A model generated the notes under the pieces. The model was not told the DNA's origin, did not search any database, and was given only the letters and a program-made list of their open reading frames with translations. A DNA stretch of 64,000 nt from an uncultured Clostridia bacterium (GTDB taxonomy: Bacteria > Bacillota > Clostridia > Lachnospirales > Lachnospiraceae), in assembly GCA_947643415.1 (NCBI GenBank), contig CANRWA010000016.1, positions 1-64,000 of the forward strand. Reading direction: 5' to 3'. Position numbers and translations under genes: made by a program. Position 1 is the first letter of the stretch; each line of letters begins with the position of its first letter. This document shows positions 1 through 64,000 of the stretch, piece by piece.

Positions 1-1353
1 TAATGTCTTTGTATCAGACTGAAAGTAATCGGTCTGTGCCAGCACACTGCCTTTACAATCTGAAACAATCGACTTTCCCTTATTTGTATGTCTGATTATA
101 TTACTTCCATTTTCAATCCCTCGCACAATCGCCGTCTTTGAAGCTAATAATGTCATTTCTTTCCAATCCGAAGCCGGAACAACCAGTATATCTACATTAT
201 CTTTACCTGCCTGCTGTACTTTCGACAAAAATGCCATATCAGAACATATGAATGGTGCAATCCGCCCATATTCTGTATCAAAGCTTTTTAACATTCCATC
301 TCCTTTTTGGCACAGTTCTCCGATTGAACGTCCATACTTAAAGTATTCTGAAATAAGTTCTCCTTGTGGATTGAATGCTACCGTTTTATTTTCCTTTAAG
401 TCCACATAAGGCGTTTTCACCAGTAACGAAACAATCAAATAAATTTCTTCCTGTTTTGCCATATCCGACGCCCGTTGCAGCAGTATATCTTCATCTTGTT
501 TTAAAACCGCTCCATTCAGTTCCGACCAAAAAACAATATTTGCTCCTGCTTGTGCTTCCAACTTCGTTTTTAGGAAAAGTTCATCCGCTACTGATGATAG
601 TTTATTCCTTGCATTCGTAATATTTTCATCAGTAAACGTATTAGTATAAAATGTAGCATATATATCTTTATCATCATTTAGCAGATGTGAAATCGGAACG
701 GTTACGCCGGCGATCCTAACACTCTTGTCTGAATTTCCTACAAAATGAAACATAACAATTCCATAAACAAACACTAATCCAATTACAGAACCATATACGA
801 TAATGTATTTTCTGATATATTCCTTTTTGCTTTTATTGTTCCAAATCCATATAACCATTGCCGCTGTCCAATACATTAAAAAAGTGATTCCATAAATTCC
901 TGTTACCGTTACTATTTGTAGCAGATATAGATTTTGGTATTGTGTATAAGCGTCAGACAGCCCTCCTAATATGGGATATATCAGATAGATAATATACTCT
1001 ATTGACACCATGATACTTGCAAAAATAATAGTATCTTGAAACCTCATTTTTGATTTTGACCAGTAAATATATGGTAAAACTTTCAGAAAAGATAACAAAA
1101 CTGCTACCATTATACATATCTTTATATCCATTCCAATGGCTCTCCCAAACTGGACAACAAATCCAATAGCATATATAGAACTAATTATAAGATATACTTT
1201 TCGGGTATGATTGAGATAAATCATACACAGAAACAAAATTGGATAAATCCACGCAAAAATCGGAACACACCATTCTCCGTTGGACATTACATAAATTAGA
1301 AAACTTAATATTATAAAAACTGCAAAGTATTTATTTTTAAGTAAATTTTTCAT
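1..1353 (-). CDS. Apolipoprotein N-acyltransferase-like membrane protein, partial (C-terminus beyond left edge)
   Basis: The reading frame begins at ATG 1353 behind AGGAGAA and stays open for 451 codons to the left edge, so the C-terminus is missing. The N-terminal half is a run of hydrophobic segments (about residues 5-230) with short loops. The rest resembles a carbon-nitrogen hydrolase (nitrilase) domain, as in Lnt, which transfers an acyl chain to the N-terminus of lipoproteins at the membrane. A candidate Glu-Lys-Cys triad is visible: E278 in WSELNG, K339 in EYFKYG and C370 in ICSDM, with spacing close to that of Lnt. Lnt is typical of diderms, so in a Gram-positive host the acyl acceptor may differ. 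It is AT-rich and borders mobile DNA. The superfamily call is fairly safe; the exact reaction is inferred. Confidence 0.75.
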   Translation of the reverse strand, partial: MKNLLKNKYFAVFIILSFLIYVMSNGEWCVPIFAWIYPILFLCMIYLNHTRKVYLIISSIYAIGFVVQFGRAIGMDIKICIMVAVLLSFLKVLPYIYWSKSKMRFQDTIIFASIMVSIEYIIYLIYPILGGLSDAYTQYQNLYLLQIVTVTGIYGITFLMYWTAAMVIWIWNNKSKKEYIRKYIIVYGSVIGLVFVYGIVMFHFVGNSDKSVRIAGVTVPISHLLNDDKDIYATFYTNTFTDENITNARNKLSSVADELFLKTKLEAQAGANIVFWSELNGAVLKQDEDILLQRASDMAKQEEIYLIVSLLVKTPYVDLKENKTVAFNPQGELISEYFKYGRSIGELCQKGDGMLKSFDTEYGRIAPFICSDMAFLSKVQQAGKDNVDILVVPASDWKEMTLLASKTAIVRGIENGSNIIRHTNKGKSIVSDCKGSVLAQTDYFQSDTKTL

Positions 1354-1675
1354 ATTTACAATATTCTCCTAAACACGTATTTGTCGCTTTATTTGCTTCC
1401 TGACAAATCCCGATTGAACAAAATCGCTGCGCGATAGCCTGCCAGGGCTGTGGCGCAGTTTTTACGTTTCTCTAATAAAAGCAGTGGAAAAATCTACCGA
1501 AATACGGTATTGTTAAGTTACCACACAAAACAATCAAATACGGAGACCTCCACTGCCTATGAATACAATAACATTTTTTGGTGTCTTCTGCAACCGGAAC
1601 TATGACGCCAATGCACCCTCCTGGTAACTAGACGTCATTTTAAACACTCAATACTACTTATCATGGAGGTTTTTT
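1354..1675. other. Intergenic region, probable left end of the IS91-type element
   Basis: No convincing gene is seen in these 322 bases. There is a short palindrome at 1423-1435 (ATCGC/GCGAT) and an inverted pair CTGCGC 1427-1432 / GCGCAG 1453-1458, just right of a GATTGAAC tetramer-containing stretch at 1412-1419. Structured subterminal DNA and GAAC/GTTC-type borders are expected for IS91-family ends, but I cannot fix the boundary. A good ribosome-binding site (TGGAGG) precedes the recombinase at 1676. Confidence 0.3.
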
Positions 1676-2523
1676 ATGTACGAAGATATTTTTGAATCCA
1701 TCCGCCAAGCTGCGGAAAAACGCAACCTTAGAGAACGGACAATTCAACTGTATTGCAGTAATGTCAGCTATTTCCTGCGCTGCACCAATAAGCCTGTTAC
1801 TGACCTTACGCTTGAGGATGCAGATGCCTTTCTTACCATGAAACGTCTGGAGGGCAGGTCCCCTGAAACTCATAATCACTACCGTTCATCTATCAAGTTT
1901 CTCTACAAAAGAGTCCTGAAGATTACCTGGGATGACGAGGAAGTCCCTGCCATGAAGCGTGAGCGGAATCTTCCAACTGTGCTTACGCTACAGGAGATCA
2001 ATGCTGTCATTGAAGCGACTGGTAACCTTAAGCATAAGTCGATCATCGCTACCATGTATTCTTCCGGGCTGCGTGTATCTGAGGCTGTCCATTTGCATTA
2101 TGATGATATTTCCCGTACTAACATGACCATTCATGTCCGGGAAACAAAAGGCCGCATCGACCGATATACGATCCTTTCCCGGAGGAATCTCGACCTGCTT
2201 ACCGAATACTGGTTTCAATGCGGCAGACCAAAGGGCATTCTCTTCCCGAGTTCATGGACTGGGATTACCTCGATATTTCAAGCGTTAACCAGTTTTTCAA
2301 AGCAAGCGCTAAAAAGGCCGGCATAATACGCCGCGTGTCTTCCCACGCCTGCCGTCACAGCTTTGCCAGTCACTTGTTCGAAAGCGGGGTGGATATCAAA
2401 TATATCCAGTCACTTCTTGGTCATGTCGATCCCCGCTCTACAGATGTATATCTGCATGTAAGCAACAAAACCCTGCTTGGAATCCGCAGCCCTTTTGATG
2501 TTTCGGAAGGCGGTGGGTCATGA
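1676..2523 (+). pseudogene. Tyrosine recombinase (XerC/D-like) with one frameshift, upstream partner of the IS91-type transposase
   Basis: The frame from ATG 1676 reads as a phage-type integrase: an N-terminal SAM-like core-binding domain (residues 1-90), then the catalytic domain with the first catalytic arginine in SSGLRVSEAVHL (R133). Near 2260 the homology leaves this frame and continues in another one to 2523, which carries HACRHSFASHL, LLGHVD and the tyrosine in TDVYLHV. One extra G in the GGG run of ACTGGGATTACC would restore a continuous protein. It is therefore either a one-base deletion, a sequencing error in a homopolymer, or a programmed -1 shift. The last codons overlap the transposase start at 2520, so the two were probably translated together. 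Joined, the product would be about 282 aa, a normal length for this family. Confidence 0.85.
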
Positions 2524-3695
2524 GCGGAAACTGCACGATACAGGATGTGTTTCACCGCTTTTATTCTGACTATGAGAAAACTCATGAACTGTCTGCGGCA
2601 CAGCAAAAAGCAGCTTATCACATCATGAACTGCAAAACCGGTGCATTTGGCGTCAATGTAAGCGTCTGCAAGGACTGCGGCTGTATCTCCGTCCATTATA
2701 ATTCCTGCCGGGACAAGTGTTGTCCTATGTGCCAGGAGTTTCCGAAAGAAAAGTGGGTGGATGCCCGCAGGGAGGATATACTGGATGCCCCGTATTTCCA
2801 TGTGGTTTTCACTGTGCCAGAAGAACTTAATCCCGTCATTTACAGCAACCAGAAGCTTTTGTACAATGCCCTTTACCATGCTGCCTCCGATACTTTGAGC
2901 GGACTTGCCAGAGATAAAAAATATCTTGGGGCAGATATAGGTTATATCTGCATTCTCCATACCTGGAGAAGCGCGATGAATTTCCATCCCCATATCCACA
3001 CCATCGTGTCAGGCGGAGGCCTGGATGCCAAGAACCACTGGAAGGATAACGGTGAGGATTTTTTTCTCCCGGTCAAAGTCCTTTCCAAAGTTTTTCGGGG
3101 CAAGTATCTTGCCGGGCTAAAGCAGCTATGGGCGGATGGAAAGCTGGAATTCTATGGAACAGCGGAACCTTACAAAAATCATTATGCTTTCAAACAGCTT
3201 TTGGACAACTGCTATGCCAAAGAATGGATTCCTTATTGCAAGAAGCCATTTCGTGGTGCGGAGTCTGTTATCAAATATCTTGGCAAATACACTCACAGAA
3301 TTGCCATAAACAACTACCGCATAAAGGATATGACGGATTTCACGGTTACGTTTACTGTGAAGGATTACAAAAACCATGGGCAGTGGAAGGAACTCACACT
3401 TTCCGGGGAGGAATTCATCAGGAGATTTCTGATGCATGTTCCTCCCAGGCGTTTTGTGCGGATCCGGCATTACGGTCTGCTTTCTTCCCGGAATAAAAAC
3501 AGCAAGATTACACTATGCCGCAACCTGCTTGGCTGTAAGAAATACATTTCCAGGCTTAAGGATCTTGATGCGCCCGCTATTATCAAGCTGCTCTATAACA
3601 AGGATGTCTGCAAATGCCCATCCTGCGGAGGGAACATCATTCCTCTGCCATCTGGCAGGCATTACATAAGACCTGAGCCACATTTATTATGTTGA
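2520..3695 (+). CDS. IS91-family HUH (Y2) transposase
   Basis: This 391-aa protein has the layout of IS91/ISCR-type transposases, which move by rolling-circle-like single-strand transfer. A cysteine-rich N-terminal zinc-binding region (CKDCGC then CRDKCCPMCQ, residues 50-72) is followed by the HUH metal-binding motif in HPHIH (H158, H160). The twin tyrosines lie in KYLGKYTHR (Y253 and Y257, spaced Y-x3-Y). A second zinc knuckle (CKCPSCGG) lies near the C-terminus. ATGA overlap with the upstream recombinase suggests translational coupling. Pairing of an IS91-type transposase with a tyrosine recombinase ORF is a known arrangement for part of this family. All catalytic residues are present, so the transposase itself looks intact. 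Confidence 0.92.
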   Translation: MSGNCTIQDVFHRFYSDYEKTHELSAAQQKAAYHIMNCKTGAFGVNVSVCKDCGCISVHYNSCRDKCCPMCQEFPKEKWVDARREDILDAPYFHVVFTVPEELNPVIYSNQKLLYNALYHAASDTLSGLARDKKYLGADIGYICILHTWRSAMNFHPHIHTIVSGGGLDAKNHWKDNGEDFFLPVKVLSKVFRGKYLAGLKQLWADGKLEFYGTAEPYKNHYAFKQLLDNCYAKEWIPYCKKPFRGAESVIKYLGKYTHRIAINNYRIKDMTDFTVTFTVKDYKNHGQWKELTLSGEEFIRRFLMHVPPRRFVRIRHYGLLSSRNKNSKITLCRNLLGCKKYISRLKDLDAPAIIKLLYNKDVCKCPSCGGNIIPLPSGRHYIRPEPHLLC

Positions 3696-4146
3696 ATACC
3701 AGCAGATGAATATTTTAAAAAAAGCTTCCTGTGGAGGCTTATTCGTGGTGCGCTGGAAATGATTTAAAAAAATCCCTCTCCATATGCACAGGTATCCAGC
3801 ATACTGTTTTGCAAAGAGCGTCAAAATTGAAAGCCCATATACAGCGGCTGCCCGGACGCGTCTTTGTTCAACCAGGAAAGAATCGAAACTGATGCAAACG
3901 AAAGGGCAGTTATCGAAAGATCAAAGCTGCTTTTTCGTTTGTACCACCTTCGATTCTTTCCTTAACGATTTGTCTGGTATTGAAGAATTCCGACCTGAAA
4001 TAAAGAAAGTAATTAAGGAAATACTTGCCAAACCAAAAATGCAAAAATCTGTTGAAAAGTAAGAAAAGACAGATAAAGATGAATAGTGATTTTTATATAG
4101 GGATATACACACTATTCATGGTCTGTATATCCCTATTTTTTACGAT
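3696..4146. other. Right flank of the IS91-type element; no supported gene
   Basis: This stretch follows the transposase stop and probably holds the oriIS end. A GTTC tetramer at 3866-3869 after a GC-rich patch (3842-3860) is a candidate boundary. A long imperfect hairpin lies at 3874-3962 (separate entry). A short open frame from ATG 3892 (56 codons, ending IKKVIKEILAKPKMQKSVEK) runs out of the hairpin. It lacks a good ribosome-binding site and I do not recognise it; it could be a truncated tail of a displaced gene. Confidence 0.3.
3874..3962. repeat. Large imperfect inverted repeat (hairpin), about 36-nt arms
   Basis: AGGAAAGAATCGAA (3874-3887) is exactly complementary to TTCGATTCTTTCCT (3949-3962). 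Inside it, CAAACGAAAGGGCAG (3895-3909) pairs with CTGCTTTTTCGTTTG (3927-3941), with two G-U pairs in RNA. A 7/7 partly paired internal region separates the stems and a 17-nt loop closes them. It could be a miniature transposon remnant, an IS end or a structured RNA. Confidence 0.7.
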
Positions 4147-4401
4147 ATGCAAAGGCAGGTGTTATCAATAAAAGATTATAGCGAACAATTTGAGCGGTAC
4201 TATGAAAGCGAAGATGTTGTTTACTGCAAAGATCCTAAACAACAAAAATTATATTTAAAACATCATGCAAAATTAGCTGATGTGTTTTACAGTGATATGG
4301 ATGACAGAGTTGTCTTTGTTTTTTGGAGAAACAAAACAAAAGAACTCTATAAAAAGTGGAAGAATCATGAACTAGAATATTTTTTAGAAAGGAATATATG
4401 A
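4147..4401 (+). CDS. Small hypothetical protein, possibly DUF5659-like
   Basis: This is an 84-aa soluble, charged protein without a signal peptide or membrane segment. The pattern of a basic strand (KLYLKHHAKLADVF), a hydrophobic strand (RVVFVFWRN) and a C-terminal helix (ELYKKWKNHELEYF) recalls small DUF5659-type proteins found on mobile elements; this is a weak resemblance only. No strong ribosome-binding site precedes ATG 4147, and a nearby GTG/ATA start is possible. It lies between the IS91-type module and an IS200 remnant and may be cargo or debris. No function is proposed. Confidence 0.45.
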   Translation: MQRQVLSIKDYSEQFERYYESEDVVYCKDPKQQKLYLKHHAKLADVFYSDMDDRVVFVFWRNKTKELYKKWKNHELEYFLERNI

Positions 4402-4498
4402 ATTACCAGTTCAACTGGTGGTTTGACTTTAGCCCTATAAGGGCCTATTGCTGTTCCGCCTAAAGGCGGGGTGTTACGAACCCGTTTACTTGCAGCCG
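4402..4498. repeat. Hairpin-rich end of the IS200-type remnant
   Basis: Three short GC-rich hairpins follow each other: AGCCC/GGGC-type near 4430-4446, CCGCC/GGCGG near 4456-4470, and AGCCGCT/AGCGGCT around 4494-4512 at the tnpA stop. IS200/IS605 elements carry such imperfect palindromes at their ends as TnpA recognition sites. The exact element boundary cannot be set from sequence alone. Confidence 0.4.
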
Positions 4499-4885
4499 CT
4501 AAAAAGCGGCTCCTGGGTTATCTTCTTTCCGGGACTCTTCCGACTGCTCCTGGATATACTTCTTTATTGCCTCTTCCGTAATATTGCCTATCGTCGCAAC
4601 ATAATATCCTCTTGCCCAAAATGATTTATTATACTTACTTCCCAATTCTGGATGTTTGTCATATATCATCAGTGCGCTTTTCCCCTTGAGGTATCCCATA
4701 AACTGTGACACACTTAACTTTGGCGGGATGCTCACACATAAATGCACATGATCCGGGCACACCGCACCCTCTATAATTTCAACATTTTTATATTTACATA
4801 ATTTTGAGATGACTTCCCTTACGTCTTCTCTTAATCGGCCATATAATAGCTTTTTCCTGTATTTTGGAATAAAACAATATAAACA
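4499..4885 (-). pseudogene. tnpA: IS200/IS605-family transposase TnpA, 5'-truncated remnant
   Basis: The frame ends at 4499 and reads upstream through FIPKYRKKLLYGRLREDV to about 4885, where the normal N-terminal residues and start codon are missing. The HUH motif (DHVHLCVS) and the C-terminal catalytic tyrosine (EAIKKYIQEQ) are both present. The first ATG in frame (4762) falls inside the conserved domain, directly before the HUH motif, so a functional protein is unlikely. No tnpB/IscB-like partner is visible. It sits in the accessory zone together with a second decayed tnpA at 7304-7773, whose sequence is clearly different, so the two are separate insertions. Confidence 0.85.
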
Positions 4886-4984
4886 TATGTTCTGAATTGT
4901 AATATATGAATTTATATGGTAAAATTACTGAAAATGACTGGTTTATAATATCTTATATAACTACAAATTACTAAGAGGAAGATT

Positions 4985-5131
4985 ATGACTAAGAACATAG
5001 ATAATGAAATAAATAATATATATGATTTAATGGCTTTTTCATATAAAAAATTGTACGAGGATATTAATAAAAGTATTAATCTGTATACTTATTTATTGTT
5101 TAGATTTTTCAAAAATATCCATCGCCCTTGA
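4985..5131 (+). CDS. Very small AT-rich ORF (48 aa), probably a fragment
   Basis: An ATG at 4985 lies 6 bases after AGAGGAAG, a fair ribosome-binding site, and opens 48 codons (MTKNIDNEINNIYDLMAF... ending RFFKNIHRP). A second frame at about 5190-5261 reads FDTWEEFDKAFRKSFGLDEN before a stop, as if it were the tail of the same or a related gene. The picture fits a decayed hypothetical gene. Base composition is much more AT-rich than the core genome, in line with the neighbouring accessory genes. No function is recognised. Confidence 0.3.
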   Translation: MTKNIDNEINNIYDLMAFSYKKLYEDINKSINLYTYLLFRFFKNIHRP

Positions 5132-5301
5132 TACTAATTTTTAGAATTATTATTTATTCATTATTCATACTTATTTCTTTAAAAATATAATAATAGCCTT
5201 TGATACATGGGAAGAATTTGATAAAGCATTTAGGAAGTCATTTGGATTAGATGAAAATTAAATGATCCCTATATTTTTTGTCTTAAACAGGAGATTTGAT
5301 A

Positions 5302-6123
5302 ATGTCATTAATAAGATGCCCTGAGTGTCGTAAAGTAATATCAAATAAAGCAATATCATGCCCTATATGTGGATGTATATTGGTTAAACAAAGCATTTTA
5401 AAAACAACTGGCAAATACATATTAAATTTTATAAGCAAATTATTCTTTGTTGTTCTTATTCCATTAACAACTATTGTTTATAATAATGTCTCTAAAGATA
5501 TGCGTTTATTAAATGATATTAATAATATTTTAATAGGAGAAAATCAACAATATGTAAAAGAATGTTTTGGTGATCCTATTTTTAAATCCTTTAACAAAAA
5601 ATATAAAATAGAAGAAAATGTTATAAATAATAAATATGCAATCATTAGAACTTATTACAAAAATGAAAAATTAGTTGGATTTTTTATTACTGCCAAACAA
5701 GATAATCAAAAAATACGAATCCAAGAACAGTTTGAAGATTTGTGCCAAAATAAACCATTGGGTGAATTTTCCTTTACAGATATCGAAATAGCACCTAAAT
5801 CTATTAATGCATACATTTCGCAAGGTATTTCTCATCAATTTTATTGTGAGGAATACTATTTTGGTTCTGATGGACATTATTATAATTTCTATTTTATGTA
5901 TTTAGATTATGGTTTTAATAAATTAACAGGATCATCAAACAACTGTTATAAAAATGATAAAGAACTAAAAGAGACTAAAATATCTGAAGATACAAAGAGG
6001 TCTGGAGTAAATATTGATAGAAAAACTTCTTATCCTAATACTTACGGTATAGTTGATGATACAGATGGAATTTATGACATGATATCTTCCTATATTGAAT
6101 ATGATTTAGAAGCTTTTAGATAA
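5302..6123 (+). CDS. Zinc-ribbon, single-pass membrane protein of unknown function
   Basis: ATG 5302 is preferred because AGGAG (5289-5293) stands 8 bases upstream; a TTG two codons earlier is less likely. The 273-aa product starts with a double CxxC zinc ribbon (CPECRK...CPICGC, about residues 6-26). One hydrophobic segment follows (about 42-62, FISKLFFVVLIPLTTIVY), then an outward or inward soluble domain rich in Asn, Lys and Tyr. The pattern FGDP...YYKNEKLVGFFI in that domain is seen in conserved hypothetical proteins. The gene is strongly AT-rich compared with the core and lies in the accessory zone, suggesting transfer. No function can be given from sequence. Confidence 0.7.
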   Translation: MSLIRCPECRKVISNKAISCPICGCILVKQSILKTTGKYILNFISKLFFVVLIPLTTIVYNNVSKDMRLLNDINNILIGENQQYVKECFGDPIFKSFNKKYKIEENVINNKYAIIRTYYKNEKLVGFFITAKQDNQKIRIQEQFEDLCQNKPLGEFSFTDIEIAPKSINAYISQGISHQFYCEEYYFGSDGHYYNFYFMYLDYGFNKLTGSSNNCYKNDKELKETKISEDTKRSGVNIDRKTSYPNTYGIVDDTDGIYDMISSYIEYDLEAFR

Positions 6124-6233
6124 ATTTATAAAATTCTTTTATAGTACGAGTTAGATTTTTTATACTATTTGATATAATATATAATTCACCTTTTAATGGT
6201 TTTGTTACACTTATTAAATATAGTGACATAAAT

Positions 6234-6262
6234 TTGCAAATCTTTACTTTTTATGGTACAAT
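6234..6262 (+). promoter_or_regulatory. Sigma-A-type promoter for the Big_2 protein gene
   Basis: TTGCAA (6234-6239), a 17-nt spacer and TACAAT (6257-6262) fit a vegetative promoter about 30 bases before the start codon at 6292; AAGGAGG follows as the ribosome-binding site. Confidence 0.6.
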
Positions 6263-6291
6263 ATAACAAAACATTCTAAGGAGGAGTCAAT

Positions 6292-7068
6292 ATGACTAAA
6301 CTTAAAAGGACATTAACACTTTTGCTTGCATTTGTTATGGTTCTAACACTTTCACCAATACAAGCAAATGCAGCAAAGAAGGTGAAACTCAACAAAAACA
6401 AACTGTCTTTGTATGTCGGAAAGACATACACACTTAAGCTGAAAAATAATAAGAGTAAGGTTAAGTGGACAAGCTCAAAAAAGACAGTGGCAACTGTATC
6501 ATCAAAAGGAAAAGTTAAAGCTAAGAAAAAAGGAAGCTGTAAGATTACAGCAAAGGTTGGGAAGAAGAAATATGTTTGTAATGTGAATGTCAAGAAGAAA
6601 ACTACAACAACAAGACCTTCTACAACAAGTACTCCTACAGAAAATCCTCCTACAGCCATTACAGATAATACTTTTTCTGGAAAAATATTTGCTGGATATG
6701 CTTGGGTTTTACTTGAAGAATACATGACTAAAAAAGGATATTCTAATTACACGGTAACTACCATTTCATCTGCAACGTGTATTGATAGCAAATATAAGGA
6801 CTGTATACAAATTGAAGGCATCTATAAAAACACTCATTACTTTTTTATCGCTGGTTTACAAAGTGGTCAACCAACAATTAATAAATATTCAACTTCTATG
6901 ACCGTAAAAGGTGTGAATTCTTATTATATGACTGCCATCATGTTCATTGGAGAAGAAAATTATAATATGAATGGAGAATTTTCAAAAACAGGTATTGAAT
7001 ATGATTATTATGAATTAAAAGCAAATAAAGATCAATATAAAGCAGAGGGTAACTATCAAATATATTGA
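6292..7068 (+). CDS. Secreted surface protein with a Big_2 (bacterial Ig-like) domain
   Basis: The 258-aa product has a classical signal peptide (MTKLKRT, a hydrophobic core, then an A-x-A-like cleavage site near residue 27, IQANAA). A lysine-rich Big_2 fold follows (about 30-103: LSLYVGKTYTLKLKN, VKWTSS, VATVSSKGKVKAKKKG, KITAKV). A Thr/Pro/Ser linker (about 104-120) leads to an unknown C-terminal domain of about 135 aa. No LPxTG or membrane anchor is seen, so it is probably secreted or held on the wall by charge. Big_2 domains occur in adhesins and cell-wall-binding proteins of gut Clostridia. The promoter at 6234 and the terminator at 7110 mark it as a single-gene unit. Confidence 0.85.
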   Translation: MTKLKRTLTLLLAFVMVLTLSPIQANAAKKVKLNKNKLSLYVGKTYTLKLKNNKSKVKWTSSKKTVATVSSKGKVKAKKKGSCKITAKVGKKKYVCNVNVKKKTTTTRPSTTSTPTENPPTAITDNTFSGKIFAGYAWVLLEEYMTKKGYSNYTVTTISSATCIDSKYKDCIQIEGIYKNTHYFFIAGLQSGQPTINKYSTSMTVKGVNSYYMTAIMFIGEENYNMNGEFSKTGIEYDYYELKANKDQYKAEGNYQIY

Positions 7069-7109
7069 TTATAAAAGAGAACAATTTTCTAAGTATTATA
7101 TATTTTTAT

Positions 7110-7141
7110 CTAAAAAGACACTTTAATAAGTGTCTTTTTAG
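7110..7141 (+). terminator. Rho-independent terminator after the Big_2 protein
   Basis: CTAAAAAGACACTT (7110-7123) is perfectly complementary to AAGTGTCTTTTTAG (7128-7141) with a TAAT loop. The T-rich arm makes it work as a terminator in both directions. Confidence 0.85.
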
Positions 7142-7303
7142 ATTGTATTACTCTTTTGTTAATGAACTACCCCGGGGCAAAGCCCTCAGGCACACGTAGC
7201 GACTACGGCACATACGTGCCTTGACGCTACATGGCACCTGCCTTTCGCCTCGCTTTGCGAGTTCGCGAAAGCGGGGTATCACTGAATTGCCGGCGCTTTG
7301 CGC
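7142..7303. repeat. GC-rich palindromic block at the end of the second IS200-type remnant
   Basis: Several nested hairpins are packed here in otherwise AT-rich DNA: GGGCAAAGCCC near 7176, CGTAG/CTACG within GGCAC...GTGCC near 7190-7220, and CTCGCTTTGCGAG near 7249. They lie beyond the 3' end of the tnpA remnant, where IS200/IS605 ends carry their recognition hairpins. No gene is seen. Confidence 0.45.
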
Positions 7304-7773
7304 CTAAAACATACCTGGCAGCCCCAGTTGCCCCCCTATATAATCCGCCCTGTATATTTTGTTATATGCATCGCCTTGGTTCTTTACATAGTTTGATATT
7401 ACTTTCTCATTTCCATGTTCGCTTACAGTTGCAACGTAGAATCCATCCGATCAAAATTCCCCTCCCATAACTTCTTTTTTACATCCGGACATCTTGCAAA
7501 TACTTTTTTTGCCGTTATGTTTTTTACTATTCTAACTATTTGGGTTGGACTGTATTTTGGCACTGACTGTACCAGAAAATGTACATGGTCCCTGTCTGTT
7601 CCTATTTCCAAAAAATTTATTTCATATCTCTTAGCAATTTCCTCACATGTTTCTTTAATAACTTTATCTACCTCTTCATCTATTACTACTCGCCTATACT
7701 TGGCAGGAAATACAAAATGATACATAATATTTGACACATTGTGCAATTTATGAATGCTTTCGCTCATCAGCAC
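7304..7773 (-). pseudogene. tnpA: IS200/IS605-family transposase TnpA, frameshifted
   Basis: The protein starts at 7773 (MLMSESIHKLHNVSN) and follows the TnpA fold through PAKYRRVVID and the HUH motif DHVHFLVQS. After KKLWEGNF the frame is lost. The remaining part, SDGFYVATVSEHGNEKVISNYVKNQ with the catalytic tyrosine, continues in a second frame to a stop at 7304-7306. At the break a T appears lost and the expected Trp codon reads TGA, so two changes disable it. No tnpB is present. Fragments of a phage-like tail gene lie immediately beyond its upstream end, suggesting the element inserted into that gene. Confidence 0.9.
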
Positions 7774-7867
7774 TTCTCCTTTCGCATCTCATTATATCAT
7801 TTTGTCATGCATAAATAAAGTTTGTTATCGCCGCAGAGCGGCGGGGAATTATACCCGCCTTGGATTA

Positions 7868-8194
7868 AATAAACGCGCATCTAATACGTGGAGTTATATA
7901 GTTGCCAATGGGACAACTGCCCTGCAATTACCCCTCACTTCACTTATTCGCAGCGGTGAAGTGATTGTGCATATTCAAACTAATAGTTCTCCCTTCTATT
8001 GTTATAGCTGGACTGTAATGCCGGGGATGTTAAACACAGATGGAATTACTCTTATAGACGGGTACAAAACTGGTAACTTCGAAGGCTTTGGACAGGTCTA
8101 TATCAACAATAAAATCGCTCAAATTATGACATGCAAAATTGGCGGGAATAATTACATCAACGATTGTAAACTGATATTGTATTACTGCGGTTAA
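7868..8194 (+). pseudogene. C-terminal fragment of a phage-tail/fibre-like protein
   Basis: About 108 codons are open up to the stop at 8194. The sequence (NTWSYIVANGTTALQLPLTS..., EVIVHIQTNSSPFYCYSW..., GQVYINNKIAQIMTCKIGG...) is Gly, Asn and beta-branched rich, as in the C-terminal beta-structured ends of phage tail or collar proteins. The frame continues leftwards only into IS200 flanking DNA, so the N-terminal part is missing. A GGGAGG-preceded 12-codon ORF (8252) follows. I take it as a prophage remnant near the tRNA-Pro. The phage assignment rests on composition and context, not on a recognised family. Confidence 0.4.
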
Positions 8195-8317
8195 AAAGGA
8201 AGGTGCTAAATAAAAGGATGTAACTTACGGGTGCAAGAAGGGAGGATAGCAATGAATAATGCAAGGAACCATCCATATAGGCGGAATTGAATGAGGTTTT
8301 TTTAACGAACAATATTT

Positions 8318-8350
8318 AGGCTATGTAGCAAAATCTACATAGCCTGTTTT
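8318..8350 (+). terminator. Rho-independent terminator-like hairpin
   Basis: AGGCTATGTAG (8318-8328) pairs with CTACATAGCCT (8335-8345) around a 6-nt loop, followed by GTTTT. It closes the phage-like fragment region. Confidence 0.7.
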
Positions 8351-8421
8351 AGATTTATTAACTTTTTTTGAAAACAATATAATTTTATATTCTTGTTATC
8401 CAATAATATATTAACAAAAAA

Positions 8422-8469
8422 TCTGATATTGAGAATCGAACTCACAAGTGGCACCATCTGCCTATCAGA
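8422..8469 (-). ncRNA. 48-nt tRNA-like structure lacking D and anticodon arms
   Basis: Read on the minus strand, TCTGATA and TATCAGA at the two ends form a perfect 7-bp acceptor-like stem. A T-arm-like hairpin with loop TTCGATT (GTGAG/CTCAA, 4 of 5 pairs) precedes the 3' strand, and a GGCA/TGCC hairpin takes the place of the other arms. A normal tRNA is about 73 nt, so this is not a functional decoding tRNA. It may be a decayed tRNA, a phage tRNA remnant or an attachment-site copy. Confidence 0.45.
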
Positions 8470-8583
8470 ATAATTTTATTAAAATCATATATACAAAAAC
8501 TTCTCCTTTCTTAATATTATTGTAGTTTTCCCATAAAGGTAATCAAAGCTAATGTTCTCCTTTTCACCTAAGTCCCCAAAAAA

Positions 8584-8657
8584 TCGGAGCAACAGGATTT
8601 GAACCTGCGACCTCACGGCCCCCAGCCGTGCGCGCTACCAAACTACGCCATGCTCCG
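8584..8657 (-). tRNA. tRNA-Pro (anticodon GGG)
   Basis: A full cloverleaf is visible on the minus strand: 7-bp acceptor (8651-8657 with 8585-8591), anticodon stem CACGG/CCGTG with loop CTGGGGG giving anticodon GGG, and a T-arm containing GGTTCAAATCC-type sequence. The discriminator base is A and CCA is not encoded. Its 3' end faces the accessory zone to the left, so it is a plausible integration site for the mobile DNA there. Confidence 0.95.
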
Positions 8658-8910
8658 TATCTACTGTTCTATTGTAACTGATTTCATGAAAAAATTCAAT
8701 TATTTTTTGCAAAAAATCCTCTCTCCATTTTTTTCGCAGTTATTATTAAGGGATTAAGGATTACTTCTCTAGGGGAATTGATTTTACCTGAAATAAATGT
8801 TAGAATAAATCATTATAGGCAAGCTTGTGTCTTCGTTGCGGCACAAGCATTGCATGATGCGAAATAAGGCAAAGGTGAACAACGTTCACCATGCAGAAAT
8901 GAGGTAATAC
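8658..8910. promoter_or_regulatory. Upstream region of the HD-domain gene with two palindromes
   Basis: GCTTGTG...CACAAGC (8823-8848) and GTGAAC-AAC-GTTCAC (8875-8889) are inverted repeats just before the gene at 8911. They could be operators or leader hairpins. No gene is seen. Confidence 0.35.
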
Positions 8911-9594
8911 ATGAAAAAAGAAACTTATACTATTCTTGAAAATTTCATGCTTTCATGCATGGATGACAGCGCACATGACAAAGAACATGTTTACCGGGTA
9001 TTATACAATGCCCTGGAAATTGCAAAGGCAGAAACAGATGTCAATTTTGATATTCTCATTGGTTCCTGCCTGTTACATGACATAGGACGGAAGGAACAAT
9101 TTGAAAACCCTGCCCTGTGCCATGCCATGGTGGGCGGTGAGAAAGCATACCGTTTTCTCGTCAAACATGGTTTTGAATCCGAATACGCTGAACAGGTAAA
9201 ACATTGCATCCAGACACACCGGTTCCGACAAAGTAATCAGCCCCAGAGTTTAGAAGCAAAGATATTGTTTGATGCAGACAAACTGGATGTATCAGGGGCT
9301 ATGGGCGTTGCCAGAAGCCTCATCTATAAAGGAATTGTATCAGAACCTCTCTATTCCATGCTTCCGGACGGTACTGTTTCCACAGGAGAAAATGACACTG
9401 TCCCCTCTTTCTTTCATGAGTATAAATATAAACTAGAGAATCTATATTCGCATTTCTATACAAAAAGGGGATCTGAACTGGCGAAAGAACGTCAGCAGAT
9501 CGCTGTAGATTTTTATAACAGCCTCTATCAGGAAGCAAATTCTTCCTACAAAAATGGGAAAAATGAACTTAGTAAACATGTACAGGAATCTTGA
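8911..9594 (+). CDS. HD-domain metal-dependent phosphohydrolase
   Basis: The 227-aa protein carries the HD signature: H26 in HDKEHVYRV, the H56-D57 pair in LLHDIGR, and D121/D123 in FDADKLD. These residues bind divalent metals, and the family hydrolyses phosphate esters, often nucleotides. The layout (HD near residue 57, HRF at about 103, FDADKLD at about 121) matches small uncharacterised HD hydrolases of Firmicutes. It is cytosolic, with no signal or membrane segment. It lies 42 bp upstream of aroE in the same direction and may share its transcript. The substrate cannot be told from sequence. Confidence 0.88.
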   Translation: MKKETYTILENFMLSCMDDSAHDKEHVYRVLYNALEIAKAETDVNFDILIGSCLLHDIGRKEQFENPALCHAMVGGEKAYRFLVKHGFESEYAEQVKHCIQTHRFRQSNQPQSLEAKILFDADKLDVSGAMGVARSLIYKGIVSEPLYSMLPDGTVSTGENDTVPSFFHEYKYKLENLYSHFYTKRGSELAKERQQIAVDFYNSLYQEANSSYKNGKNELSKHVQES

Positions 9595-9636
9595 TATATA
9601 ATTGAAAACACTACTAAAAAGGAGGTCATGCAGACT

Positions 9637-10398
9637 ATGGATTATGGACTGATCGGAGAAAAATTAGGTCATAGCGCCTCAAAAGAAATACATGAAATGC
9701 TGGCAGATTATACCTATGAGCTACATCCACTGACAAGGGAGCAATTTACCCCTTTTATGGAACAAAAGAATTTCCGTGCCATCAATGTTACCATTCCCTA
9801 CAAGCAGGAGGTCATTCCCTACCTCGCCTGTATCGATGACACTGCAAAAGAAATTGGCGCTGTCAATACCATTGTAAACCGCAAGGGGAAACTATACGGA
9901 TATAATACAGATATGCCAGGATTCATTTATATGGTACGCAAAAACAAAATTGAGATGAAGGAGAAAAAGGTAGTCATCCTTGGTAATGGCGGCGCATCCC
10001 AGGCCGTCCAGGCAGGTGTAAAACATATGAAAGCATCCGAAATAGTTGTAGTAGGAAACCGAACCATCAAAAAAGGAGTTATCACATATGACGAATGTTT
10101 CGACAAACATAGTGATGCTGATATTATCGTAAATACAAGTCCGGTTGGAATGTTTCCCAATATTGATGCCTCTCCGGTTGACCTGAAACATTTTCCAAAG
10201 TGTCAGGCAGTGGTAGATATCATTGCCAATCCATTAACAACCAAACTGACAGCAAAGGCAAGAGAACTTGGCATGATTGGTATAACGGGATTGGAAATGC
10301 TGGTGGCTCAAGCAAAATATGCTGCGGAAATTTTTCTGGATGAGAAGATCCCGGAAAGTAAAATTGATGAGATTTATCAAAGGCTGGCAAGAAACTGA
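9637..10398 (+). CDS. aroE: Shikimate dehydrogenase
   Basis: AroE reduces 3-dehydroshikimate to shikimate with NADPH in aromatic amino-acid synthesis. The start at 9637 (MDYGLIGEKLGHSAS) is chosen because GGAGG (9621-9625) is only 2 bases from the ATG at 9628 but 11 from this one. The 253-aa protein has the substrate-binding half (GHSAS, then NVTIPYKQEV with the catalytic lysine, and GAVNTIVN), the GYNTDMPGF motif, and a Rossmann half with GNGGASQAV. Its later part is slightly compact: where many AroE proteins have a basic NRT loop it reads VVGNRTIKK, which still suggests NADP preference. The C-terminal GLEMLVAQA is typical. It is downstream of the HD gene and upstream of the RelE-fold gene. 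Confidence 0.93.
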   Translation: MDYGLIGEKLGHSASKEIHEMLADYTYELHPLTREQFTPFMEQKNFRAINVTIPYKQEVIPYLACIDDTAKEIGAVNTIVNRKGKLYGYNTDMPGFIYMVRKNKIEMKEKKVVILGNGGASQAVQAGVKHMKASEIVVVGNRTIKKGVITYDECFDKHSDADIIVNTSPVGMFPNIDASPVDLKHFPKCQAVVDIIANPLTTKLTAKARELGMIGITGLEMLVAQAKYAAEIFLDEKIPESKIDEIYQRLARN

Positions 10399-10443
10399 CA
10401 CTTTGAACTTTTTACAAACGTCATAAATTAAAGGATGATGCAC

Positions 10444-11049
10444 ATGGCAACAAATATAGTCTGCTCTGATACCTACATAAAAGCATTTTCACGATTAGAT
10501 AAGAAAACACAGAAAAAGTCACTGGAAACCATTCGGCTCATGCAGCGCAGCCTTAGGAGTGACAGCCTAAAGATAGAAAAGCTCAATACAAAACTTGAAT
10601 TTAAAAGTGCCAGAGTAACACAAGATTTTAGGGCAATATTTACTCAATCCGGAAATACTGTTCTTTTAGTATACATTGGTCATCATGATGATGCTTATTT
10701 GTGGGCACGTAACAGGTTACAGGGTTTTGATGCTTCCAATTCCAAACAGGTCTATGAATATTTTAATCATTCAAAAAAGGATACCTTTGACTCCTTAGAG
10801 GATGAAACTGTTGTTTTAGCCAGCAACAGCAAATCTGACAAATTACCTAAAAAAACAAACTTCAATCCAGAAACACCCTCTTCTGTTGATGCATCTGACA
10901 AGTCCCTATATAATTCCCCTGATTATGATATGTCTAAAATACTAATGCCACTGCATTCTAAGAGAAATTCATCCTGGGAGTTTTTAAAAAAAATATTGTT
11001 TGCTATATTCTTCTTTTGTCTTGGTGTTATTGCTGGCATTATTGTATGA
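10444..11049 (+). CDS. RelE/ParE-fold domain protein with C-terminal membrane anchor
   Basis: ATG 10444 fits the AAAGG site at 10430-10434 best, though two ATGs lie just upstream. The N-terminal 95 residues resemble a RelE/ParE-like toxin fold: a helical start (FSRLDKKTQKKSLETIRLM), then VTQDFRAIFTQSGNTVLLVYIGHHDDAYLWARNR, close to the pattern found in RelE-like domains fused to UvrD-type helicases. A Ser/Asn/Lys-rich linker (about 100-175) follows and ends in one hydrophobic helix (ILFAIFFFCLGVIAGIIV). So the domain is likely held on the inner face of the membrane. No antitoxin gene is adjacent. The function is unknown; a chromosomal housekeeping role is as likely as a toxin. Confidence 0.6.
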   Translation: MATNIVCSDTYIKAFSRLDKKTQKKSLETIRLMQRSLRSDSLKIEKLNTKLEFKSARVTQDFRAIFTQSGNTVLLVYIGHHDDAYLWARNRLQGFDASNSKQVYEYFNHSKKDTFDSLEDETVVLASNSKSDKLPKKTNFNPETPSSVDASDKSLYNSPDYDMSKILMPLHSKRNSSWEFLKKILFAIFFFCLGVIAGIIV

Positions 11050-11063
11050 ATCATGTATATTTT

Positions 11064-11125
11064 CCTCCCCTGGCACATAAAGTAATATAGACATTTACAA
11101 AATGCGTACTTTATATTTGGGGAGG
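11064..11125 (+). promoter_or_regulatory. Leader palindrome that can mask the asnB ribosome-binding site
   Basis: CCTCCCC (11064-11070) is fully complementary to GGGGAGG (11119-11125), the Shine-Dalgarno sequence of asnB. Inside it, ATAAAGTA (11077-11084) pairs with TACTTTAT (11107-11114). If transcribed, the leader would fold so as to hide the ribosome-binding site. Regulation by translation is an inference. Confidence 0.5.
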
Positions 11126-11131
11126 TTTTTT

Positions 11132-12982
11132 ATGTGTAGCATTTCCGGTTTTTTCAATCCCGATGCTGCCTTTCTCGGACAGCAGGATCATTATATGCAT
11201 ATTTTGGATGAAATGAGACAGGTACTCCGGCACCGTGGTCCGGATGAGGACGACAGGATACTGACTGACCGCTGCGGACTGGCACACACACGCCTGTCCA
11301 TCATTGACCTTACCAATGGACACCAGCCCATGACCAGGTTTCTGGATGGATATGCCTATCATATCGTCTACAATGGAGAAATCTATAACCTGGATCTGCT
11401 GCGAAGCCGGCTCCGTGAACATAATGTAGTCCCAGAGACTACTTCCGATACAGAAGTTCTTCTCCTATCCTTTCTTACTTTTGGCGCGGATTTCATTAAA
11501 GAAGTGGATGGCATCTTTGCCTTTGCCATCTATGATGAACGCCATGAAACACTTACCCTCTTTCGGGATTCCTTTGGGATCAAACCATTGTTTTATACGA
11601 TCCATGATGGGACAATTATTTTCTCTTCAGAACCGAAAGGATGCTTTTGCTTTCCCGGCGTAGAGGCTATATTGGACAGAAGCGGATTGAATGAGATTCT
11701 CTCTCTCGGTCCGGCACACAGTCCCGGTTCCGGGGTTTTCAAAGGTTTTCATGAACTCCTGCCTGGCTTCTATATGACCTGCAGCCGATACGGCAGACAT
11801 ACAACGAACTATTTCCATCTGGAGAGCCGCCCTCACTTTGATTCCTATGAAGAGACAATAGAAAAAACATCCTTCTTCATACAGGATGCCATACAAAGGC
11901 AGATGGTATCCGATGTTCCCATCTGCACCTTCCTGTCTGGCGGTATAGACTCCAGTGTGGTCTCAGCAGTCTGTGCTGCTGCATTAAAGAAAAAAGGAGA
12001 ACGTCTCACCACCTATTCTTTTGATTTTACGGAAAATGACAAATATTTCAAGGCAAATTCCTTCCAGCCGTCACAAGACCGTCCCTTTGTGGATAAAATG
12101 GTGGAATTTCTTGGCTCGGATCATCACTATCTTGAGTGCAGCAACACGACACAGGCAGATCTTCTCACCCGCTCTGTAGATGCCCATGACCTTCCCTGCA
12201 TGGCAGACATTGATTCCTCTCTTCAATATTTCTGTGAGAAAGTCAGCCACACCCATAAAGTTGTCCTCACCGGGGAATGCGCAGATGAGGTATTTGGCGG
12301 ATATCCCTGGTTTCACCGGGAAGAAATGCTCCGTTCTGGTACCTTTCCATGGACACCCTCACTGGAGCCAAGGAAAGCACTGCTCTCCCCCTCTCTTGTG
12401 GAAGAACTGCGCATGGAAGATTATGTGGCAGAAGTATATAACCGCTCTGTTAGTGAGATCAATGTCCTGCCTGGTGAAAATGAGATAGAGACGAACCGCC
12501 GCCGTGTAGGTTATTTGAACATCCGTTTCTTTATGCAGACACTTCTGAACCGGATGGACCGTACCAGCATGTATTCTGGCCTGGAAGCGCGGGTTCCCTT
12601 TGCCGACCGTACTCTGGTAGACTATGTTTTTAACATTCCATGGGAGATGAAAGCAAAGGATGGACTGGTGAAAAATATCCTCCGGCAGGCATCCAAAGGA
12701 CTCCTCCCCGATGAAATCCTGTTCCGGCGCAAGAGTCCCTATCCAAAAACCTACAACCCATACTATGAAACACTACTTGCCGGGCGGTTGCGGGAAGTGC
12801 TGACCGATCACTCACCGCTCAGGGAACTCCTCAATATGAAAACACTAAACCAGTTTCTGGATAATCCAAAAGATTATGGTAAACCATGGTATGGACAGCT
12901 AATGGCAGGTCCCCAGATGATCGCCTACCTGCTGCAGATTGATTATTTCCTGAATAAATATAAAGTAAAAATTGAACTATGA
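11132..12982 (+). CDS. asnB: Asparagine synthetase (glutamine-hydrolysing)
   Basis: AsnB makes asparagine from aspartate, ATP and glutamine. The start at 11132 is fixed by the need for Cys2 (MCSISGFF), the glutaminase nucleophile exposed after Met removal; GGGGAGG stands 6 bases upstream. The 616-aa protein has the class II glutamine amidotransferase domain (about 2-190; RHRGPDE, RLSIID, NGEIYN and the SDTE loop). The synthetase domain follows with the PP-loop SGGIDSS (about residue 270) and GECADEVFGGY. Length and order match the family. It is followed by a strong hairpin at 13013. The leader palindrome at 11064 suggests control at translation. Confidence 0.95.
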   Translation: MCSISGFFNPDAAFLGQQDHYMHILDEMRQVLRHRGPDEDDRILTDRCGLAHTRLSIIDLTNGHQPMTRFLDGYAYHIVYNGEIYNLDLLRSRLREHNVVPETTSDTEVLLLSFLTFGADFIKEVDGIFAFAIYDERHETLTLFRDSFGIKPLFYTIHDGTIIFSSEPKGCFCFPGVEAILDRSGLNEILSLGPAHSPGSGVFKGFHELLPGFYMTCSRYGRHTTNYFHLESRPHFDSYEETIEKTSFFIQDAIQRQMVSDVPICTFLSGGIDSSVVSAVCAAALKKKGERLTTYSFDFTENDKYFKANSFQPSQDRPFVDKMVEFLGSDHHYLECSNTTQADLLTRSVDAHDLPCMADIDSSLQYFCEKVSHTHKVVLTGECADEVFGGYPWFHREEMLRSGTFPWTPSLEPRKALLSPSLVEELRMEDYVAEVYNRSVSEINVLPGENEIETNRRRVGYLNIRFFMQTLLNRMDRTSMYSGLEARVPFADRTLVDYVFNIPWEMKAKDGLVKNILRQASKGLLPDEILFRRKSPYPKTYNPYYETLLAGRLREVLTDHSPLRELLNMKTLNQFLDNPKDYGKPWYGQLMAGPQMIAYLLQIDYFLNKYKVKIEL

Positions 12983-13012
12983 TTAGAGAATAAGCCAAAT
13001 ATCCATCTGAAT

Positions 13013-13045
13013 ACTGCCCCGGATCCAAGCTGAATCCGGGGCAGT
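13013..13045 (+). terminator. Strong hairpin terminator between convergent asnB and the hydrogenase gene
   Basis: ACTGCCCCGGAT (13013-13024) pairs perfectly with ATCCGGGGCAGT (13034-13045) around a 9-nt loop. It sits between the 3' ends of two converging genes and can serve both. Confidence 0.7.
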
Positions 13046-13094
13046 TATTCTGCATATCATTCATAACTATGATAAACCGATTATCTTACTCTCT

Positions 13095-14564
13095 TTATGA
13101 TCTCCTTCTGTGCATAGAAAATTCGTACTGGCTGTATTCCTGAAGCGTATCCAAAATACCTCTGTCATCTGCTTCTCCTATCTGTTTATCCCGTTCTCTC
13201 TTGAAATTTCTCTCGGCCTGGATATTTCCAGGTCCGGAAACACAACCGCCCTCACAGCACATTCCTTCAATGAAATCTTCTGGCAGCTTTCCGGCTTTCA
13301 TGAGCATCAGGGCTTTCTTACACTCAGCCGCACCGTTACAACGGTGTACATTAACAGAGATTCCCTTCCCCTGCTCAAGCAATGCCTCCTGAACTGCGGT
13401 GGTAACACCTCCTGCATTGCCGTATCGCTTTCCGTACACACTTCCATTCTGCTCACCAATGGAAACTGGCTGCAACTGTACATCCTTTGCCTTGAACATC
13501 GCCTTCAGTTCCTCAAATGTCATGGCAAGATCCGCATTTTCACCCGGATATGCCTGATCCTGGCCAGCTTCGCTCTTCTTTGCAATACAAGGTCCGATAA
13601 AGATGCACACTGCCTCTGGATCCATCGCCCGTACCAGACGCGCCGTAGCTGCCATAGGTGACACTGTAGTAGAGATATTCTGTGCCAGGGTTGGAAAATG
13701 ACGCCGAATCATATGTACAAATGCCGGACAGCAGGAAGTGGTCATCTTCTTCCCTTCATTATAAGCCTCCGCCCATTCCTTTGCCTCAGAGTCTGACACA
13801 AAATCGGCACCGATGGCTACATCTACCATATCCTTAAAGCCTAGTTTTTTTACACCGTCCCGGATGGACTCCATGGTTATATCTGAACCGAACTGTCCCT
13901 CCGCCGCCGGTGCCACCATAGCATAAACTGGTTTACCACTCTTTAAGTGGTCTATGATCTCTACAATACGGGAACTGTCTGAGATCGCACCAAATGGACA
14001 AGAATTGATACAGGCACCACAACGAATACACTTCTCTTCATTGATGCTGACTGTTCCATCTTCTTCACTCGCCTGAATAGCATCGACAGGACATGCACGG
14101 CGGCAAGGTCTCATAATATCCACAATTGCATTGTATGGACAGGCATCATAACACTGTCCGCACTCTTTACATTTATTCGGATCAATATACGCCTTCGTCC
14201 GTGTCATGGTGATGGCACCAAACTTACATGCCTGCATACACTTCTTACCCATACATTTCTGACAGTTGTCTGTTACCGAAAAGCGGGTAATGGGACAGTT
14301 CTCACATGCTGCCGGGAGAATGACTACTGTGTTAGTACAATTTTCACCACTGGCAGGATTAATATTTTTTGCCAGCATGATACGTTCACGGATGATCTCT
14401 CTCTCCTTGTAAACACAGCAGCGGTAACTGGGCTTACTTCCCGGAAGGATCTCATAAGGCAGCGTCGCCTCGATCTTCTCCAGATTTCCCTCAAAAGCAG
14501 CTTTTGCCACATGATACAGCACTTCACTTTTTACTTCCTCGACAGTATCGTTTTCGTTTAACAT
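13095..14564 (-). CDS. Monomeric [FeFe] hydrogenase-like protein with ferredoxin domains (group B-like)
   Basis: The start at 14564 has GGAGG 5 bases upstream. The 489-aa protein carries an unusual N-terminal Cys cluster (ENCPITRF, CQKCMGKKCMQACKFG), then 4Fe-4S motifs CKECGQCYDACP and CIRCGACINSCP, then the hydrogenase large domain. The H-cluster motifs deviate from the canonical set: TSCCPAFV (L1), GPCIAKK (L2, canonical MPCTAKK) and CCEGGC (L3, canonical CPGGC). These variants are what I associate with group B [FeFe] hydrogenases of fermenting Clostridia. The likely role is proton reduction or hydrogen sensing coupled to ferredoxin in the cytosol. No small subunits or maturation genes (hydE/F/G) are near. 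Confidence 0.85.
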   Translation of the reverse strand: MLNENDTVEEVKSEVLYHVAKAAFEGNLEKIEATLPYEILPGSKPSYRCCVYKEREIIRERIMLAKNINPASGENCTNTVVILPAACENCPITRFSVTDNCQKCMGKKCMQACKFGAITMTRTKAYIDPNKCKECGQCYDACPYNAIVDIMRPCRRACPVDAIQASEEDGTVSINEEKCIRCGACINSCPFGAISDSSRIVEIIDHLKSGKPVYAMVAPAAEGQFGSDITMESIRDGVKKLGFKDMVDVAIGADFVSDSEAKEWAEAYNEGKKMTTSCCPAFVHMIRRHFPTLAQNISTTVSPMAATARLVRAMDPEAVCIFIGPCIAKKSEAGQDQAYPGENADLAMTFEELKAMFKAKDVQLQPVSIGEQNGSVYGKRYGNAGGVTTAVQEALLEQGKGISVNVHRCNGAAECKKALMLMKAGKLPEDFIEGMCCEGGCVSGPGNIQAERNFKRERDKQIGEADDRGILDTLQEYSQYEFSMHRRRS

Positions 14565-14703
14565 GTCTGACCTCCATTCTATACTTTAGTCAAATACTTT
14601 CTTTCATAATATCACATTATGCACCTGACTGTAAATACCAAATGATTCCTGCCGAAAAATATCAGTTTTCCCCGTCACTTTCCACTCCCCAGCTTGGATA
14701 AAC

Positions 14704-14870
14704 CTAGTACAACGAAAATTAAGTTTTGGATAGTTTGACGCAGAATGTTTTTCTGAGAGTGCGGCTTCACAAACGCAGGCGTAGCGGTGGCTACGTCGAG
14801 GCTTGGGGAGTCGTGCTATCGGAAAAACAGGCAAGTCAAACTGCCAATTACTTAATATTCGTTGTACTAG
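14704..14870. repeat. 167-nt palindromic element (MITE-like hairpin)
   Basis: The two halves are imperfect reverse complements over about 60 nt each. Both outer ends read CTAGTACAACGAA, then ATTAAG, GTTTGAC, TGTTTTTC. A centre of GCGTAGC/GCTACG closes the hairpin. The right end supplies the stop codon of the small gene at 14867-15172. No ORF of note lies inside. It may be a miniature transposon or a structured regulatory RNA. The remaining bases of this gap (14565-14703) show nothing else. Confidence 0.7.
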
Positions 14871-15172
14871 TTGCTGATCACAGCATTCTGACGGCGGTAT
14901 GCATCATTATCCTTTACCCTTAATTCCATATTGACCTGGGCTATTTTCTTCTTCAGTTCTTCCTCCTGTTTCTCATCACCAGACGCCTTCCCATATTGTG
15001 CCATAAGCCGTTCTTTTTCTCTCTGCAGCTTTTTAATTTCTGCATCTACCTGATCTGTGTTCGTAGTACAGACCTCTGATTTTGTGGGATTGCCGCCCTT
15101 TACTTTGGGACTTTCTCCTGCCATTCTCCCCGAATAACTTTGTTCACTAATTCCATTCATCTCCATTGACAT
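14867..15172 (-). CDS. Small coiled-coil protein, FlxA-like
   Basis: ATG 15172 follows AAGGAGGAACAGGAT, a strong ribosome-binding site. The 101-aa product has a polar, glycine-rich first third and then a long charged helix with heptad spacing (DAEIKKLQREKERLMAQYG, EELKKKIAQVNMELRVKD). This resembles FlxA-like coiled-coil proteins, which are common near signalling genes in Lachnospiraceae and have no settled function. No signal peptide or membrane segment is seen. Its TAG stop lies within the right end of the 167-nt palindrome, so the original C-terminus may have been altered by insertion. Confidence 0.7.
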   Translation of the reverse strand: MSMEMNGISEQSYSGRMAGESPKVKGGNPTKSEVCTTNTDQVDAEIKKLQREKERLMAQYGKASGDEKQEEELKKKIAQVNMELRVKDNDAYRRQNAVISN

Positions 15173-15345
15173 ATCCTGTTCCTCCTTTTCTTAAAAAACT
15201 ACAACTTGTACAATTTCTATTTCGGAGGAATACGCCCACACATTCAGCCATTTGCTGTGAATGGCCATCTGGTTGTTGTGGAATGCATGTGGCTGTACAT
15301 CGTTTCCACGAATCGATATCCGACCACACAGGAAAATATCTGGCT

Positions 15346-16689
15346 TCAGCTTTTTCGGCTCAGGACAATACTTAGGACAAACACGCCTTCTTCTGTCTGT
15401 ATCTCCACCGCCCCCTGGTATTTCTCTGCCGTCGTCCGGATATTACCAAGTCCCGTGCCCCATCTGACCTCTTCCTTCCCGCCATAGCTATTTACCATCT
15501 GAATCATCAAAAATCCTCCCTGCCGTCTGCTGGTGATATGGATAAACCTCTCCCCTCTGTCACTCATCTGACTGCAGGCAGTGATGGCATTGTCCAACGC
15601 ATTTGATAATATAATGCAAAGATCCATATCACTTATCTCACATATTTCAGGTACTTTCAAGGAGCATTCCGTCTCAATCCCTAGCGATTCCGCCATCCCG
15701 ATTTTGTTCTCCAGCAGAATATCCAGTACCAGACGGCCGGTGGACACAGGAAAAGCCAGCTCATCCATCAGTTTCTTCATATCCCCCAGATATCTCTTTG
15801 CTGCCTCCCCATGGTCTGTACTGACAAGTTCTCTTTGCTGCAGCATCTCTTCCAGCACCATAATATGGTTCTGGATATCGTGGCGGAACGATCTTGTTTT
15901 CTCGTACCGCATCTTTGCCTCCTCCACATACTGGTGCTGAAAATGGCTCTCCTGCTTCAGCAGGCACATCTCTTTCTGCAGCCGAAACCCCTCCTTCAAT
16001 TTATGATAGGCATACAGAATCCCTAACAGACTAACTGTCCCAAGAATCTGTAACAATAACAATGGGCGATGATCCGTAGCATTCACTGTCCTGCCTGATT
16101 CTATGATAACTGTACTTCCGGTCAACTCTGAACCAATATACTCACTCACCAGCAGGATCAGCAAAATGGGAAATAAGAATAAAAGAGTATATATTTTTTT
16201 CCCTTCCTCTTCCTGGCTGCACCATACTATCATGTTAAAACACAATAATATCAACGAAAATGAAAGAACAAAACTTATGCTCACATAAAAAAGGGATATC
16301 GCAAATGATGTGGAAAAAGAAACGATCGGAGCAAAGATCCCGCATAATGAATTTACGATTCCATTACATAAATGTATCACTACTATCGTAACAAAAGCAT
16401 GAAAAAAAATAGAAATATTTCCCTGGCTGGCATCCGATTCCCCATAACGCCATGCCGCCATCCTACCAGCCAGAATTCCATCCAGCAAAAAAAGTATGAT
16501 ATACCCGGCAGTTATACCAATTCGACTTCCCGGAGAAAATATTGTCAGTGCCAAAACTGCCGTTCCGAAAAAGATATAGTGAAACCATGACACCTTTCTT
16601 CCAAGAAATCGGTTAAAATAATGAAATCCTGTCATGATCGTCAATAAATTCAGAAAATAAAGATTGATAAAATCCAACAAACGACCCAT
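15346..16689 (-). CDS. Sensor histidine kinase with GHKL ATPase (AgrC-like)
   Basis: The 447-aa protein has about six hydrophobic segments in the first 210 residues, a cytosolic helical linker, and the phosphoacceptor region with SFRHDIQNHIMVLEEML. The GHKL ATPase follows with the N box (LSNALDNAITACSQM) and G box (GTGLGNIR). This is the build of AgrC/ComD-type kinases that sense peptides or membrane-active ligands. It lies 1 bp after the response regulator stop, so the two are surely co-transcribed and probably translationally coupled. No peptide-precursor or AgrB-like gene is seen next to them, so the signal is unknown. Confidence 0.92.
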   Translation of the reverse strand: MGRLLDFINLYFLNLLTIMTGFHYFNRFLGRKVSWFHYIFFGTAVLALTIFSPGSRIGITAGYIILFLLDGILAGRMAAWRYGESDASQGNISIFFHAFVTIVVIHLCNGIVNSLCGIFAPIVSFSTSFAISLFYVSISFVLSFSLILLCFNMIVWCSQEEEGKKIYTLLFLFPILLILLVSEYIGSELTGSTVIIESGRTVNATDHRPLLLLQILGTVSLLGILYAYHKLKEGFRLQKEMCLLKQESHFQHQYVEEAKMRYEKTRSFRHDIQNHIMVLEEMLQQRELVSTDHGEAAKRYLGDMKKLMDELAFPVSTGRLVLDILLENKIGMAESLGIETECSLKVPEICEISDMDLCIILSNALDNAITACSQMSDRGERFIHITSRRQGGFLMIQMVNSYGGKEEVRWGTGLGNIRTTAEKYQGAVEIQTEEGVFVLSIVLSRKS

Positions 16690-16690
16690 T

Positions 16691-17401
16691 TCATATTCTC
16701 CATTCTTTCATATACGCAAGAACTACTTGGGAAAACTCCCTGCAATGTGACCGCGATACCGGTATTTTGTCACCACCCGTCATATGGACAAAACCTTTTT
16801 GATAACTCTCCAGATACCACAGATTGATAAGATAACTTCTATGGCACCGATAAAACCGGGCATCCAGTTTTTCCACCAGATCATTCATCCTGCCATAATA
16901 ATCCATGATCTCTCCTGAATCCAAATGCAGGTAAATCTTCCTGTCAATCACCTCACAATACCGGATCGCATCAAAAGAAACAATATAATCCTCATTGCCT
17001 CTCTGTATCAGTAATTTCCTCTCATCTGCCCTTTTCAGGACACTAAGCAGCCGTTCCATCGTATGCTCAAATTCCTTTTCCTTCAGTGGTTTCAGAAGAT
17101 AATCGAATGCTCTCACTTCAAAAGAATCAAAAACCATTTCCTTCAATATTGTTATAAATATAATCTCGCCTCTGTATCCCTGGCTGCGCATCTTCCTGGC
17201 CGTCTCCATACCATCCATCTGCCCCATCTGGATATCCAAAAACAAAATATCCGGCTGTTCTCCTGACTGAATTAATTCTGCCCCACTGGAAAAAAGAGAA
17301 ATCCTCTTCTCTATATTCTTTCTGAAAAAGAAATCGGAAACGAACTGATTGATATGGTTTAATATTACTTTTTCATCATCACATATGGCAATATGAATCA
17401 T
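16691..17401 (-). CDS. LytTR-family response regulator (AgrA-like)
   Basis: The start MIHIAICDDEK at 17401 has AAGGAG 7 bases upstream; an upstream ATG at 17419 is too close to that site. The 236-aa product has a receiver domain with the acidic pair in CDDE and the phosphoacceptor Asp in ILFLDIQMGQMDG, then a LytTR DNA-binding domain (about 135-232; RFYRCHRSYLINL). It regulates genes by binding direct repeats near promoters. A good minus-strand promoter lies upstream (TTGAAT, 17 nt, TATAGT near 17510-17540), overlapping the motif shared with the MATE promoter region. It is the first gene of a regulator-kinase pair. Confidence 0.93.
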   Translation of the reverse strand: MIHIAICDDEKVILNHINQFVSDFFFRKNIEKRISLFSSGAELIQSGEQPDILFLDIQMGQMDGMETARKMRSQGYRGEIIFITILKEMVFDSFEVRAFDYLLKPLKEKEFEHTMERLLSVLKRADERKLLIQRGNEDYIVSFDAIRYCEVIDRKIYLHLDSGEIMDYYGRMNDLVEKLDARFYRCHRSYLINLWYLESYQKGFVHMTGGDKIPVSRSHCREFSQVVLAYMKEWRI

Positions 17402-17509
17402 AGCATTACTCCTTTTCATGATTCAGTTTTCTACAATATCAAAATCCACTAGCCACATTAATTTCCACCTCGAATTTTTAGATTGTTGTTTCTATCTTTC
17501 CCTTTTAAA

Positions 17510-17553
17510 ACACTATACAACTTATCTATTGTAAATTCAATCCCCAAGTGCAT
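17510..17553 (-). promoter_or_regulatory. Promoter of the first LytTR system with a motif shared with the 23946 region
   Basis: On the minus strand TTGAAT, 17 nt and TATAGT form a sigma-A-type promoter. The -35 side lies in a 24-nt stretch (17528-17551, ATTGTAAAT, 2 nt, AATCCCCAAGTGC on the plus strand) that recurs with two mismatches at 23946-23969. The shared stretch may be an operator. Confidence 0.5.
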
Positions 17554-17566
17554 TTGACTTCCCAGC

Positions 17567-17620
17567 AAAAAACCATCCATCTTGACATATCCTGCCCAGG
17601 AATCAAGATGGATGGCTTTT
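17567..17620 (-). terminator. Terminator of the zinc-ribbon/TPM operon
   Basis: CCATCCATCTTGA (17573-17585) pairs with TCAAGATGGATGG (17603-17615). On the minus strand the stem is followed by six T residues. It lies about 25 bases after the TPM gene stop. Confidence 0.85.
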
Positions 17621-17639
17621 ATATATACTTAGCGTTGTA

Positions 17640-18443
17640 CTAGAATTTCCCTCCTCCGCCGCCATGCGTCGCACCAGAAGACGACGTATGTGTGTCAGAC
17701 CCGCCTGCGCTTTCCTCCTCCTTCGGTTTTTCCCTGCGGTCAATATGCCGATACAAGAACAAATCATTCTCCTTTGTCAGCTTCAGGCCGCCCCTTTTCA
17801 CATATGTATCTGCCCCTGACTGGCTATGTACCGTCTTCAGTTTACTTTTCATAACTCCTGTCACGATCAGGGATATGACAAATGCGATACCCAGCGAGAT
17901 CCCAAGGCATCCGCCAAACCAGAACGGCTCCTTCGGGAGATTACCCACATCATACGGTTCACCATTTCTCGCCTGGGTGATATAATCATCACACAACCCG
18001 GCAAAAGCCATAAATGCCGCCGCATACTCACCTCCACTGAGATCTTCTTTCAATTGCCCGGACATATACTCCCTTCCAGCATCAGTAACCGTTGTTATCC
18101 CATATCCTCTTGTTGAAATATGCCAATCCCTCTCTTCCATACTGACCAGAAAAAGGATACCATCTCTCCCTTCCCCGAATCCATATCCATTTTCATCATA
18201 GAAGTCATCGGCATATTCCATCGCGGATTTTCCTTCCAGGGAATTCTCTGTAACCACCACAATATCCATCTTCTGTCTTTCACTGATCTCATCCAGGCTG
18301 CCCAACAGAGCAGACTCCTCACTATCTGAGAGCAGATCCGCCTCATCAATCAATCTTGGTGCACCTTCTGCTGCAGACACGGTAAATACAGGAATTACAG
18401 ATAAAATAAACGCAGATAATATGAGAAATACTCTTTTTTTCAT
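17640..18443 (-). CDS. TPM-domain (YgcG-like) secreted or membrane protein
   Basis: ATG 18443 (MKKRVFLILSAFILSV) is chosen; a GTG two codons earlier (18449) has better spacing to GGAGG and is possible. The 267-aa protein has a signal peptide (about 1-24), a TPM domain (about 25-155; LIDEADLLSDSEE, MDIVVVTE, GDGILFLV-type core, WHISTRGYG), one transmembrane segment (about 180-202), and a C-terminal tail rich in Gly and Ser ending GGGGGKF. TPM proteins are envelope proteins with proposed roles in photosystem repair or membrane quality control; in Firmicutes the role is unknown. It follows the zinc-ribbon gene by under 20 bp, a common pairing. Confidence 0.85.
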   Translation of the reverse strand: MKKRVFLILSAFILSVIPVFTVSAAEGAPRLIDEADLLSDSEESALLGSLDEISERQKMDIVVVTENSLEGKSAMEYADDFYDENGYGFGEGRDGILFLVSMEERDWHISTRGYGITTVTDAGREYMSGQLKEDLSGGEYAAAFMAFAGLCDDYITQARNGEPYDVGNLPKEPFWFGGCLGISLGIAFVISLIVTGVMKSKLKTVHSQSGADTYVKRGGLKLTKENDLFLYRHIDRREKPKEEESAGGSDTHTSSSGATHGGGGGKF

Positions 18444-18460
18444 AATCACAGCACACCTCC

Positions 18461-19546
18461 TTATAGCAGCCAGATCAGATAGGATATAGCGAAAAGAACT
18501 GCTCCTATCATCCCTGTCAGGCCAAACAGCCATCTCACATATGCGCCTTTATCCGTTGGCAGATCCCCTACCATTTTGCCATTCTGTCCATTCATGGCAA
18601 AAAGATAATTCTGTCCCTTCCATGTCGTCAGCAGCAGCCAGACCGGAAGAAAAGCATACCTCACTTCGCCATTCTTTAACCGGATACTGCCAGCCTCTTT
18701 TGTAACGGAATCATACCCTGTTACCGTTGCCTCAAACGCTTCCTCCGTACTCCTCCTGATCCGGCAGTTAGCACGTTCTGCACTTTCCCCGGCACCTACA
18801 TCGTACTTATCTGCCATATACCCTGCCATATAGGCGGTCTGAAAATCCACTGCCTCTGAGAAATCAAATGGTTCCAGGGATTCCATCAGGTCATCTGGCA
18901 TCTTCGAAGATCCATCAACAGGAACTTTTTCAAATTTCATGTTTCCGCTTCTGCTCACAGAAAAGAAACTGGTCTCTACATATTCATATGTACTGTCACT
19001 CCACATCCGTACTTTCGTTGCCCGGTACCGCATATCTGCATCTGTCCCGGCATCGAAAAGCCAGAATGGGACATATACACCTTTTACTTCATCAATGTGG
19101 TTCTGTTCCTTGAATATCTTAGGGAGCAGTCGTTTCCCATCGCAGTATTTTTTAAGGGCAGCTTTTGCCGCAGCTTTGTCCAGTTTGAAGGGGATCAGAC
19201 AATCCGGTTTCAGTTCTCCTGAGAACTGCCCCATCATCACTACCGGATTTCCGCAATATGGGCAGGAGGAAACCGCTGTATTCTCATCACCTACAATCTC
19301 GCCGCCGCATGAATTACATACATAAGAATGAAGCCCGTCTGTCTCGTCCTCCTGCCACTCCTGTCCTGCTGCCGTATCCCATTTCATATCGTCTTCCCGG
19401 TCATTTTTCAATTCACTGTCATATCCTGCCAGCGTCTCCACATCAAATTCCGTGTCACAATACGGACACTTCATTTTTTGTATTGTGCTGTCAAAAGCAA
19501 TGGCGCCGCCACAGCATGGACATTTGTATTCCTGTATTTCTGACAT
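18461..19546 (-). CDS. Zinc-ribbon membrane protein (TFIIB-type ribbon, double)
   Basis: The start MSEIQEYKCPCC at 19546 has AGAGGAGAAGG upstream. The 361-aa protein opens with two CxxC pairs (CPCCGG, CPYCDTEF, residues 8-32), a linker, then a second ribbon (CNSCGG...CPYCGN, about 75-100). A long mixed domain follows that contains LIPFKLDKAAAKAALKKY and VYVPFWLFDAGTD. The C-terminus holds one hydrophobic helix (GLTGMIGAVLFAISYLIWLL). This arrangement is seen in a conserved Firmicutes family next to TPM proteins, SPFH proteins or both. It may deliver or sense metal at the membrane; that is inference. It is the first gene of the operon with TPM. Confidence 0.8.
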   Translation of the reverse strand: MSEIQEYKCPCCGGAIAFDSTIQKMKCPYCDTEFDVETLAGYDSELKNDREDDMKWDTAAGQEWQEDETDGLHSYVCNSCGGEIVGDENTAVSSCPYCGNPVVMMGQFSGELKPDCLIPFKLDKAAAKAALKKYCDGKRLLPKIFKEQNHIDEVKGVYVPFWLFDAGTDADMRYRATKVRMWSDSTYEYVETSFFSVSRSGNMKFEKVPVDGSSKMPDDLMESLEPFDFSEAVDFQTAYMAGYMADKYDVGAGESAERANCRIRRSTEEAFEATVTGYDSVTKEAGSIRLKNGEVRYAFLPVWLLLTTWKGQNYLFAMNGQNGKMVGDLPTDKGAYVRWLFGLTGMIGAVLFAISYLIWLL

Positions 19547-19594
19547 ACACCTTCTCCTCTCGTTGAAACATTTCCAGTTTTTCTCTTCCTGCAA

Positions 19595-19627
19595 CAGAGA
19601 GACATTGCAACATACAATGTCTCTCTG
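19595..19627 (-). terminator. Hairpin between the lipoprotein and zinc-ribbon genes
   Basis: CAGAGAGACATTG (19595-19607) pairs perfectly with CAATGTCTCTCTG (19615-19627) around 7 nt. The following T run is weak, so it may be a leader attenuator or mRNA-stability hairpin instead of a full terminator. Confidence 0.5.
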
Positions 19628-19693
19628 CCCTATCTTACTTCACCTTCCCCTGGCATTGCCTCCGATAAGCCAGAGATAGTTTGAAACAAATAT

Positions 19694-20209
19694 TTATGAA
19701 ATTTTTATACTTTTTAACACCTCATCAATATTTGACTTCAGTGAAGTATCACCATCATCTGCATATCCTAAGCTGACAGTCTGGCAGTTTCCATCGTCAA
19801 AGAAAACGATATAATTATGCATAACAAACTTTACATCCTTACTATTTGTTGCTTTGATCTGGGCATATATCGCAGTCTTTCCATCCAACGTTGCAGCATT
19901 GTCGAATTTCTCAAACGATACATCTTTATAAGATCCCAGATATGCCTGCTGATAGGTGTTCTGATCATAGTCTGATGCCTTGATTCCCTGTGCATCACCC
20001 TTTGCAGAAATAAGGATCGTTGCCGTAGAATCCTCATCCGTAGCCGTCTGAATTCCACTCTGATCCTTAAATTCGTTAAAATCACTGGGTACGCTGATCG
20101 TAACACCACTGATGGTACGGCTCTCCAACTCAACGCCACAGGCAGTCAGGCTGACAGCTGCAGCAAATACCATAAGTACGGAAAGAATGGGTGAAATTTT
20201 GTTTTTCAT
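19694..20209 (-). CDS. Small putative lipoprotein
   Basis: ATG 20209 (MKNKISPILSV) follows AAAAGGAGG. The 171-aa protein begins with a lipoprotein signal: a positive start, a hydrophobic core and a lipobox LTAC (Cys about 24). It should be lipidated and held on the outer face of the membrane. The mature part (TISGVTISVPSDFNEFKDQSG..., AIYAQIKATNSKDVKFVMHNYIVFFDDGNCQTVSLGY...) resembles PsbP/Mog1-like or DUF1795-like domains, which often read as beta-sandwich proteins that bind partners. This resemblance is moderate. It is transcribed alone or with the downstream zinc-ribbon operon. Confidence 0.75.
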   Translation of the reverse strand: MKNKISPILSVLMVFAAAVSLTACGVELESRTISGVTISVPSDFNEFKDQSGIQTATDEDSTATILISAKGDAQGIKASDYDQNTYQQAYLGSYKDVSFEKFDNAATLDGKTAIYAQIKATNSKDVKFVMHNYIVFFDDGNCQTVSLGYADDGDTSLKSNIDEVLKSIKIS

Positions 20210-20552
20210 AAGAAAAATGCCTCCTTTTAATTCCCACACAGACAAAGCGGGAATGGACAGGCCTGACCACTCCATCTGAATGTGTTCACGGGTTAATGTT
20301 TAATATATTAGATTCTAACATATAAAAATAAAAGTAAAATACCTTTGGCGCGAAATGTCGTTTTGTGGAGCAAAATGCATTCCATTTCCATTAAAAAATT
20401 AAAAAAAGGCAGTTATAGTAGCTCAACGGCGCCAATTTGAACCCGCCGTTGAGCTAGACTATTACATAGTAAAAATCAGGGGGAATCTGTTTGCTGAAGT
20501 TTCCATGTTTATCCTGCGGATATTACTTTGAAAGTATAGAGCAAAGGAAAAG
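20210..20552. other. Intergenic region with a GGCGCC-core palindromic repeat
   Basis: No gene is seen. It holds the palindromic repeat at 20414-20461 (separate entry) and the AT-rich promoter area of the lipoprotein gene (20290-20340). Confidence 0.5.
20414..20461. repeat. GGCGCC-core palindromic repeat, copy 1
   Basis: TAGCTCAACGGCG (20418-20430) pairs with CGCCGTTGAGCTA (20443-20455), with ATAG/CTAT extending the stem. The left arm continues as GCTCAACGGCGCCAATTT, a sequence found again at 46818, in part at 52051 and at 62718. Confidence 0.75.
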
Positions 20553-20996
20553 TCAATTCATATTCTTCCATTTTTCTATATCCCGGAGCGAAACCTGTTT
20601 GCCAGACCCCAAAACCCGCTGTACCCTGTCAAGAAGATCCTCATCCAAAAACGGTTTCAGAATATAATCACAGATTCCCAGTCTTGCACTTTCGATCACT
20701 GTTTTCTTGTCCTCCGCACCAGTAAGCATAATCACCGGAATATCTGACCGATCCTTCATATTGCGAATATCCCGCAATGTATCAAGTCCATCCTTGGGAT
20801 TCATCCGTATATCCAGCAGGATCAGATCCGGTTTATATGACTGCAGGTATTTGATCGCCCTCATCCCGGAATTCACAGTGATAACCTCATAATATTTCTG
20901 CAGTACATCCGAGATCCGCGACAGTATGACTGCCGTATCATCCACCGCCAAAATAAGTTTTTTAGAATTTCCTTTTTCTATCTGAGCCATTTTCAC
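20553..20996 (-). CDS. Stand-alone receiver-domain response regulator
   Basis: The 147-aa protein is a CheY-like receiver: acidic pair in LAVDDTAV, phosphoacceptor Asp in LILLDIRMNPKDG, Thr in VIMLTGAED and Lys in YILKPF. A short charged tail replaces any output domain. The start is GTG 20996 in a GTGA overlap with the upstream kinase stop, typical of translational coupling; an ATG at 20990 is the alternative. It most likely exchanges phosphate with the hybrid kinase through the kinase's Hpt domain and acts by protein-protein contact. Confidence 0.92.
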   Translation of the reverse strand: MKMAQIEKGNSKKLILAVDDTAVILSRISDVLQKYYEVITVNSGMRAIKYLQSYKPDLILLDIRMNPKDGLDTLRDIRNMKDRSDIPVIMLTGAEDKKTVIESARLGICDYILKPFLDEDLLDRVQRVLGSGKQVSLRDIEKWKNMN

Positions 20997-23839
20997 ATTA
21001 CCTCCCCTTCCAGCCTGCTTAATAGCTGACGCAGCAATTCTTCTACATAATCATCCTCATACAATTTAAGCTGTTCCTGTATCTGCCGTAGGCTCTCTTC
21101 CACATCCTGTGGAAGACTGTGGAGCAGGATCGCCTCCACTATGCCGGCGCATTCCCTGGACCGGAAATTTTCCAGTTCCTCCAACGCCGCTGCCACCTGT
21201 TCTTTTAATTCCTTTGCCGACAAGGGAATATTCTTTTGGACATGAACATCCCCCTGCCTTCCTTTTTCCAGAAACTGCCCGATATTGGCCAAAAGCTTTT
21301 CATATGCTTCCAACAAAAACGGCTGCTGCTGGCTGATATACTCTGTGTCTCCCCTTTCAGCAGCATCCTCCTGCCTCTTTGCCATGGCAGAAACATCCAT
21401 AGCCCCAATATTGGCTGAAGCACTCTTCAGTCCATGCACCTCGACCTGGTAGTGATGGATATCTGTCTTTGCCAGATCGCGCAAAAGACCCATTTTGCGT
21501 TTGCCATCGATATAGTAGAGCTCCAGCAAATCAGTAAATGCTGCCTCATCACCAGAAAAATAACGCATTACGGCGTCCATATCCACCCCCTCGATGGGAA
21601 AGGCGTCTGGATCAAGGGATATCGGGTCCTTTTCGCTATCCCTTACTATTCTCCGCTCCTCTGGGACCCAGTGTAGCAAAAGCTGATTGAGTTCCTTCCT
21701 GTCAAGAGGTTTCGCAATAAAATCCTGAAAACCACAATCTAAAAACCGTTCTCGCATTCCCTCCATAACATTGGCAGTGAGTGCAACGATAACAGGAGAC
21801 GCCCCATTCTCACCACAGTCATTCCGTATAATGTCCACCGCCTCAATGCCATCCATCATAGGCATCATATGATCCATAAAGATAATATCATACCGGCCAG
21901 CCCGGACCAGCTCAATCGCCTCCGGACCACTGCCCGCCTCAGCCAGTTCAAAGCCATAACCTTTTAAAAAGCCTCTGGCAACCCTGCGGTTGACTGCGTT
22001 GTCATCCACGATCAATACCTTTACATCTGGTGCCGAAAATGTTTCCAGTCTCTCCCTCTCTGCCTGCGGTATATCCGGCACCTCTGAGATTGGGCGGTTG
22101 TCTACAATCTTCTGCGGAATCGTGATTGTAACCACTGTCCCGATGCCATATGTACTCTCCACATTGATGCTGCCACTCATCAGTTCCACCAGATGTTTCA
22201 CAATGGCAAGCCCCAGGCCGGTTCCCTCCACACTCCGGTTACGTTTGGAATCCACCTGCCGGAAGTCCTCAAAAATCTTGCTAAGATCTTCTTCCCGGAT
22301 ACCACAGCCAGTATCCTCAACACAAAAGGTAATCCGTTCCTCCTCTTTATTCTCCCCCGGTTGTCCCGAGACACTTATGCGGACATACCCTTCCTTTGTA
22401 AATTTTATGGCATTGTTAAGTATATTAATTAATATCTGTTTGATCCGTCCCTCATCGCCATTGTACCCGCATGGTATCGTGCCATCACATTCGTATTTCA
22501 GAACCAGCCCCCGTTTAGAGGCAGCCATATCCATCATACTTACCACTTCACCCACTACGGTTTTAAGATGGTAATCGGTATAGATCAGTTCCATTTTCCC
22601 TGACTCAACTTTGGACAGATCCAGAATATCATTAATAATCGCCAGCAGATTCCCGGCAGCAGACTTTACATCCTTGGCATGGGAATAAATCTCTGTATCC
22701 CTGCTCTCTTCCATGATAATATCATTCAGACCGATAATGGCGTTCATCGGGGTACGGATCTCATGGGACATATTCGCCAGGAATTCACTTTTCGCTATGC
22801 TTGCTTTCTCTGCCTGCCGCCGCACCTGTTTGATCTCGTTAATATATGCTTTGATATCTGTCATATCCAGGATCAGGATAACGCATCCCTGCTTCCTGCC
22901 ATTTTCATCTATAATCTGTTTACTGTGGCTCTCATAATGCCGCTCATTAATAGAAAAACTATAGGGTATATCTTCCTGAAGCATCTCTTCCCGGAAATCC
23001 TCCAGTACTCGGATATTCTCCCCCAATTTATGTGTCGGCAGGGTAGTGAAAATACCAGTAGCAGCTCTGTTGTAGCTGACCAGCCGGTTATGGTCATCTA
23101 ACGAAATAACACCATCACCCAGATTCTCAAGAACTTTCTCTGCCGCCAGATGCCGGAAATCATAATTACGCCGGCTCCACACCACAATAACCACCATAGA
23201 CATGGCGATCGCAAACGTCACTGGAGTCAGGTCAAATACTTTTGTTAATTTCAATACATATGCTGCCAAAACCAGAACAGGCAATGAAGAAATACCAAGA
23301 ATGGTCCAGTACTGACGATTGACCTGCTGGTCAGAACGCAGACGGACCGCCCGCACAAGTGTCTGCATACACAGCGCATACGGGATCAGAATACGGCTAA
23401 AGAGAAAAACAACATACAATGGCCCATAGGTGATACTGATATAATGGTATCCATCTGCCGCAGCCAGCCACTGGACATCCTGGTAAAAAAGACCATTCCA
23501 GTTAAAAAAGACTACAGGCAGCACAAAGAAACTTATCGCACCAAGAACTCTTAAAAGTAACTTAGGGGGCGCCGCATAGCAATATATGTAGATAAACCAG
23601 CAATAACACAGGGGAACGAAAGCAGACCCCACATTCTCCACCGTCACCCCCGCCATGGCAGCTTCCACCGTTGGCGCAGTCAGTTCCAGTAAGTAACCCA
23701 CATTTTGTACCATTGATCCGCACATGATAAAGATCAGCAGTTTCTGTTCCCTTGCCCCATCCCCATTGAGTAAAAGCACCAAAGCGATAAAGATCAATAT
23801 CATTCCAACACACTCTAATGCTATAACATAATTCACCAT
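20993..23839 (-). CDS. Hybrid sensor histidine kinase (7TM, PAS, HisKA, HATPase, REC, Hpt)
   Basis: The start MVNYVIALECVGM at 23839 opens the first membrane helix; an upstream in-frame ATG (23965) lies inside the promoter region. The 948-aa protein has about seven N-terminal transmembrane helices (to about residue 215). A PAS domain follows (about 235-345; VISLDDHNRLVSYNRAATGIF), then HisKA with NMSHEIRTPMNAIIG and an ATPase with LINILNNAIKFT and GTGLGLAI. A receiver domain (VLIVDDNAVNRR, FMDHMMPMMDG) and a C-terminal Hpt domain (VHGLKSASANIGA) complete it. This is a complete phosphorelay in one chain. The 7TM N-terminus suggests sensing of a membrane or small hydrophobic signal. Its receiver partner follows directly. 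Confidence 0.95.
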   Translation of the reverse strand: MVNYVIALECVGMILIFIALVLLLNGDGAREQKLLIFIMCGSMVQNVGYLLELTAPTVEAAMAGVTVENVGSAFVPLCYCWFIYIYCYAAPPKLLLRVLGAISFFVLPVVFFNWNGLFYQDVQWLAAADGYHYISITYGPLYVVFLFSRILIPYALCMQTLVRAVRLRSDQQVNRQYWTILGISSLPVLVLAAYVLKLTKVFDLTPVTFAIAMSMVVIVVWSRRNYDFRHLAAEKVLENLGDGVISLDDHNRLVSYNRAATGIFTTLPTHKLGENIRVLEDFREEMLQEDIPYSFSINERHYESHSKQIIDENGRKQGCVILILDMTDIKAYINEIKQVRRQAEKASIAKSEFLANMSHEIRTPMNAIIGLNDIIMEESRDTEIYSHAKDVKSAAGNLLAIINDILDLSKVESGKMELIYTDYHLKTVVGEVVSMMDMAASKRGLVLKYECDGTIPCGYNGDEGRIKQILINILNNAIKFTKEGYVRISVSGQPGENKEEERITFCVEDTGCGIREEDLSKIFEDFRQVDSKRNRSVEGTGLGLAIVKHLVELMSGSINVESTYGIGTVVTITIPQKIVDNRPISEVPDIPQAERERLETFSAPDVKVLIVDDNAVNRRVARGFLKGYGFELAEAGSGPEAIELVRAGRYDIIFMDHMMPMMDGIEAVDIIRNDCGENGASPVIVALTANVMEGMRERFLDCGFQDFIAKPLDRKELNQLLLHWVPEERRIVRDSEKDPISLDPDAFPIEGVDMDAVMRYFSGDEAAFTDLLELYYIDGKRKMGLLRDLAKTDIHHYQVEVHGLKSASANIGAMDVSAMAKRQEDAAERGDTEYISQQQPFLLEAYEKLLANIGQFLEKGRQGDVHVQKNIPLSAKELKEQVAAALEELENFRSRECAGIVEAILLHSLPQDVEESLRQIQEQLKLYEDDYVEELLRQLLSRLEGEVM

Positions 23840-23893
23840 CTTTTTACATCCGCCTATATTAGTCGTCTCTACAAAGTTTCTGGTTTTGTACTT

Positions 23894-23922
23894 ATAATAG
23901 TATATTTTTTCTGTTATGTCAA
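23894..23922 (-). promoter_or_regulatory. Strong sigma-A promoter for the hybrid kinase
   Basis: TTGACA (23917-23922 on the minus strand), 17 nt, TATTAT (23894-23899). It is divergent from the MATE promoter. Confidence 0.75.
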
Positions 23923-23945
23923 GAAATCCCACTGCGCTATCACTG

Positions 23946-23975
23946 ATTGTAAATATAATCCCCAAGTGCTATGAT
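23946..23975 (+). promoter_or_regulatory. Promoter of the MATE gene containing the shared 24-nt motif
   Basis: TTGTAA (23947-23952), 17 nt and TATGAT (23970-23975) form a promoter. The stretch 23946-23969 repeats the motif at 17528-17551 with two mismatches, here spanning the -35 box and spacer, so a common regulator is possible. Confidence 0.6.
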
Positions 23976-24010
23976 AATATAAAAAATGAGAATATATGGA
24001 GAACAGAAAA

Positions 24011-25339
24011 ATGAACAGAGATCTGACCACGGGAAATATTCCCACCAGCTTACTAAAATTTGCGTTTCCGCTAATGATCGGAAATGTCCTTCAGCAATTT
24101 TACAATCTGGCTGACACCCTTATCGTCGGCAGGGTTCTTGGCACGGATGCGCTGGCAGCAGTCGGTTCCTCCTATACTCTTATGACATTCCTTACTTCTA
24201 TTCTTATAGGGCTCTGTATGGGAAGCAGTGCTTATTTTTCCATACAATTCGGAAGAAAAAATTATGAAGCCATGAACAAAGGAATTTTTCTTTCCTTTAT
24301 CCTGATCGGACTGCTGACCCTTATTCTGAATATCCTTGTCTTTATCCTAATTAACCAGATCATCAAGATCCTGCAGGTGCCTGCGGAAATACGGGAAATG
24401 ATAAAAGAATATCTTCTATTCATCTTTATAGGGATAACCGCCACGTTCCTCTATAATTTTTTTGCAAATCTCCTGCGCGCTGTTGGAAATTCTGTGATAC
24501 CACTTGTATTCCTTGGCATTTCCGTAGCACTGAATACAATATTAGATATACTCTTTGTGTGTACTTGCCAATGGGGAATTCGAGGGGCGGCGTCAGCTAC
24601 TGTGATCTCCCAGTTCATTGCCGGGATCGGCATTATGGTATACTCTTATCTTCGATTCCCCATGCTCCGTGTAAAAAGAGAACACATGCATTGGGACAAT
24701 AAGATCCTGAAAAACATTTTCAGCCTCTCCTTTTTGACCTGTCTCCAACAGTCTGTCATGAATCTGGGTATCCTCATAATCCAGGGACTGGTAAACAGCT
24801 TTGGCACAGTGATAATGGCCGCTTTTGCAGCATCGGTAAAAATTGACACCATTGCTTATATGCCAGTACAGGATTTTGGAAATGCTTTCTCAACATTTGT
24901 CGCCCAGAATTATGGTGCCGGAAAAAAGGAACGGATCCAGAAAGGGATTCGGATCTCATTTCAATTTATCTTTGTTTTCTGTGCGGTCATCAGCCTTCTG
25001 GTCTGTCTTTTTGCCAAACCGCTAATGGGTATCTTTGTAGAGGCAGGAAATCAGGAGGTGATCCAGGCAGGTGCCGGCTATCTCAGAGTGGAAGCCGCCT
25101 TTTATCTGGGAATCGGACTTCTTTTTATGCTCTATGGATATTACCGTGCGGTGCAGAAACCAGGGATGTCTGTGATCCTGACCATCTGTTCCCTGGGAAC
25201 CAGAATAATACTTGCATATTTTCTTTCTGGGATACCATTTATTGGAGTTACTGGAATCTGGATCGCCATTCCGATCGGTTGGATCCTTGCTGACCTGGTG
25301 GGAGTGTGGTACTATTTTCTTTTATGCAAAAAACATTGA
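24011..25339 (+). CDS. MATE-family multidrug/cation efflux transporter
   Basis: ATG 24011 (MNRDLTTGNIPTSLLKFAFPLMIGN) has GGAG 9 bases upstream and matches the usual start of this family; an ATG at 23996 is weaker. The 442-aa protein has about twelve membrane helices in two similar halves and the usual N-terminal FPLMIGNVLQQFYNLADTLIVGR. It exports organic cations or drugs using a sodium or proton gradient. It is divergent from the hybrid kinase, with promoters back to back. Together with the shared operator-like motif this suggests regulated expression. Confidence 0.93.
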   Translation: MNRDLTTGNIPTSLLKFAFPLMIGNVLQQFYNLADTLIVGRVLGTDALAAVGSSYTLMTFLTSILIGLCMGSSAYFSIQFGRKNYEAMNKGIFLSFILIGLLTLILNILVFILINQIIKILQVPAEIREMIKEYLLFIFIGITATFLYNFFANLLRAVGNSVIPLVFLGISVALNTILDILFVCTCQWGIRGAASATVISQFIAGIGIMVYSYLRFPMLRVKREHMHWDNKILKNIFSLSFLTCLQQSVMNLGILIIQGLVNSFGTVIMAAFAASVKIDTIAYMPVQDFGNAFSTFVAQNYGAGKKERIQKGIRISFQFIFVFCAVISLLVCLFAKPLMGIFVEAGNQEVIQAGAGYLRVEAAFYLGIGLLFMLYGYYRAVQKPGMSVILTICSLGTRIILAYFLSGIPFIGVTGIWIAIPIGWILADLVGVWYYFLLCKKH

Positions 25340-25433
25340 CTGAAAACCGCAATTCTTGCTCCGCACAAGACAAGACAAAAAAAGAAAAACCTGAAAATAA
25401 CGCAGACACGCAATCTTCAAGGTTTTATCCCAA

Positions 25434-25505
25434 TAGTCCGTAGGGGAATCGAACCCCTGTTTCTGCCGTGAGAGGGCAGCGTCTTAGCCGCTTGACCAAC
25501 GGACC
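25434..25505 (-). tRNA. tRNA-Glu (anticodon CTC)
   Basis: A 72-nt cloverleaf is visible on the minus strand: acceptor GGTCCGT/ACGGACT with one G-U pair, anticodon stem CTGCC/GGCAG with loop CTCTCAC giving anticodon CTC (Glu), and T-arm GGGGTTCGATTCCCC. Discriminator A; CCA is not encoded. Confidence 0.95.
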
Positions 25506-25575
25506 ATCAACAATTGCTATTATACTACAGTCTCTTATAAAAAGCAAGTGTTTTTTTCTTTTATTTTCAACAGTT

Positions 25576-26601
25576 TTACTTCTCCTCTCCCCCATCTGCC
25601 ACATATGCTGTCTTTTCCCCTACAAACTGTACTTCCCTTTTTACCTGGTATACATACTCCAGCGGTTCTTTGGTATACTTACTGATCAACTCTGGCGGCT
25701 GGTCATCATCAAGCATACTGCAGATGATCTCGCGACTTCTTAGTGCCGCCCCTTGTTCGATTCCTTGTTCGATCCCCTGTTCAATCCCTTTTTGCTTCCC
25801 TATATTTTCCAGTTCTTCCGCTATGCTAAACATCGTTATTTCCTCCTCTCCCTCTCCCAGCCTCTTCAATACATTTTCCTTTATCTCTGAAAAACGTCTG
25901 TCACTGCTGAATTCTGCCATCATATCCAGATATTCTTCCGGGTGGCAGATCTTCCGGCCCGTGTCTTGTATGTACCTGCGGCTTTCTTCCACATCGCCCA
26001 TACAGGCAAGATAGTCCACAATGTGGCGGAAATCTGACCTGTATTTCTCCCTTGTCCCCTTATCCTGCCCTGCCAGGTAGATGACCTTGACCGGGTGGTC
26101 CGCTATATATGGCGCCAGTTTCCCTCTCCATTCTTCCGGCAGTTCCAGCATCTCTGACAGCCTTTCAGGCCCTGTCCATGGCTCCTGCCCATAATACAGC
26201 ACCATGCTGACCACGGGGACCAGCTTCTGGTTTTGTCCGATCCCTTCCTGTATATGCAGATCCCCCTTCCCTCGGTCCCTCTGCTGGATCCAGCGGATCT
26301 GCTCACTGTAATTTGAATACAAGTATCCCATATCCCTCACTGGCATAATATTGCTTACCCCACTTTGGTTCTCAATACAGAATATGGCAAATTCGGCCTG
26401 GTGACGAGATGCTTTCATCCTCGTATCCAGGTAATGGTGACGTATTACCCCATAATTATCTTTGTATGTCAGTTCTGTCGGCTGCTTCTCCAAATCTTCC
26501 GAATGTATCATCTGCTGCCCATCAAACAAGTTTACATTACCTATATCTGCAAACACATCGGGACAGTTCAGCAGATTTTTACCCGGTAAATCTTTCCCCA
26601 T
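25576..26601 (-). CDS. Rpn-family PD-(D/E)XK nuclease / transposase-like protein
   Basis: The 341-aa protein follows the Rpn (YhgA-like) recombination-promoting nuclease family. The N-terminal part contains the acidic/Gln motif of this nuclease group (DTRMKASRHQAEFAIFCIENQSG, with ExQ). Next comes PVVSMVLYYGQEPWTGP, a hallmark of the family, and a C-terminal helical region with the short repeat GIEQ three times, encoded by a 12-nt tandem DNA repeat at 25753-25788. Repeat number in such proteins often varies between strains. GGGAGGG lies about 9 bases before ATG 26601. Rpn proteins nick DNA and promote RecA-independent recombination. It borders the second accessory pocket. Confidence 0.85.
   Translation of the reverse strand: MGKDLPGKNLLNCPDVFADIGNVNLFDGQQMIHSEDLEKQPTELTYKDNYGVIRHHYLDTRMKASRHQAEFAIFCIENQSGVSNIMPVRDMGYLYSNYSEQIRWIQQRDRGKGDLHIQEGIGQNQKLVPVVSMVLYYGQEPWTGPERLSEMLELPEEWRGKLAPYIADHPVKVIYLAGQDKGTREKYRSDFRHIVDYLACMGDVEESRRYIQDTGRKICHPEEYLDMMAEFSSDRRFSEIKENVLKRLGEGEEEITMFSIAEELENIGKQKGIEQGIEQGIEQGAALRSREIICSMLDDDQPPELISKYTKEPLEYVYQVKREVQFVGEKTAYVADGGEEK
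25753..25788. repeat. 12-nt tandem repeat (three copies) within the Rpn-type gene
   Basis: TTGTTCGATTCC, TTGTTCGATCCC and CTGTTCAATCCC follow directly and encode GIEQ three times. Slipped-strand change in copy number would keep the frame. Confidence 0.75.
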
Positions 26602-27708
26602 ATGCTTTATCCCTCCCTACTGTCCTATGAATATTTGCTATTATTATATACTCTGTCATGTGAGAAATCAAGGGTCGTTTCACGCTGACTTTCTCTATAT
26701 GAAAATTTAATCACACATTCGTAAAATGTAATTTTCTTTGCTACAATGCAGAAAGGTAATGCAAAGTTCAAAATAGTACTTAGCGGTTAATGATGTGCTT
26801 ATCAAAGCACTCAACAACTAACCAAAAAATAAAATTATGGAGGGTTAGAACTATGGAAAACCATTATTTGAGCAGATGGACGGGACATATACAATGACTG
26901 GCAATTATCATTTACCTGCGCTTTACTTACCTGCCGAAAAAGAAAGGCATATGGGGGCAGAGACATGCAAGGTATTTGAAGCTAAACAACAAGGTTTTGT
27001 ATATGAACCTTATTACAAGCGGCAGGCTGAATGAATATCTTGCAAATGTAGACGCACTGGCAGAGGATATGTTTTTTCGGCTGGTAGCGGAATATGCCGA
27101 CAGGCGGAGCGTGACAGAACAGTTGAAATCCGAAAATCAATTCTTATGGATTCAAACTTAAGCAACGACAGTTTGTGAATTGAAAAATCCCATGTTTTTG
27201 TGTATAATAGGAAAAAAAACAAATTCAGAAATCGAAATTTTGAAGGAGGAATGAAGTACAGTTAGTGTTTTTTTAGGAGTAGCATTTCCGTGGATTTTAA
27301 TTGGTTTATTTGTAGCTATCAGTTGTTCTCTTATGAGCAAAAAAGAGAAATCTTATGGTTTGTGGTTTTCCATTAGGAGAATTGAAAAAGGAAAAGTATA
27401 TCATGACACCGCTTTCTGCAATTTCAGCAGTATTTTTTTGGATAATCACACTATAAAAAATATAAAAATCCTCATCTGTAAAGGAGATTACCATGTCAGT
27501 CAATATAGCAGAAACATTTGAATATAAGCCTGAATTGAAGAGTGATATTCTTTCCACACTTCATAAAGCAGATATTTCTATTTATGTGGGCGTTTTTCAT
27601 TGGTTGCAAAATTATCACCTTCACCCAGCTCTTTGGCGGCTTTCGCTTGTCCGATTTCATCACTCCAAACTCTTATTTACCAGCTTTCTCAATACAAAAC
27701 GAATTGAA
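26602..27708. other. Degenerate mobile-element region
   Basis: This 1.1-kb stretch holds a broken tnpV (26853-27161) and pieces of other frames. A hydrophobic fragment near 27262-27340 (GVAFPWILIGLFVAISCSL) is followed by KKEKSYGLWFSIRRIEKGKVYHDTAF. A gene start with AAAGGAG at 27493 reads MSVNIAETFEYKPELKSD for only about 36 codons. On the minus strand a 3'-terminal piece at about 27594-27690 reads VWSDEIGQAKAAKELGEGDN and ends in TAG. No intact gene is present. I read it as the scar of a lost mobilisable transposon. Confidence 0.5.
26853..27161 (+). pseudogene. tnpV: TnpV remnant with frameshifts
   Basis: ATG 26853 follows ATGGAGGG. The frames, read in turn, give LFEQMDGTYTMTGNYHLPAL, then WGQRHARYLKLNNKVLYMNL, then RLNEYLANVDALAEDMFFRL and VTEQLKSENQFLWIQT. 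This follows the small TnpV proteins of Tn4451-like mobilisable transposons in Clostridia, whose function is not settled. At least two frameshifts (near 26865 and 26950) separate the parts, so no full protein can be made. The serine recombinase TnpX that normally accompanies it is absent. Confidence 0.7.
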
Positions 27709-28791
27709 TTACTGTTCGCTTTTCAATAATTCCAGCCGCCGGCAAAACATTTCATAATATTGCGGCAGTCTGCCAAAGCATTCCTTCCTGATTTCACGGA
27801 CCTGATTTAATCCCACCCTCTTCACAGCCTGCAGGGCGGCCTGTCTCTGTGTCATATGATCCCAAAACACTGTCTGGCAGTTTGCCCCTTCCAGTGAATC
27901 ATAAGCACAGAATGCCTGGTTGAAATCCATCAGTTTATGAAGACATACCGGTTTATTATTGGAGTTCCTGACCAGTACACCCCAGTTTCCCCAATGACGG
28001 TCTGTATTTCCAGTCAAATAATCAATGATATTCATCATATAATAATTATGACGGTCAAGATGCAATATATATTGTCTTGTATCTCTGTCATGATTCTGCG
28101 AATAGATCTCGAATGCCTCCATGGAAACAATGGAATATTCCCTGGACGTTATATTATCAGAGACACTGACTTTCTCGCCATCAAAGTAATCTTCCTCATA
28201 TAATACCTGGTCTACATCAAAACAACGGCAGATCTGGCTTGCCAGCAATTCCCGTTCCACTGCCTCCCTGCCGCCATCCTTTAATAAGCGAAATCCTCCT
28301 CCCTCCCGCCGCCAGGCTTTAGGAAAACAACCGTTTGTCGCAAGGTCCCTGGCAAGACATTCATTCTGCACTGTATACTGCCTTCCCTTCAATGCAATGT
28401 CGATGAATGTATTATCCAGATGGTTGTCATACAGATTAATATCTGCAAAGGAGATCTTCTCTCTGTAATATCTTACCCAGAATACATCAGTCAGGGATGC
28501 ACACCGGTATGTCAGTGCGATCTTTGCCCTCTCCCTGTCTGTCACTGCCTGCATCATTCCGATACTATTCAGGATCTCCTTTGCATATTGCCGGTCCAGT
28601 GTCAGCACCCGCGTTGCGCACCAGTAATTGAAATTTGTTACATTATTGATCCGTAAATCAATATCATCGGATTCCTCCAGATACAGATTATATGGCATAA
28701 AAGAGCGATAATAAATCTTGCAGCTTCCCGCCTCATCCATCCTCGCCACCCTTCGGTCCATATGCATGATCTCATATATGGTCTTGGCCAT
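27709..28791 (-). CDS. HipA-like (CtkA-type) serine/threonine kinase
   Basis: ATG 28791 (MAKTIYEIMHM) has AGGGG 8 bases upstream; GTG 28800 is too close to that site. The 360-aa protein shows a protein-kinase-like core of the HipA superfamily. Its catalytic and metal-binding motifs are in IIDYLTGNTDRHWGNWG (D-x-H-x-x-N) and KLMDFNQAF (the metal-binding Asp). N-terminal strands include a possible regulatory part (YNLYLEESDDIDLRINN). HipA itself phosphorylates glutamyl-tRNA synthetase and needs the HipB antitoxin; no HipB-like helix-turn-helix gene is adjacent. It may be a self-controlled kinase or a signalling kinase. It flanks the degenerate mobile DNA. Confidence 0.8.
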   Translation of the reverse strand: MAKTIYEIMHMDRRVARMDEAGSCKIYYRSFMPYNLYLEESDDIDLRINNVTNFNYWCATRVLTLDRQYAKEILNSIGMMQAVTDRERAKIALTYRCASLTDVFWVRYYREKISFADINLYDNHLDNTFIDIALKGRQYTVQNECLARDLATNGCFPKAWRREGGGFRLLKDGGREAVERELLASQICRCFDVDQVLYEEDYFDGEKVSVSDNITSREYSIVSMEAFEIYSQNHDRDTRQYILHLDRHNYYMMNIIDYLTGNTDRHWGNWGVLVRNSNNKPVCLHKLMDFNQAFCAYDSLEGANCQTVFWDHMTQRQAALQAVKRVGLNQVREIRKECFGRLPQYYEMFCRRLELLKSEQ

Positions 28792-28860
28792 CTCTTTCAC
28801 CCCTGATTCAGAAAATCACTTTTCTATAGTTTACCATGTTTCATGGATTTGCACAAATAT

Positions 28861-29097
28861 AAATTTTTCCACCTGTGCGGTTGCGATTCATGGCAAGTTT
28901 TTAGTAGCAAATGAATGTGTTGTGCTTGCACATAAACAAACATTTGCTACTAAAAACTGCCTGAATCAGGCAACCCACCCCTAAATGAGCAAAACAGAAG
29001 CGACTATTTTTGTCGCGGCTGGCAGCTTGCTGACAGGTTTTGCGAATTGTATGGGGCTGGGTTGCCATGAATCGCCATCCAACCGCACAGGTGGAAA
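28861..29097. repeat. 237-nt compound palindrome (CACCTGTG repeat family)
   Basis: Outer arms TTTCCACCTGTGCGGTTG (28866-28883) and its complement at 29080-29097 are perfect; CGATTCATGGCAA (28884-28896) and its complement at 29062-29074 extend them. An inner 18-bp perfect hairpin runs from 28896-28913 to 28941-28958 (AGTTTTTAGTAGCAAATG). GCCTGAATCAGGC (about 28958-28970) is a further palindrome. The outer arm recurs at 42159-42179. There is no ORF of note. The flanks (28792-28860, 29098-29172) show only the promoter area of the next gene. Confidence 0.8.
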
Positions 29098-29172
29098 TTT
29101 TTTACCAGATTGTTTTCCCAGTTGTAAAGACAAGCATATCATGTTACACTTAACGTAATAGGAGGTATCTTT

Positions 29173-29379
29173 ATGGATTCAGAATCAAAACAGCGCCGGG
29201 TCTATATCCGCAATGCTGTGATCTGCTTTGTATGCACTGCTGTATGCATCGGCATAGATATACGGAATTTCATAAAAGCAGGACATCTTTATTTCAACCT
29301 TGAAATCGGGATCTCCTGCCTTCTGTATGTTCTTCTCATCTTTATGGGTGTGCGTGCCATACGTAAACTCAAAAGTTGA
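29173..29379 (+). CDS. Small two-helix membrane protein
   Basis: ATG 29173 follows TAGGAGGTATCTTT, a strong ribosome-binding site. The 68-aa product has a polar start (MDSESKQRRVYIRN), two transmembrane segments (AVICFVCTAVCIGIDI and ISCLLYVLLIFMGV) and a basic end (RAIRKLKS). No family is recognised. Its 3' end overlaps that of polC on the other strand by 11 bp. It might be a small regulatory or housekeeping membrane peptide; no more can be said. Confidence 0.65.
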   Translation: MDSESKQRRVYIRNAVICFVCTAVCIGIDIRNFIKAGHLYFNLEIGISCLLYVLLIFMGVRAIRKLKS

Positions 29380-32300
29380 AATCCAGCAGTGACATCTGGT
29401 CGCTCAGAGGCATATTCCCCAGCAACCCCATCTCCCGCATCTTATCCACAATGGTTCCGCTGACCTTACTGCGGTTTTTGAAGTTCTCGCAAGAAGTAAA
29501 GGGACCATCTTTTGCTGCCTCCACGACACCTTCTGCCGCCTTATCTCCCATTCCCTCAATGCTGTTCAGCGATGGCATCAGCTTTCCATCCATAATCTGA
29601 AAATGCTTTGCCTGTGCAGTAAAGATATCAATCGGGGTAAATTCATACCCTCTGGCGTACATTTCCTGCACGATCTTCATATCCCCGTACGCCGCCTGGT
29701 CTTTCGGGCTCAGCTCATTCATGCGCTTCTTGTAATCCTTCATCGTCTCCTCCAGCTTGTCCCTGCCCTGGCACATAATCTCATAATCAAAGGCTTTGGC
29801 ACGGATTGAGAAAAATGCCGCATAATAGGCAAGAGGATAATATACCTTAAAATAGGCAATACGGAATGCCATCATGACATACGCCACCGCATGCGCTTTC
29901 GGAAACATGTATTTAATACGTTTACAGGATTCGATATACCATGGCTCCACCCCCGCAGCCGTCATTGCCTCCTCCATATCCGGCGTCAGTCCCTTCCCCT
30001 TACGCACACTCTCCATGATCTTAAATGCCAGGCCATTCTCTACCCCGGTGTGAATCAGATAGGTCATAATATCATCACGGGTACAGATGGCGGTGGACAA
30101 AGTACAGTCTCCCTGGGCGATAAAATACTGGGCATTATTCAGCCACACATCCGTACCGTGGGACAAGCCGGATATCCGCACCAGATCAGAGAAATTCTTC
30201 GGTTTTGTATCCCGCAGCATCTGCATAACAAATTCGGTACCGAACTCCGGCACCCCAAGGCTTCCCAGATCTGTTCCCATAAGTTCCTCCGGCGTTACGC
30301 CAAGGGAAGAAGTATCAGCAAAAAGAGCCAGCACGCCCGGATCATCCAAAGAAATATTCAGGGCATCAACGCCTGTTATGTCCTCCAGCATACGGATCAT
30401 GGTCGGATCATCGTGTCCCAGTATATCCAGCTTCAGCAGGTTGTGGTCAATCTTATGGTAATCAAAGTGTGTGGTGATGATGGAAGTCTCCATATCATTC
30501 GCCGGCCGTTGAATGGGAGTAAAGGTATAGATCGTCCATCCCATGGGCAGCACAACGATTCCTCCTGGATGCTGCCCGGTGGTGCGCCGCACCCCGACAC
30601 AGCCCTCTAAAAGCCGCTCGATCTCTTCGTTTCTTTTATGTATCTCCTGCTCATCAAAATATTTCCGCACATAACCGTATGCTGTCTTATCCGCCAGCGT
30701 GCCCACCGTCCCGGCACGGAATGTCTGTCCCGCACCAAAGATCACCTCAGTATAGTTATGTGCCTTACTCTGGTACTCACCAGAGAAATTCAGGTCAATA
30801 TCCGGCTCTTTGTCCCCATAGAATCCAAGGAATGTCTCAAAGGGAATATCATGCCCATCCCTGACCAGAGGCTCCCCACACTCCGGGCAGTTCTTCGGCG
30901 GCATGTCAAACCCGGAACTTCCGGCAAAGGCGCGTACTTCCTCAGAATCAAAATCCACATAATGGCACTTCTCACAGTAATAATGCGCGGGAAGGGGATT
31001 TACCTCTGTGATGCCGGACATGGTAGCCACAAAAGAGGATCCCACCGATCCGCGGGAACCCACAAGATATCCGTCCTCATTGGATTTCCACACCAGCTTC
31101 TGGGCGATAATGTACATCACGGCAAACCCATTTTTTATAATAGAGTTTAACTCATGCTCCAGACGTTCCGAAACCTGGGAGGGCAGATTTTCCCCATACA
31201 TGGAATGTGCTTTGCGGTAACAGATATCCCGAAGCTGCTGATCAGAATTCTCGATAACCGGAGGGCACTTATCCGGATACACAGGAGAAAATTTCTCGAT
31301 CATATCGGCAATCCGGTTGGTGTTCGTCACCACAACCTCCATTGCCTTCTCTTCCCCAAGATAAGAAAACTCCTGTAACATCTCATCTGTGGTACGCAGA
31401 TACAGCGGCGGCTGTTTCTCATCTTTCATACCCTGCCCCGCTTGAAGGATACTCCGGTAAATGGCATCTTCCGGGTCAAGGAAATGAACATCACAGGTGG
31501 CGCACACAGGCTTTCCATAACGCTCCCCCAATTGTACGATGCGGCGGTTCATATCCTTCACATCATCCCAGGCCGTTATATTTTCATACAGCCGTCTCTC
31601 TGACTCCAACATAAATTCATTATTTCCCGCCGGCTGGATCTCCAGATAGTCATAAAAACCCACCAGCTCCTCAATCCGGTCGTCATCTGCATCGTCTAAC
31701 AAGGCCCGGTACAGCTCTCCTGCCTCACAGGCAGAGCCGACAATGATCCCCTCCCGCCACTTCATCAGCTCACTTTTCGGGATACGTGGCCTGCGGAAGA
31801 AATAATTCAGGTGCGACAGGGACACAAGACGGTACAGATTCACCCGCCCCACCTCATTCTGCGCCAGGAGGATGGCATGATAGTATGGTTTCTTCTTAAT
31901 GATCTCTGGTGCACAGTGCGTTCTCTCATACAGGGCATCCAGATCTGTAATCCCCTCCTTTGCCAGAAGAGTAATCATCTTCTCAAAGATCTCTGCTGTC
32001 GCCTCAGCATCCTCCACAGCCCGGTGATGGTTCACCAGAGAGATCTTCAGTGCCTTCGCCACACTGTCCAGAGTATACCGTGCCATATGGGGAAACAGCA
32101 CCCGCGCCACACCAACCGTATCTACCACGGTAAATTCGGTATCCAGCCCCTGCTCTGCCCCTTTCTTACAGATAAAACCATAATCAAACTCTGCATTATG
32201 CGCCACAAGGACACAGCCCTCACAGAAGGCAAGAAACTCTGGCAGCACAGTGGTGATCTCTGGTGCATCCTGCACCATATTATCCGTAATGCTGGTCACT

Positions 32301-33772
32301 TCCGTGATTCTGGGCGGGATGGGCAGTTTAGGATTGACAAAAGTGCTAAAACGGTCTGATATTTTCCCATTCACCACCTTCACGGCGCCAATCTCGATAA
32401 TACGGTTTCTGGTGGGAGAAAATCCTGTTGTCTCCAGATCAAAGACCACAAAGGAATCCTGTAGGGACTGCCCCTTTGCATTCTTCACGGCATCGTCCAG
32501 ATCATCCACCAGATATGCCTCACAGCCGTAGATCACTTTGAAATCATCACGTTCAATGGCATGCTCCGCATCCGGGAAGGACTGCACCACGCCATGGTCT
32601 GTAATGGCGATGGCAGGATGCCCCCACTGCTGTGCCCTCTTCACCATCTTCTTTGTGTCCGTCATGGCATCCATATCGCTCATCTGGGTATGGGCGTGAA
32701 GCTCCACGCGTTTCACTGGTGCCTGGTCTGCGCGTCCCACCTGGAAATCTTTGATCTCTTTCATTCCCATGATATTCCCGATGCGGATCTCCTTATCATA
32801 AGTATCAAAAGAAGCCACCCCTTTCAGGCGGATAAAGTTTCCCTTTTTGACAAATTCAAAGAAAGACAGTTCTTCCACCAGTTCTTTCTTGATGAACACC
32901 TTTACAAGGATAGTATCGGTAAAATCTGTTATGGCAAAGGTTACGATCAGCTTCTCCCCTTTGATCTCCCTCTGGTCCACAGAACGTATCATCCCCTCTA
33001 TGACAACCTCACCGATCTCATCCACGATCTCTTTGATAGGGATTACCTCTCCCTCTACATTTTTGCCATAAAAAACAGAAGGGTCCTTCGCCGGCTTACG
33101 GTAGTTGCTTCTCCTCGGCACAAAAGGCTTCTGGGGCGGCACATTCACTGGAGCACCTCCTGCCGCTGTGGGGGCAGCATTCCCACTCTCTTTCTTTCCT
33201 TCCGCAGCCTCTCCGCCCTCTTCCTTCGGTTTCACCATACGGTAAACTTCCGGTTCATATGCCTTTCTCTGCTTCTTCTCCCGGTAATCAAAATGGATAT
33301 CCACATCCAGGTCAAAACGCCGTTTGATCCTGGTGGCGAAAAAATCCTTTATCTCGTTGCTGCGCTTACGGCAGAGAAAATCATCATCGCAGGTCAGGGT
33401 CAGCGCATTTTCCCCCACTGAAAATGGTTCCGCACAGAACTTCATATAATCAATGGCATTCATCTCCCTAAGTTCTTCCCGCAGGGTATCCCCATAGGAT
33501 TCCATAAGCCTGTCCAGGCTATATTCCCCGGCAAAGGGATAACAGATCTCCAGTTTCGGGCGGAAGCCAAGACGGTAAAATACCTGCTTATAAAGCCTCT
33601 TCTCCATATTTTTCACAGGGCGGTAAGGAATAAGCTGGTCGCCTCTCACATAGATAAACGCCAGCATCTTCGTTTTGGAGGCACTGATCTTCTCGACCTG
33701 TGCCCCCGCAAAAAAATCATATAATTTATCATCCACGGACAGATCCGGAAATGCCTCAAAAAAATGAACCAA
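29369..33772 (-). CDS. polC: DNA polymerase III alpha subunit, Gram-positive type PolC
   Basis: PolC is the essential leading-strand replicase of Firmicutes. The 1467-aa chain starts with TTG 33772 (GGGGAG, 9-nt spacing). In order it has an N-terminal domain, an OB fold (about 250-335; VVIEGMIRSVDQREIKGEK) and a PHP domain (RVELHAHTQMSDMDAMT, ITDHGVVQS) that is split by a DEDD 3'-5' exonuclease (FVVFDLETTGFSP, VLVAHNAEFDYGFI, HRAVEDAEAT). The polymerase part follows with a zinc-binding CEKCHY...CPECGEPL, then HAVAYVMMAFRIAYFK, and a C-terminal duplex-binding region. Length and order match the family. It lies downstream of ispG with 27 bp between, in the common order rseP-ispG-polC of Clostridia. 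Confidence 0.97.
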   Translation of the reverse strand: MVHFFEAFPDLSVDDKLYDFFAGAQVEKISASKTKMLAFIYVRGDQLIPYRPVKNMEKRLYKQVFYRLGFRPKLEICYPFAGEYSLDRLMESYGDTLREELREMNAIDYMKFCAEPFSVGENALTLTCDDDFLCRKRSNEIKDFFATRIKRRFDLDVDIHFDYREKKQRKAYEPEVYRMVKPKEEGGEAAEGKKESGNAAPTAAGGAPVNVPPQKPFVPRRSNYRKPAKDPSVFYGKNVEGEVIPIKEIVDEIGEVVIEGMIRSVDQREIKGEKLIVTFAITDFTDTILVKVFIKKELVEELSFFEFVKKGNFIRLKGVASFDTYDKEIRIGNIMGMKEIKDFQVGRADQAPVKRVELHAHTQMSDMDAMTDTKKMVKRAQQWGHPAIAITDHGVVQSFPDAEHAIERDDFKVIYGCEAYLVDDLDDAVKNAKGQSLQDSFVVFDLETTGFSPTRNRIIEIGAVKVVNGKISDRFSTFVNPKLPIPPRITEVTSITDNMVQDAPEITTVLPEFLAFCEGCVLVAHNAEFDYGFICKKGAEQGLDTEFTVVDTVGVARVLFPHMARYTLDSVAKALKISLVNHHRAVEDAEATAEIFEKMITLLAKEGITDLDALYERTHCAPEIIKKKPYYHAILLAQNEVGRVNLYRLVSLSHLNYFFRRPRIPKSELMKWREGIIVGSACEAGELYRALLDDADDDRIEELVGFYDYLEIQPAGNNEFMLESERRLYENITAWDDVKDMNRRIVQLGERYGKPVCATCDVHFLDPEDAIYRSILQAGQGMKDEKQPPLYLRTTDEMLQEFSYLGEEKAMEVVVTNTNRIADMIEKFSPVYPDKCPPVIENSDQQLRDICYRKAHSMYGENLPSQVSERLEHELNSIIKNGFAVMYIIAQKLVWKSNEDGYLVGSRGSVGSSFVATMSGITEVNPLPAHYYCEKCHYVDFDSEEVRAFAGSSGFDMPPKNCPECGEPLVRDGHDIPFETFLGFYGDKEPDIDLNFSGEYQSKAHNYTEVIFGAGQTFRAGTVGTLADKTAYGYVRKYFDEQEIHKRNEEIERLLEGCVGVRRTTGQHPGGIVVLPMGWTIYTFTPIQRPANDMETSIITTHFDYHKIDHNLLKLDILGHDDPTMIRMLEDITGVDALNISLDDPGVLALFADTSSLGVTPEELMGTDLGSLGVPEFGTEFVMQMLRDTKPKNFSDLVRISGLSHGTDVWLNNAQYFIAQGDCTLSTAICTRDDIMTYLIHTGVENGLAFKIMESVRKGKGLTPDMEEAMTAAGVEPWYIESCKRIKYMFPKAHAVAYVMMAFRIAYFKVYYPLAYYAAFFSIRAKAFDYEIMCQGRDKLEETMKDYKKRMNELSPKDQAAYGDMKIVQEMYARGYEFTPIDIFTAQAKHFQIMDGKLMPSLNSIEGMGDKAAEGVVEAAKDGPFTSCENFKNRSKVSGTIVDKMREMGLLGNMPLSDQMSLLDFNF

Positions 33773-33799
33773 TTACTTCATCTCCCCATTTATTATGCT

Positions 33800-34855
33800 T
33801 CAACCATTATGCCAATTCACCAGTTCCTGCCGCAGTGTCTCAAGAAGTTCTGCCTCTGGCACCTTTTTCACAATCTCACCCTTCTTGATCAGCAATCCCT
33901 CTCCGATGCCTCCGGCAATGCCAATATCTGCCTCTCTCGCCTCCCCCGGACCATTCACAGCACAACCCATCACAGCCACCTTGATATCCAGATCAAATTC
34001 CTTCACCATCTCTTCCACCTGGGTGGCAAGTCCGATAAGGTCGATCTGGGTCCGCCCACAGGTTGGGCAGGATACAACACTGATGCCGCCCTTCTTTAGT
34101 CCCAGTGTCTTTAATATCATCTTCCCGGCATAGATCTCCTGAACCGGATCTCCCGTGAGAGATACGCGGATCGTATCACCAATGCCCTGATATAGAATAT
34201 TTCCAAGACCGATCGCTGATTTCACACTGCCGGAATAAACCGTACCAGATTCTGTAATGCCTACATGCAAAGGATAATCTGTCTTCTCTGCGATCAATTC
34301 ATGGGCACGGATACACATAAGGACATCGGAGGATTTAATGCTGATCACTAATTTGTCATACCCCATATCCTCAATCAGCGCTGTTTTATCCAACGCACTC
34401 TCCACCAGCCCTTCAGCGGTAACACCGCCATATTTTTCTATCAGTTCCTTTTCCAAGGAACCGCTGTTCACCCCCACACGGATGGGAACCTGATGTTCCT
34501 TACAACAGTCTGCCACTGCCTGAATCCGTTCCCTGCTTCCAATATTCCCCGGATTGATGCGTATCTTATCTGCACCGTTCTCCACTGCAGCGATGGCAAG
34601 ACGGTGGTCAAAATGAATGTCCGCCACAAGAGGAATATGAATCTGTCTTTTGACTTCTTTCAGCGCCTGCGCCGCCTCCATGGTTGGCACTGCACAGCGG
34701 ATGATCTCACATCCCGCTCTTTCCAGAGAAAGAATCTGATTCACTGTATCCTCTACATTCTCAGTCTTTGTATTTGTCATAGACTGGATAGCAATAGGAT
34801 TTTCCCCACCGATCATAACATCGCCAATCCTGATCTCTTTCGTCTTTTTCCGCAT
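33800..34855 (-). CDS. ispG: 4-hydroxy-3-methylbut-2-en-1-yl diphosphate synthase (GcpE)
   Basis: IspG is the 4Fe-4S enzyme that converts MEcPP to HMBPP, the next-to-last step of the MEP isoprenoid route. The 351-aa protein begins with KTKEIRIGDVMIGGENPIAIQSMTNT, typical of the TIM-barrel half, and ends with the cluster ligands SCPTCGRTQ and VMGCAVNGPGEA. Its length is that of the short bacterial form. It lies between rseP (upstream) and polC, close to dxr, which acts earlier in the same pathway. Confidence 0.97.
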   Translation of the reverse strand: MRKKTKEIRIGDVMIGGENPIAIQSMTNTKTENVEDTVNQILSLERAGCEIIRCAVPTMEAAQALKEVKRQIHIPLVADIHFDHRLAIAAVENGADKIRINPGNIGSRERIQAVADCCKEHQVPIRVGVNSGSLEKELIEKYGGVTAEGLVESALDKTALIEDMGYDKLVISIKSSDVLMCIRAHELIAEKTDYPLHVGITESGTVYSGSVKSAIGLGNILYQGIGDTIRVSLTGDPVQEIYAGKMILKTLGLKKGGISVVSCPTCGRTQIDLIGLATQVEEMVKEFDLDIKVAVMGCAVNGPGEAREADIGIAGGIGEGLLIKKGEIVKKVPEAELLETLRQELVNWHNG

Positions 34856-34881
34856 AATGGCTCTCTCTTTCCATATCTTTA

Positions 34882-36021
34882 CTAAAACAAGTTCATAACA
34901 TCATTTACCATAATAAACACCATCAATGCCATAAGAAGCATAAAACCGGCAGCATTCGTATAGCTCTCAAATTTCTGTGGCAGTGGTTTCTTCCGAATCC
35001 ACTCTGCAATGAGAAATATAAGCCGTCCCCCATCCAGCGCCGGAATCGGAATCAGGTTCATAACACCCAGATTTGCTGTCAGCATGATACTCAGATTGAT
35101 CAATGTAAGTATCACATTCTGGACGCCTTTTCCAGTCTCTTTTCCAGCCTCCATACTGTTATCCACCGATTCACCAACGATCTTTACAATACCTACAGGA
35201 CCGGATACATCCTTCCGGCTCACATGTCCAGTGACCATCTGCCCCAGGGACTTGATCACTGTAGACATCCAGTATTTCACCTCATAGGCAGCATATCCAA
35301 TGGTCTTCCACACTCCCACTTTCTGCCTTGTTCCATATCCAAATGCCAGACGGTAGGCCTGCGTGCCATCTTCCCTCTGTACTAAGACAGGAGTTATGGT
35401 CTTTGAATACTCCTCGCCATTCCGGTCAAAAGTCATCTCGACAGGGCTGCCATCCAGGGGATGGATCGCCATATAAAATCCCAATTCACCGCTGACAACA
35501 ATCTTTTCCCCATTGATCTCCTTTACAATATCTCCCTCCTGTACACCGGCCGCAATAAGAGGTGAATTTTCTTCCATGGTAACAATACTTGCAGGATTGT
35601 AACCAACTGTCCCAATGAGAATAAGGGCAAGAAGAAAAGCGAGGATAAAATTGAAAAATGGTCCCGCAAAGATAATTGCCATTCTGGCATAGACTGATTT
35701 TTGGCTGAAAGAATTTTCATTCTCATTCTCTTCTTCTTCCCCCAGCATCATACAGGATCCGCCAAAGGGAAGTATCTTCCAGGAATAAATTGTATTGGCT
35801 GCATATTCCTTATGTTCCTCAAAATAAGCGTTACTCTTAAAGAACAATATTTTTCTTCCTGCCTCTGATTTTGCCAGAGAGATAAGGCGCGGTCCCATTC
35901 CCAATGAAAATTCAATGACAGCAACTTTATTGTACTTCGCCACGATAAAATGGCCAAATTCATGGAATATAACAATAAAGCTAAATACCAATAATGCAAG
36001 TAAAATATTTCCTATACTCAT
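34882..36021 (-). CDS. rseP: Site-2 intramembrane zinc metalloprotease RseP/RasP
   Basis: The 379-aa membrane protein has the zinc site HEFGHF in its first helix (about residues 20-25) and the second ligand motif LDGGRL in a C-terminal helix. A PDZ domain (about 165-235; ENSPLIAAGVQEGDIVKEINGEKI) lies in between, and there are four predicted helices. It cuts membrane-bound regulators such as anti-sigma factors and signal-peptide remnants. The start overlaps the dxr stop by 4 bases (ATGA), showing translational coupling. Confidence 0.95.
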   Translation of the reverse strand: MSIGNILLALLVFSFIVIFHEFGHFIVAKYNKVAVIEFSLGMGPRLISLAKSEAGRKILFFKSNAYFEEHKEYAANTIYSWKILPFGGSCMMLGEEEENENENSFSQKSVYARMAIIFAGPFFNFILAFLLALILIGTVGYNPASIVTMEENSPLIAAGVQEGDIVKEINGEKIVVSGELGFYMAIHPLDGSPVEMTFDRNGEEYSKTITPVLVQREDGTQAYRLAFGYGTRQKVGVWKTIGYAAYEVKYWMSTVIKSLGQMVTGHVSRKDVSGPVGIVKIVGESVDNSMEAGKETGKGVQNVILTLINLSIMLTANLGVMNLIPIPALDGGRLIFLIAEWIRKKPLPQKFESYTNAAGFMLLMALMVFIMVNDVMNLF

Positions 36022-37184
36022 ATTCTTCCTCCATCTGCATGAAAATCCCGTTCCAGTTTTTCATAAGTTTCCTGTTCCACGGCCAGGATCGTTTCCAGAT
36101 CCGGACCATCTATCTTTGTATGGTGATTCATTGCGTATTCTATCATATCATAAATTTGTAAAAATCCTATGTCCTTCTTCAAAAATTTTGCCACAGCATA
36201 TTCATTTGCTGCATTCATTACAGTGAGCATACTGCCACCTGCCTGGCATGCCTCCACCGCCAGTGGAATTCCCCGCAGTGTCTCTGTATCTGGTTTTTCA
36301 AAGTGGATCTCAGCAATCTTCTCGAAATCCAGTCTCTCACCATCCAGCATATTTCTGTCCGGGTAATACAAAGTGTATTGGATTGGCAGGCGCATATCCG
36401 GCGTTCCCATCTGAGCCATGACGGCACCATCCCGGAACCCCACCATAGAATGGATAATGCTCTGTGGCTGGACAAGAACATGGATCTGATCCAGCTCCAC
36501 ATCAAACAGCCACTTCGCCTCTATCATTTCCAGCCCTTTATTGATCATGGTAGCAGAGTCAACCGTGATCTTCGGTCCCATAAACCAGTTGGGGTGGGCA
36601 AGTGCCTGTTCCACCGTAACACTTTTTAGTTCCTCTCTGGAACAATGCCGGAAAGGCCCGCCAGAGGCAGTCAGGTATATTGTCTCGATCTGTCTCTTCT
36701 TCTCACCATTCAGGCATTGAAATATCGCAGAATGTTCACTGTCAATGGGAAGTATCTCTACATCATATTCCTTTGCCATCGGCATAATGATATGTCCTGC
36801 TGTCACAAGAGTTTCTTTATTGGCAAGGGCAATGTCTTTCCCCGCCCGTATGGCTTCCATCACAGGGCGCAGGCCAATCATCCCCACCATGGCAGCCACC
36901 ACTACCTCCGTCTGCGGCAAAGTACTTACCTGAATGAATCCGTCCATTCCACTGAGGATGTGGCAGCCTGAAGGGGAAATGGCGTTCCTCAATTCTTCCG
37001 CTTTTTTTTCATTTTTCATAACAGCATAGGAGGGCATAAATTCCCGGATCAGTTCTGCCATTTTCTGTACATTTTCACTTGCAGTCAACGCCACAACTTG
37101 AAAATCCCCCTGATTGCGTCGCACTACATCCAGTGTCTGTGTTCCGATGGAGCCAGTAGCTCCAAGAATCGTGATCTTTTTCAT
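36018..37184 (-). CDS. dxr: 1-deoxy-D-xylulose 5-phosphate reductoisomerase
   Basis: Dxr (IspC) converts DXP to MEP with NADPH, the committed step of the MEP pathway. The start MKKITILGATGSIGTQTLDV at 37184 follows TGGAGGTAAAG. The 388-aa protein shows the NADPH site GATGSIG, the ANKETLV motif, the catalytic SEHSAIFQ loop, and SGGPFR with the flexible PNWFMG loop containing the conserved tryptophan. The C-terminal helical domain is complete. It is directly downstream of cdsA and overlaps rseP. Confidence 0.97.
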   Translation of the reverse strand: MKKITILGATGSIGTQTLDVVRRNQGDFQVVALTASENVQKMAELIREFMPSYAVMKNEKKAEELRNAISPSGCHILSGMDGFIQVSTLPQTEVVVAAMVGMIGLRPVMEAIRAGKDIALANKETLVTAGHIIMPMAKEYDVEILPIDSEHSAIFQCLNGEKKRQIETIYLTASGGPFRHCSREELKSVTVEQALAHPNWFMGPKITVDSATMINKGLEMIEAKWLFDVELDQIHVLVQPQSIIHSMVGFRDGAVMAQMGTPDMRLPIQYTLYYPDRNMLDGERLDFEKIAEIHFEKPDTETLRGIPLAVEACQAGGSMLTVMNAANEYAVAKFLKKDIGFLQIYDMIEYAMNHHTKIDGPDLETILAVEQETYEKLERDFHADGGRI

Positions 37185-37198
37185 CTTTACCTCCAATT

Positions 37199-38002
37199 TT
37201 ATATATATGAAGCCATAACCAGAAGATAATACACAAAAGGTGCCACGAAGATTACGCTGTCAAACCGGTCCAGCACTCCGCCATGACCGGGAATCAGATC
37301 TCCATAGTCCTTGATCTCAAAATTTCTCTTAATGGCAGAAGCTGCCAGATCTCCAAATTGTGATATCACAGCACTAATGGCCACAACCAGAGGAAAGACA
37401 AGTTTTGGGGTGATAAGAAACATATCCCGATATGGGAAAAAACAGGCATATCCAAAACCAATCAGTGCCGCCCCCACAACGCCGCCGACACAGCCTTCCA
37501 CCGTCTTTTTCGGGCTGAGTTCTGAAAAATGATGCTTTCCCATCAGCATCCCCACCACATAGGCACAGGTATCTGATCCCCAGGAACCGATGATAATCAG
37601 CCACACCAGCCATTCTCCCCCTGGCAGGCATCTCGTCTGATAGATAAAGGACAATAATAACGCCACATAGACGGAAACAAAAAAGCATTTCGCCACCATG
37701 TCGATCCTGTCCTTTGGGTAACGAACCACATACACCACTAAGAGAATTACCAGTTCCAGTACCAGAAGCCCTTGTGTCCACCATTCCTTACCCAGATATA
37801 GAATTGTATAATATACCGCTGTTTCCAGATAAACAATCAGTGTCATCGGGTTCCTGTCCAGACGGAATACCCTGAGCAGCTCATATATACCTATCTGAGA
37901 CAAGATGAGCAGCACCGCTGCCAACCAAATATCACCAAAAAACAAGAGAACAATTGCTGCTATTACCAGCACAATTCCACTCAGTAAACGTGTGATAAAC
38001 AT
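37199..38002 (-). CDS. cdsA: Phosphatidate cytidylyltransferase
   Basis: CdsA makes CDP-diacylglycerol from phosphatidic acid and CTP, the branch point for phospholipids. The 267-aa protein has seven to eight membrane helices and the family signature near the C-terminus (KRNFEIKDYGDLIPGHGGVLDRFDSVIFVAP), which binds Mg and the nucleotide. The middle contains GSDTCAYVVGMLMGKHHF and SPKKTVEG, also typical. It lies between uppS and dxr, the usual order in Firmicutes. Confidence 0.96.
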   Translation of the reverse strand: MFITRLLSGIVLVIAAIVLLFFGDIWLAAVLLILSQIGIYELLRVFRLDRNPMTLIVYLETAVYYTILYLGKEWWTQGLLVLELVILLVVYVVRYPKDRIDMVAKCFFVSVYVALLLSFIYQTRCLPGGEWLVWLIIIGSWGSDTCAYVVGMLMGKHHFSELSPKKTVEGCVGGVVGAALIGFGYACFFPYRDMFLITPKLVFPLVVAISAVISQFGDLAASAIKRNFEIKDYGDLIPGHGGVLDRFDSVIFVAPFVYYLLVMASYI

Positions 38003-38022
38003 AAAACTTCCATTCCTTTCAA

Positions 38023-38736
38023 CTATACCCCACCAAAACGCCGGTCTCTTCCATTATAATAATCGATTGCCTTCTGCAATTCTTTCTTATCAAAATCAGG
38101 CCACAGTACATCAGTAAAATAAAATTCTGAATAGGCAAGCTGCCACAACATAAAATTAGACAGTCTCTCTTCCCCACTTGTACGGATCATCAGATCCGGA
38201 TCCGGAATCCCCTTTGTATCCAGATAGGATGCAAAGATATCTTCTGTGATCTCCGTTTCTTTCATTTTCCCCTCTTTTACATCCCGGCAGATATTCCTCA
38301 CGCTTCGGAGCATCTCATCCCGGCTGCCATAATTCAACGCCACCTGAAAGTGCAGTCCTGTATTATCCTTCGTCGCCTCTTCCAACTCCCGGATACTCTC
38401 TTTCATGTCTTCTTCCAGCGGCGTTGTGTCTCCGATCACCCGGACGCACATATTATTCTTTGTACTTCGTTTAATACAATCTTTCAGGTACTGACGGAGA
38501 AGTTTCATCAGAGCATCCACTTCATCCTGTGGTCTTTTCCAGTTCTCCGTTGAAAATGCATAAACAGTGAGATAATTGATACCAAGATTATAGGCATCCT
38601 CGCAGATCTGCTCTACTGTTCTCGCCCCCGCAGCGTGCCCCGCCTTTCTTGGAAGAAAGCGTTTCTTCGCCCATCTCCCATTCCCATCCAGGATGACCGC
38701 TACATGATTTGGCGCTCTTAGTTCAGAACGTTCCAT
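38023..38736 (-). CDS. uppS: Undecaprenyl diphosphate synthase
   Basis: UppS extends farnesyl diphosphate with cis-isoprene units to C55-PP, the lipid carrier for cell-wall polymers. The 237-aa protein has the catalytic Asp in VAVILDGNGRWAKKR, the next motif KAGHAAGARTVEQI, YAFSTENWKRP, NYGSRDE, and the C-terminal DLMIRTSGEERLSNFMLWQLAYSE. Length is normal. A 109-bp gap separates it from frr; an 8-bp inverted repeat there (38768-38775 with 38813-38820) could end the frr transcript. Confidence 0.97.
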   Translation of the reverse strand: MERSELRAPNHVAVILDGNGRWAKKRFLPRKAGHAAGARTVEQICEDAYNLGINYLTVYAFSTENWKRPQDEVDALMKLLRQYLKDCIKRSTKNNMCVRVIGDTTPLEEDMKESIRELEEATKDNTGLHFQVALNYGSRDEMLRSVRNICRDVKEGKMKETEITEDIFASYLDTKGIPDPDLMIRTSGEERLSNFMLWQLAYSEFYFTDVLWPDFDKKELQKAIDYYNGRDRRFGGV

Positions 38737-38844
38737 TCATTCCGTCCCCTTCCTCAAAACCCAAAGGAAGGACAGTCTGCCCTTAGGAATGACAACGTTC
38801 CCCAAGGATCTTCTGTCCTTACATTTGCATACTCACTTCACTCT

Positions 38845-39393
38845 TTATACCGTCATGACTTCATCGGATTTGCTTTCGATCATCTTATCAATCTGAGCTG
38901 TATATTTATCCGTCAGCTTCTGAATCTTATCTTCCATCTGTTTCTGCTCATCTTCAGAAATCTCATTTGCTTTGGATTCTTTCTTTACTGTATCATTGGC
39001 ATCACGGCGTATATTACGGACAGCCACCTTGGCCGCCTCTCCCTTTTTCTTGACATCCTTAACAAGTTCTTTACGTCTGTCCTCTGTCAGTTCAGGAAAT
39101 ACAAGACGGATCACTTTGCCATCATTGGCCGGGGTCAATCCGATATCCGATGCCATAATCGCTTTCTCGATATCCTTGATCAGGCTGCTCTCCCATGGCT
39201 GGATCTGGATCATCCGTGCCTCTGGAACAGAAATATTTGCCACACTCTGCAATGGTGACGGTGTTCCATAATAGTCTACCTGTATCCGGTCCAGAATACG
39301 CGGATTGGCACGCCCCGCGCGGATTGCCGTATATTCCGACTCCAGGCTGGAAATTGATTTCTCCATCTTCTCTTCATATATACTTATATCCAT
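38845..39393 (-). CDS. frr: Ribosome recycling factor
   Basis: RRF splits post-termination ribosomes together with EF-G. The start [20 protein letters not shown] at 39393 follows ATGGAGGATAAC; upstream in-frame ATGs would add unrelated residues that overlap pyrH. The 182-aa protein shows [28 protein letters not shown] and the C-terminal helix with [18 protein letters not shown]. It is 19 bp downstream of pyrH, as in most bacteria. Confidence 0.97.
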
Positions 39394-39412
39394 GTTATCC
39401 TCCATTCGCACA

Positions 39413-40120
39413 TCAGTCAACTGTAATAATAGTACCTGTACTCGTTCCATTTACAGCATTGATGATACTATTTTCTTCATTCAGGCCAAAGACACACATC
39501 GGCATCTTGTTTTCCATACACAGCACAGCAGCAGCAAGGTCCACAACACCAAGTTTGTTATCAACAATATCTGCCATCGCCATGGTTTCGTATTTCTTCG
39601 CAACCGGATTCACCGCCGGATCGGAATCATATACACCATCAATGGATTTGCCCGCCAGAATAATATCTGCCTCTATCTCAATGGCACGGAGAGCCGTTGC
39701 TGTATCGGTAGAAAAATAGGGATGTCCTGTACCACCCGCAAAAAAGACTACCATTCCTTTACCAAGATACTTATTTACCCTGTCCTTTGAAAATAGTTTC
39801 GTAAAAGAACCACATTCAAAAGGTGTCAGAACCTGTGTCATCAGCCCCACAGAGCGGCAGATCTCTGACATATAAATGCAGTTCATAACCGTCGCCATCA
39901 TCCCGATCTGGTCTGCCTTTGTCCGGTCAATGTTTTCGCTGGTGCGCCCCCGCCAAAAATTACCGCCGCCAATAACAACTGCCACCTGGACACCGCCATC
40001 TGCCAGTCTCTTAATCTGCTCCGCTACGGGAATACAGGTTGACTCATCAAAGCCAGTTCCCTTCTCTCCTGCCAGTGCCTCTCCGCTCAGTTTCAAAAGT
40101 ACTCTTTTATACTGTGCCAT
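39413..40120 (-). CDS. pyrH: UMP kinase
   Basis: PyrH phosphorylates UMP to UDP in pyrimidine metabolism. The 235-aa protein has the amino-acid-kinase fold: [63 protein letters not shown] and the C-terminal [24 protein letters not shown] stands 11 bases upstream of ATG 40120. It pairs with frr; tsf and rpsB, its frequent neighbours, are not in this window. Confidence 0.97.
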
Positions 40121-40166
40121 TTTTCAGTTATCCTCCCTAAATATGCCACATGGGCAATGCAAACGA

Positions 40167-41174
40167 TTACTGTTCAAAAAGCTTATCAATATCTACATCA
40201 GCATAAGCAAGAGAATAACTTCCCTCGATTACTGCACCACTATTGATCTGAATGGATTTTGCCCTGACATTTCCTTTGACAACTGCAGTGGAATCAATGA
40301 TCACCGGACCATTTACATCAATATCGCCTTTCACTGCACCGGCAACGACTACAGAAGTACAACTGATGCTTCCGAGTACCACTGTTCCCACATCGATCTT
40401 AACAATACCACGGCTGTTGATATCACCAACAAGACGGGGAGTATTGACATATATCTCTTTTGCGATGGTATTTCCGGCAACACGGCCTTCGATCGTCAGC
40501 TTGCCCTCACACTCTACATCACCTTCAATGGTACCTTTTACCAACAGGGATGTATCTGATTTAATACTACCACTGATAATTGTTCCCTGGGTAATAACAG
40601 TGATTTCCTCAGATGTCGGTTTCTCTTCCTCTGTCATCACCTCTTCTGCAATGTCTTCAGTCTGGTCTTCCACATTCATTTCATTAAACAAATCTTCATT
40701 CATGGTTATATCCTCCTTAGATTCTTCTTGTTCCATTATAGGTTCTTCATATCCATACATTTCTGATGCTGTCTCTTCTGTATCATCTTCAATAGTCCCA
40801 TTATCTTCCGTATCAATCTGGCCTGCCAGAATATCATCCAGACCCGGTTCTCTCATTTCAACATCTCCGGCTCCCGGCAGATCATCCATCCCCATGGCAA
40901 CAGAACCTGTATCTTCCTGTATGGTATCCGAAGACCCATCCTGCAGTTCCGCATCATACATCGCTGTCAGGTCAGCCAGTTCATCCGTATTAAACTGAGG
41001 CTCTGCGGATTCTGAAAATGTTTCCGTTTTAGGTTCTTCCAGAACAATGTCCTCAATTGCAGCCCTATCCACAGATTCTTCTTCATTGCTTCCATCAAGG
41101 TCATCTTCAAGAGCCTCTGACAATTCAGAAACAGACTGGGCAATGTCTTCCTTTAAATCTTTAAAAAAACTCAT
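40167..41174 (-). CDS. Bactofilin-like polymer-forming cytoskeletal protein with long acidic N-terminus
   Basis: The 335-aa protein has a C-terminal bactofilin domain (about 195-330): repeated beta strands such as GTIISGSIKSDTSLLVKG, GKLTIEGRVAG and GTVVLGSISCTSVVVAG, which stack into a beta-helix and polymerise without nucleotide. Ahead of it are about 190 residues very rich in Glu, Asp, Ser and Thr, likely disordered; this extension is much longer than in most bactofilins. AGGAGGAAGGAAT precedes the start. It lies 11 bp downstream of a polysaccharide deacetylase, which fits a role in localising cell-wall enzymes. Confidence 0.85.
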   Translation of the reverse strand: MSFFKDLKEDIAQSVSELSEALEDDLDGSNEEESVDRAAIEDIVLEEPKTETFSESAEPQFNTDELADLTAMYDAELQDGSSDTIQEDTGSVAMGMDDLPGAGDVEMREPGLDDILAGQIDTEDNGTIEDDTEETASEMYGYEEPIMEQEESKEDITMNEDLFNEMNVEDQTEDIAEEVMTEEEKPTSEEITVITQGTIISGSIKSDTSLLVKGTIEGDVECEGKLTIEGRVAGNTIAKEIYVNTPRLVGDINSRGIVKIDVGTVVLGSISCTSVVVAGAVKGDIDVNGPVIIDSTAVVKGNVRAKSIQINSGAVIEGSYSLAYADVDIDKLFEQ

Positions 41175-41185
41175 ATTCCTTCCTC

Positions 41186-42118
41186 CTAATTTATTTGACT
41201 ATGCCTGACCGGAACAATACTCTGGTCTATAGGCAGCAGCTCATATTTTTTTTGTTTCATCTTCCTTATCAATGATGGAAGTGATTTCACCGTCATTGGG
41301 CGGTTCGCTGCATCATACAACATCACCACCGCTGTATCATACCCTGACACATCTGACATTATACCATTGATCATGTCTTTCTTTGACACTTTCGGATTCA
41401 TTGCCTCCGGGCTTATCACATTCCAGTCAATATAAGAAACATCTTTCTTTTCCAGAACATGGACCAGGCTGCCAAGAGATGCCTTCATCGTCTCAGTACT
41501 GCTGCCCCCCGGAAAACGATACCACTGCGGATATTTGCCGGTAACATCATAGAGCAGTTGATACAGTTTATTAAAATCCGTTGAAAATGCCTTCTCCGAC
41601 TTGTAAATGTTGTTATAAATATGTGAATAAGAGTGCATTCCCAATGTATGTCCCTCATTCACAATCCTCCGATATAACTTTTTGGAATAAGAATCTTCTT
41701 TACCTGTCACAAAAAAGGTAGCTTTAACCTTCTCTTTCTTCAATATATCTAAAATCTCTGCTGTCTGGGTCCCCGGACCATCATCAAATGTCAGATACAC
41801 CTTTTTTGTTGTTTTATCTACACTTTCTGGTGCAATGGCAGCCTCTGAAGCCGTCACGGATGCATGTGTGGCGGCACCTTTCACACTTGCCTGTACAACA
41901 TCCGGGTCACTGTCCATCTCATCCGGTTCTGCAGCCGTTCCAGCAACAATGTCGTTAATCTGCCGTTGTAATGATGATACCTTTCCCATAAGAAAAATTG
42001 ATAAAACCGTTGGCAGAAAAAGTAGTATAATACATAGGGTAATAATCGTTCTCTTAATCCTCTTCACTCGTCTTTTACGGTATTCCATTCTTTCTTTTTC
42101 CGTCTTATCACCCGTCAA
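41186..42118 (-). CDS. Membrane-anchored polysaccharide deacetylase
   Basis: A TTG start at 42118 is proposed because GGAGGG stands 6 bases upstream; the longer frame to 42229 runs through a repeat element and is unlikely. The 310-aa product has one N-terminal membrane anchor (TIITLCIILLFLPTVLSIFL), a short coiled linker and a NodB-type domain (about 105-300). The metal motifs are KVYLTFDDGPG (TFDDG) and MHSYSHIYN (HSxxH), with RFPGGSS as the third motif. It probably removes acetyl groups from peptidoglycan or another wall glycan on the outer surface. It is paired with the bactofilin downstream. Confidence 0.9.
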   Translation of the reverse strand: MTGDKTEKERMEYRKRRVKRIKRTIITLCIILLFLPTVLSIFLMGKVSSLQRQINDIVAGTAAEPDEMDSDPDVVQASVKGAATHASVTASEAAIAPESVDKTTKKVYLTFDDGPGTQTAEILDILKKEKVKATFFVTGKEDSYSKKLYRRIVNEGHTLGMHSYSHIYNNIYKSEKAFSTDFNKLYQLLYDVTGKYPQWYRFPGGSSTETMKASLGSLVHVLEKKDVSYIDWNVISPEAMNPKVSKKDMINGIMSDVSGYDTAVVMLYDAANRPMTVKSLPSLIRKMKQKKYELLPIDQSIVPVRHSQIN

Positions 42119-42153
42119 TTCATGCCCTCCCTTGCTTTTGTGCTTGTCTGCTA

Positions 42154-42188
42154 TTTTACACCTGTGTGGTTGCGATTCACCTGTAAAA
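42154..42188. repeat. CACCTGTG repeat, partial second copy
   Basis: The 21 bases at 42159-42179 match the outer arm of the 28861-29097 palindrome with one mismatch (CACCTGTGTGGTTGCGATTC here). TTTTACA and TGTAAAA close a small hairpin around it. It lies just upstream of the deacetylase start. Confidence 0.7.
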
Positions 42189-42251
42189 GTGGAATATTTG
42201 CACACATATACATTTGGATTATAGCACAAAAAATCTACTGGTGCAAGCAGG

Positions 42252-42275
42252 AAAAAAGTGCCGTTACAACGGCAG
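42252..42275 (-). terminator. Terminator overlapping the stop codon of the second GHKL kinase
   Basis: On the minus strand TGCCGTT-GTA-AACGGCA is followed by CTTTTTTC. The stop codon of the kinase lies in the loop. Confidence 0.8.
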
Positions 42276-43004
42276 CATCACCTCCGTGACAAATACCCCC
42301 TCCTCATCCTGGCGTTCCAGATAACCCTGATATTTATCTACTACTTTATCAATCCTCATAAGGCCGAAACCATGATATTTCCCATCTTTTGTTGATTCAT
42401 AAACCCTCCCTGCCCGTTTTCTCCTGCCCTCAGCAGAATTCATAATGTAAATATAGAGCTGTCCCTTCAGCACATCCATATAGATCCGTATAAATCTTTC
42501 CTTTTCATCGCATATCCCATCACATGCCTCCATGGCATTATCCATCAGGTTCCCGATGACAAGACTGAGGTCCACTTCAGAAAGAGACAGATTCAGTTCT
42601 TTTGGCACGATTGCTTTCGCCTCTACATGAATCCCCCTCACCTTTGCCAGCGAGATCTTACTGTTCAGAATGGCATCGATCATGACATTCCCTGTCTTTA
42701 TCACCGTATCCACAGTGGTAAGATCCCTGTCAAGTTCTCCTAGAAAATGAGACAGTTCTTCCAGTCTCCCCATGGCAAGATAAGCTTTCATAGTCTGTAT
42801 ATGATCATGGTAATCATGCCGCCAGCCCCTGGTCTGGCGGTACATATTCTGTACCTCTTCGCAGTGTTTCTGCAGCAGGTCACTCTGATAGAGCAGGGTT
42901 CTCCGGTCCATCCACCGGATCATCCAGCGGCTCAGGAGAAAAGCCAGCAAAAGAACCATAAAAACACCAGCCAGCAGGATCAATAGGATCAAATTCAGTT
43001 TCAT
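42264..43004 (-). CDS. GHKL-type sensor histidine kinase with one membrane helix
   Basis: The 246-aa protein has one N-terminal hydrophobic helix (LILLILLAGVFMVLLLAFLL), a linker with WRHDYHDHIQTMKAYLAM that holds the likely phosphoacceptor His, and a GHKL ATPase with VIGNLMDNAMEACDG and GFGLMRIDKVVDKY. It has no extracellular sensor domain, so it may sense through its helix or a partner protein. It lies about 50 bp downstream of its LytTR regulator. It is closely similar in build to the kinase at 52184-52894 (same WRHDYH-H core, same ending ATEVMLPL-like), so the two systems are probably paralogous. Confidence 0.92.
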   Translation of the reverse strand: MKLNLILLILLAGVFMVLLLAFLLSRWMIRWMDRRTLLYQSDLLQKHCEEVQNMYRQTRGWRHDYHDHIQTMKAYLAMGRLEELSHFLGELDRDLTTVDTVIKTGNVMIDAILNSKISLAKVRGIHVEAKAIVPKELNLSLSEVDLSLVIGNLMDNAMEACDGICDEKERFIRIYMDVLKGQLYIYIMNSAEGRRKRAGRVYESTKDGKYHGFGLMRIDKVVDKYQGYLERQDEEGVFVTEVMLPL

Positions 43005-43052
43005 GTTATCAGTCTCCTGTTTAAAATAATTCTAAAAACTTCCTGGACCTGG

Positions 43053-43781
43053 CTACCCCCTCCGAAAATGCCGGATAAAAGCCTGATTCACTTCCCCACG
43101 CAGTCTCCGGCTCACGGGGATACGGCTGCCACTGTCGAATAAAATTTCAGTCTTTCCGATCTGATGCACATTAGCAAGTCCACAAAGGTAAGAACGGTGA
43201 CATCGTACAAATCCCCATGAACCTACCCTGCCCTCCAACTCTGATATACTCTCGGACACTTCCAGAAGTCCTGCATCCATGCCATCTTTATCCTTCCCCT
43301 TTACCTCTATGATACAGCCATGCCCGCGCGCTTCTATATAGTTGATCTGCTCTGCCTCCAGCCTGCATATCTCATCCCCGGCATGGACAAGGACACAGTG
43401 GCGGTGCTCCCTGCGCTGTGCGATCTTATCCATACATATCCCGACCTTTTCCTCACTGATAGGCTTAAGTAAATAGTGCATTGCCTCCACCTCATAGCCC
43501 TCCTGAATATAATCAGTAATACCAGTCGTAAAGATAATGTGGATCTTCTCATCTTTCCTGCGAACCAGTTTTGCCATCTCCATGCCATTCATCTGCCTCA
43601 TCTGAATATCTACAAAAAGAGCATCAAAATCCTGCTCTGTCTCCCACTCAAACAAGAAATTCTCTGCACTGGAATAATGAAGTACTTCAACTGAATTCTT
43701 TCGCTTTACACTCCATCTCTGCAGATACTCCTCCAGCAGCTCAGCGTGAACAGGATCATCTTCAATCACAGCTATTTTCAT
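43053..43781 (-). CDS. LytTR-family response regulator
   Basis: The start MKIAVIEDDPVHAELL at 43781 fits the family; a GTG four codons upstream is possible. The 242-aa product has a receiver (acidic pair in IEDD, phosphoacceptor in ALFVDIQMRQMNG) and a LytTR DNA-binding domain (about 140-240; VRCHRSYLCGLANVHQIGKTE). It precedes its kinase. The start region overlaps the 3' end of the frameshifted ART-like gene by about 20 bp. It is similar to the other two LytTR regulators in this window. Confidence 0.92.
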   Translation of the reverse strand: MKIAVIEDDPVHAELLEEYLQRWSVKRKNSVEVLHYSSAENFLFEWETEQDFDALFVDIQMRQMNGMEMAKLVRRKDEKIHIIFTTGITDYIQEGYEVEAMHYLLKPISEEKVGICMDKIAQRREHRHCVLVHAGDEICRLEAEQINYIEARGHGCIIEVKGKDKDGMDAGLLEVSESISELEGRVGSWGFVRCHRSYLCGLANVHQIGKTEILFDSGSRIPVSRRLRGEVNQAFIRHFRRG

Positions 43782-44143
43782 AATGTTTCTCACCTATCAT
43801 TTCAAGCTTATACTCTTCCCAAACCCAGGGGAATTTCTCCTGCACTAATCTGGCACAGGGGATATTCGGGAATGGGTTCACCTGGGATTCCCCCGCCTCT
43901 ACCTCATACAAAGCTCCTGTGACCCCCTCTGACACCTCACGCAGGGCATCTATGGTAAACCGACATACCTTCTTCTGTAAACCCATAGGGAAACCAGTAA
44001 TAGGGACGTTGTACTGCATTACACAGATAAAAGGCAGCCACAACTTCCATCGCCGTCAAATAAATGTATGGTCTGTCATGATCTGCCTGCTGCGGTTCCA
44101 GAACCTCTATCCCCCTCTTATTAGTGCCGTGATATAATCTCAT
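43762..44143 (-). pseudogene. ART-fold-like small protein, frameshifted
   Basis: The first frame (ATG 44143) reads MRLYHGTNKRGIEVLEPQQA, then YIYLTAMEVVAAFYLCNAVQ and YYWFPYGF, and stops at 43937. The second frame continues the protein from about 43955 (IDALREVSEGVTGALYEVEA...) to 43762. A shift near 43950-43957 joins them into about 125 aa. The YHGT start followed by strands with Y-L-T recalls ADP-ribosyltransferase-like folds; this is a weak suggestion. It overlaps the HAD gene by 23 bp upstream and the regulator downstream, so it was part of this gene run. Either it is broken or the base count needs checking. Confidence 0.6.
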
Positions 44144-44792
44144 TGGAACTCCCTTCCAAATAATCCTTTACTTTTTCCAGATCATCAAATTTTCCTGCAA
44201 TAATCCCCAGGATCTCATCATCTGGTTTCCACAGATCCGGCACCATAAGAGGGGTACATCCTGCCCGGTATGCCGCCAGCAGACCATTTTTTGAATCTTC
44301 CAGCGCATAACAATCCCCGGGAACCTCGCCCAGTGCCTCACATGCTTTTAGATAAATCTCTGGATCTGGTTTTGATCTTTGGATCATGTCACCACCTATG
44401 ATTGCCTGGAAATATTCCGATACTCCCGCATCCTCTAAATGTTCTTCTATCTCTGATCTTTGGGAAGAAGATGCCACTGCCATTTTATATCCACTGTTTT
44501 TCAGGTGATCTAAAAGAAGATACAACCCCTTTTTTACCGGAAGAGCGTTTTCTTTATAATAAACAGACGTAAATTCATGTGAGTATCTACGCAGCTCCTG
44601 TTCATCATATCGCTCTCCAAACTCCCTCTTCCACATTTCACCTGTCTCCAAATAATTCATTCCCAGTGTTTTTAATACCATATAGCCTGCTTTGCCAATC
44701 CCCATCTTCTCACCTGCATAGTCCCATGCCTGCATGCAGATCCGCTCTGTATCAAACATCAGTCCGTCCATGTCAAAAACCACTGCGTTCAT
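44121..44792 (-). CDS. HAD-family phosphatase (beta-phosphoglucomutase-like)
   Basis: ATG 44792 (MNAVVFDMDGLMFDTERI) follows AAAGGAAAGGGG and gives 223 aa. HAD motifs are in order: motif I FDMDGLMFDTE with both catalytic Asp, motif II VASSSQR, motif III lysine in RSKPDPEIY, motif IV ALEDSKNGLLAA. The cap is helical and inserted after motif I, as in the YcjU/beta-phosphoglucomutase subfamily. It removes phosphate from a sugar phosphate or similar small molecule; the substrate cannot be told. The 3' end overlaps the ART-like pseudogene start. Confidence 0.92.
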   Translation of the reverse strand: MNAVVFDMDGLMFDTERICMQAWDYAGEKMGIGKAGYMVLKTLGMNYLETGEMWKREFGERYDEQELRRYSHEFTSVYYKENALPVKKGLYLLLDHLKNSGYKMAVASSSQRSEIEEHLEDAGVSEYFQAIIGGDMIQRSKPDPEIYLKACEALGEVPGDCYALEDSKNGLLAAYRAGCTPLMVPDLWKPDDEILGIIAGKFDDLEKVKDYLEGSSNEIISRH

Positions 44793-45213
44793 AAAGTCCC
44801 CTTTCCTTTTACATATGCCGAAATTTACCCTAGCTGAACGGTCAACAGCAGAATTAACAAATGTATCGTGATAACGAGACTTCCCCTGCATATCTGTGGT
44901 TCACGCACTGGAGAATATACCATCGGGATATTCTCTCTCAGCAGTATGAACTCATCCAATGCCTGTGGCAGCCATACACTTCTTTCTCCATTCGGCAATT
45001 GCACTACAATTCTGCTTCCACTTTTTCTGGATCTCCTTCCCTCTATCCTCCCTGACACCTGCATATACTGTGATTCATAATTCGCATAATCTCTCCCCCA
45101 TCACACAAATCAAAAATCCTGAATCTCCCCTCCCCTTTGTCATCTGATTATAACATCTTTTATCATTCTTTGCCACATAAATCGTATAACTTCATCTGTC
45201 CACTGTCTCTCAT
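44793..45213. other. Gap with one doubtful small ORF
   Basis: A 79-codon frame (45064 down to 44825, minus strand) reads GRIEGRRSRKSGSRIVVQL, then NGERSVWLPQALDEFILLRE, and ends in a hydrophobic helix (SLVITIHLLILLLTVQLG). This looks protein-like but lacks a clear ribosome-binding site, so it may be a small gene or a decayed one. Nothing else is seen. Confidence 0.35.
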
Positions 45214-46272
45214 TCATCCCTTTCCCTTCCTCATGGCATACTCGATCACACTGATCCCTTCATCATCGCAGGCATCCAGAATCGTTTTCCTTGTCTGGTT
45301 ATTATTCTTCTCTGTATTGAAGATAAACCAGAAGATGCCACTCTCCACAACAATAATGACCAAAGCAAACAGAATCGTATCCAGCAGTGTACTGGATAGT
45401 GCTGTAAAAATAACTGAGGGCAGTATGATAGCAGCAAAGATCACAATCTCCCATTTCCATGAATGCTGCAATTTTTCATATTCACCCCGCACCTGCTCTG
45501 TATATTCTCCTGGTGTCAGGCTCTTCCTGCCCTTCTTTTCAAGACGCTTATTCCTACTCTTATACCTTTTCACCATAGTCTCAAGCATAACCTGTTCCAT
45601 GAATGCCTTTTCTGCAGAATGCTCAAACTGCTTCGCCTCGGAAGGCGGCCTGCGTATGCTCCCATAGTGCCGATAGCGCCAGACAGAACGGACAAAAAGA
45701 TAGGCCACATTATATATTCCTGATACCAGAAGGATCGGAAACATCGGGATACTAAGTATCATTCCATCTGTCAGCTTTATGCACAGAAAGATGGCACCTG
45801 CCCAGACAAGCAGGAACCCAACATAATAAATAACCGGTTTTATCTTACACCGAAAGATCATCGGACGGATAAATATATCTGCAATCATAGTAAAGACCAG
45901 GGACAGCCCGAAACCACCAAGATAAGGCGCAATGTCTGACTGCGCATGGAACAGATCCACATTTTCTTCCAACAAAAACAGGTCCATCATCTCTAGGATA
46001 AATACTACCCTCATGAGCCGGTACAGATTCACAGGAAAATATTTCATCCTCTCCCGCCAGTCATAATTCTGAAAATATTCCTTGCAGAACTTTTCCATAT
46101 CCGGTCCAATGATCTTTTCCACTGGTTTTTCCTCCTGCTGCGCTGTCAACAGCAAGTCGTACAGATTCAGCATCAAATCCTCCTGTACCTCTGTATTCAC
46201 CTCACTGAAGGTGCCATATAACTCTGTCTTTTCAAAAACTTCCCGGTACTCCCCCCTAAGCCGTTCCGTCAT
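45214..46272 (-). CDS. DUF1048-type membrane protein paired with PadR
   Basis: ATG 46272 (MTERLRGEYREVFEKTELYG) has GGAG 9 bases upstream. The 352-aa protein begins with a helical cytosolic region, followed by four or so membrane helices in the middle (IAPYLGGFGLSLVFTMIADIF, VIYYVGFLLVWAGAIFLCIKL, ILSIPMFPILLVSGIYNVAYL). After a long charged coiled segment come two more helices (IVIFAAIILPSVIFTAL, TILFALVIIVVESGIFWFI). Genes of this type next to PadR regulators are common in Firmicutes and are often DUF1048 or DUF1129-like. It overlaps the regulator gene by 17 bp, so both are co-regulated. Function unknown. Confidence 0.7.
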   Translation of the reverse strand: MTERLRGEYREVFEKTELYGTFSEVNTEVQEDLMLNLYDLLLTAQQEEKPVEKIIGPDMEKFCKEYFQNYDWRERMKYFPVNLYRLMRVVFILEMMDLFLLEENVDLFHAQSDIAPYLGGFGLSLVFTMIADIFIRPMIFRCKIKPVIYYVGFLLVWAGAIFLCIKLTDGMILSIPMFPILLVSGIYNVAYLFVRSVWRYRHYGSIRRPPSEAKQFEHSAEKAFMEQVMLETMVKRYKSRNKRLEKKGRKSLTPGEYTEQVRGEYEKLQHSWKWEIVIFAAIILPSVIFTALSSTLLDTILFALVIIVVESGIFWFIFNTEKNNNQTRKTILDACDDEGISVIEYAMRKGKG

Positions 46273-46636
46273 GTATGTGTACTCCAACTATATCTGCCTC
46301 CTTTCCTGAATTTCTGCAACGCTGTGCTAGAATCCGATCCGCACTCTCTGTCACCCTTCTGTAATTTTTCTTAAATTCCTCCAGATGCTTTTTCCCTGTC
46401 AGGGTGATGGTATAATATTTGCGGATGGGACCTAATGGTGACTTTGCCTTGCGGCACTGTATATAACCATTTTTATCAAGACGTGTCAGGACAGGATACA
46501 ATGTGCCCTCTCTCACTTCAGACAGCCCGGCTTTCTCCAGTTCAGACAAGATCTCATAGCCATATGTCTCCCCCCCTGCGATTACACCGAGAACACAGCC
46601 CTCCAGAATCCCCTTTAACAATTGCGCATCCTGCAT
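46256..46636 (-). CDS. PadR-family transcriptional regulator
   Basis: ATG 46636 (MQDAQLLKGILEGCVLGVI) has GGAGG 5 bases upstream. The 126-aa protein is a winged helix-turn-helix of the PadR type: YGYEILSELEKAGLSEVREGTLYPVLTRLDKNGYI, then the wing (GPIRKYYTITLTGKKHLEEF). PadR proteins repress membrane-protein or stress genes and respond to ligands. It overlaps the membrane gene downstream by 17 bp. A promoter lies at 46684-46711 (TTTACA, 16 nt, TATATA on the minus strand), with the 12-nt palindrome CATTTCGAAATG just before the ribosome-binding site as a possible operator. Confidence 0.92.
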   Translation of the reverse strand: MQDAQLLKGILEGCVLGVIAGGETYGYEILSELEKAGLSEVREGTLYPVLTRLDKNGYIQCRKAKSPLGPIRKYYTITLTGKKHLEEFKKNYRRVTESADRILAQRCRNSGKEADIVGVHIHDGTA

Positions 46637-46683
46637 AGCAACCTCCATTTCGAAATGATGATTCATTTGTTTTCATTTGCTAC

Positions 46684-46711
46684 TATATAATGCCAAGTAG
46701 TATAATGTAAA
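46684..46711 (-). promoter_or_regulatory. Promoter of the padR operon
   Basis: TTTACA at 46706-46711 and TATATA at 46684-46689 (minus strand, 16-nt spacer). CATTTCGAAATG downstream is a perfect palindrome that could be the autoregulatory site. Confidence 0.5.
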
Positions 46712-46817
46712 GATAGCACATCTACTCTGCATTGTCAAGTAGATGCGCCGGATCAAAAACAATGATTCCATAGCGAATGTCAGAACCACCCAGAGAAGTA
46801 TAACTGTACACAATATC

Positions 46818-46871
46818 TTAGCTCAACGGCGCCAATTTAAACCCTGGTTCAAATTGGCGCCATTGAGCTAA
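46818..46871. repeat. GGCGCC-core palindromic repeat, copy 2 (longest)
   Basis: TTAGCTCAA(C)GGCGCCAATTT(A)AACC pairs with its complement over about 26 bp with only two mismatches and a 4-nt loop. It lies just after the stop of the lipoprotein gene (46881) and may also act as its terminator. Related to copies at 20414, 52051 and 62718. Confidence 0.8.
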
Positions 46872-46880
46872 ATTATAGAA

Positions 46881-48263
46881 TTAACAATGTGGCTCTTCAT
46901 AAAAGGTAAGGCCAAATCCGCGCAGATAACCATATTCCTTAGAGTTCCTCTTTATCTTCTGAAAAGTACCCCTATCCAGATCACAGAGTACAAAAACGTA
47001 TAAATCCTCTTTCTCATAATATCCTTTCCCAGTAAGTTCTTCACTATAAAAACCCATCACAATCCCTTCATCCATCTGATACAGGAATTTTCCCGTCTCC
47101 TCTGTCCATAGACTCTCTTCATAAGAGTTACGGTGCGGCTTGGAATGCTTCCAAAGATATTCGGTGATTCCTTTCTCATATCTTAATCCTAAACCGCCTG
47201 AAGCAGAACAGCTATACATAAACCGCACAAAGTCCCCCTCATAGTTAACATCCCCTTCTTCCTCATCTTTCTCTACTCCATTGCAATTTGCCTTCACGGC
47301 AAGATAGAGACGTCCCTGATGGCAGTACACAGATTCAACACAAACATCCACCATATTTTCTGCAAACGCCGTAATGTCGTCTGTATCCGGGAACTTTGTG
47401 CCAATGATCTTATCTTCCAGCTTTTTCTTTGAAAATAATGTCTTCACCTTGTCTGTCCTTTTATTGTATTTCACCAGCCCCTCTTCTGTCATATAATAAA
47501 AATATGTCTCGTCTAAACCAATATTGCTTTCCGGACCCTTTCCCATATCGCGGATCTCCCACTTTGCCAGATCAAGCTGATACATCTCTCCCTTCTGGCC
47601 ATCCCGTATGTATGCTTTTTTATCCTGTACAAGAGGAACCCCATTGGAATCCCTGGCCATACTGCAGGCCCACTCACCGATCCCTGTCACAAGCTCCAGC
47701 TTTTCCTTTGATTTCAGATCCAGCCTGCAGATCTTTTCATCTGCACAATAAAATATCTCCTTATCTGTTTTCGCAATCAGGCAGTCCAGACGGTCTGCCT
47801 CTGCCAGCTTCTCCCACTTGCCTGCACGAAGGTGTTTCTTTGAATTCTTATTGCTGACAGGAATACGCCATATCTCATAATGTTCCTGATCAATATGGCA
47901 CGAAATAAAGATCCATTCATTATCCACCCAGAGTACCTCGGGATAAATATCATCCCCGGTGATCTTTTCCATATCATAACAGTACTCTTCTTTCCCTTTC
48001 AGATCATACTGATAAATCTTTGTGCACTGATCTCCCTCATAGATGTTTCTGTCATTGGCATATCTGAGTATTTTATGGTCAATTTTCCCCTGCATCCCAC
48101 CATAGTTTCCCAGTTTGGTTTCCCCTGTAACACTACCGCTAACGGAACCATTACTGACAGTACCACTACCAGATACCGTATTTTGAACCGTGTTTTTCCC
48201 ACATGCTGTCATTACAATTACAAAAATAATTCCCAACATTACAAATAAAAAATTTCTTTTCAT
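46881..48263 (-). CDS. Lipoprotein with beta-propeller-like body (DUF5050-like), paralogue of 56130-57497
   Basis: ATG 48263 (MKRNFLFVMLGIIFVIVMTACGKN) has GGGAG 8 bases upstream. The signal ends in a lipobox MTAC, so the 460-aa protein is anchored to the outer membrane face. A Ser/Gly/Val-rich spacer follows. The body has repeated motifs such as EWIFISCHIDQEHYEIWRIP, IFYCADEKICRLDLKSKEK and TYFYYMTEEGLVKYNKRT, the blade pattern of DUF5050/DUF5074-type beta-propellers. It is the last gene of the minus-strand signalling and export island, 61 bp after the second ABC subunit. Similar sequence and architecture (lipobox, linker, blades) to the lipoprotein at 56130. Confidence 0.8.
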   Translation of the reverse strand: MKRNFLFVMLGIIFVIVMTACGKNTVQNTVSGSGTVSNGSVSGSVTGETKLGNYGGMQGKIDHKILRYANDRNIYEGDQCTKIYQYDLKGKEEYCYDMEKITGDDIYPEVLWVDNEWIFISCHIDQEHYEIWRIPVSNKNSKKHLRAGKWEKLAEADRLDCLIAKTDKEIFYCADEKICRLDLKSKEKLELVTGIGEWACSMARDSNGVPLVQDKKAYIRDGQKGEMYQLDLAKWEIRDMGKGPESNIGLDETYFYYMTEEGLVKYNKRTDKVKTLFSKKKLEDKIIGTKFPDTDDITAFAENMVDVCVESVYCHQGRLYLAVKANCNGVEKDEEEGDVNYEGDFVRFMYSCSASGGLGLRYEKGITEYLWKHSKPHRNSYEESLWTEETGKFLYQMDEGIVMGFYSEELTGKGYYEKEDLYVFVLCDLDRGTFQKIKRNSKEYGYLRGFGLTFYEEPHC

Positions 48264-48324
48264 TTTAACTACTCCCATTCCTATTCGTATTATAAATGAA
48301 TTATACTACTAAAACATTACCGCT

Positions 48325-50193
48325 TCAACTCTGATAATACTGTGCCTGCGCTTCCCACAGATCCCGGTACAGCCCCTCACTCTCCACCAGTGTATCATGG
48401 CTTCCCATCTGTGTGATATTACCTTTGTCAAAGACAAGGATATTCTCACAAAAGCGGCAGCTTGACATCCGGTGTGAGATATAGATGGCAGTCTTGTGTT
48501 CCACCATCTCATCAAACCGCCCGTAGATCTCCAGTTCTGATACCGGATCCAGTGCGGCAGTCGGCTCGTCCAATATCACTACGGGCGCATCCCTATACAA
48601 CGCCCGGGCAATGGCAAGCTTCTGCGCCTCTCCGCCAGAGATTTCCACGCCCTCATCCGCCTGATTATAGATCACAGTCCTGATACCATCCTCCATTTCC
48701 TTCACCCGCCCCTCCATTCCTGCCTGCCGAAGGGCACTCCACACCTTCTCTTCTTCATATTCCACACTTGCTGCCACGTTCTGAGAGATAGGGAAGGAAA
48801 AGAGTTGGAAATCCTGAAATACCACACCAAAGATCTGACGGTACTCGTCATAATCGTATTTGCGTATATCAATACCATTCAGAAGAATCTCACCCTCTGT
48901 AGGATCATAGAGGCGGCACAGCAATTTGATAAAAGTGGATTTGCCGGAGCCGTTCTTTCCCACGATCGCCATCTTGCGCCCTACATGGATCTTTGCTGTG
49001 ATATTTTTCAACACCAGATCTTCACTATTGGGATAATGAAAGGAGACATTTTTAAATTCCAGTTCATATTCGTTATCCAGACGTTTCTCAACAGGGATGG
49101 TACCCTCGTATTTTTCATTTTCCAGCGACATCAGGGACGTGTAATTGCCCATATACTGATTCATTACCTGCAGCCAGTTAAATGCGCCAAAAAATTCTGA
49201 CATGTTATTTGAAAAACTGGTGAGTACCCCTACATAGAGAGAAACCTCTCCGATGGAGATGGCACCGCTCACTGCCTTGATCCCCACAAATCCATAGCAG
49301 ATCAGGAGTAAGCTTCCCATAACTACTTCTGTAACAGCAGACAGCCACGCCTCTTTGCGAACCACTTCCTCCTGTTTTTTCCGAAGCCTGCCCGACATTT
49401 CTCCAAACCCGTGGAGGATCAGCTGCACCATATCATAGATGCGAACCTGCTTTCCAGGCTTATATTCACTCAGAAACATAAAATAAACTCCATAGCGCCG
49501 ATTGACCTGCAGATTGTCTTCGTACGCCTGGTACTGCATCCTCTGTGCCCTACGGGAGATCAGAAAACGGAATAGAACGGCAGTTCCGATAAGCAAAAGC
49601 ATCAGCAGCCCCGCCAGGAAGGAACTGGCAAAATCAGCCAGTCCATCTTCTTTCCCGCCTCCCCGGCTCATGAAAAAACGACTCATCAGTATAACAGAAT
49701 AAATGATAGAAACAATATTACCAAATATACCGCTGATGGCAGAACAATACCCTGTGATCCCGCCATTCGTCTGACTGCCCTCGGATGCCTTCTCAATATA
49801 ATCCAGCGTATCCTTCCTCTCCAGGATCTGATAATCTAGTGTCAGACATTTTTCTGATATTTGCTTTCGGATCCCATCGTCAATCCCCCGCCGGAGAATG
49901 ATCAGCCATTTATTCAGCCCCCAGCGGCAGAGTGCCAGAACCATATTGAGAAGAACCAATCCCACTGCCTGCCCGACCAGACGCTGCTCTGTAGATTCCA
50001 TAGCACTGTCGGTTATTAACGCCTCTGCGACACCATCTAAGATCATGGCGCCAACTATGATATTCAAAAACAGAATGGCACAAGACAGCATCTGTTCCAG
50101 TATCATCAGCGGCAGAAAGGATTTCCGGATTCCCGCCACCATTCGCAGTATCTCTCTGGTAGAGGTGCGGTTTTTATTCTTTCCTTTATTCAT
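48325..50193 (-). CDS. ABC exporter half-transporter, permease plus ATPase (subunit B)
   Basis: ATG 50193 (MNKGKNKNRTSTREILRMV) follows GGAGGCGTCTT; the upstream extension of the frame lies in the preceding gene. The 622-aa protein has about six membrane helices (to about residue 340) and an ATPase domain with Walker A GKNGSGKST, signature SGGEAQKLA, Walker B VVILDEPTAALD and the H-loop SHRMS. All catalytic residues are present. It overlaps the other half-transporter by 8 bp, so the two probably form a heterodimeric type IV exporter. Cargo is unknown; no C39 peptidase domain is present, so it is not a leader-peptide processing exporter. Confidence 0.94.
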   Translation of the reverse strand: MNKGKNKNRTSTREILRMVAGIRKSFLPLMILEQMLSCAILFLNIIVGAMILDGVAEALITDSAMESTEQRLVGQAVGLVLLNMVLALCRWGLNKWLIILRRGIDDGIRKQISEKCLTLDYQILERKDTLDYIEKASEGSQTNGGITGYCSAISGIFGNIVSIIYSVILMSRFFMSRGGGKEDGLADFASSFLAGLLMLLLIGTAVLFRFLISRRAQRMQYQAYEDNLQVNRRYGVYFMFLSEYKPGKQVRIYDMVQLILHGFGEMSGRLRKKQEEVVRKEAWLSAVTEVVMGSLLLICYGFVGIKAVSGAISIGEVSLYVGVLTSFSNNMSEFFGAFNWLQVMNQYMGNYTSLMSLENEKYEGTIPVEKRLDNEYELEFKNVSFHYPNSEDLVLKNITAKIHVGRKMAIVGKNGSGKSTFIKLLCRLYDPTEGEILLNGIDIRKYDYDEYRQIFGVVFQDFQLFSFPISQNVAASVEYEEEKVWSALRQAGMEGRVKEMEDGIRTVIYNQADEGVEISGGEAQKLAIARALYRDAPVVILDEPTAALDPVSELEIYGRFDEMVEHKTAIYISHRMSSCRFCENILVFDKGNITQMGSHDTLVESEGLYRDLWEAQAQYYQS

Positions 50194-52033
50194 AAGACGC
50201 CTCCATCCCCCGCATACTCTTTTCGCAGTCATTTTCGGTATAATAATGGCTCTGTATTTCATAGATCCGGGCATACCGGCCTCCTTGGCGGAGCAGCTCC
50301 TCATGGGATCCCTCCTCTATGATCTTCCCATGCTCCAGAAAGAGGATCCGGTCGCAGAACCGGGTACTGGCAAGACGGTGGGAAATAAAGATGCTTGTCT
50401 TATTTTCCGTCATCTTATCATATTCCTCATACATTGTACTCTCTGCCAACGGATCCAGTGCCGAAGTGGGCTCATCCAGGATCAGGAATGGCGCGTTTTT
50501 ATAGATACAGCGCGCCAGCATAAGTTTCTGCATCTCACCCCCGGACAACTGCAGGCCTTCCTCATCTAACACATTAGAAATATACGTATCCTCTCTTTTT
50601 GAAAGATTCTCGATCTTCTCCCTCAGCCCGGCACGCTCCAGCGCCTGCCAGAATCTCGCCATATCGGTATCCTCTTTTTCCTGTCCTGATACAATATTTA
50701 CGATACGAAAAGGCAGTGCCTCCACATCCTGAAAAACCACACCAACTAACTTAAAATATTCCTCGATATCGTACTCCTCAATACTCACCCCATTCACCAG
50801 GATCTCCCCCGACACAGGATGATAGAATCCACAGAGCAGCTTCACCAGCGTCGTCTTGCCCTCACCGTTTCCCCCTACCAGGGCGATCTTCTCCCCAGCA
50901 CGGATCCTTAGGCTGATATGGGACAGAATCTCCTCCCCCTCTTCTCCATAACGAAAGGATACATCCCTCAGTTCAATCTCCGGCGCCTTCTCTCGTGCCC
51001 CTGCAGGCACTTTGACTCCCTCCCCATGGCGGAAGCTGTCCTCCATATCCAGTCCGGTACGGTAGTTGCTGACTTCCTGATTCATCTTCAATATATCCAT
51101 AACAGCATCCACAAAAGGGAACATCCAAGATGAAAAATTGGATATGACACCGAGCAGCAACGTAAATTCTGCCAGTGAGACGCTTCCCTGCAAAGCTTTC
51201 CTGATCAACAGGACATAAGCAAGCCCATCCCGCAGGGCAATAAAGAACGTATCTGACATAGTGGGCAGATAGAACCGTTTTTCCAGTCCTTTCTGCCATC
51301 TCTGCCCACATTCCACATAGGACTGCAGTACATCCCCAAACCATTTCTCCATCCGGTACATCCGCACATCCTTCCCACACACTACATCCGTTGTCTTTCT
51401 CCGAAGGATATCATTCTTCCGCCATAGCTCTGCATCCTCTTCCCTGTGTGCTTCCAGATAGTTTCTGGCATATCGGTTCGCCAGTACATTGCATACTAAC
51501 ATCAACAGGAGTACAAGGAGGATCCGGATATCCACTGCAGCGATGGTTCCCCCAAAGAGAAACAGCCCCAGAAAATTCCGTATCATAATCGGCATATACT
51601 GCACCACATGTTCTACCCCCTGATTATTGCCAGCGATGGCATGAGTCGCCAGTCCATTCAGCTTCTGGCAGGAATTGCTCTCTCGGTTGCAGTAATCTGT
51701 TGTAAGACTCTTTTCCAACAGCCTTCCGATAAATATATGGCACCGGGTCATCGTTGCCGCATTAGAATACCGTCTCTCTGCTATAATCAGGGCAGAACGG
51801 ATCACCATAAATAAAAGGATGATCCCTCCCACCCGGACCATAAAATCCATGACAGTCAGACGGTTCTCAATGACATAGACCGCCTGGGATGGAATCATCA
51901 CCATAATGATATTCATAATGATAAAGGCAAGGATCATCACAGAAAATGAGATCCGGGCGCCCTTAAATTCCCGAAACAATTCCTGCATCAAAAAAACTAT
52001 GTTTGATAACAGACTGTACTTCTTCTCCCTCAT
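50186..52033 (-). CDS. ABC exporter half-transporter, permease plus ATPase (subunit A)
   Basis: ATG 52033 (MREKKYSLLSNIVFLMQELF) follows GGAGGTAATT. The 615-aa protein has six membrane helices and an ATPase with Walker A GGNGEGKTT, signature SGGEMQKLM, Walker B LILDEPTSALD and H-loop SHRLAS. It starts about 150 bp after the LytTR kinase gene, with a separate leader. The leader contains part of the GGCGCC repeat (52051) just before the ribosome-binding site. It pairs with the next ABC gene. Likely regulated by the LytTR system upstream, as in many peptide-resistance or export modules; that is inference. Confidence 0.94.
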   Translation of the reverse strand: MREKKYSLLSNIVFLMQELFREFKGARISFSVMILAFIIMNIIMVMIPSQAVYVIENRLTVMDFMVRVGGIILLFMVIRSALIIAERRYSNAATMTRCHIFIGRLLEKSLTTDYCNRESNSCQKLNGLATHAIAGNNQGVEHVVQYMPIMIRNFLGLFLFGGTIAAVDIRILLVLLLMLVCNVLANRYARNYLEAHREEDAELWRKNDILRRKTTDVVCGKDVRMYRMEKWFGDVLQSYVECGQRWQKGLEKRFYLPTMSDTFFIALRDGLAYVLLIRKALQGSVSLAEFTLLLGVISNFSSWMFPFVDAVMDILKMNQEVSNYRTGLDMEDSFRHGEGVKVPAGAREKAPEIELRDVSFRYGEEGEEILSHISLRIRAGEKIALVGGNGEGKTTLVKLLCGFYHPVSGEILVNGVSIEEYDIEEYFKLVGVVFQDVEALPFRIVNIVSGQEKEDTDMARFWQALERAGLREKIENLSKREDTYISNVLDEEGLQLSGGEMQKLMLARCIYKNAPFLILDEPTSALDPLAESTMYEEYDKMTENKTSIFISHRLASTRFCDRILFLEHGKIIEEGSHEELLRQGGRYARIYEIQSHYYTENDCEKSMRGMEASYE

Positions 52034-52050
52034 AATTACCTCCATCCTCG

Positions 52051-52066
52051 TAGCTCAACGGCGCAT
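52051..52066. repeat. GGCGCC-core repeat, half copy 3
   Basis: GTAGCTCAACGGCGC matches the left arm of copies 1 and 2 and ends there; no matching right arm follows. It lies in the leader of the ABC operon. Confidence 0.6.
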
Positions 52067-52183
52067 AATGATAGTTCCTGCCTATAATGTAACATAGGCA
52101 AAAAGAGAAAGAGAAAAAAGTTCATAAATGGATAAAAATCGTTCCTGAACGGAAAGAATCAGAAATTAAGGAAAAGCTATTAT

Positions 52184-52894
52184 TCACTCCAATGGCAGCA
52201 TGACCTCTGTGGCAAATACCCCTGGTTCATTCTGCCGGTTGATAAACCCCTTATGCTTTTCCACCACCTTGTTGATCCGGCGCAGCCCGTTCCCGTGATT
52301 GCCTCTCTTGTTTGTGATATACTCTTTATCCAGCCTTCGTATCACCTCACAGGTAGCATTACTCACAGAAAGATACAACTGCTTTCTCCGCACACACATA
52401 TAGATCCGGACAAAGCGGTCCTGGGAGGAATCCATCTTCTCACATGCCTCAATGGCATTGTCGATAAGGTTGCCTAAGAGCACACAGAGATCCACGGGAT
52501 TACAGGACAGCTCTTTCGGCAGTTCTGCATCACATTTGATCCGCAATCCTTTTTGTTCCGCCAGAGTAAGCTTACTGTTGAGCATGGCATCCACACCAGT
52601 ATTCCCTGTCTTATACCGGATATCCACTGCATCCAGTTCCGTCTCCATCAGGTCAATATATTCCTGCACTGTGTCATACTCCCCCAGTGCCAGATGAGCG
52701 CGGATCTTCTGCATATGATTGTGGTAGTCATGCCGCCAGCCCCGCATCGTCATATAAAGCTGGTTCATCTCCTCTAACTGCGATGCCACCAGCTTATCTT
52801 CATACTCCGATATTTTCTTTTCATTCTTTCTTTCATTGAAAAAAAACAGCAGGACACATATAACCACGCTGCCAGCGACCCAGATTCCAGTCAT
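52184..52894 (-). CDS. GHKL-type sensor histidine kinase
   Basis: The 236-aa protein has one N-terminal helix (GIWVAGSVVICVLLFFF), the phosphoacceptor region MRGWRHDYHNHMQKIRAHLALG, and a GHKL ATPase with LLGNLIDNAIEACEK and GNGLRRINKVVEKHKG. It ends ATEVMLPLE, nearly as the kinase at 42264 does. It follows its response regulator by 12 bp. With no outside sensing domain, it may sense through partners such as the ABC exporter or lipoproteins in this island. Confidence 0.92.
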   Translation of the reverse strand: MTGIWVAGSVVICVLLFFFNERKNEKKISEYEDKLVASQLEEMNQLYMTMRGWRHDYHNHMQKIRAHLALGEYDTVQEYIDLMETELDAVDIRYKTGNTGVDAMLNSKLTLAEQKGLRIKCDAELPKELSCNPVDLCVLLGNLIDNAIEACEKMDSSQDRFVRIYMCVRRKQLYLSVSNATCEVIRRLDKEYITNKRGNHGNGLRRINKVVEKHKGFINRQNEPGVFATEVMLPLE

Positions 52895-52906
52895 TACGAA
52901 ACCTCC

Positions 52907-53623
52907 CTAAAAACAGCATCTAAGGAAAACCTGATTCAGGTTCTGATAACATCCACGACTCACCGACACCATCGATCCATCTGTCAGGTAACACTCTGTC
53001 CTTGTGATCTTCTCCACATTGAGTACATTTACCAGTACCGAACGGTTGGCCATACAAAAGCACTCCTCTGTCCATTCCTGACAGAGCTGCTTCATAGAAC
53101 CCTTATAAGTATATTCCTTCTCTCTTGTCTTTACACAGAGATAGTGTCCCTGTACTTCCGCCAGCAAGATCTCCGATTTCTTTAATTTCATATACTCTCC
53201 CTGATAGCGGAATCCGATATACTCCTCTGTTTCCTTTTCGTTCCCCATCTCACGGATACAGAACAAAGCCTCCTCAAGATCTTCTTTCTCATATGGTTTC
53301 AAAAGATAGCGGGCAGCCCCTACCTTGTACCCATCAAACACACTTTCTCTGTCTCCAGTGATAAAAATAATAGGCATTTCCCGGTCGCGCTCCCGGATAC
53401 GTTTCGCCAGATCCATGCCATCCATTTTCTTCAGCCCGATATCCAGCAGCAGACAGTGGAATGGCAGATCCAGTGGGTAATGAAATAACAGTGCTTCTGC
53501 ACTCTGAAACACTTCAATTTCAACCCACATGCCAATCTTGCCATAGTACTGCTCTATCTCCTGCTGCAGATACCTACATTGTGTCTCGTCATCCTCACAT
53601 ATGCCAATCCGTAACTGTTTCAT
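52907..53623 (-). CDS. LytTR-family response regulator
   Basis: The 238-aa protein has a receiver domain (CEDDETQC acidic pair; phosphoacceptor in LLLDIGLKKMDGM) and a LytTR domain (about 140-235; EILLAEVQGHYLCVKT, CFCMANRSVLVNVLNVEKI). It begins the LytTR pair of the island. A 65-bp gap separates it from the GGDEF/EAL gene upstream, so it may have its own promoter or share the transcript. Likely targets are the ABC exporter genes directly downstream. Confidence 0.92.
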   Translation of the reverse strand: MKQLRIGICEDDETQCRYLQQEIEQYYGKIGMWVEIEVFQSAEALLFHYPLDLPFHCLLLDIGLKKMDGMDLAKRIRERDREMPIIFITGDRESVFDGYKVGAARYLLKPYEKEDLEEALFCIREMGNEKETEEYIGFRYQGEYMKLKKSEILLAEVQGHYLCVKTREKEYTYKGSMKQLCQEWTEECFCMANRSVLVNVLNVEKITRTECYLTDGSMVSVSRGCYQNLNQVFLRCCF

Positions 53624-53688
53624 GACAACTCCCTAATTTTTCTTAGAAAAATCCTCAATTACACATGCACGTGCTTTCGTTTCCCCTC

Positions 53689-56076
53689 TTAAACATTTCC
53701 CTCCAGCAATATTTCAAACTCTGGTACTGGCACTGGCTTGGAGAACAGATACCCCTGTGCCCAGTCATAACCATAACCTGTGAGCAGCAGTACCTGTTCC
53801 TCTGTCTCTACTCCCTCAAAGATGATCTTCTTCTTGGCAGACAGAATCAGGTTACCGATTTGGTTGATATACTCTTTCTCATCCCTTGTCTCATAACGGT
53901 CGATAAAGCTCTTATCCACCTTGACATTATCCACCGGGGCAAAGAGCAGCATATTCAGGGAAGAATAACCTGTCCCAAAATCGTCAATATCAATCTTAAA
54001 CCCATTCTCCCGAAGTTTCGACATCTGATTATACAGATTGGCACGGTCACTGCTGAAGATGCTCTCCGTAATCTCCACCTCGATATATTTGGGGTCAACA
54101 CCATACTGCTTTGCCAGCCGGATGATCTTCTCATATGCATCGGCATTCCGGAAGTGGACCCTGGAAAAATTCACAGAGATAGGAATCATCGGGCGCCCTT
54201 GCTTTTTCCAGTCAGCAAGCAGCCGCAGTACCTGCTCATATACACACATATCCACATCCACAATCAATCCCGATTCCTCCAGCACGGGGATAAACTGATC
54301 TGGATAACGGTATGTCCCATCTTTCTTTCTCCATCGGACCAGCGCCTCTGCTCCGATGACAGTGCGGGCGCTCATGGAGAACTTAGGCTGTAAAAATGCC
54401 TCAATCTCACCTGAAACAATGGCATCATGAATGCTCCCAATGACAGCCTGTGTCCGGCTCCGCTGTTCCCACAATTCATTGGTATAAATGCCAATGGAAT
54501 CATGATGCTGCCTCCTCACACTCTTTCTTGCATGATTTGCTGCATCAATCATTGTGTGCAGTGGCAGATCCGGCGACTCCAGAAAATAAATCCCGGATGT
54601 GATGTGGAAATCACTCTGTGGATACCGCTCTACAAGGTATTCTGCAAATTCCCTGTTCACCTTCTGCACCCGTTTTTTGATCTCTTCCTTATTATCCCGG
54701 CAGGAAAATACGACGAAACGGTCTCCCTCCAGACGGCAGACAAACACATTTGCCTCATTTCCTGACAGAATACGATGGGCAAATTCGCGCAATACATAAT
54801 TCCCCTCTTCAAACCCAAACGTATCATTGAGCAGGGAAAAATTAGAGATATCTGAATACGATACAGCATACGCCTTTGTCTCATCATATTCACTGAGCAG
54901 CTTTCTTATCTTTCTCTTAAATGCCTTATACAAGTAGGCTCCTGTCAGCTCGTCCCGGGACAGATATTCAATCCTCTTTCTCTCCTTCTGCCGCTGCATA
55001 CGGAGAGATACAAAAGAAGACATAAGACGCCCCAGTTGTATCAGTGAATTTACTGTCTCCTCCTCCCATACTCTCTTGCGGTCACGGCAAGAGCAGGAAA
55101 GATAGCCCACAGGCCGGTCATTGCTATACAACAGGATATTAAAATATCCCATGATCTTTTTCTCTTCAAAAAATTCCCGGTCCCTTTCTGAGAAAGAATG
55201 CTTCGTAATATCCGGGACAAAATTAATCCCCTTTTCATTAAATCCAGAAAGAAAACCATCCCACTCATCTATGGAAACAAGATCATCCAGCTCTTCCAGC
55301 ACCCCCTGTTCCCTGGTCCACTTATTCGTCATGCGGACGATACCATCACCATCAAATTCTGAGATGAGCGCCTCATCAAAATGAAACCGATGACCGATGC
55401 GCAGCAACAGCATATCCACGCCGCTGTCAAGATTTCTGGAATTGGACATAAGGCTGACGGCAAAGGAAATAAACTCCATATCATAATGAGCCAGATCTTC
55501 CCCATCCAGTTTTGTGCATGGCTGAGCCACCACATAAGGTTCATACTCATTTGACATAAACGGCTCATAAAACACCACTGGCTTTCCCGATACACGTCCA
55601 CATTCCAGAGCAGCGCCTACATGCTCCATCGCCATAGACAGATCACAGTTCCCCTCCTCCTGACAGAATGCCAGTGTCAGATTCGGCCGAAGGTCCCTGC
55701 TGCGCCCAAAATAACTATCCTTCAGCTTATCATAGATGGTCACAGCCTGTCTCTCCACAAACCCGGCATCCGAATGCCGCATGAATACCAGAAAGGTGTC
55801 CTTCTGCATCCTGCCGATGACAGCATCTTCTCCATAACCACCATAATATCTGCGCAGAATGACAGCATAATTCTGGATCATCGCCATAACAAACACTGTT
55901 CCATATTCCTTTATGAATTCGTCCATGTTCCACAGCCGCAGCAATGCCAGATGAAAAGAATGCCCAGAATCTTTCTGAAGCAGCTCCCAGATCCGCTCCT
56001 CTGCTTTCTGACAGGTATACACTCCTGTCAGCGGATCGGTCTCTGCGGATATCATTTTCTCTCCACTATCACTCAC
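53689..56076 (-). CDS. GGDEF-GAF-GGDEF-EAL protein with degenerate GGDEF sites; likely c-di-GMP phosphodiesterase
   Basis: The 795-aa protein has a first degenerate GGDEF-like domain (about 10-125; DPLTGVY, RMQKDTF instead of GGDEF) and a GAF-like domain (about 200-340). A second degenerate GGDEF follows (about 370-525; LTGAYLYK, RLEGDRF). The EAL domain (about 545-790) is complete: EAFLQPKF, EALVRW, SVNFSR, EITESIF, DDFGTGYSSLNM, KVDKSFID and FEGVETEEQ. So it likely cleaves c-di-GMP and does not make it, while the GGDEF and GAF parts may sense nucleotides. It is cytosolic. It sits between a lipoprotein gene and the LytTR pair, linking c-di-GMP to the island. Confidence 0.93.
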   Translation of the reverse strand: MSDSGEKMISAETDPLTGVYTCQKAEERIWELLQKDSGHSFHLALLRLWNMDEFIKEYGTVFVMAMIQNYAVILRRYYGGYGEDAVIGRMQKDTFLVFMRHSDAGFVERQAVTIYDKLKDSYFGRSRDLRPNLTLAFCQEEGNCDLSMAMEHVGAALECGRVSGKPVVFYEPFMSNEYEPYVVAQPCTKLDGEDLAHYDMEFISFAVSLMSNSRNLDSGVDMLLLRIGHRFHFDEALISEFDGDGIVRMTNKWTREQGVLEELDDLVSIDEWDGFLSGFNEKGINFVPDITKHSFSERDREFFEEKKIMGYFNILLYSNDRPVGYLSCSCRDRKRVWEEETVNSLIQLGRLMSSFVSLRMQRQKERKRIEYLSRDELTGAYLYKAFKRKIRKLLSEYDETKAYAVSYSDISNFSLLNDTFGFEEGNYVLREFAHRILSGNEANVFVCRLEGDRFVVFSCRDNKEEIKKRVQKVNREFAEYLVERYPQSDFHITSGIYFLESPDLPLHTMIDAANHARKSVRRQHHDSIGIYTNELWEQRSRTQAVIGSIHDAIVSGEIEAFLQPKFSMSARTVIGAEALVRWRKKDGTYRYPDQFIPVLEESGLIVDVDMCVYEQVLRLLADWKKQGRPMIPISVNFSRVHFRNADAYEKIIRLAKQYGVDPKYIEVEITESIFSSDRANLYNQMSKLRENGFKIDIDDFGTGYSSLNMLLFAPVDNVKVDKSFIDRYETRDEKEYINQIGNLILSAKKKIIFEGVETEEQVLLLTGYGYDWAQGYLFSKPVPVPEFEILLEGNV

Positions 56077-56129
56077 TCAGTCACCTTCCTTCCAAACAAA
56101 AGGGAATCTCCCTATTTATATGCCTTTTC

Positions 56130-57497
56130 TCAATCAGGCTTTTTACCATTCCGCATCTTTACTTTCGGATTTACTATAGTCTCACCTGTATCCAGATCAT
56201 ATGCCATACACGGTAGAAATGTTATAGAAGAAACATAGGCTGGAACAACCTTATCTCCCAATAGAATCATTTTCCCATCCACAATACCACCTGTCATAGA
56301 AGGTCCATACACTTCATCCTGTAATGGAAAATCATCCGGCAGTTCCAGCGTCAATTTTTCATTATTTCCCCAGATCGTTTTCACAGAATCCCACAGCTTT
56401 TCTTCAAGTCCCAGTTCTTCTATATTCTCTATATCGGCATAGAACAGGATAAATCCCGTCGAACCCCACTGATCCGTTTTCTTTTTACTCCAGTCAGCGG
56501 TAATCGATAAGTACAATCTGTTTTCATAGGCATAGATATCATTTATCTCATGATCCCTGTATTCTCCCTTGTCCCCCCATGGATGCAGTTCCTCCAGCCT
56601 TTTTCGGAATATATCCTTCTTGATCACACAGACCGGTTTCTTTCCCTCCCCATCATACCGATAGATCTGACGGCGGTCTGTCGTAATGTACATGCTGTTC
56701 CCACACTGTACCATGGACACATAATTCTCTCTCTTTTTGTCCATCAGCCGCGTTGTTTCCCCACTCTCCGGCTCAAGAGAATAGAGCGAATTGTCTGTCT
56801 GAATAAACAACTGTCCGCCAAATACCGCCATCTCATGTTCACTGGTAAAAACCAGGTCCCCTCTGATTAATTCTCTCTCCTGCAACAGAGGTTCACATTT
56901 CTTTGCCTGCAGATCATATCTGTAAAGCCGGACGAAATCGTCATCCTTCATCTCCCCCTCAAATATCAGGCAGGAGTCTGACACATAGATGCTCTCATAC
57001 ATGTCTATCAAATCGTACATAGTTACAAGTTTTTCTTTCTTGGCTGGAAGAAGAATTTCTCTCTTCTCTGTCTTGCCAATGGGCATGCGCCAGAGTGTCT
57101 CTTCTGTCTGCTTCTCTGTCGTATAATACAGCCAGTCGCCAGCGATCCCATGCACAGCATGCAGTTCCGGTATCTCATACCGTGTCATCCCCTTGTTATT
57201 TGGATCCTGCTGAATAAGAACCCATCTGTCGTTTCCATCATAATCTTCGTCATCCTGCAGCTCTGCAAAGTATGCCACATCATTATGAAAAAAACGTCTC
57301 TGTACATCCCCCAGCTTCTCATCTACCTTAGCCCAGAAATCCTCCTGCACCTGATCTGCACTCATAGCAGCACCACTGACAGCATTACGGCTTCTGACAG
57401 AAGAATTCCCATCATTCCCCTCCATCTGACAAGCAGTCATACATAACAGGAATACTGTCAGAACAAACCCCACTGCCATACATTTCCGTCTGATCAT
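56130..57497 (-). CDS. Lipoprotein with beta-propeller-like body (DUF5050-like), paralogue of 46881-48263
   Basis: The 455-aa protein begins MIRRKCMAVGFVLTVFLLCMTAC with lipobox CMTAC, so it is lipid-anchored outside the membrane. A polar linker (NGNSSVRSRNAVSGAA-type) is followed by blade-like repeats: WVLIQQDPNNKGMTRYEIP, WLYYTTEKQTEETLWRMPIG, LYSLEPESGETTRLM, SMYITTDRRQIYRYDGEGK. It ends PKVKMRNGKKPD. It is 11 bp after the cNMP-binding gene, so they are co-transcribed. With the other lipoprotein it brackets the EAL, LytTR and ABC genes. Confidence 0.8.
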   Translation of the reverse strand: MIRRKCMAVGFVLTVFLLCMTACQMEGNDGNSSVRSRNAVSGAAMSADQVQEDFWAKVDEKLGDVQRRFFHNDVAYFAELQDDEDYDGNDRWVLIQQDPNNKGMTRYEIPELHAVHGIAGDWLYYTTEKQTEETLWRMPIGKTEKREILLPAKKEKLVTMYDLIDMYESIYVSDSCLIFEGEMKDDDFVRLYRYDLQAKKCEPLLQERELIRGDLVFTSEHEMAVFGGQLFIQTDNSLYSLEPESGETTRLMDKKRENYVSMVQCGNSMYITTDRRQIYRYDGEGKKPVCVIKKDIFRKRLEELHPWGDKGEYRDHEINDIYAYENRLYLSITADWSKKKTDQWGSTGFILFYADIENIEELGLEEKLWDSVKTIWGNNEKLTLELPDDFPLQDEVYGPSMTGGIVDGKMILLGDKVVPAYVSSITFLPCMAYDLDTGETIVNPKVKMRNGKKPD

Positions 57498-57508
57498 GCT
57501 TCCCCTCC

Positions 57509-59812
57509 CTACATCTCCAGCAAATATCTCCTTGTCTGCCTGATCTCTTCCGGCAGGTCAATTCCATTTTTCTCAAACTTACGCTCCAGCACAGAAATCG
57601 TCTGCTCCTGTTTGCGTTTCTCTGTTGTATAACGTCTCGCTGCCTCTTGGTAGGCATTCTGCACAAGAAGCCCCTGTGCCACATCCGATGCAAATGGGCA
57701 GTAAGTGAACAGGATTCCCCTGTTGATCCGGTTCAGACGCATGGCACCCACTGCCTCCCTCACAATCCAGTCCTGATAATCCCTGGCAAACACCTCTCTG
57801 TGCTTATTATTACACTGCTGTAACTGCAGCTTGATCTTTTCTTTCTTCTCTGGTGTCAATTCAGAATTCTTCCGGTAGAACTGCAGATAATCTGTATACT
57901 CACTTGTCAGGGATGGATACCGATAATTATTCCACTGCGCTCCCATATCAGTACGGCATTTCTCCCAGCGGAAATGAGCCATAAGTTTAAGGATTTCCTG
58001 AGACAGATCCTGCTCAAACAGAGAAGGCAGAAGAATACGGGCATGGGACTGTTTCACCCTGCCTTCAATATCCTGCCACAGCACCCCATTCCGCCCATAT
58101 ACCGGAAACAAAATAAAATCAGGCGTATAGCGGACAATATTCGTAAAGTTTGGAACTTCAATCTTAGGATAGCTGATAAGTTTCTCTCTATAGAAGATAC
58201 TATAATCCAGTTTCTCCAGCTTCCGTACTTCGGAGTTGATAGCAGCACCTGTCACTACAGCATTCTCAATTTTATTATACAGTCCCTCTGAACAAAGCAC
58301 CGGAACAAAGGTGGAAATATTACCGTTGACATTACGGTCTGCATATCTCAGGAGTTTATCCACTTCAAAATGAAGTCTCTGATCCGGATCCCTAAACATA
58401 TCCTGCGCTGCCCGCTGCTCTATCTTTCCTGTTGCAGCCTCTTTTCTCAGATACTCTTCAAAATCTGTATCAAATTCATCTTTTGACGGATTTTTCCTTC
58501 CCTCGTAAATCTCTCTCAGCCACATCGGCATTGTATAAACCTTGCACTCCAGTGATTCATTATCAATTTCCGGCAGACCGATGAGTTCCTGAAGCTGGTC
58601 TGCTGTCAGAAGTTCTTCACTCACATAACCAAACCGCAGAAATAACCGGACTGCCAGCGGTGGATTATTATCCCGGAAACTCCTCTTGACTACTTCCTCA
58701 TAGATTGTAAAAAAACCGGCTGTAAGTTTCTTCCGCACCGCTGCTGCCTCTGGCACCCTGGCAAATTTATCCTGTAACCGGAGAAACTCTTCCACTGCTG
58801 TGGCAAAGTTCTGTGCCACTTCCTCATCCAGCGCCGTATACTCCAAAATCTGCCGGAGTGATCCACCTAACACTGATATGTCCTCTTTTTCTTCCGAATT
58901 GATATGCTCTTCATCATTTGAGAGAATCGCCAGATAGATCTTCTCCATCCGCTCTCTGTCCAGATTTGGATCAGCTCCTGCCATATCTGTGAGAACTGTC
59001 TCCATCTCATCAATTTTCTTCATCAGTTCATCCAGCATATGGACAAGCCGGCTTCCATCTTGTCCCGCCTTCCGTATAGCCATAGCCATTTTCCCTGTCA
59101 GTGAAAACAGATTTTTCTCATCCATAACCATAATGCGGAAAATGCGTCCCAGCCATTCCCCATAACTGCGGCATGCATCCAGTATCGTCGGTATCACCTG
59201 GCATTGGACCTCAAACTGGTCTTTCGCCACATACGCACTGCCACTATAGAAATTTCTTTGGGCCTCCACTGGGATCTGGCTGCACTGAATGCAATATTCA
59301 AGCCGCTCATGCAAAGACACTTCTCCTGGTCTCTGCTGTCTAAGCCGCTCAATGGAGGCAAGCTCCTCTGGCATAAGGCCAGAATCATTGACGACTGCCT
59401 TATATTCATCATACTTACTAAGCAGAAAACTATTGGCATCCTCTGCCTCCTGCTTCAATTTCTGATACATCCGGTACACCTGCGCTATGATAAAATTATA
59501 GGAAGTAACCAGAAGCCCTCTATACTGCTGTTTTTCATCCAGTACCATGCATGCCTGCTCAAAACTGCTGACAGGCAAACCGTATACAACCAGATCATCC
59601 AGGGCAGTGTAAGTAAAGGAATGTACTTTTAAACAGGTGTCACACATCCCCAGAAAATTTCCCGATCCAAGATTCAGCCGGATGCCATCTGCCTGTACCG
59701 AAACCCTCCCCTTCAGGATCAGTCCGACGGACTCTAATGGCTCACCTTTCTCAAAAACAACAGCCCCTTTCGGTACTGAATTCGTGGTATTCATGTTAAG
59801 GTCTACTGACAT
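57509..59812 (-). CDS. Large protein with N-terminal cNMP-binding (Crp-like) domain
   Basis: The 767-aa protein has a cyclic-nucleotide-binding fold at residues about 10-105 (PKGAVVFEKGEPLESVGLILKGRVSVQ, NLGSGNFLGMCD, FTYTALDDLVVYGLP). It lacks the conserved phosphate-binding RSA signature in a clear form, so ligand binding is uncertain. The remaining 650 residues are mostly helical with no recognised domain and contain many charged and Tyr/Phe residues, without membrane segments. It is the first gene of the minus-strand island and is followed 11 bp later by a lipoprotein. Role unknown; it may sense membrane or nucleotide signals and control the genes downstream. Confidence 0.7.
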   Translation of the reverse strand: MSVDLNMNTTNSVPKGAVVFEKGEPLESVGLILKGRVSVQADGIRLNLGSGNFLGMCDTCLKVHSFTYTALDDLVVYGLPVSSFEQACMVLDEKQQYRGLLVTSYNFIIAQVYRMYQKLKQEAEDANSFLLSKYDEYKAVVNDSGLMPEELASIERLRQQRPGEVSLHERLEYCIQCSQIPVEAQRNFYSGSAYVAKDQFEVQCQVIPTILDACRSYGEWLGRIFRIMVMDEKNLFSLTGKMAMAIRKAGQDGSRLVHMLDELMKKIDEMETVLTDMAGADPNLDRERMEKIYLAILSNDEEHINSEEKEDISVLGGSLRQILEYTALDEEVAQNFATAVEEFLRLQDKFARVPEAAAVRKKLTAGFFTIYEEVVKRSFRDNNPPLAVRLFLRFGYVSEELLTADQLQELIGLPEIDNESLECKVYTMPMWLREIYEGRKNPSKDEFDTDFEEYLRKEAATGKIEQRAAQDMFRDPDQRLHFEVDKLLRYADRNVNGNISTFVPVLCSEGLYNKIENAVVTGAAINSEVRKLEKLDYSIFYREKLISYPKIEVPNFTNIVRYTPDFILFPVYGRNGVLWQDIEGRVKQSHARILLPSLFEQDLSQEILKLMAHFRWEKCRTDMGAQWNNYRYPSLTSEYTDYLQFYRKNSELTPEKKEKIKLQLQQCNNKHREVFARDYQDWIVREAVGAMRLNRINRGILFTYCPFASDVAQGLLVQNAYQEAARRYTTEKRKQEQTISVLERKFEKNGIDLPEEIRQTRRYLLEM

Positions 59813-59992
59813 AATATAGTCTCCTCAAAGCTATTTTAAGTTATTTCTTCTGCTACATAAATCTGTTCACTATACTGCTGATTATATCTTTTTTTGCGCA
59901 CTCTGTCAATGAAATGTGTGATTTCGACAGCCTCTCCGCAGCCCCTTGTTACGGTTCACTGCCTTACTAGGGAGCGAACTGCAGCAACCCCT

Positions 59993-62635
59993 TCATTGCT
60001 GGCTGATATACTCTCCCATCCGCTCCTCTGCATGACGGATCTCTGCCTCTAAGTCTCTGGCAGACAAAAGGCGGCATCCCTCACCACGAATGATGATCTG
60101 TTCCATTCCATCAGAAGTCGCCACTGTCACATGGTGATGTCTGGCATTCTCATGGGCAAATTTCTCGATGTACTGGTCAGCCGTCTCTGCTTCTTTTGTA
60201 TACACCACAGTGATATTGTGGTAGGAAAAAACCTCTGTCCGGTGGTTCTGCACCCGGTAGGCATCAAATACCAGAATAAGCCGGCACTGCTGGAAACCCT
60301 GATAATTGCACAGGATATCCTGCAGCCGTCCTCTTGCAGCATCAATATTGACCTTAGACAATTCCCTCAGTTCTTCCCATGCAAAAATTATATTGTAGCC
60401 ATCCACAAGAAGAAAAGAATCCTTCTTGACCTGTTTCTTATTTGGTTTTGATAGTCCCACAGGTTTTGATGTGACAGACCGTACTCTGGCAGCGGATATT
60501 CCTTTGTGGGATGCTGGTGTGCCTTTGCGGTTAGAGTGAGAGGCCCGCTCAAGGATCTGGTCAATCTCCTCCACATCGATCCATTCCTCTTCCTGTCCTG
60601 CCTGAAGCCCATAATCCATTTCTTCCCCTGGCTTGTCCCCCTCTGTCTGTCTGGCACTCTCCACTGCTGTATCTATATGCATGTAATTTCTCACTTCATT
60701 CCACGGCACATTAAATCCCGCCCCATGGGCACAAAATACAGATCCTGCCGGATTCCCTGCATCCCTCTCTGGGTCATACCCTTTTGCCAGGATCACTTCA
60801 TCTGCATTGTGGCAGGGGCGGTATCCTGCCAGACGGCAGAACAATCTTCCCCTTCCCTTTGTATAGGCAGTAACTTCCCTGGGATAATCCCTCATCGTGA
60901 TGATAGGGGCACATCCTGTCATCACTGCCATGCCAGATGAAGATTCCAATGCAAATGTCCCTGCCATCCGGTCAATATCTGCCATTGCACGGCCTACAGT
61001 TTCTTCTGGCACTTCAAGGCGGAAGTCATAATATGGCTCTAAGAGAACCGATTCTGCCCGCATCAGTCCCTGACGGACGGCACGGTATGCCGCCTGACGG
61101 AAATCCCCTCCCTCGGTATGCTTTAAGTGCGCTCTTCCGGCGATCAGTGTAACTTTTACATCGGTAAGCGCTGATCCTGTCAGAACTCCCGGGTGTTCCC
61201 GTTCCAGCAGATGTGTCAGAACCAGTCTCTGCCAGTTCTTGTCCAATACATCCTCACTGCAGTTGATATCTGCCTGAAATCCACTGCCCGTCTCTCCCGG
61301 CTCCAGCCAGAGATGAACTTCCGCATAATGGCGCAGCGGCTCAAAATGCCCCACGCCCTCTACTGCTGTGGCAATCGTTTCCTTATACACAATATTTCCT
61401 GTGCCAAATGTAACCTTTACCCCAAATCTCTCTTCAATGAGATTCTGCAGGATCTCAATCTGCACCTCCCCCATCACCTGTGCCTGTATCTCCTGCAGTT
61501 CTTCCTTCCACACGATATGCAGTTCTGGTTCTTCTTCCTCTAGTTGTCTTAGCTTCGGCAGCATCACCGCAGCATCCACTCCATCCGGAAGCTGGATCTG
61601 ATAGGTGAGCACAGGTTCCAGAACTGGCCTTTTCCCTTTTTGTTCTATGCCAAGCCCCTCACCCGGATATGTCTTCGTCAAGCCGGTCAGAGCGCATACC
61701 ATCCCCGCCGGGGCTTCATTTACTGTCTCATATCTGCTGCCCGAATAGACACGGATCTGATTTACCTTTTCCTGCCATCCCTCGTGAACATCCTCCAGTT
61801 CCATCCTTGCCCGCAGCACACCACCTGTCACCTTCACATAAGTAAGGCGGTTTCCAGACTCATCTCTTGCTATCTTAAACACCCTGGCTCCAAACTCATC
61901 TGAATATCTCCCTGGTTCTATATACTTTTTAAATGCATTCAGAAATTCCTCCACCCCTCTCAGCTTTAATGCAGAACCAAAGAAACAGGGATATATTTTC
62001 CGCTCTCTTATGAGCCGCGGAATACAAGAAAGATCCAGGGTACCCTCTTCCAGGAACTGTTCTAATAACCCATCTTCACAGAGAGCAATATTTTCCAGAA
62101 ACCCGTCACTGGCCTCATTAGAAAAATCCACACAACTACTCTCCAGCCTGGTCTGCAGTTCCTCCAATATCTTCTCTTTTTCTGCTCCTGGCTGGTCCAT
62201 CTTATTGACAAATAAAAAAACAGGAACCCCATACTGCTCCAGAAGTCTCCACAATGTCTCTGTATGTCCCTGTACACCGTCAGATCCACTGATAACGAGA
62301 ACTGCATAATCCAGTACTTGCAGAGTCCTCTCCATCTCTGCTGAAAAATCCACATGCCCCGGAGTATCCAGAAGAGTTACACAGGCATCCCCCAGATCCA
62401 GTATGGCCTGCTTAGAGAAAATCGTGATCCCACGTTCCTTTTCCAGCCCATAGGTATCCAGAAAAGCATCTCCTTTATCCACCCTTCCGAGCCGCTTCAA
62501 CCTTCCTGCTGTATATAAGAGCCCCTCTGATAGGGTTGTCTTACCCGCATCCACATGTGCCAGCAGAGCAACGGTAATATGCTTTGATGGCCTTCTATCC
62601 AACCTGTTTTCTTGCTTTTCAGGCATATCTTTCAT
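59993..62635 (-). CDS. TetM-like translational GTPase fused to a NYN (YacP/Rae1-like) nuclease domain
   Basis: The first 650 residues form a ribosomal-protection/EF-G-like GTPase: G1 AHVDAGKTT (26-34), G2 RGITI, G3 DTPGH (90-94), G4 NKMD, G5 GSA, then EF-G-like domains II-V. After a polar linker (about 650-736) comes a NYN domain (about 737-870), with the acidic active site in LLVDGYN (D745), VFDAYR (D791), ETADQYI (D820) and TSDGMEQ (D842). NYN domains of the YacP/Rae1 family are RNases; Rae1 cuts mRNA in the ribosomal A site. The fusion would bring GTPase-driven ribosome binding and RNA cleavage into one 880-aa chain. It may act in ribosome rescue or drug tolerance; no direct resistance is claimed. 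Its promoter and ribosome-binding site lie in an inverted repeat. Confidence 0.88.
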   Translation of the reverse strand: MKDMPEKQENRLDRRPSKHITVALLAHVDAGKTTLSEGLLYTAGRLKRLGRVDKGDAFLDTYGLEKERGITIFSKQAILDLGDACVTLLDTPGHVDFSAEMERTLQVLDYAVLVISGSDGVQGHTETLWRLLEQYGVPVFLFVNKMDQPGAEKEKILEELQTRLESSCVDFSNEASDGFLENIALCEDGLLEQFLEEGTLDLSCIPRLIRERKIYPCFFGSALKLRGVEEFLNAFKKYIEPGRYSDEFGARVFKIARDESGNRLTYVKVTGGVLRARMELEDVHEGWQEKVNQIRVYSGSRYETVNEAPAGMVCALTGLTKTYPGEGLGIEQKGKRPVLEPVLTYQIQLPDGVDAAVMLPKLRQLEEEEPELHIVWKEELQEIQAQVMGEVQIEILQNLIEERFGVKVTFGTGNIVYKETIATAVEGVGHFEPLRHYAEVHLWLEPGETGSGFQADINCSEDVLDKNWQRLVLTHLLEREHPGVLTGSALTDVKVTLIAGRAHLKHTEGGDFRQAAYRAVRQGLMRAESVLLEPYYDFRLEVPEETVGRAMADIDRMAGTFALESSSGMAVMTGCAPIITMRDYPREVTAYTKGRGRLFCRLAGYRPCHNADEVILAKGYDPERDAGNPAGSVFCAHGAGFNVPWNEVRNYMHIDTAVESARQTEGDKPGEEMDYGLQAGQEEEWIDVEEIDQILERASHSNRKGTPASHKGISAARVRSVTSKPVGLSKPNKKQVKKDSFLLVDGYNIIFAWEELRELSKVNIDAARGRLQDILCNYQGFQQCRLILVFDAYRVQNHRTEVFSYHNITVVYTKEAETADQYIEKFAHENARHHHVTVATSDGMEQIIIRGEGCRLLSARDLEAEIRHAEERMGEYISQQ

Positions 62636-62640
62636 AGAAA

Positions 62641-62697
62641 ATGTCCCTTTCCGTGCTATAATATTTCCATTATAACACGGAAAGGGACATCCGTCGA
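62641..62697 (-). promoter_or_regulatory. Promoter of the GTPase-NYN gene inside a perfect inverted repeat
   Basis: ATGTCCCTTTCCGTG (62641-62655) is fully complementary to CACGGAAAGGGACAT (62676-62690), with TATAA/TTATA extending inwards. On the minus strand -10 TATAAT (62669-62674) lies in the loop, -35 TCGACG (62692-62697) just outside, spacing 17. The arm nearest the gene holds the ribosome-binding sequence AAAGGGA. The same hairpin followed by TTTTC could end the upstream MCP transcript. Confidence 0.65.
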
Positions 62698-62717
62698 CCT
62701 GTTGTCTTTACACTTAT

Positions 62718-62735
62718 CACAACGGCGCCAATTAT
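62718..62735. repeat. GGCGCC-core repeat, half copy 4
   Basis: CACAACGGCGCCAATT matches the repeat core of copies 1 and 2. It lies at the 3' end of the MCP gene and overlaps its stop codon region. Confidence 0.55.
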
Positions 62736-64000
62736 TTGTACTGGAATCTGCCCACTAATTCTTTCAGCATATCAGCCTGACCTGACAATTCTTCTGAAGA
62801 GGCTGCACTTTCTTCTGAAGTAGCTGAATTGGATTCAATAACAGATGCAATCTGATTAATCCCTTCTGTAATCTGCGCCACTGCATCCGCCTGCGTATCC
62901 GATGCCTGGGCGATCTCTGCCATAGATTTATTTACTACTTTTACATTGCCGACTACATTAAGCAAAGATTCTGCCGTAGAGTTGGCAAGCTGCATTCCAT
63001 CCTCCACCGCTAAGATGGCATTCTGGATCAAATCCTTCGTATTTCTTGCAGCTTCGGAACTCTGTTCTGCCAGTACTCCAACCTGTGTGGCAACAACAGC
63101 AAATCCTCTGCCGTTTTCCCCCGCCTTCGCTGCCTCTATCGATGCATTCAGTGACAGGAGGTTTGTCTGGTCCGCTATCTCTTCAATGCTGCTGATAATC
63201 TCTGCAATCTTATCCGATGCCTCGCGGATATTGTTCATCGCCTCAATATTCTTCTTCATATGTTCATTGCTCTCGATAATCTGATCACCCATATCAGCAA
63301 CCACTTCCCTTGTCTGATCCGCATTCTTTGCATTTATGGTTATTTTCTCTGATACTTCCGTGATCGTTGCTGTCAGTTCTTCAATAGCACTTGCCTGGTC
63401 TGTCGCCCCTTCCGCCAGCAGCTGTGCTGCCCCGGACAGGTCTGTTGCGCCATTCTGTACATACTCTGCATTATTGTCAATATCTTTCATCGCTGCACTT
63501 AAGGAAGAAATAATTCCCCGGAAAGATTCACTGATCTCTGCAAAGTCCCCCTTAAAATCACCATCTACTTCAATAAGGAAATTGCCTTTTGACAATTCTG
63601 ACAGATGGCTGTCAATCTCTGTAATGACCCCTTTCAGATCCTGAACGGTCCCTGCAAGGCTGTCCATCAGCGTTGCCGTCTCATCATTAACATCTGGTAT
63701 TGGTGTATCTGAGTGAAGATCCCCCTGGGCCAGAAGGGCAAGACGGTCTACCACAGCAGAAATAGGTTTCACAATCTTTTTGCCTAGCTTATTTCCATTC
63801 CAAATGCCAAAAACAGTAAATGCAATCACAAAGATTATGGTAAATACCAGTGACAAATAGAACATTCCCATAAATTCATTCCGCACAGCAGCAATACCAA
63901 TGCTCCAGCCATTCATATCTTCAATGGGTGAATAGGCAACTACCTTGGTTTTTCCATTATAAGAATATGTTCCTGTCCCATTTTCCCCTGCAATCATCTT
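62732..64000 (-). CDS. Methyl-accepting chemotaxis protein, 5' part beyond right edge
   Basis: At least 422 codons are visible; the frame is open to the right edge and the N-terminus is missing. The visible part begins at the end of an outside Cache-like sensor (TGTYSYNGKTKVVAYSPIEDMNGWSIGI). It then has a membrane helix (YLSLVFTIIFVIAFTVFGIW), a HAMP domain (about KIVKPISAVVDRLALLAQGDL) and the long helical signalling domain with the conserved tip ADQTNLLSLNASIEAAKAGE and GRGFAVVATQVGVLAEQS. Chemoreceptors bind CheW/CheA through that tip. The Cache type often senses amino acids or organic acids. It ends QYK with no CheR pentapeptide. Confidence 0.93.
   Translation of the reverse strand, partial: KMIAGENGTGTYSYNGKTKVVAYSPIEDMNGWSIGIAAVRNEFMGMFYLSLVFTIIFVIAFTVFGIWNGNKLGKKIVKPISAVVDRLALLAQGDLHSDTPIPDVNDETATLMDSLAGTVQDLKGVITEIDSHLSELSKGNFLIEVDGDFKGDFAEISESFRGIISSLSAAMKDIDNNAEYVQNGATDLSGAAQLLAEGATDQASAIEELTATITEVSEKITINAKNADQTREVVADMGDQIIESNEHMKKNIEAMNNIREASDKIAEIISSIEEIADQTNLLSLNASIEAAKAGENGRGFAVVATQVGVLAEQSSEAARNTKDLIQNAILAVEDGMQLANSTAESLLNVVGNVKVVNKSMAEIAQASDTQADAVAQITEGINQIASVIESNSATSEESAASSEELSGQADMLKELVGRFQYK

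Follow-up and report, generated by a model that had tools for sequence, protein, structure and literature searches.

Rae1 (YacP) is a NYN-domain nuclease characterized from Bacillus subtilis, and the parts of two publications that deal with its target state that it attacks mRNA in the ribosomal A site (PMC12320835, PMC6613710). A passage of PMC4342817 cites the first proposal for NYN domains, a part in the maturation of rRNA and tRNA. The B. subtilis rae1 gene is co-transcribed with yacO, a 23S methyltransferase gene, and the two genes suppress efp without additivity, according to the relevant sections of PMC6613710. The sections of Atkinson 2015 that concern domain fusions report that a YacP-like NYN domain was gained by Tet proteins in ten species of Clostridiales, and suggest RNase-based resistance for these Tet-NYN fusions (PMC4342817). 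The GTPase-NYN architecture has therefore been in print since 2015 and is not new. No functional study of such a fusion was found in the open-licence literature, of which the larger result sets were covered in part.

The fusion described here is encoded in a 64,000-nucleotide stretch of DNA from an uncultured clostridial bacterium, referred to as the window. The gene and its domains are laid out as follows.

59993..62635, minus strand: whole gene, 880 aa, translational GTPase joined to a YacP/Rae1 NYN nuclease (open reading frame, Pfam)
61916..62584, minus strand: G domain, aa 18-240 (Pfam GTP_EFTU, conservation)
60806..61894, minus strand: domains II to V in EF-G order, aa 248-610 (Pfam, model match)
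60677..60835, minus strand: tail at the C-terminus of the GTPase half, conserved and predicted to be folded, aa 601-653
60416..60676, minus strand: variable linker, aa 654-740, predicted to be flexible (alignment, model)
60002..60412, minus strand: NYN_YacP (Rae1-like) nuclease domain, aa 742-878 (Pfam, alignment)

The Pfam matches run in the order GTP_EFTU (18-240), EF-G_D2 (248-321), EFG_III (340-411), EFG_IV (414-527), EFG_C (530-610) and NYN_YacP (PF05991, 742-878; E 4.1e-47, 160.7 bits against a cut-off of 24.6). The first-pass annotation had proposed that one chain joins a ribosome-type GTPase to a Rae1-type NYN domain and had recommended an HMM search of both halves; Pfam matches both, and the single 880-aa frame confirms the joining. 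The protein fits the architecture reported for Clostridiales by the fusion sections of Atkinson 2015, a likeness of architecture rather than a comparison of accessions. Those sections describe ten species and a resistance role, whereas the fusion is found here to be widespread, to alternate with Rae1 and to fall outside the RPP clade.

The spread of the fusion was determined from two genome samples searched with the NYN_YacP profile. Matches were classed by open-frame length (fused, at least 700 aa; standalone, at most 220 aa), and the presence of the GTPase in the long NYN frames was compared by eye with the GTPase matches. The first sample, 99 relatives including the source genome, features 88 genomes with a match, which are 59 fused, 24 standalone and 5 intermediate; three of the intermediates (G009, G012, G032) have GTPase pieces that were seemingly cut by contig ends, and the other two are G013 and G097, described below. 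The second sample, 138 genomes across the class, features 90 genomes with a match, which are 50 fused (the source genome again among them), 39 standalone and 1 intermediate (G149). The samples share two genomes (G000 and G074) and so comprise 235 clostridial genomes, 108 with the fusion and 63 with a standalone Rae1. None of the 235 genomes combines a fused NYN_YacP with a full-length standalone one, compared with about 29 expected under independence, a rough yardstick given shared ancestry. The profile search found no further NYN_YacP (Rae1) in the source genome besides the window gene. Weak second NYN matches are seen in G080, a 26-position fragment in a 62-aa frame just above the cut-off, and in G233, below the cut-off. 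Both states occur within five families (f1, f24, f45, f46, f50), which indicates that fused and standalone forms replace each other.

Additionally, a GTPase query of named genomes returned at least 597 relatives, and 80 loci were kept for analysis; the fusion lies in one frame in 78 and in two frames in the other 2 (L112, L127). Absence from relatives had been named as grounds for rejecting the fusion; it is present in 78/80 loci and in 108/235 genomes by survey, and this recurrence in one frame rules out an assembly error or a chance fusion. Among the matches listed, most fused loci from named genomes belong to isolates and bins of gut origin, and others are found in Desulfosporosinus acididurans, Anaerovorax odorimutans and Caproicibacter fermentans. 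The protein occurs in many common gut bacteria and also in soil Clostridia. Two large plasmid records, from Agathobacter rectalis and Monoglobus pectinilyticus, hold fused copies, and a relative appears in only two viral contigs, with the matches near the contig end. One genome bin, 61% complete, has two fused copies (G230, contigs C16 and C48). The GTPase and the NYN domain lie in different, overlapping frames at L112:4786-7492 and L127:4879-7435 and in separate adjacent frames at G013:C3 near 139088-140504; these are possibly sequencing errors or true splits. A reduced relative of 504 aa (L063:3417-4931, genome G097) features the GTPase part up to domain III, the linker motif and the NYN domain; it is without domains IV-V, and the P-loop part is absent from the frame. 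The NYN tree is weakly resolved and the GTPase trees place Ligilactobacillus salivarius weakly inside the fused clade, so that the trees give no firm count of fusions or losses.

The GTPase half is a member of the EF-G superfamily by its G motifs and domains I-V (Pfam, alignment, VIA-align). The G motifs are intact in the window protein (G1 AHVDAGKTT, RGITIF, DTPGH, NKMD, GSAL), and its predicted model matches ribosome-bound EF-G over aa 13-624; among the 50 VIA-align matches listed none extends past residue 632, so that they cover the GTPase part and little of the tail, without the NYN domain. Conservation was counted in 97 full fused proteins, which are 102 fused ORFs minus two duplicates (L072, L073) and three contig-end sequences (L088, L123, L135), and the unfused set consists of nine ORFs minus the short L060 and minus L112 and L127, in which the NYN domain has a frame of its own. 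The G1 lysine is kept in 96 of the 97 (one gap), DTPGH in 97, N144 in 96 and K145 in 97, and by position the G motifs are kept in 89 to 97. The GTPase had been described as ending after domain V. Domains I-V are indeed present, but the chain does not end there, since a conserved tail (about 601-653) with the motif GYxxCHN...SVFCxHGxGxxVxW comes next. This tail recurs in L. salivarius and, in less conserved form, in 5 of the 6 full unfused clostridial relatives, and hardly in L059. It occupies the place of the shorter RPP C-terminal extension, and the NYN domain therefore hangs from that place.

The "TetM-like" description of the first-pass annotation, taken in the drug-protection sense, is not supported. 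The window protein shares its domain order with TetM, TetO, TetW and TetB(P) and belongs to a sister clade, but it is only 28-31% identical to these RPPs and differs from them in loop III, in its different and longer tail and in the NYN domain. In domain IV, loop III has the sequence KHTEGGDFR (aa 505-513) instead of the RPP-type STPxDFR, and H506, T507, G510 and D511 are constant in all 97 fused proteins. A GTPase tree that includes TetB(P) groups the fused with the unfused relatives in a single clade (99/98), with the RPP clade (100/99) as its sister and EF-G (100/100) likewise apart; the RPPs are also the sister in a tree without TetB(P), where the RPP and EF-G branches were flagged as long. 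The five-domain fold resembles EF-G and EF-G2, whereas the loops and tail differ, and identity to seven EF-G-type rows is 24-27%. Unfused proteins annotated "translation factor GTPase" in L. salivarius pMP118 and some Clostridia are 37-51% identical over the GTPase (37-43% for the clostridial proteins, 51% for L. salivarius) and have a similar loop III and mostly the tail, without linker or nuclease. The best NCBIfam model is tet_protect, at 404.3 bits against a cut-off of 775, and the scores are likewise below the cut-offs for tet_protect_M_W (261.8 against 1100) and for the EF-G equivalog TIGR00484 (292.6 against 659.4). Five scanned unfused relatives also fall below 775, while control proteins from relatives (L152, L153, L154, L155) pass both RPP cut-offs; the RPP-like L156 scores 685, below the cut-off. 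Because the protein forms its own clade beside the RPPs, misses the curated cut-offs and has no RPP loop III, the "Tet" label is doubtful.

These data bear on the suggestion of Atkinson 2015 that the protein protects against tetracycline or another A-site drug, with the GTPase dislodging the drug and the nuclease contributing to resistance through action on mRNA or rRNA. That tet_protect is the closest NCBIfam model (404 bits) and that the RPPs are the sister clade are in keeping with such a role, as are the public records that call relatives TetM/TetW/TetO/TetS family, the two plasmid records and the tolerance of TetM for some loop III changes. We consider the role improbable, however: the window protein and the five unfused relatives miss the tet_protect cut-off, the fusion also occurs in environmental species, and two fusion carriers (G043, G053) also encode proteins above the tet_protect_M_W cut-off. 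The findings suggest that a common gene, though often deposited as tetracycline resistance, probably has another function, a point of importance to resistance surveys.

The nuclease half resembles B. subtilis Rae1/YacP in its NYN domain with four aspartates and in its one copy per genome. It differs in being fused to a GTPase and in lacking the C-terminal tail. The NYN part alone matches the solved B. subtilis structures (5MQ8, 5MQ9) with an E value of 2.8e-22, and D745, D791, D820 and D842 align on the Rae1 aspartates. Poor conservation of these acidic residues would have counted against a nuclease; each of the four is D in all 97 full fused relatives, and Q846, T818 and Y793 are invariant as well. 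The NYN domain had also been called full, which is true of the four acidic residues but not of its length, since the profile ends at position 142 of 166 and the Rae1 C-terminal tail is missing. The chain of 880 residues without this tail is therefore distinct from a standalone Rae1, which has about 170 residues and a conserved C-terminal tail. The profile reaches position 159 or further in 63/63 standalone matches, and it ends at position 155 or earlier in 77/108 fused matches, the window included, two of the fused matches (G048, G178) being short pieces; the remaining 31/108 fused proteins reach the tail region. A tail regex matches 15/15 standalone rows (one sequence entered twice, as L017 and L070) and 13/97 fused rows, but it overlooks variants such as MEEVRLG, and profile reach was therefore used for the tail counts. 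Two changes found among the efp suppressors of B. subtilis, rae1 R166P and a deletion of nucleotides 469-473, map to the C-terminal tail; the section of PMC6613710 on suppressors interprets both as loss of function. On the simplest view, the GTPase half may render the Rae1 tail dispensable, for example as a ribosome anchor. Simple C-terminal decay could also account for the tail loss, and common ancestry inflates the counts.

The two halves are joined by a linker of 68-136 residues (median 85; 98 sequences, window included), which has at least 68 residues in 98/98. The linker contains a motif with E690 in 51/53, I694 in 53/53 and T698 in 50/53, by column counts; the window linker has A instead of T at position 698. 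In the close pair L032/L033, dN/dS rises from 0.047 in the NYN domain through 0.067 in the tail and 0.091 in the GTPase to 0.35 in the linker. The window compared with L033 and with L032 gives the same order, but with high dS. In the comparison with L034, dS of the NYN domain and linker is saturated, and the tail has a higher dN/dS than the GTPase. Across three close pairs no part of the chain has a lower dN/dS than the NYN domain, which is thus the most constrained part in such pairs. The long, fast-evolving linker would suit two unrelated activities held on one chain for expression, a general anti-stalling GTPase and an ordinary Rae1 NYN domain, and so would the separate frames in L112, L127 and possibly G013 and the existence of unfused GTPases. 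Such an arrangement seems unlikely to us, since the fusion is kept across many families (108/235 genomes), the shortfall of the Rae1 tail is confined to fused forms and the linker motif is conserved.

Unfused GTPases with 40-54% identity over the queried part were found in 13 genomes; matches at about 31-34% identity were counted as EF-G-like and excluded, as was G228, where a GTPase fragment lacking a NYN domain lies at a contig end. Their frames have 648-675 aa, except in G083, where the frame has 454 aa with a stop, and G218 has two. A standalone NYN is present in 8 of the 13 (G066, G070, G073, G083, G087, G089, G165, G218), and the other 5 (G071, G127, G132, G159, G175) show no NYN_YacP match. 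Conversely, only 8/63 standalone-Rae1 genomes have an unfused GTPase and the other 55 are without one, which indicates that the nuclease is kept more often and that the GTPase is not tied to it outside the fusion. A general partnership of unfused GTPase and standalone Rae1 was considered and set aside, as these counts (8/13; 8/63 genomes) show no strong link. In L. salivarius pMP118, a megaplasmid, the unfused GTPase (L165:3399-5917) is recorded as a Tet protein and lies divergently beside rpsN, an S14 gene, and a gene for a small "putative metal homeostasis protein".

The protein is a real, conserved and widespread GTPase-nuclease fusion, and it is most likely a GTP-controlled form of Rae1. 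A natural fusion of Rae1 to a ribosomal GTPase suggests a testable route by which Rae1 could reach the A site and be controlled. The specific proposal, which we hold with middling confidence judging from sequence comparison, is that the chain docks on the ribosome through its GTPase half, which brings the nuclease to the A site. It draws on the single NYN_YacP state per genome (fused or standalone, never both full length), the intact aspartates and G motifs, the lowest dN/dS in the NYN domain, and a Rae1 tail that is short in 77/108 fused and reached in 63/63 standalone proteins. It also draws on the EF-G-like model, the linker of at least 68 residues and the A-site role given to Rae1 in the cited passages. 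Arguing against it are the rarity of GTPase and Rae1 as partners outside the fusion (8/63; 5/13 without NYN), the 31/108 fused proteins that keep the tail, and a leader hairpin, described below, that is missing in most fused genes and in the two closest relatives.

In this proposal, a dedicated EF-G/RPP-like GTPase would carry the nuclease into the ribosome, in place of a small free Rae1. The GTPase would bind the factor site of stalled ribosomes while domain IV probes the A site; upon GTP hydrolysis domain IV would leave, and the tethered NYN domain would enter the A site and cut the mRNA, after which rescue by tmRNA or others could follow. An EF-G-type domain IV would be a competitor of Rae1 for the A site, which requires either that the steps follow one another or that they take place on different ribosomes. 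The role of the Rae1 C-terminal tail, which many fused members have lost, would likewise fall to the GTPase half and may be docking. A further version, which we offer only tentatively, is that the protein is a GTP-switched no-go decay factor, in which an EF-G mimic recognises the stall, clears the A site and next cuts the mRNA in it; it would have replaced Rae1 across much of Clostridia, in some cases with a promoter-in-hairpin guard that limits translation to transcripts of the gene's own promoter. A role in ribosome maturation or in rRNA/tRNA processing, with the GTPase checking new or damaged particles and the NYN domain trimming or destroying RNA, is rather unlikely, if somewhat less so than drug protection. 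It would agree with the first proposal for NYN domains (cited in a passage of PMC4342817) and with the co-transcription and non-additive efp suppression of rae1 and yacO in B. subtilis (sections of PMC6613710), while the published statements on Rae1, the nearest homologue, point to A-site mRNA in the parts that treat its target.

The fused gene of the window may also be guarded at the level of expression by a leader hairpin with an embedded promoter.

62642..62689, minus strand: inverted repeat of 20 pairs directly 5' of the start codon, with arms that covary in relatives
62669..62697, minus strand: promoter-like TCGACG-17-TATAAT with an extended -10 (TGT), identified by sequence pattern

The right arm contains the presumed Shine-Dalgarno GGAAAGGGA (62652-62644), followed by TTTTC, and the left arm holds the promoter spacer and the extended -10 TGTTATAAT, behind the TCGACG -35. 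The pattern TCGAC-N16-20-TAyrnT is found in 20 of 102 upstream regions (95 fused, 7 other), and all 20 belong to fused genes. Inverted repeats over the Shine-Dalgarno region with a score of at least 9 occur in 8/102, compared with 1.4% of 725 other genes, and 6 of the 8 have the promoter pattern (L095 and L141 do not). In 19 leaders the own arms pair better than swapped arms (0/10000 permutations reach it; L109 and L096 fail and L147 barely succeeds), and over 12 pairs 87.7% of cells pair and 9 pairs show two-sided changes, in 29 cells compared with 11.7 in shuffles; since the rows are related, the permutation and shuffle figures are not probabilities. Further pair types are not raised (111/500 shuffles reach the count), and sliding the pairing partner reduces every covariation measure. 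Besides that of the window, leaders with the covarying repeat and the extended -10 promoter in its left arm include L047, L131, L093, L088, L034, L081, L090, L100, L104, L132, L133 and L142 among others, and the Shine-Dalgarno is mostly in the right arm.

The leader pattern is absent from the two closest relatives (L032, L033) and from most fused genes. The exact pattern occurs once in the source genome, so there is no regulon at that strictness, and in 39 genomes of the genus it gives 10 matches, 4 of them at the fused gene by coordinates. Rfam has no family above threshold for the window hairpin, and two sub-threshold microRNA models were dismissed as chance. The computed fold of a transcript started upstream is -40.5 kcal/mol (z -8), and that of one started in the loop, at the presumed start, is -3.7. 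As the strong fold forms only from an upstream start, RNA that reads through would go untranslated or be terminated, which would leave only transcripts of the embedded promoter to be translated. For the window gene and roughly one fused gene in five, the hairpin would hide the Shine-Dalgarno or end transcription in read-through transcripts, and such a guard may block accidental expression. The repeat could instead be a DNA operator, a reading that gains from L132, which keeps the repeat though its likely Shine-Dalgarno lies outside; G-U pairs and differing Shine-Dalgarno versions with matching partners favour RNA pairing.

Clusters of ORFs around 119 loci reveal no clear conserved partner of the fused gene, the widest other cluster covering 17 loci. 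In the window, a perfect promoter-like TTGACA-17-TATAAT site lies 3' of the fused gene (59881-59909, minus strand) and precedes a 767-aa ORF (57509-59812) that by eye is of the cyclic-nucleotide-binding type. This site suggests that the fused gene and the 767-aa ORF are probably separate units.
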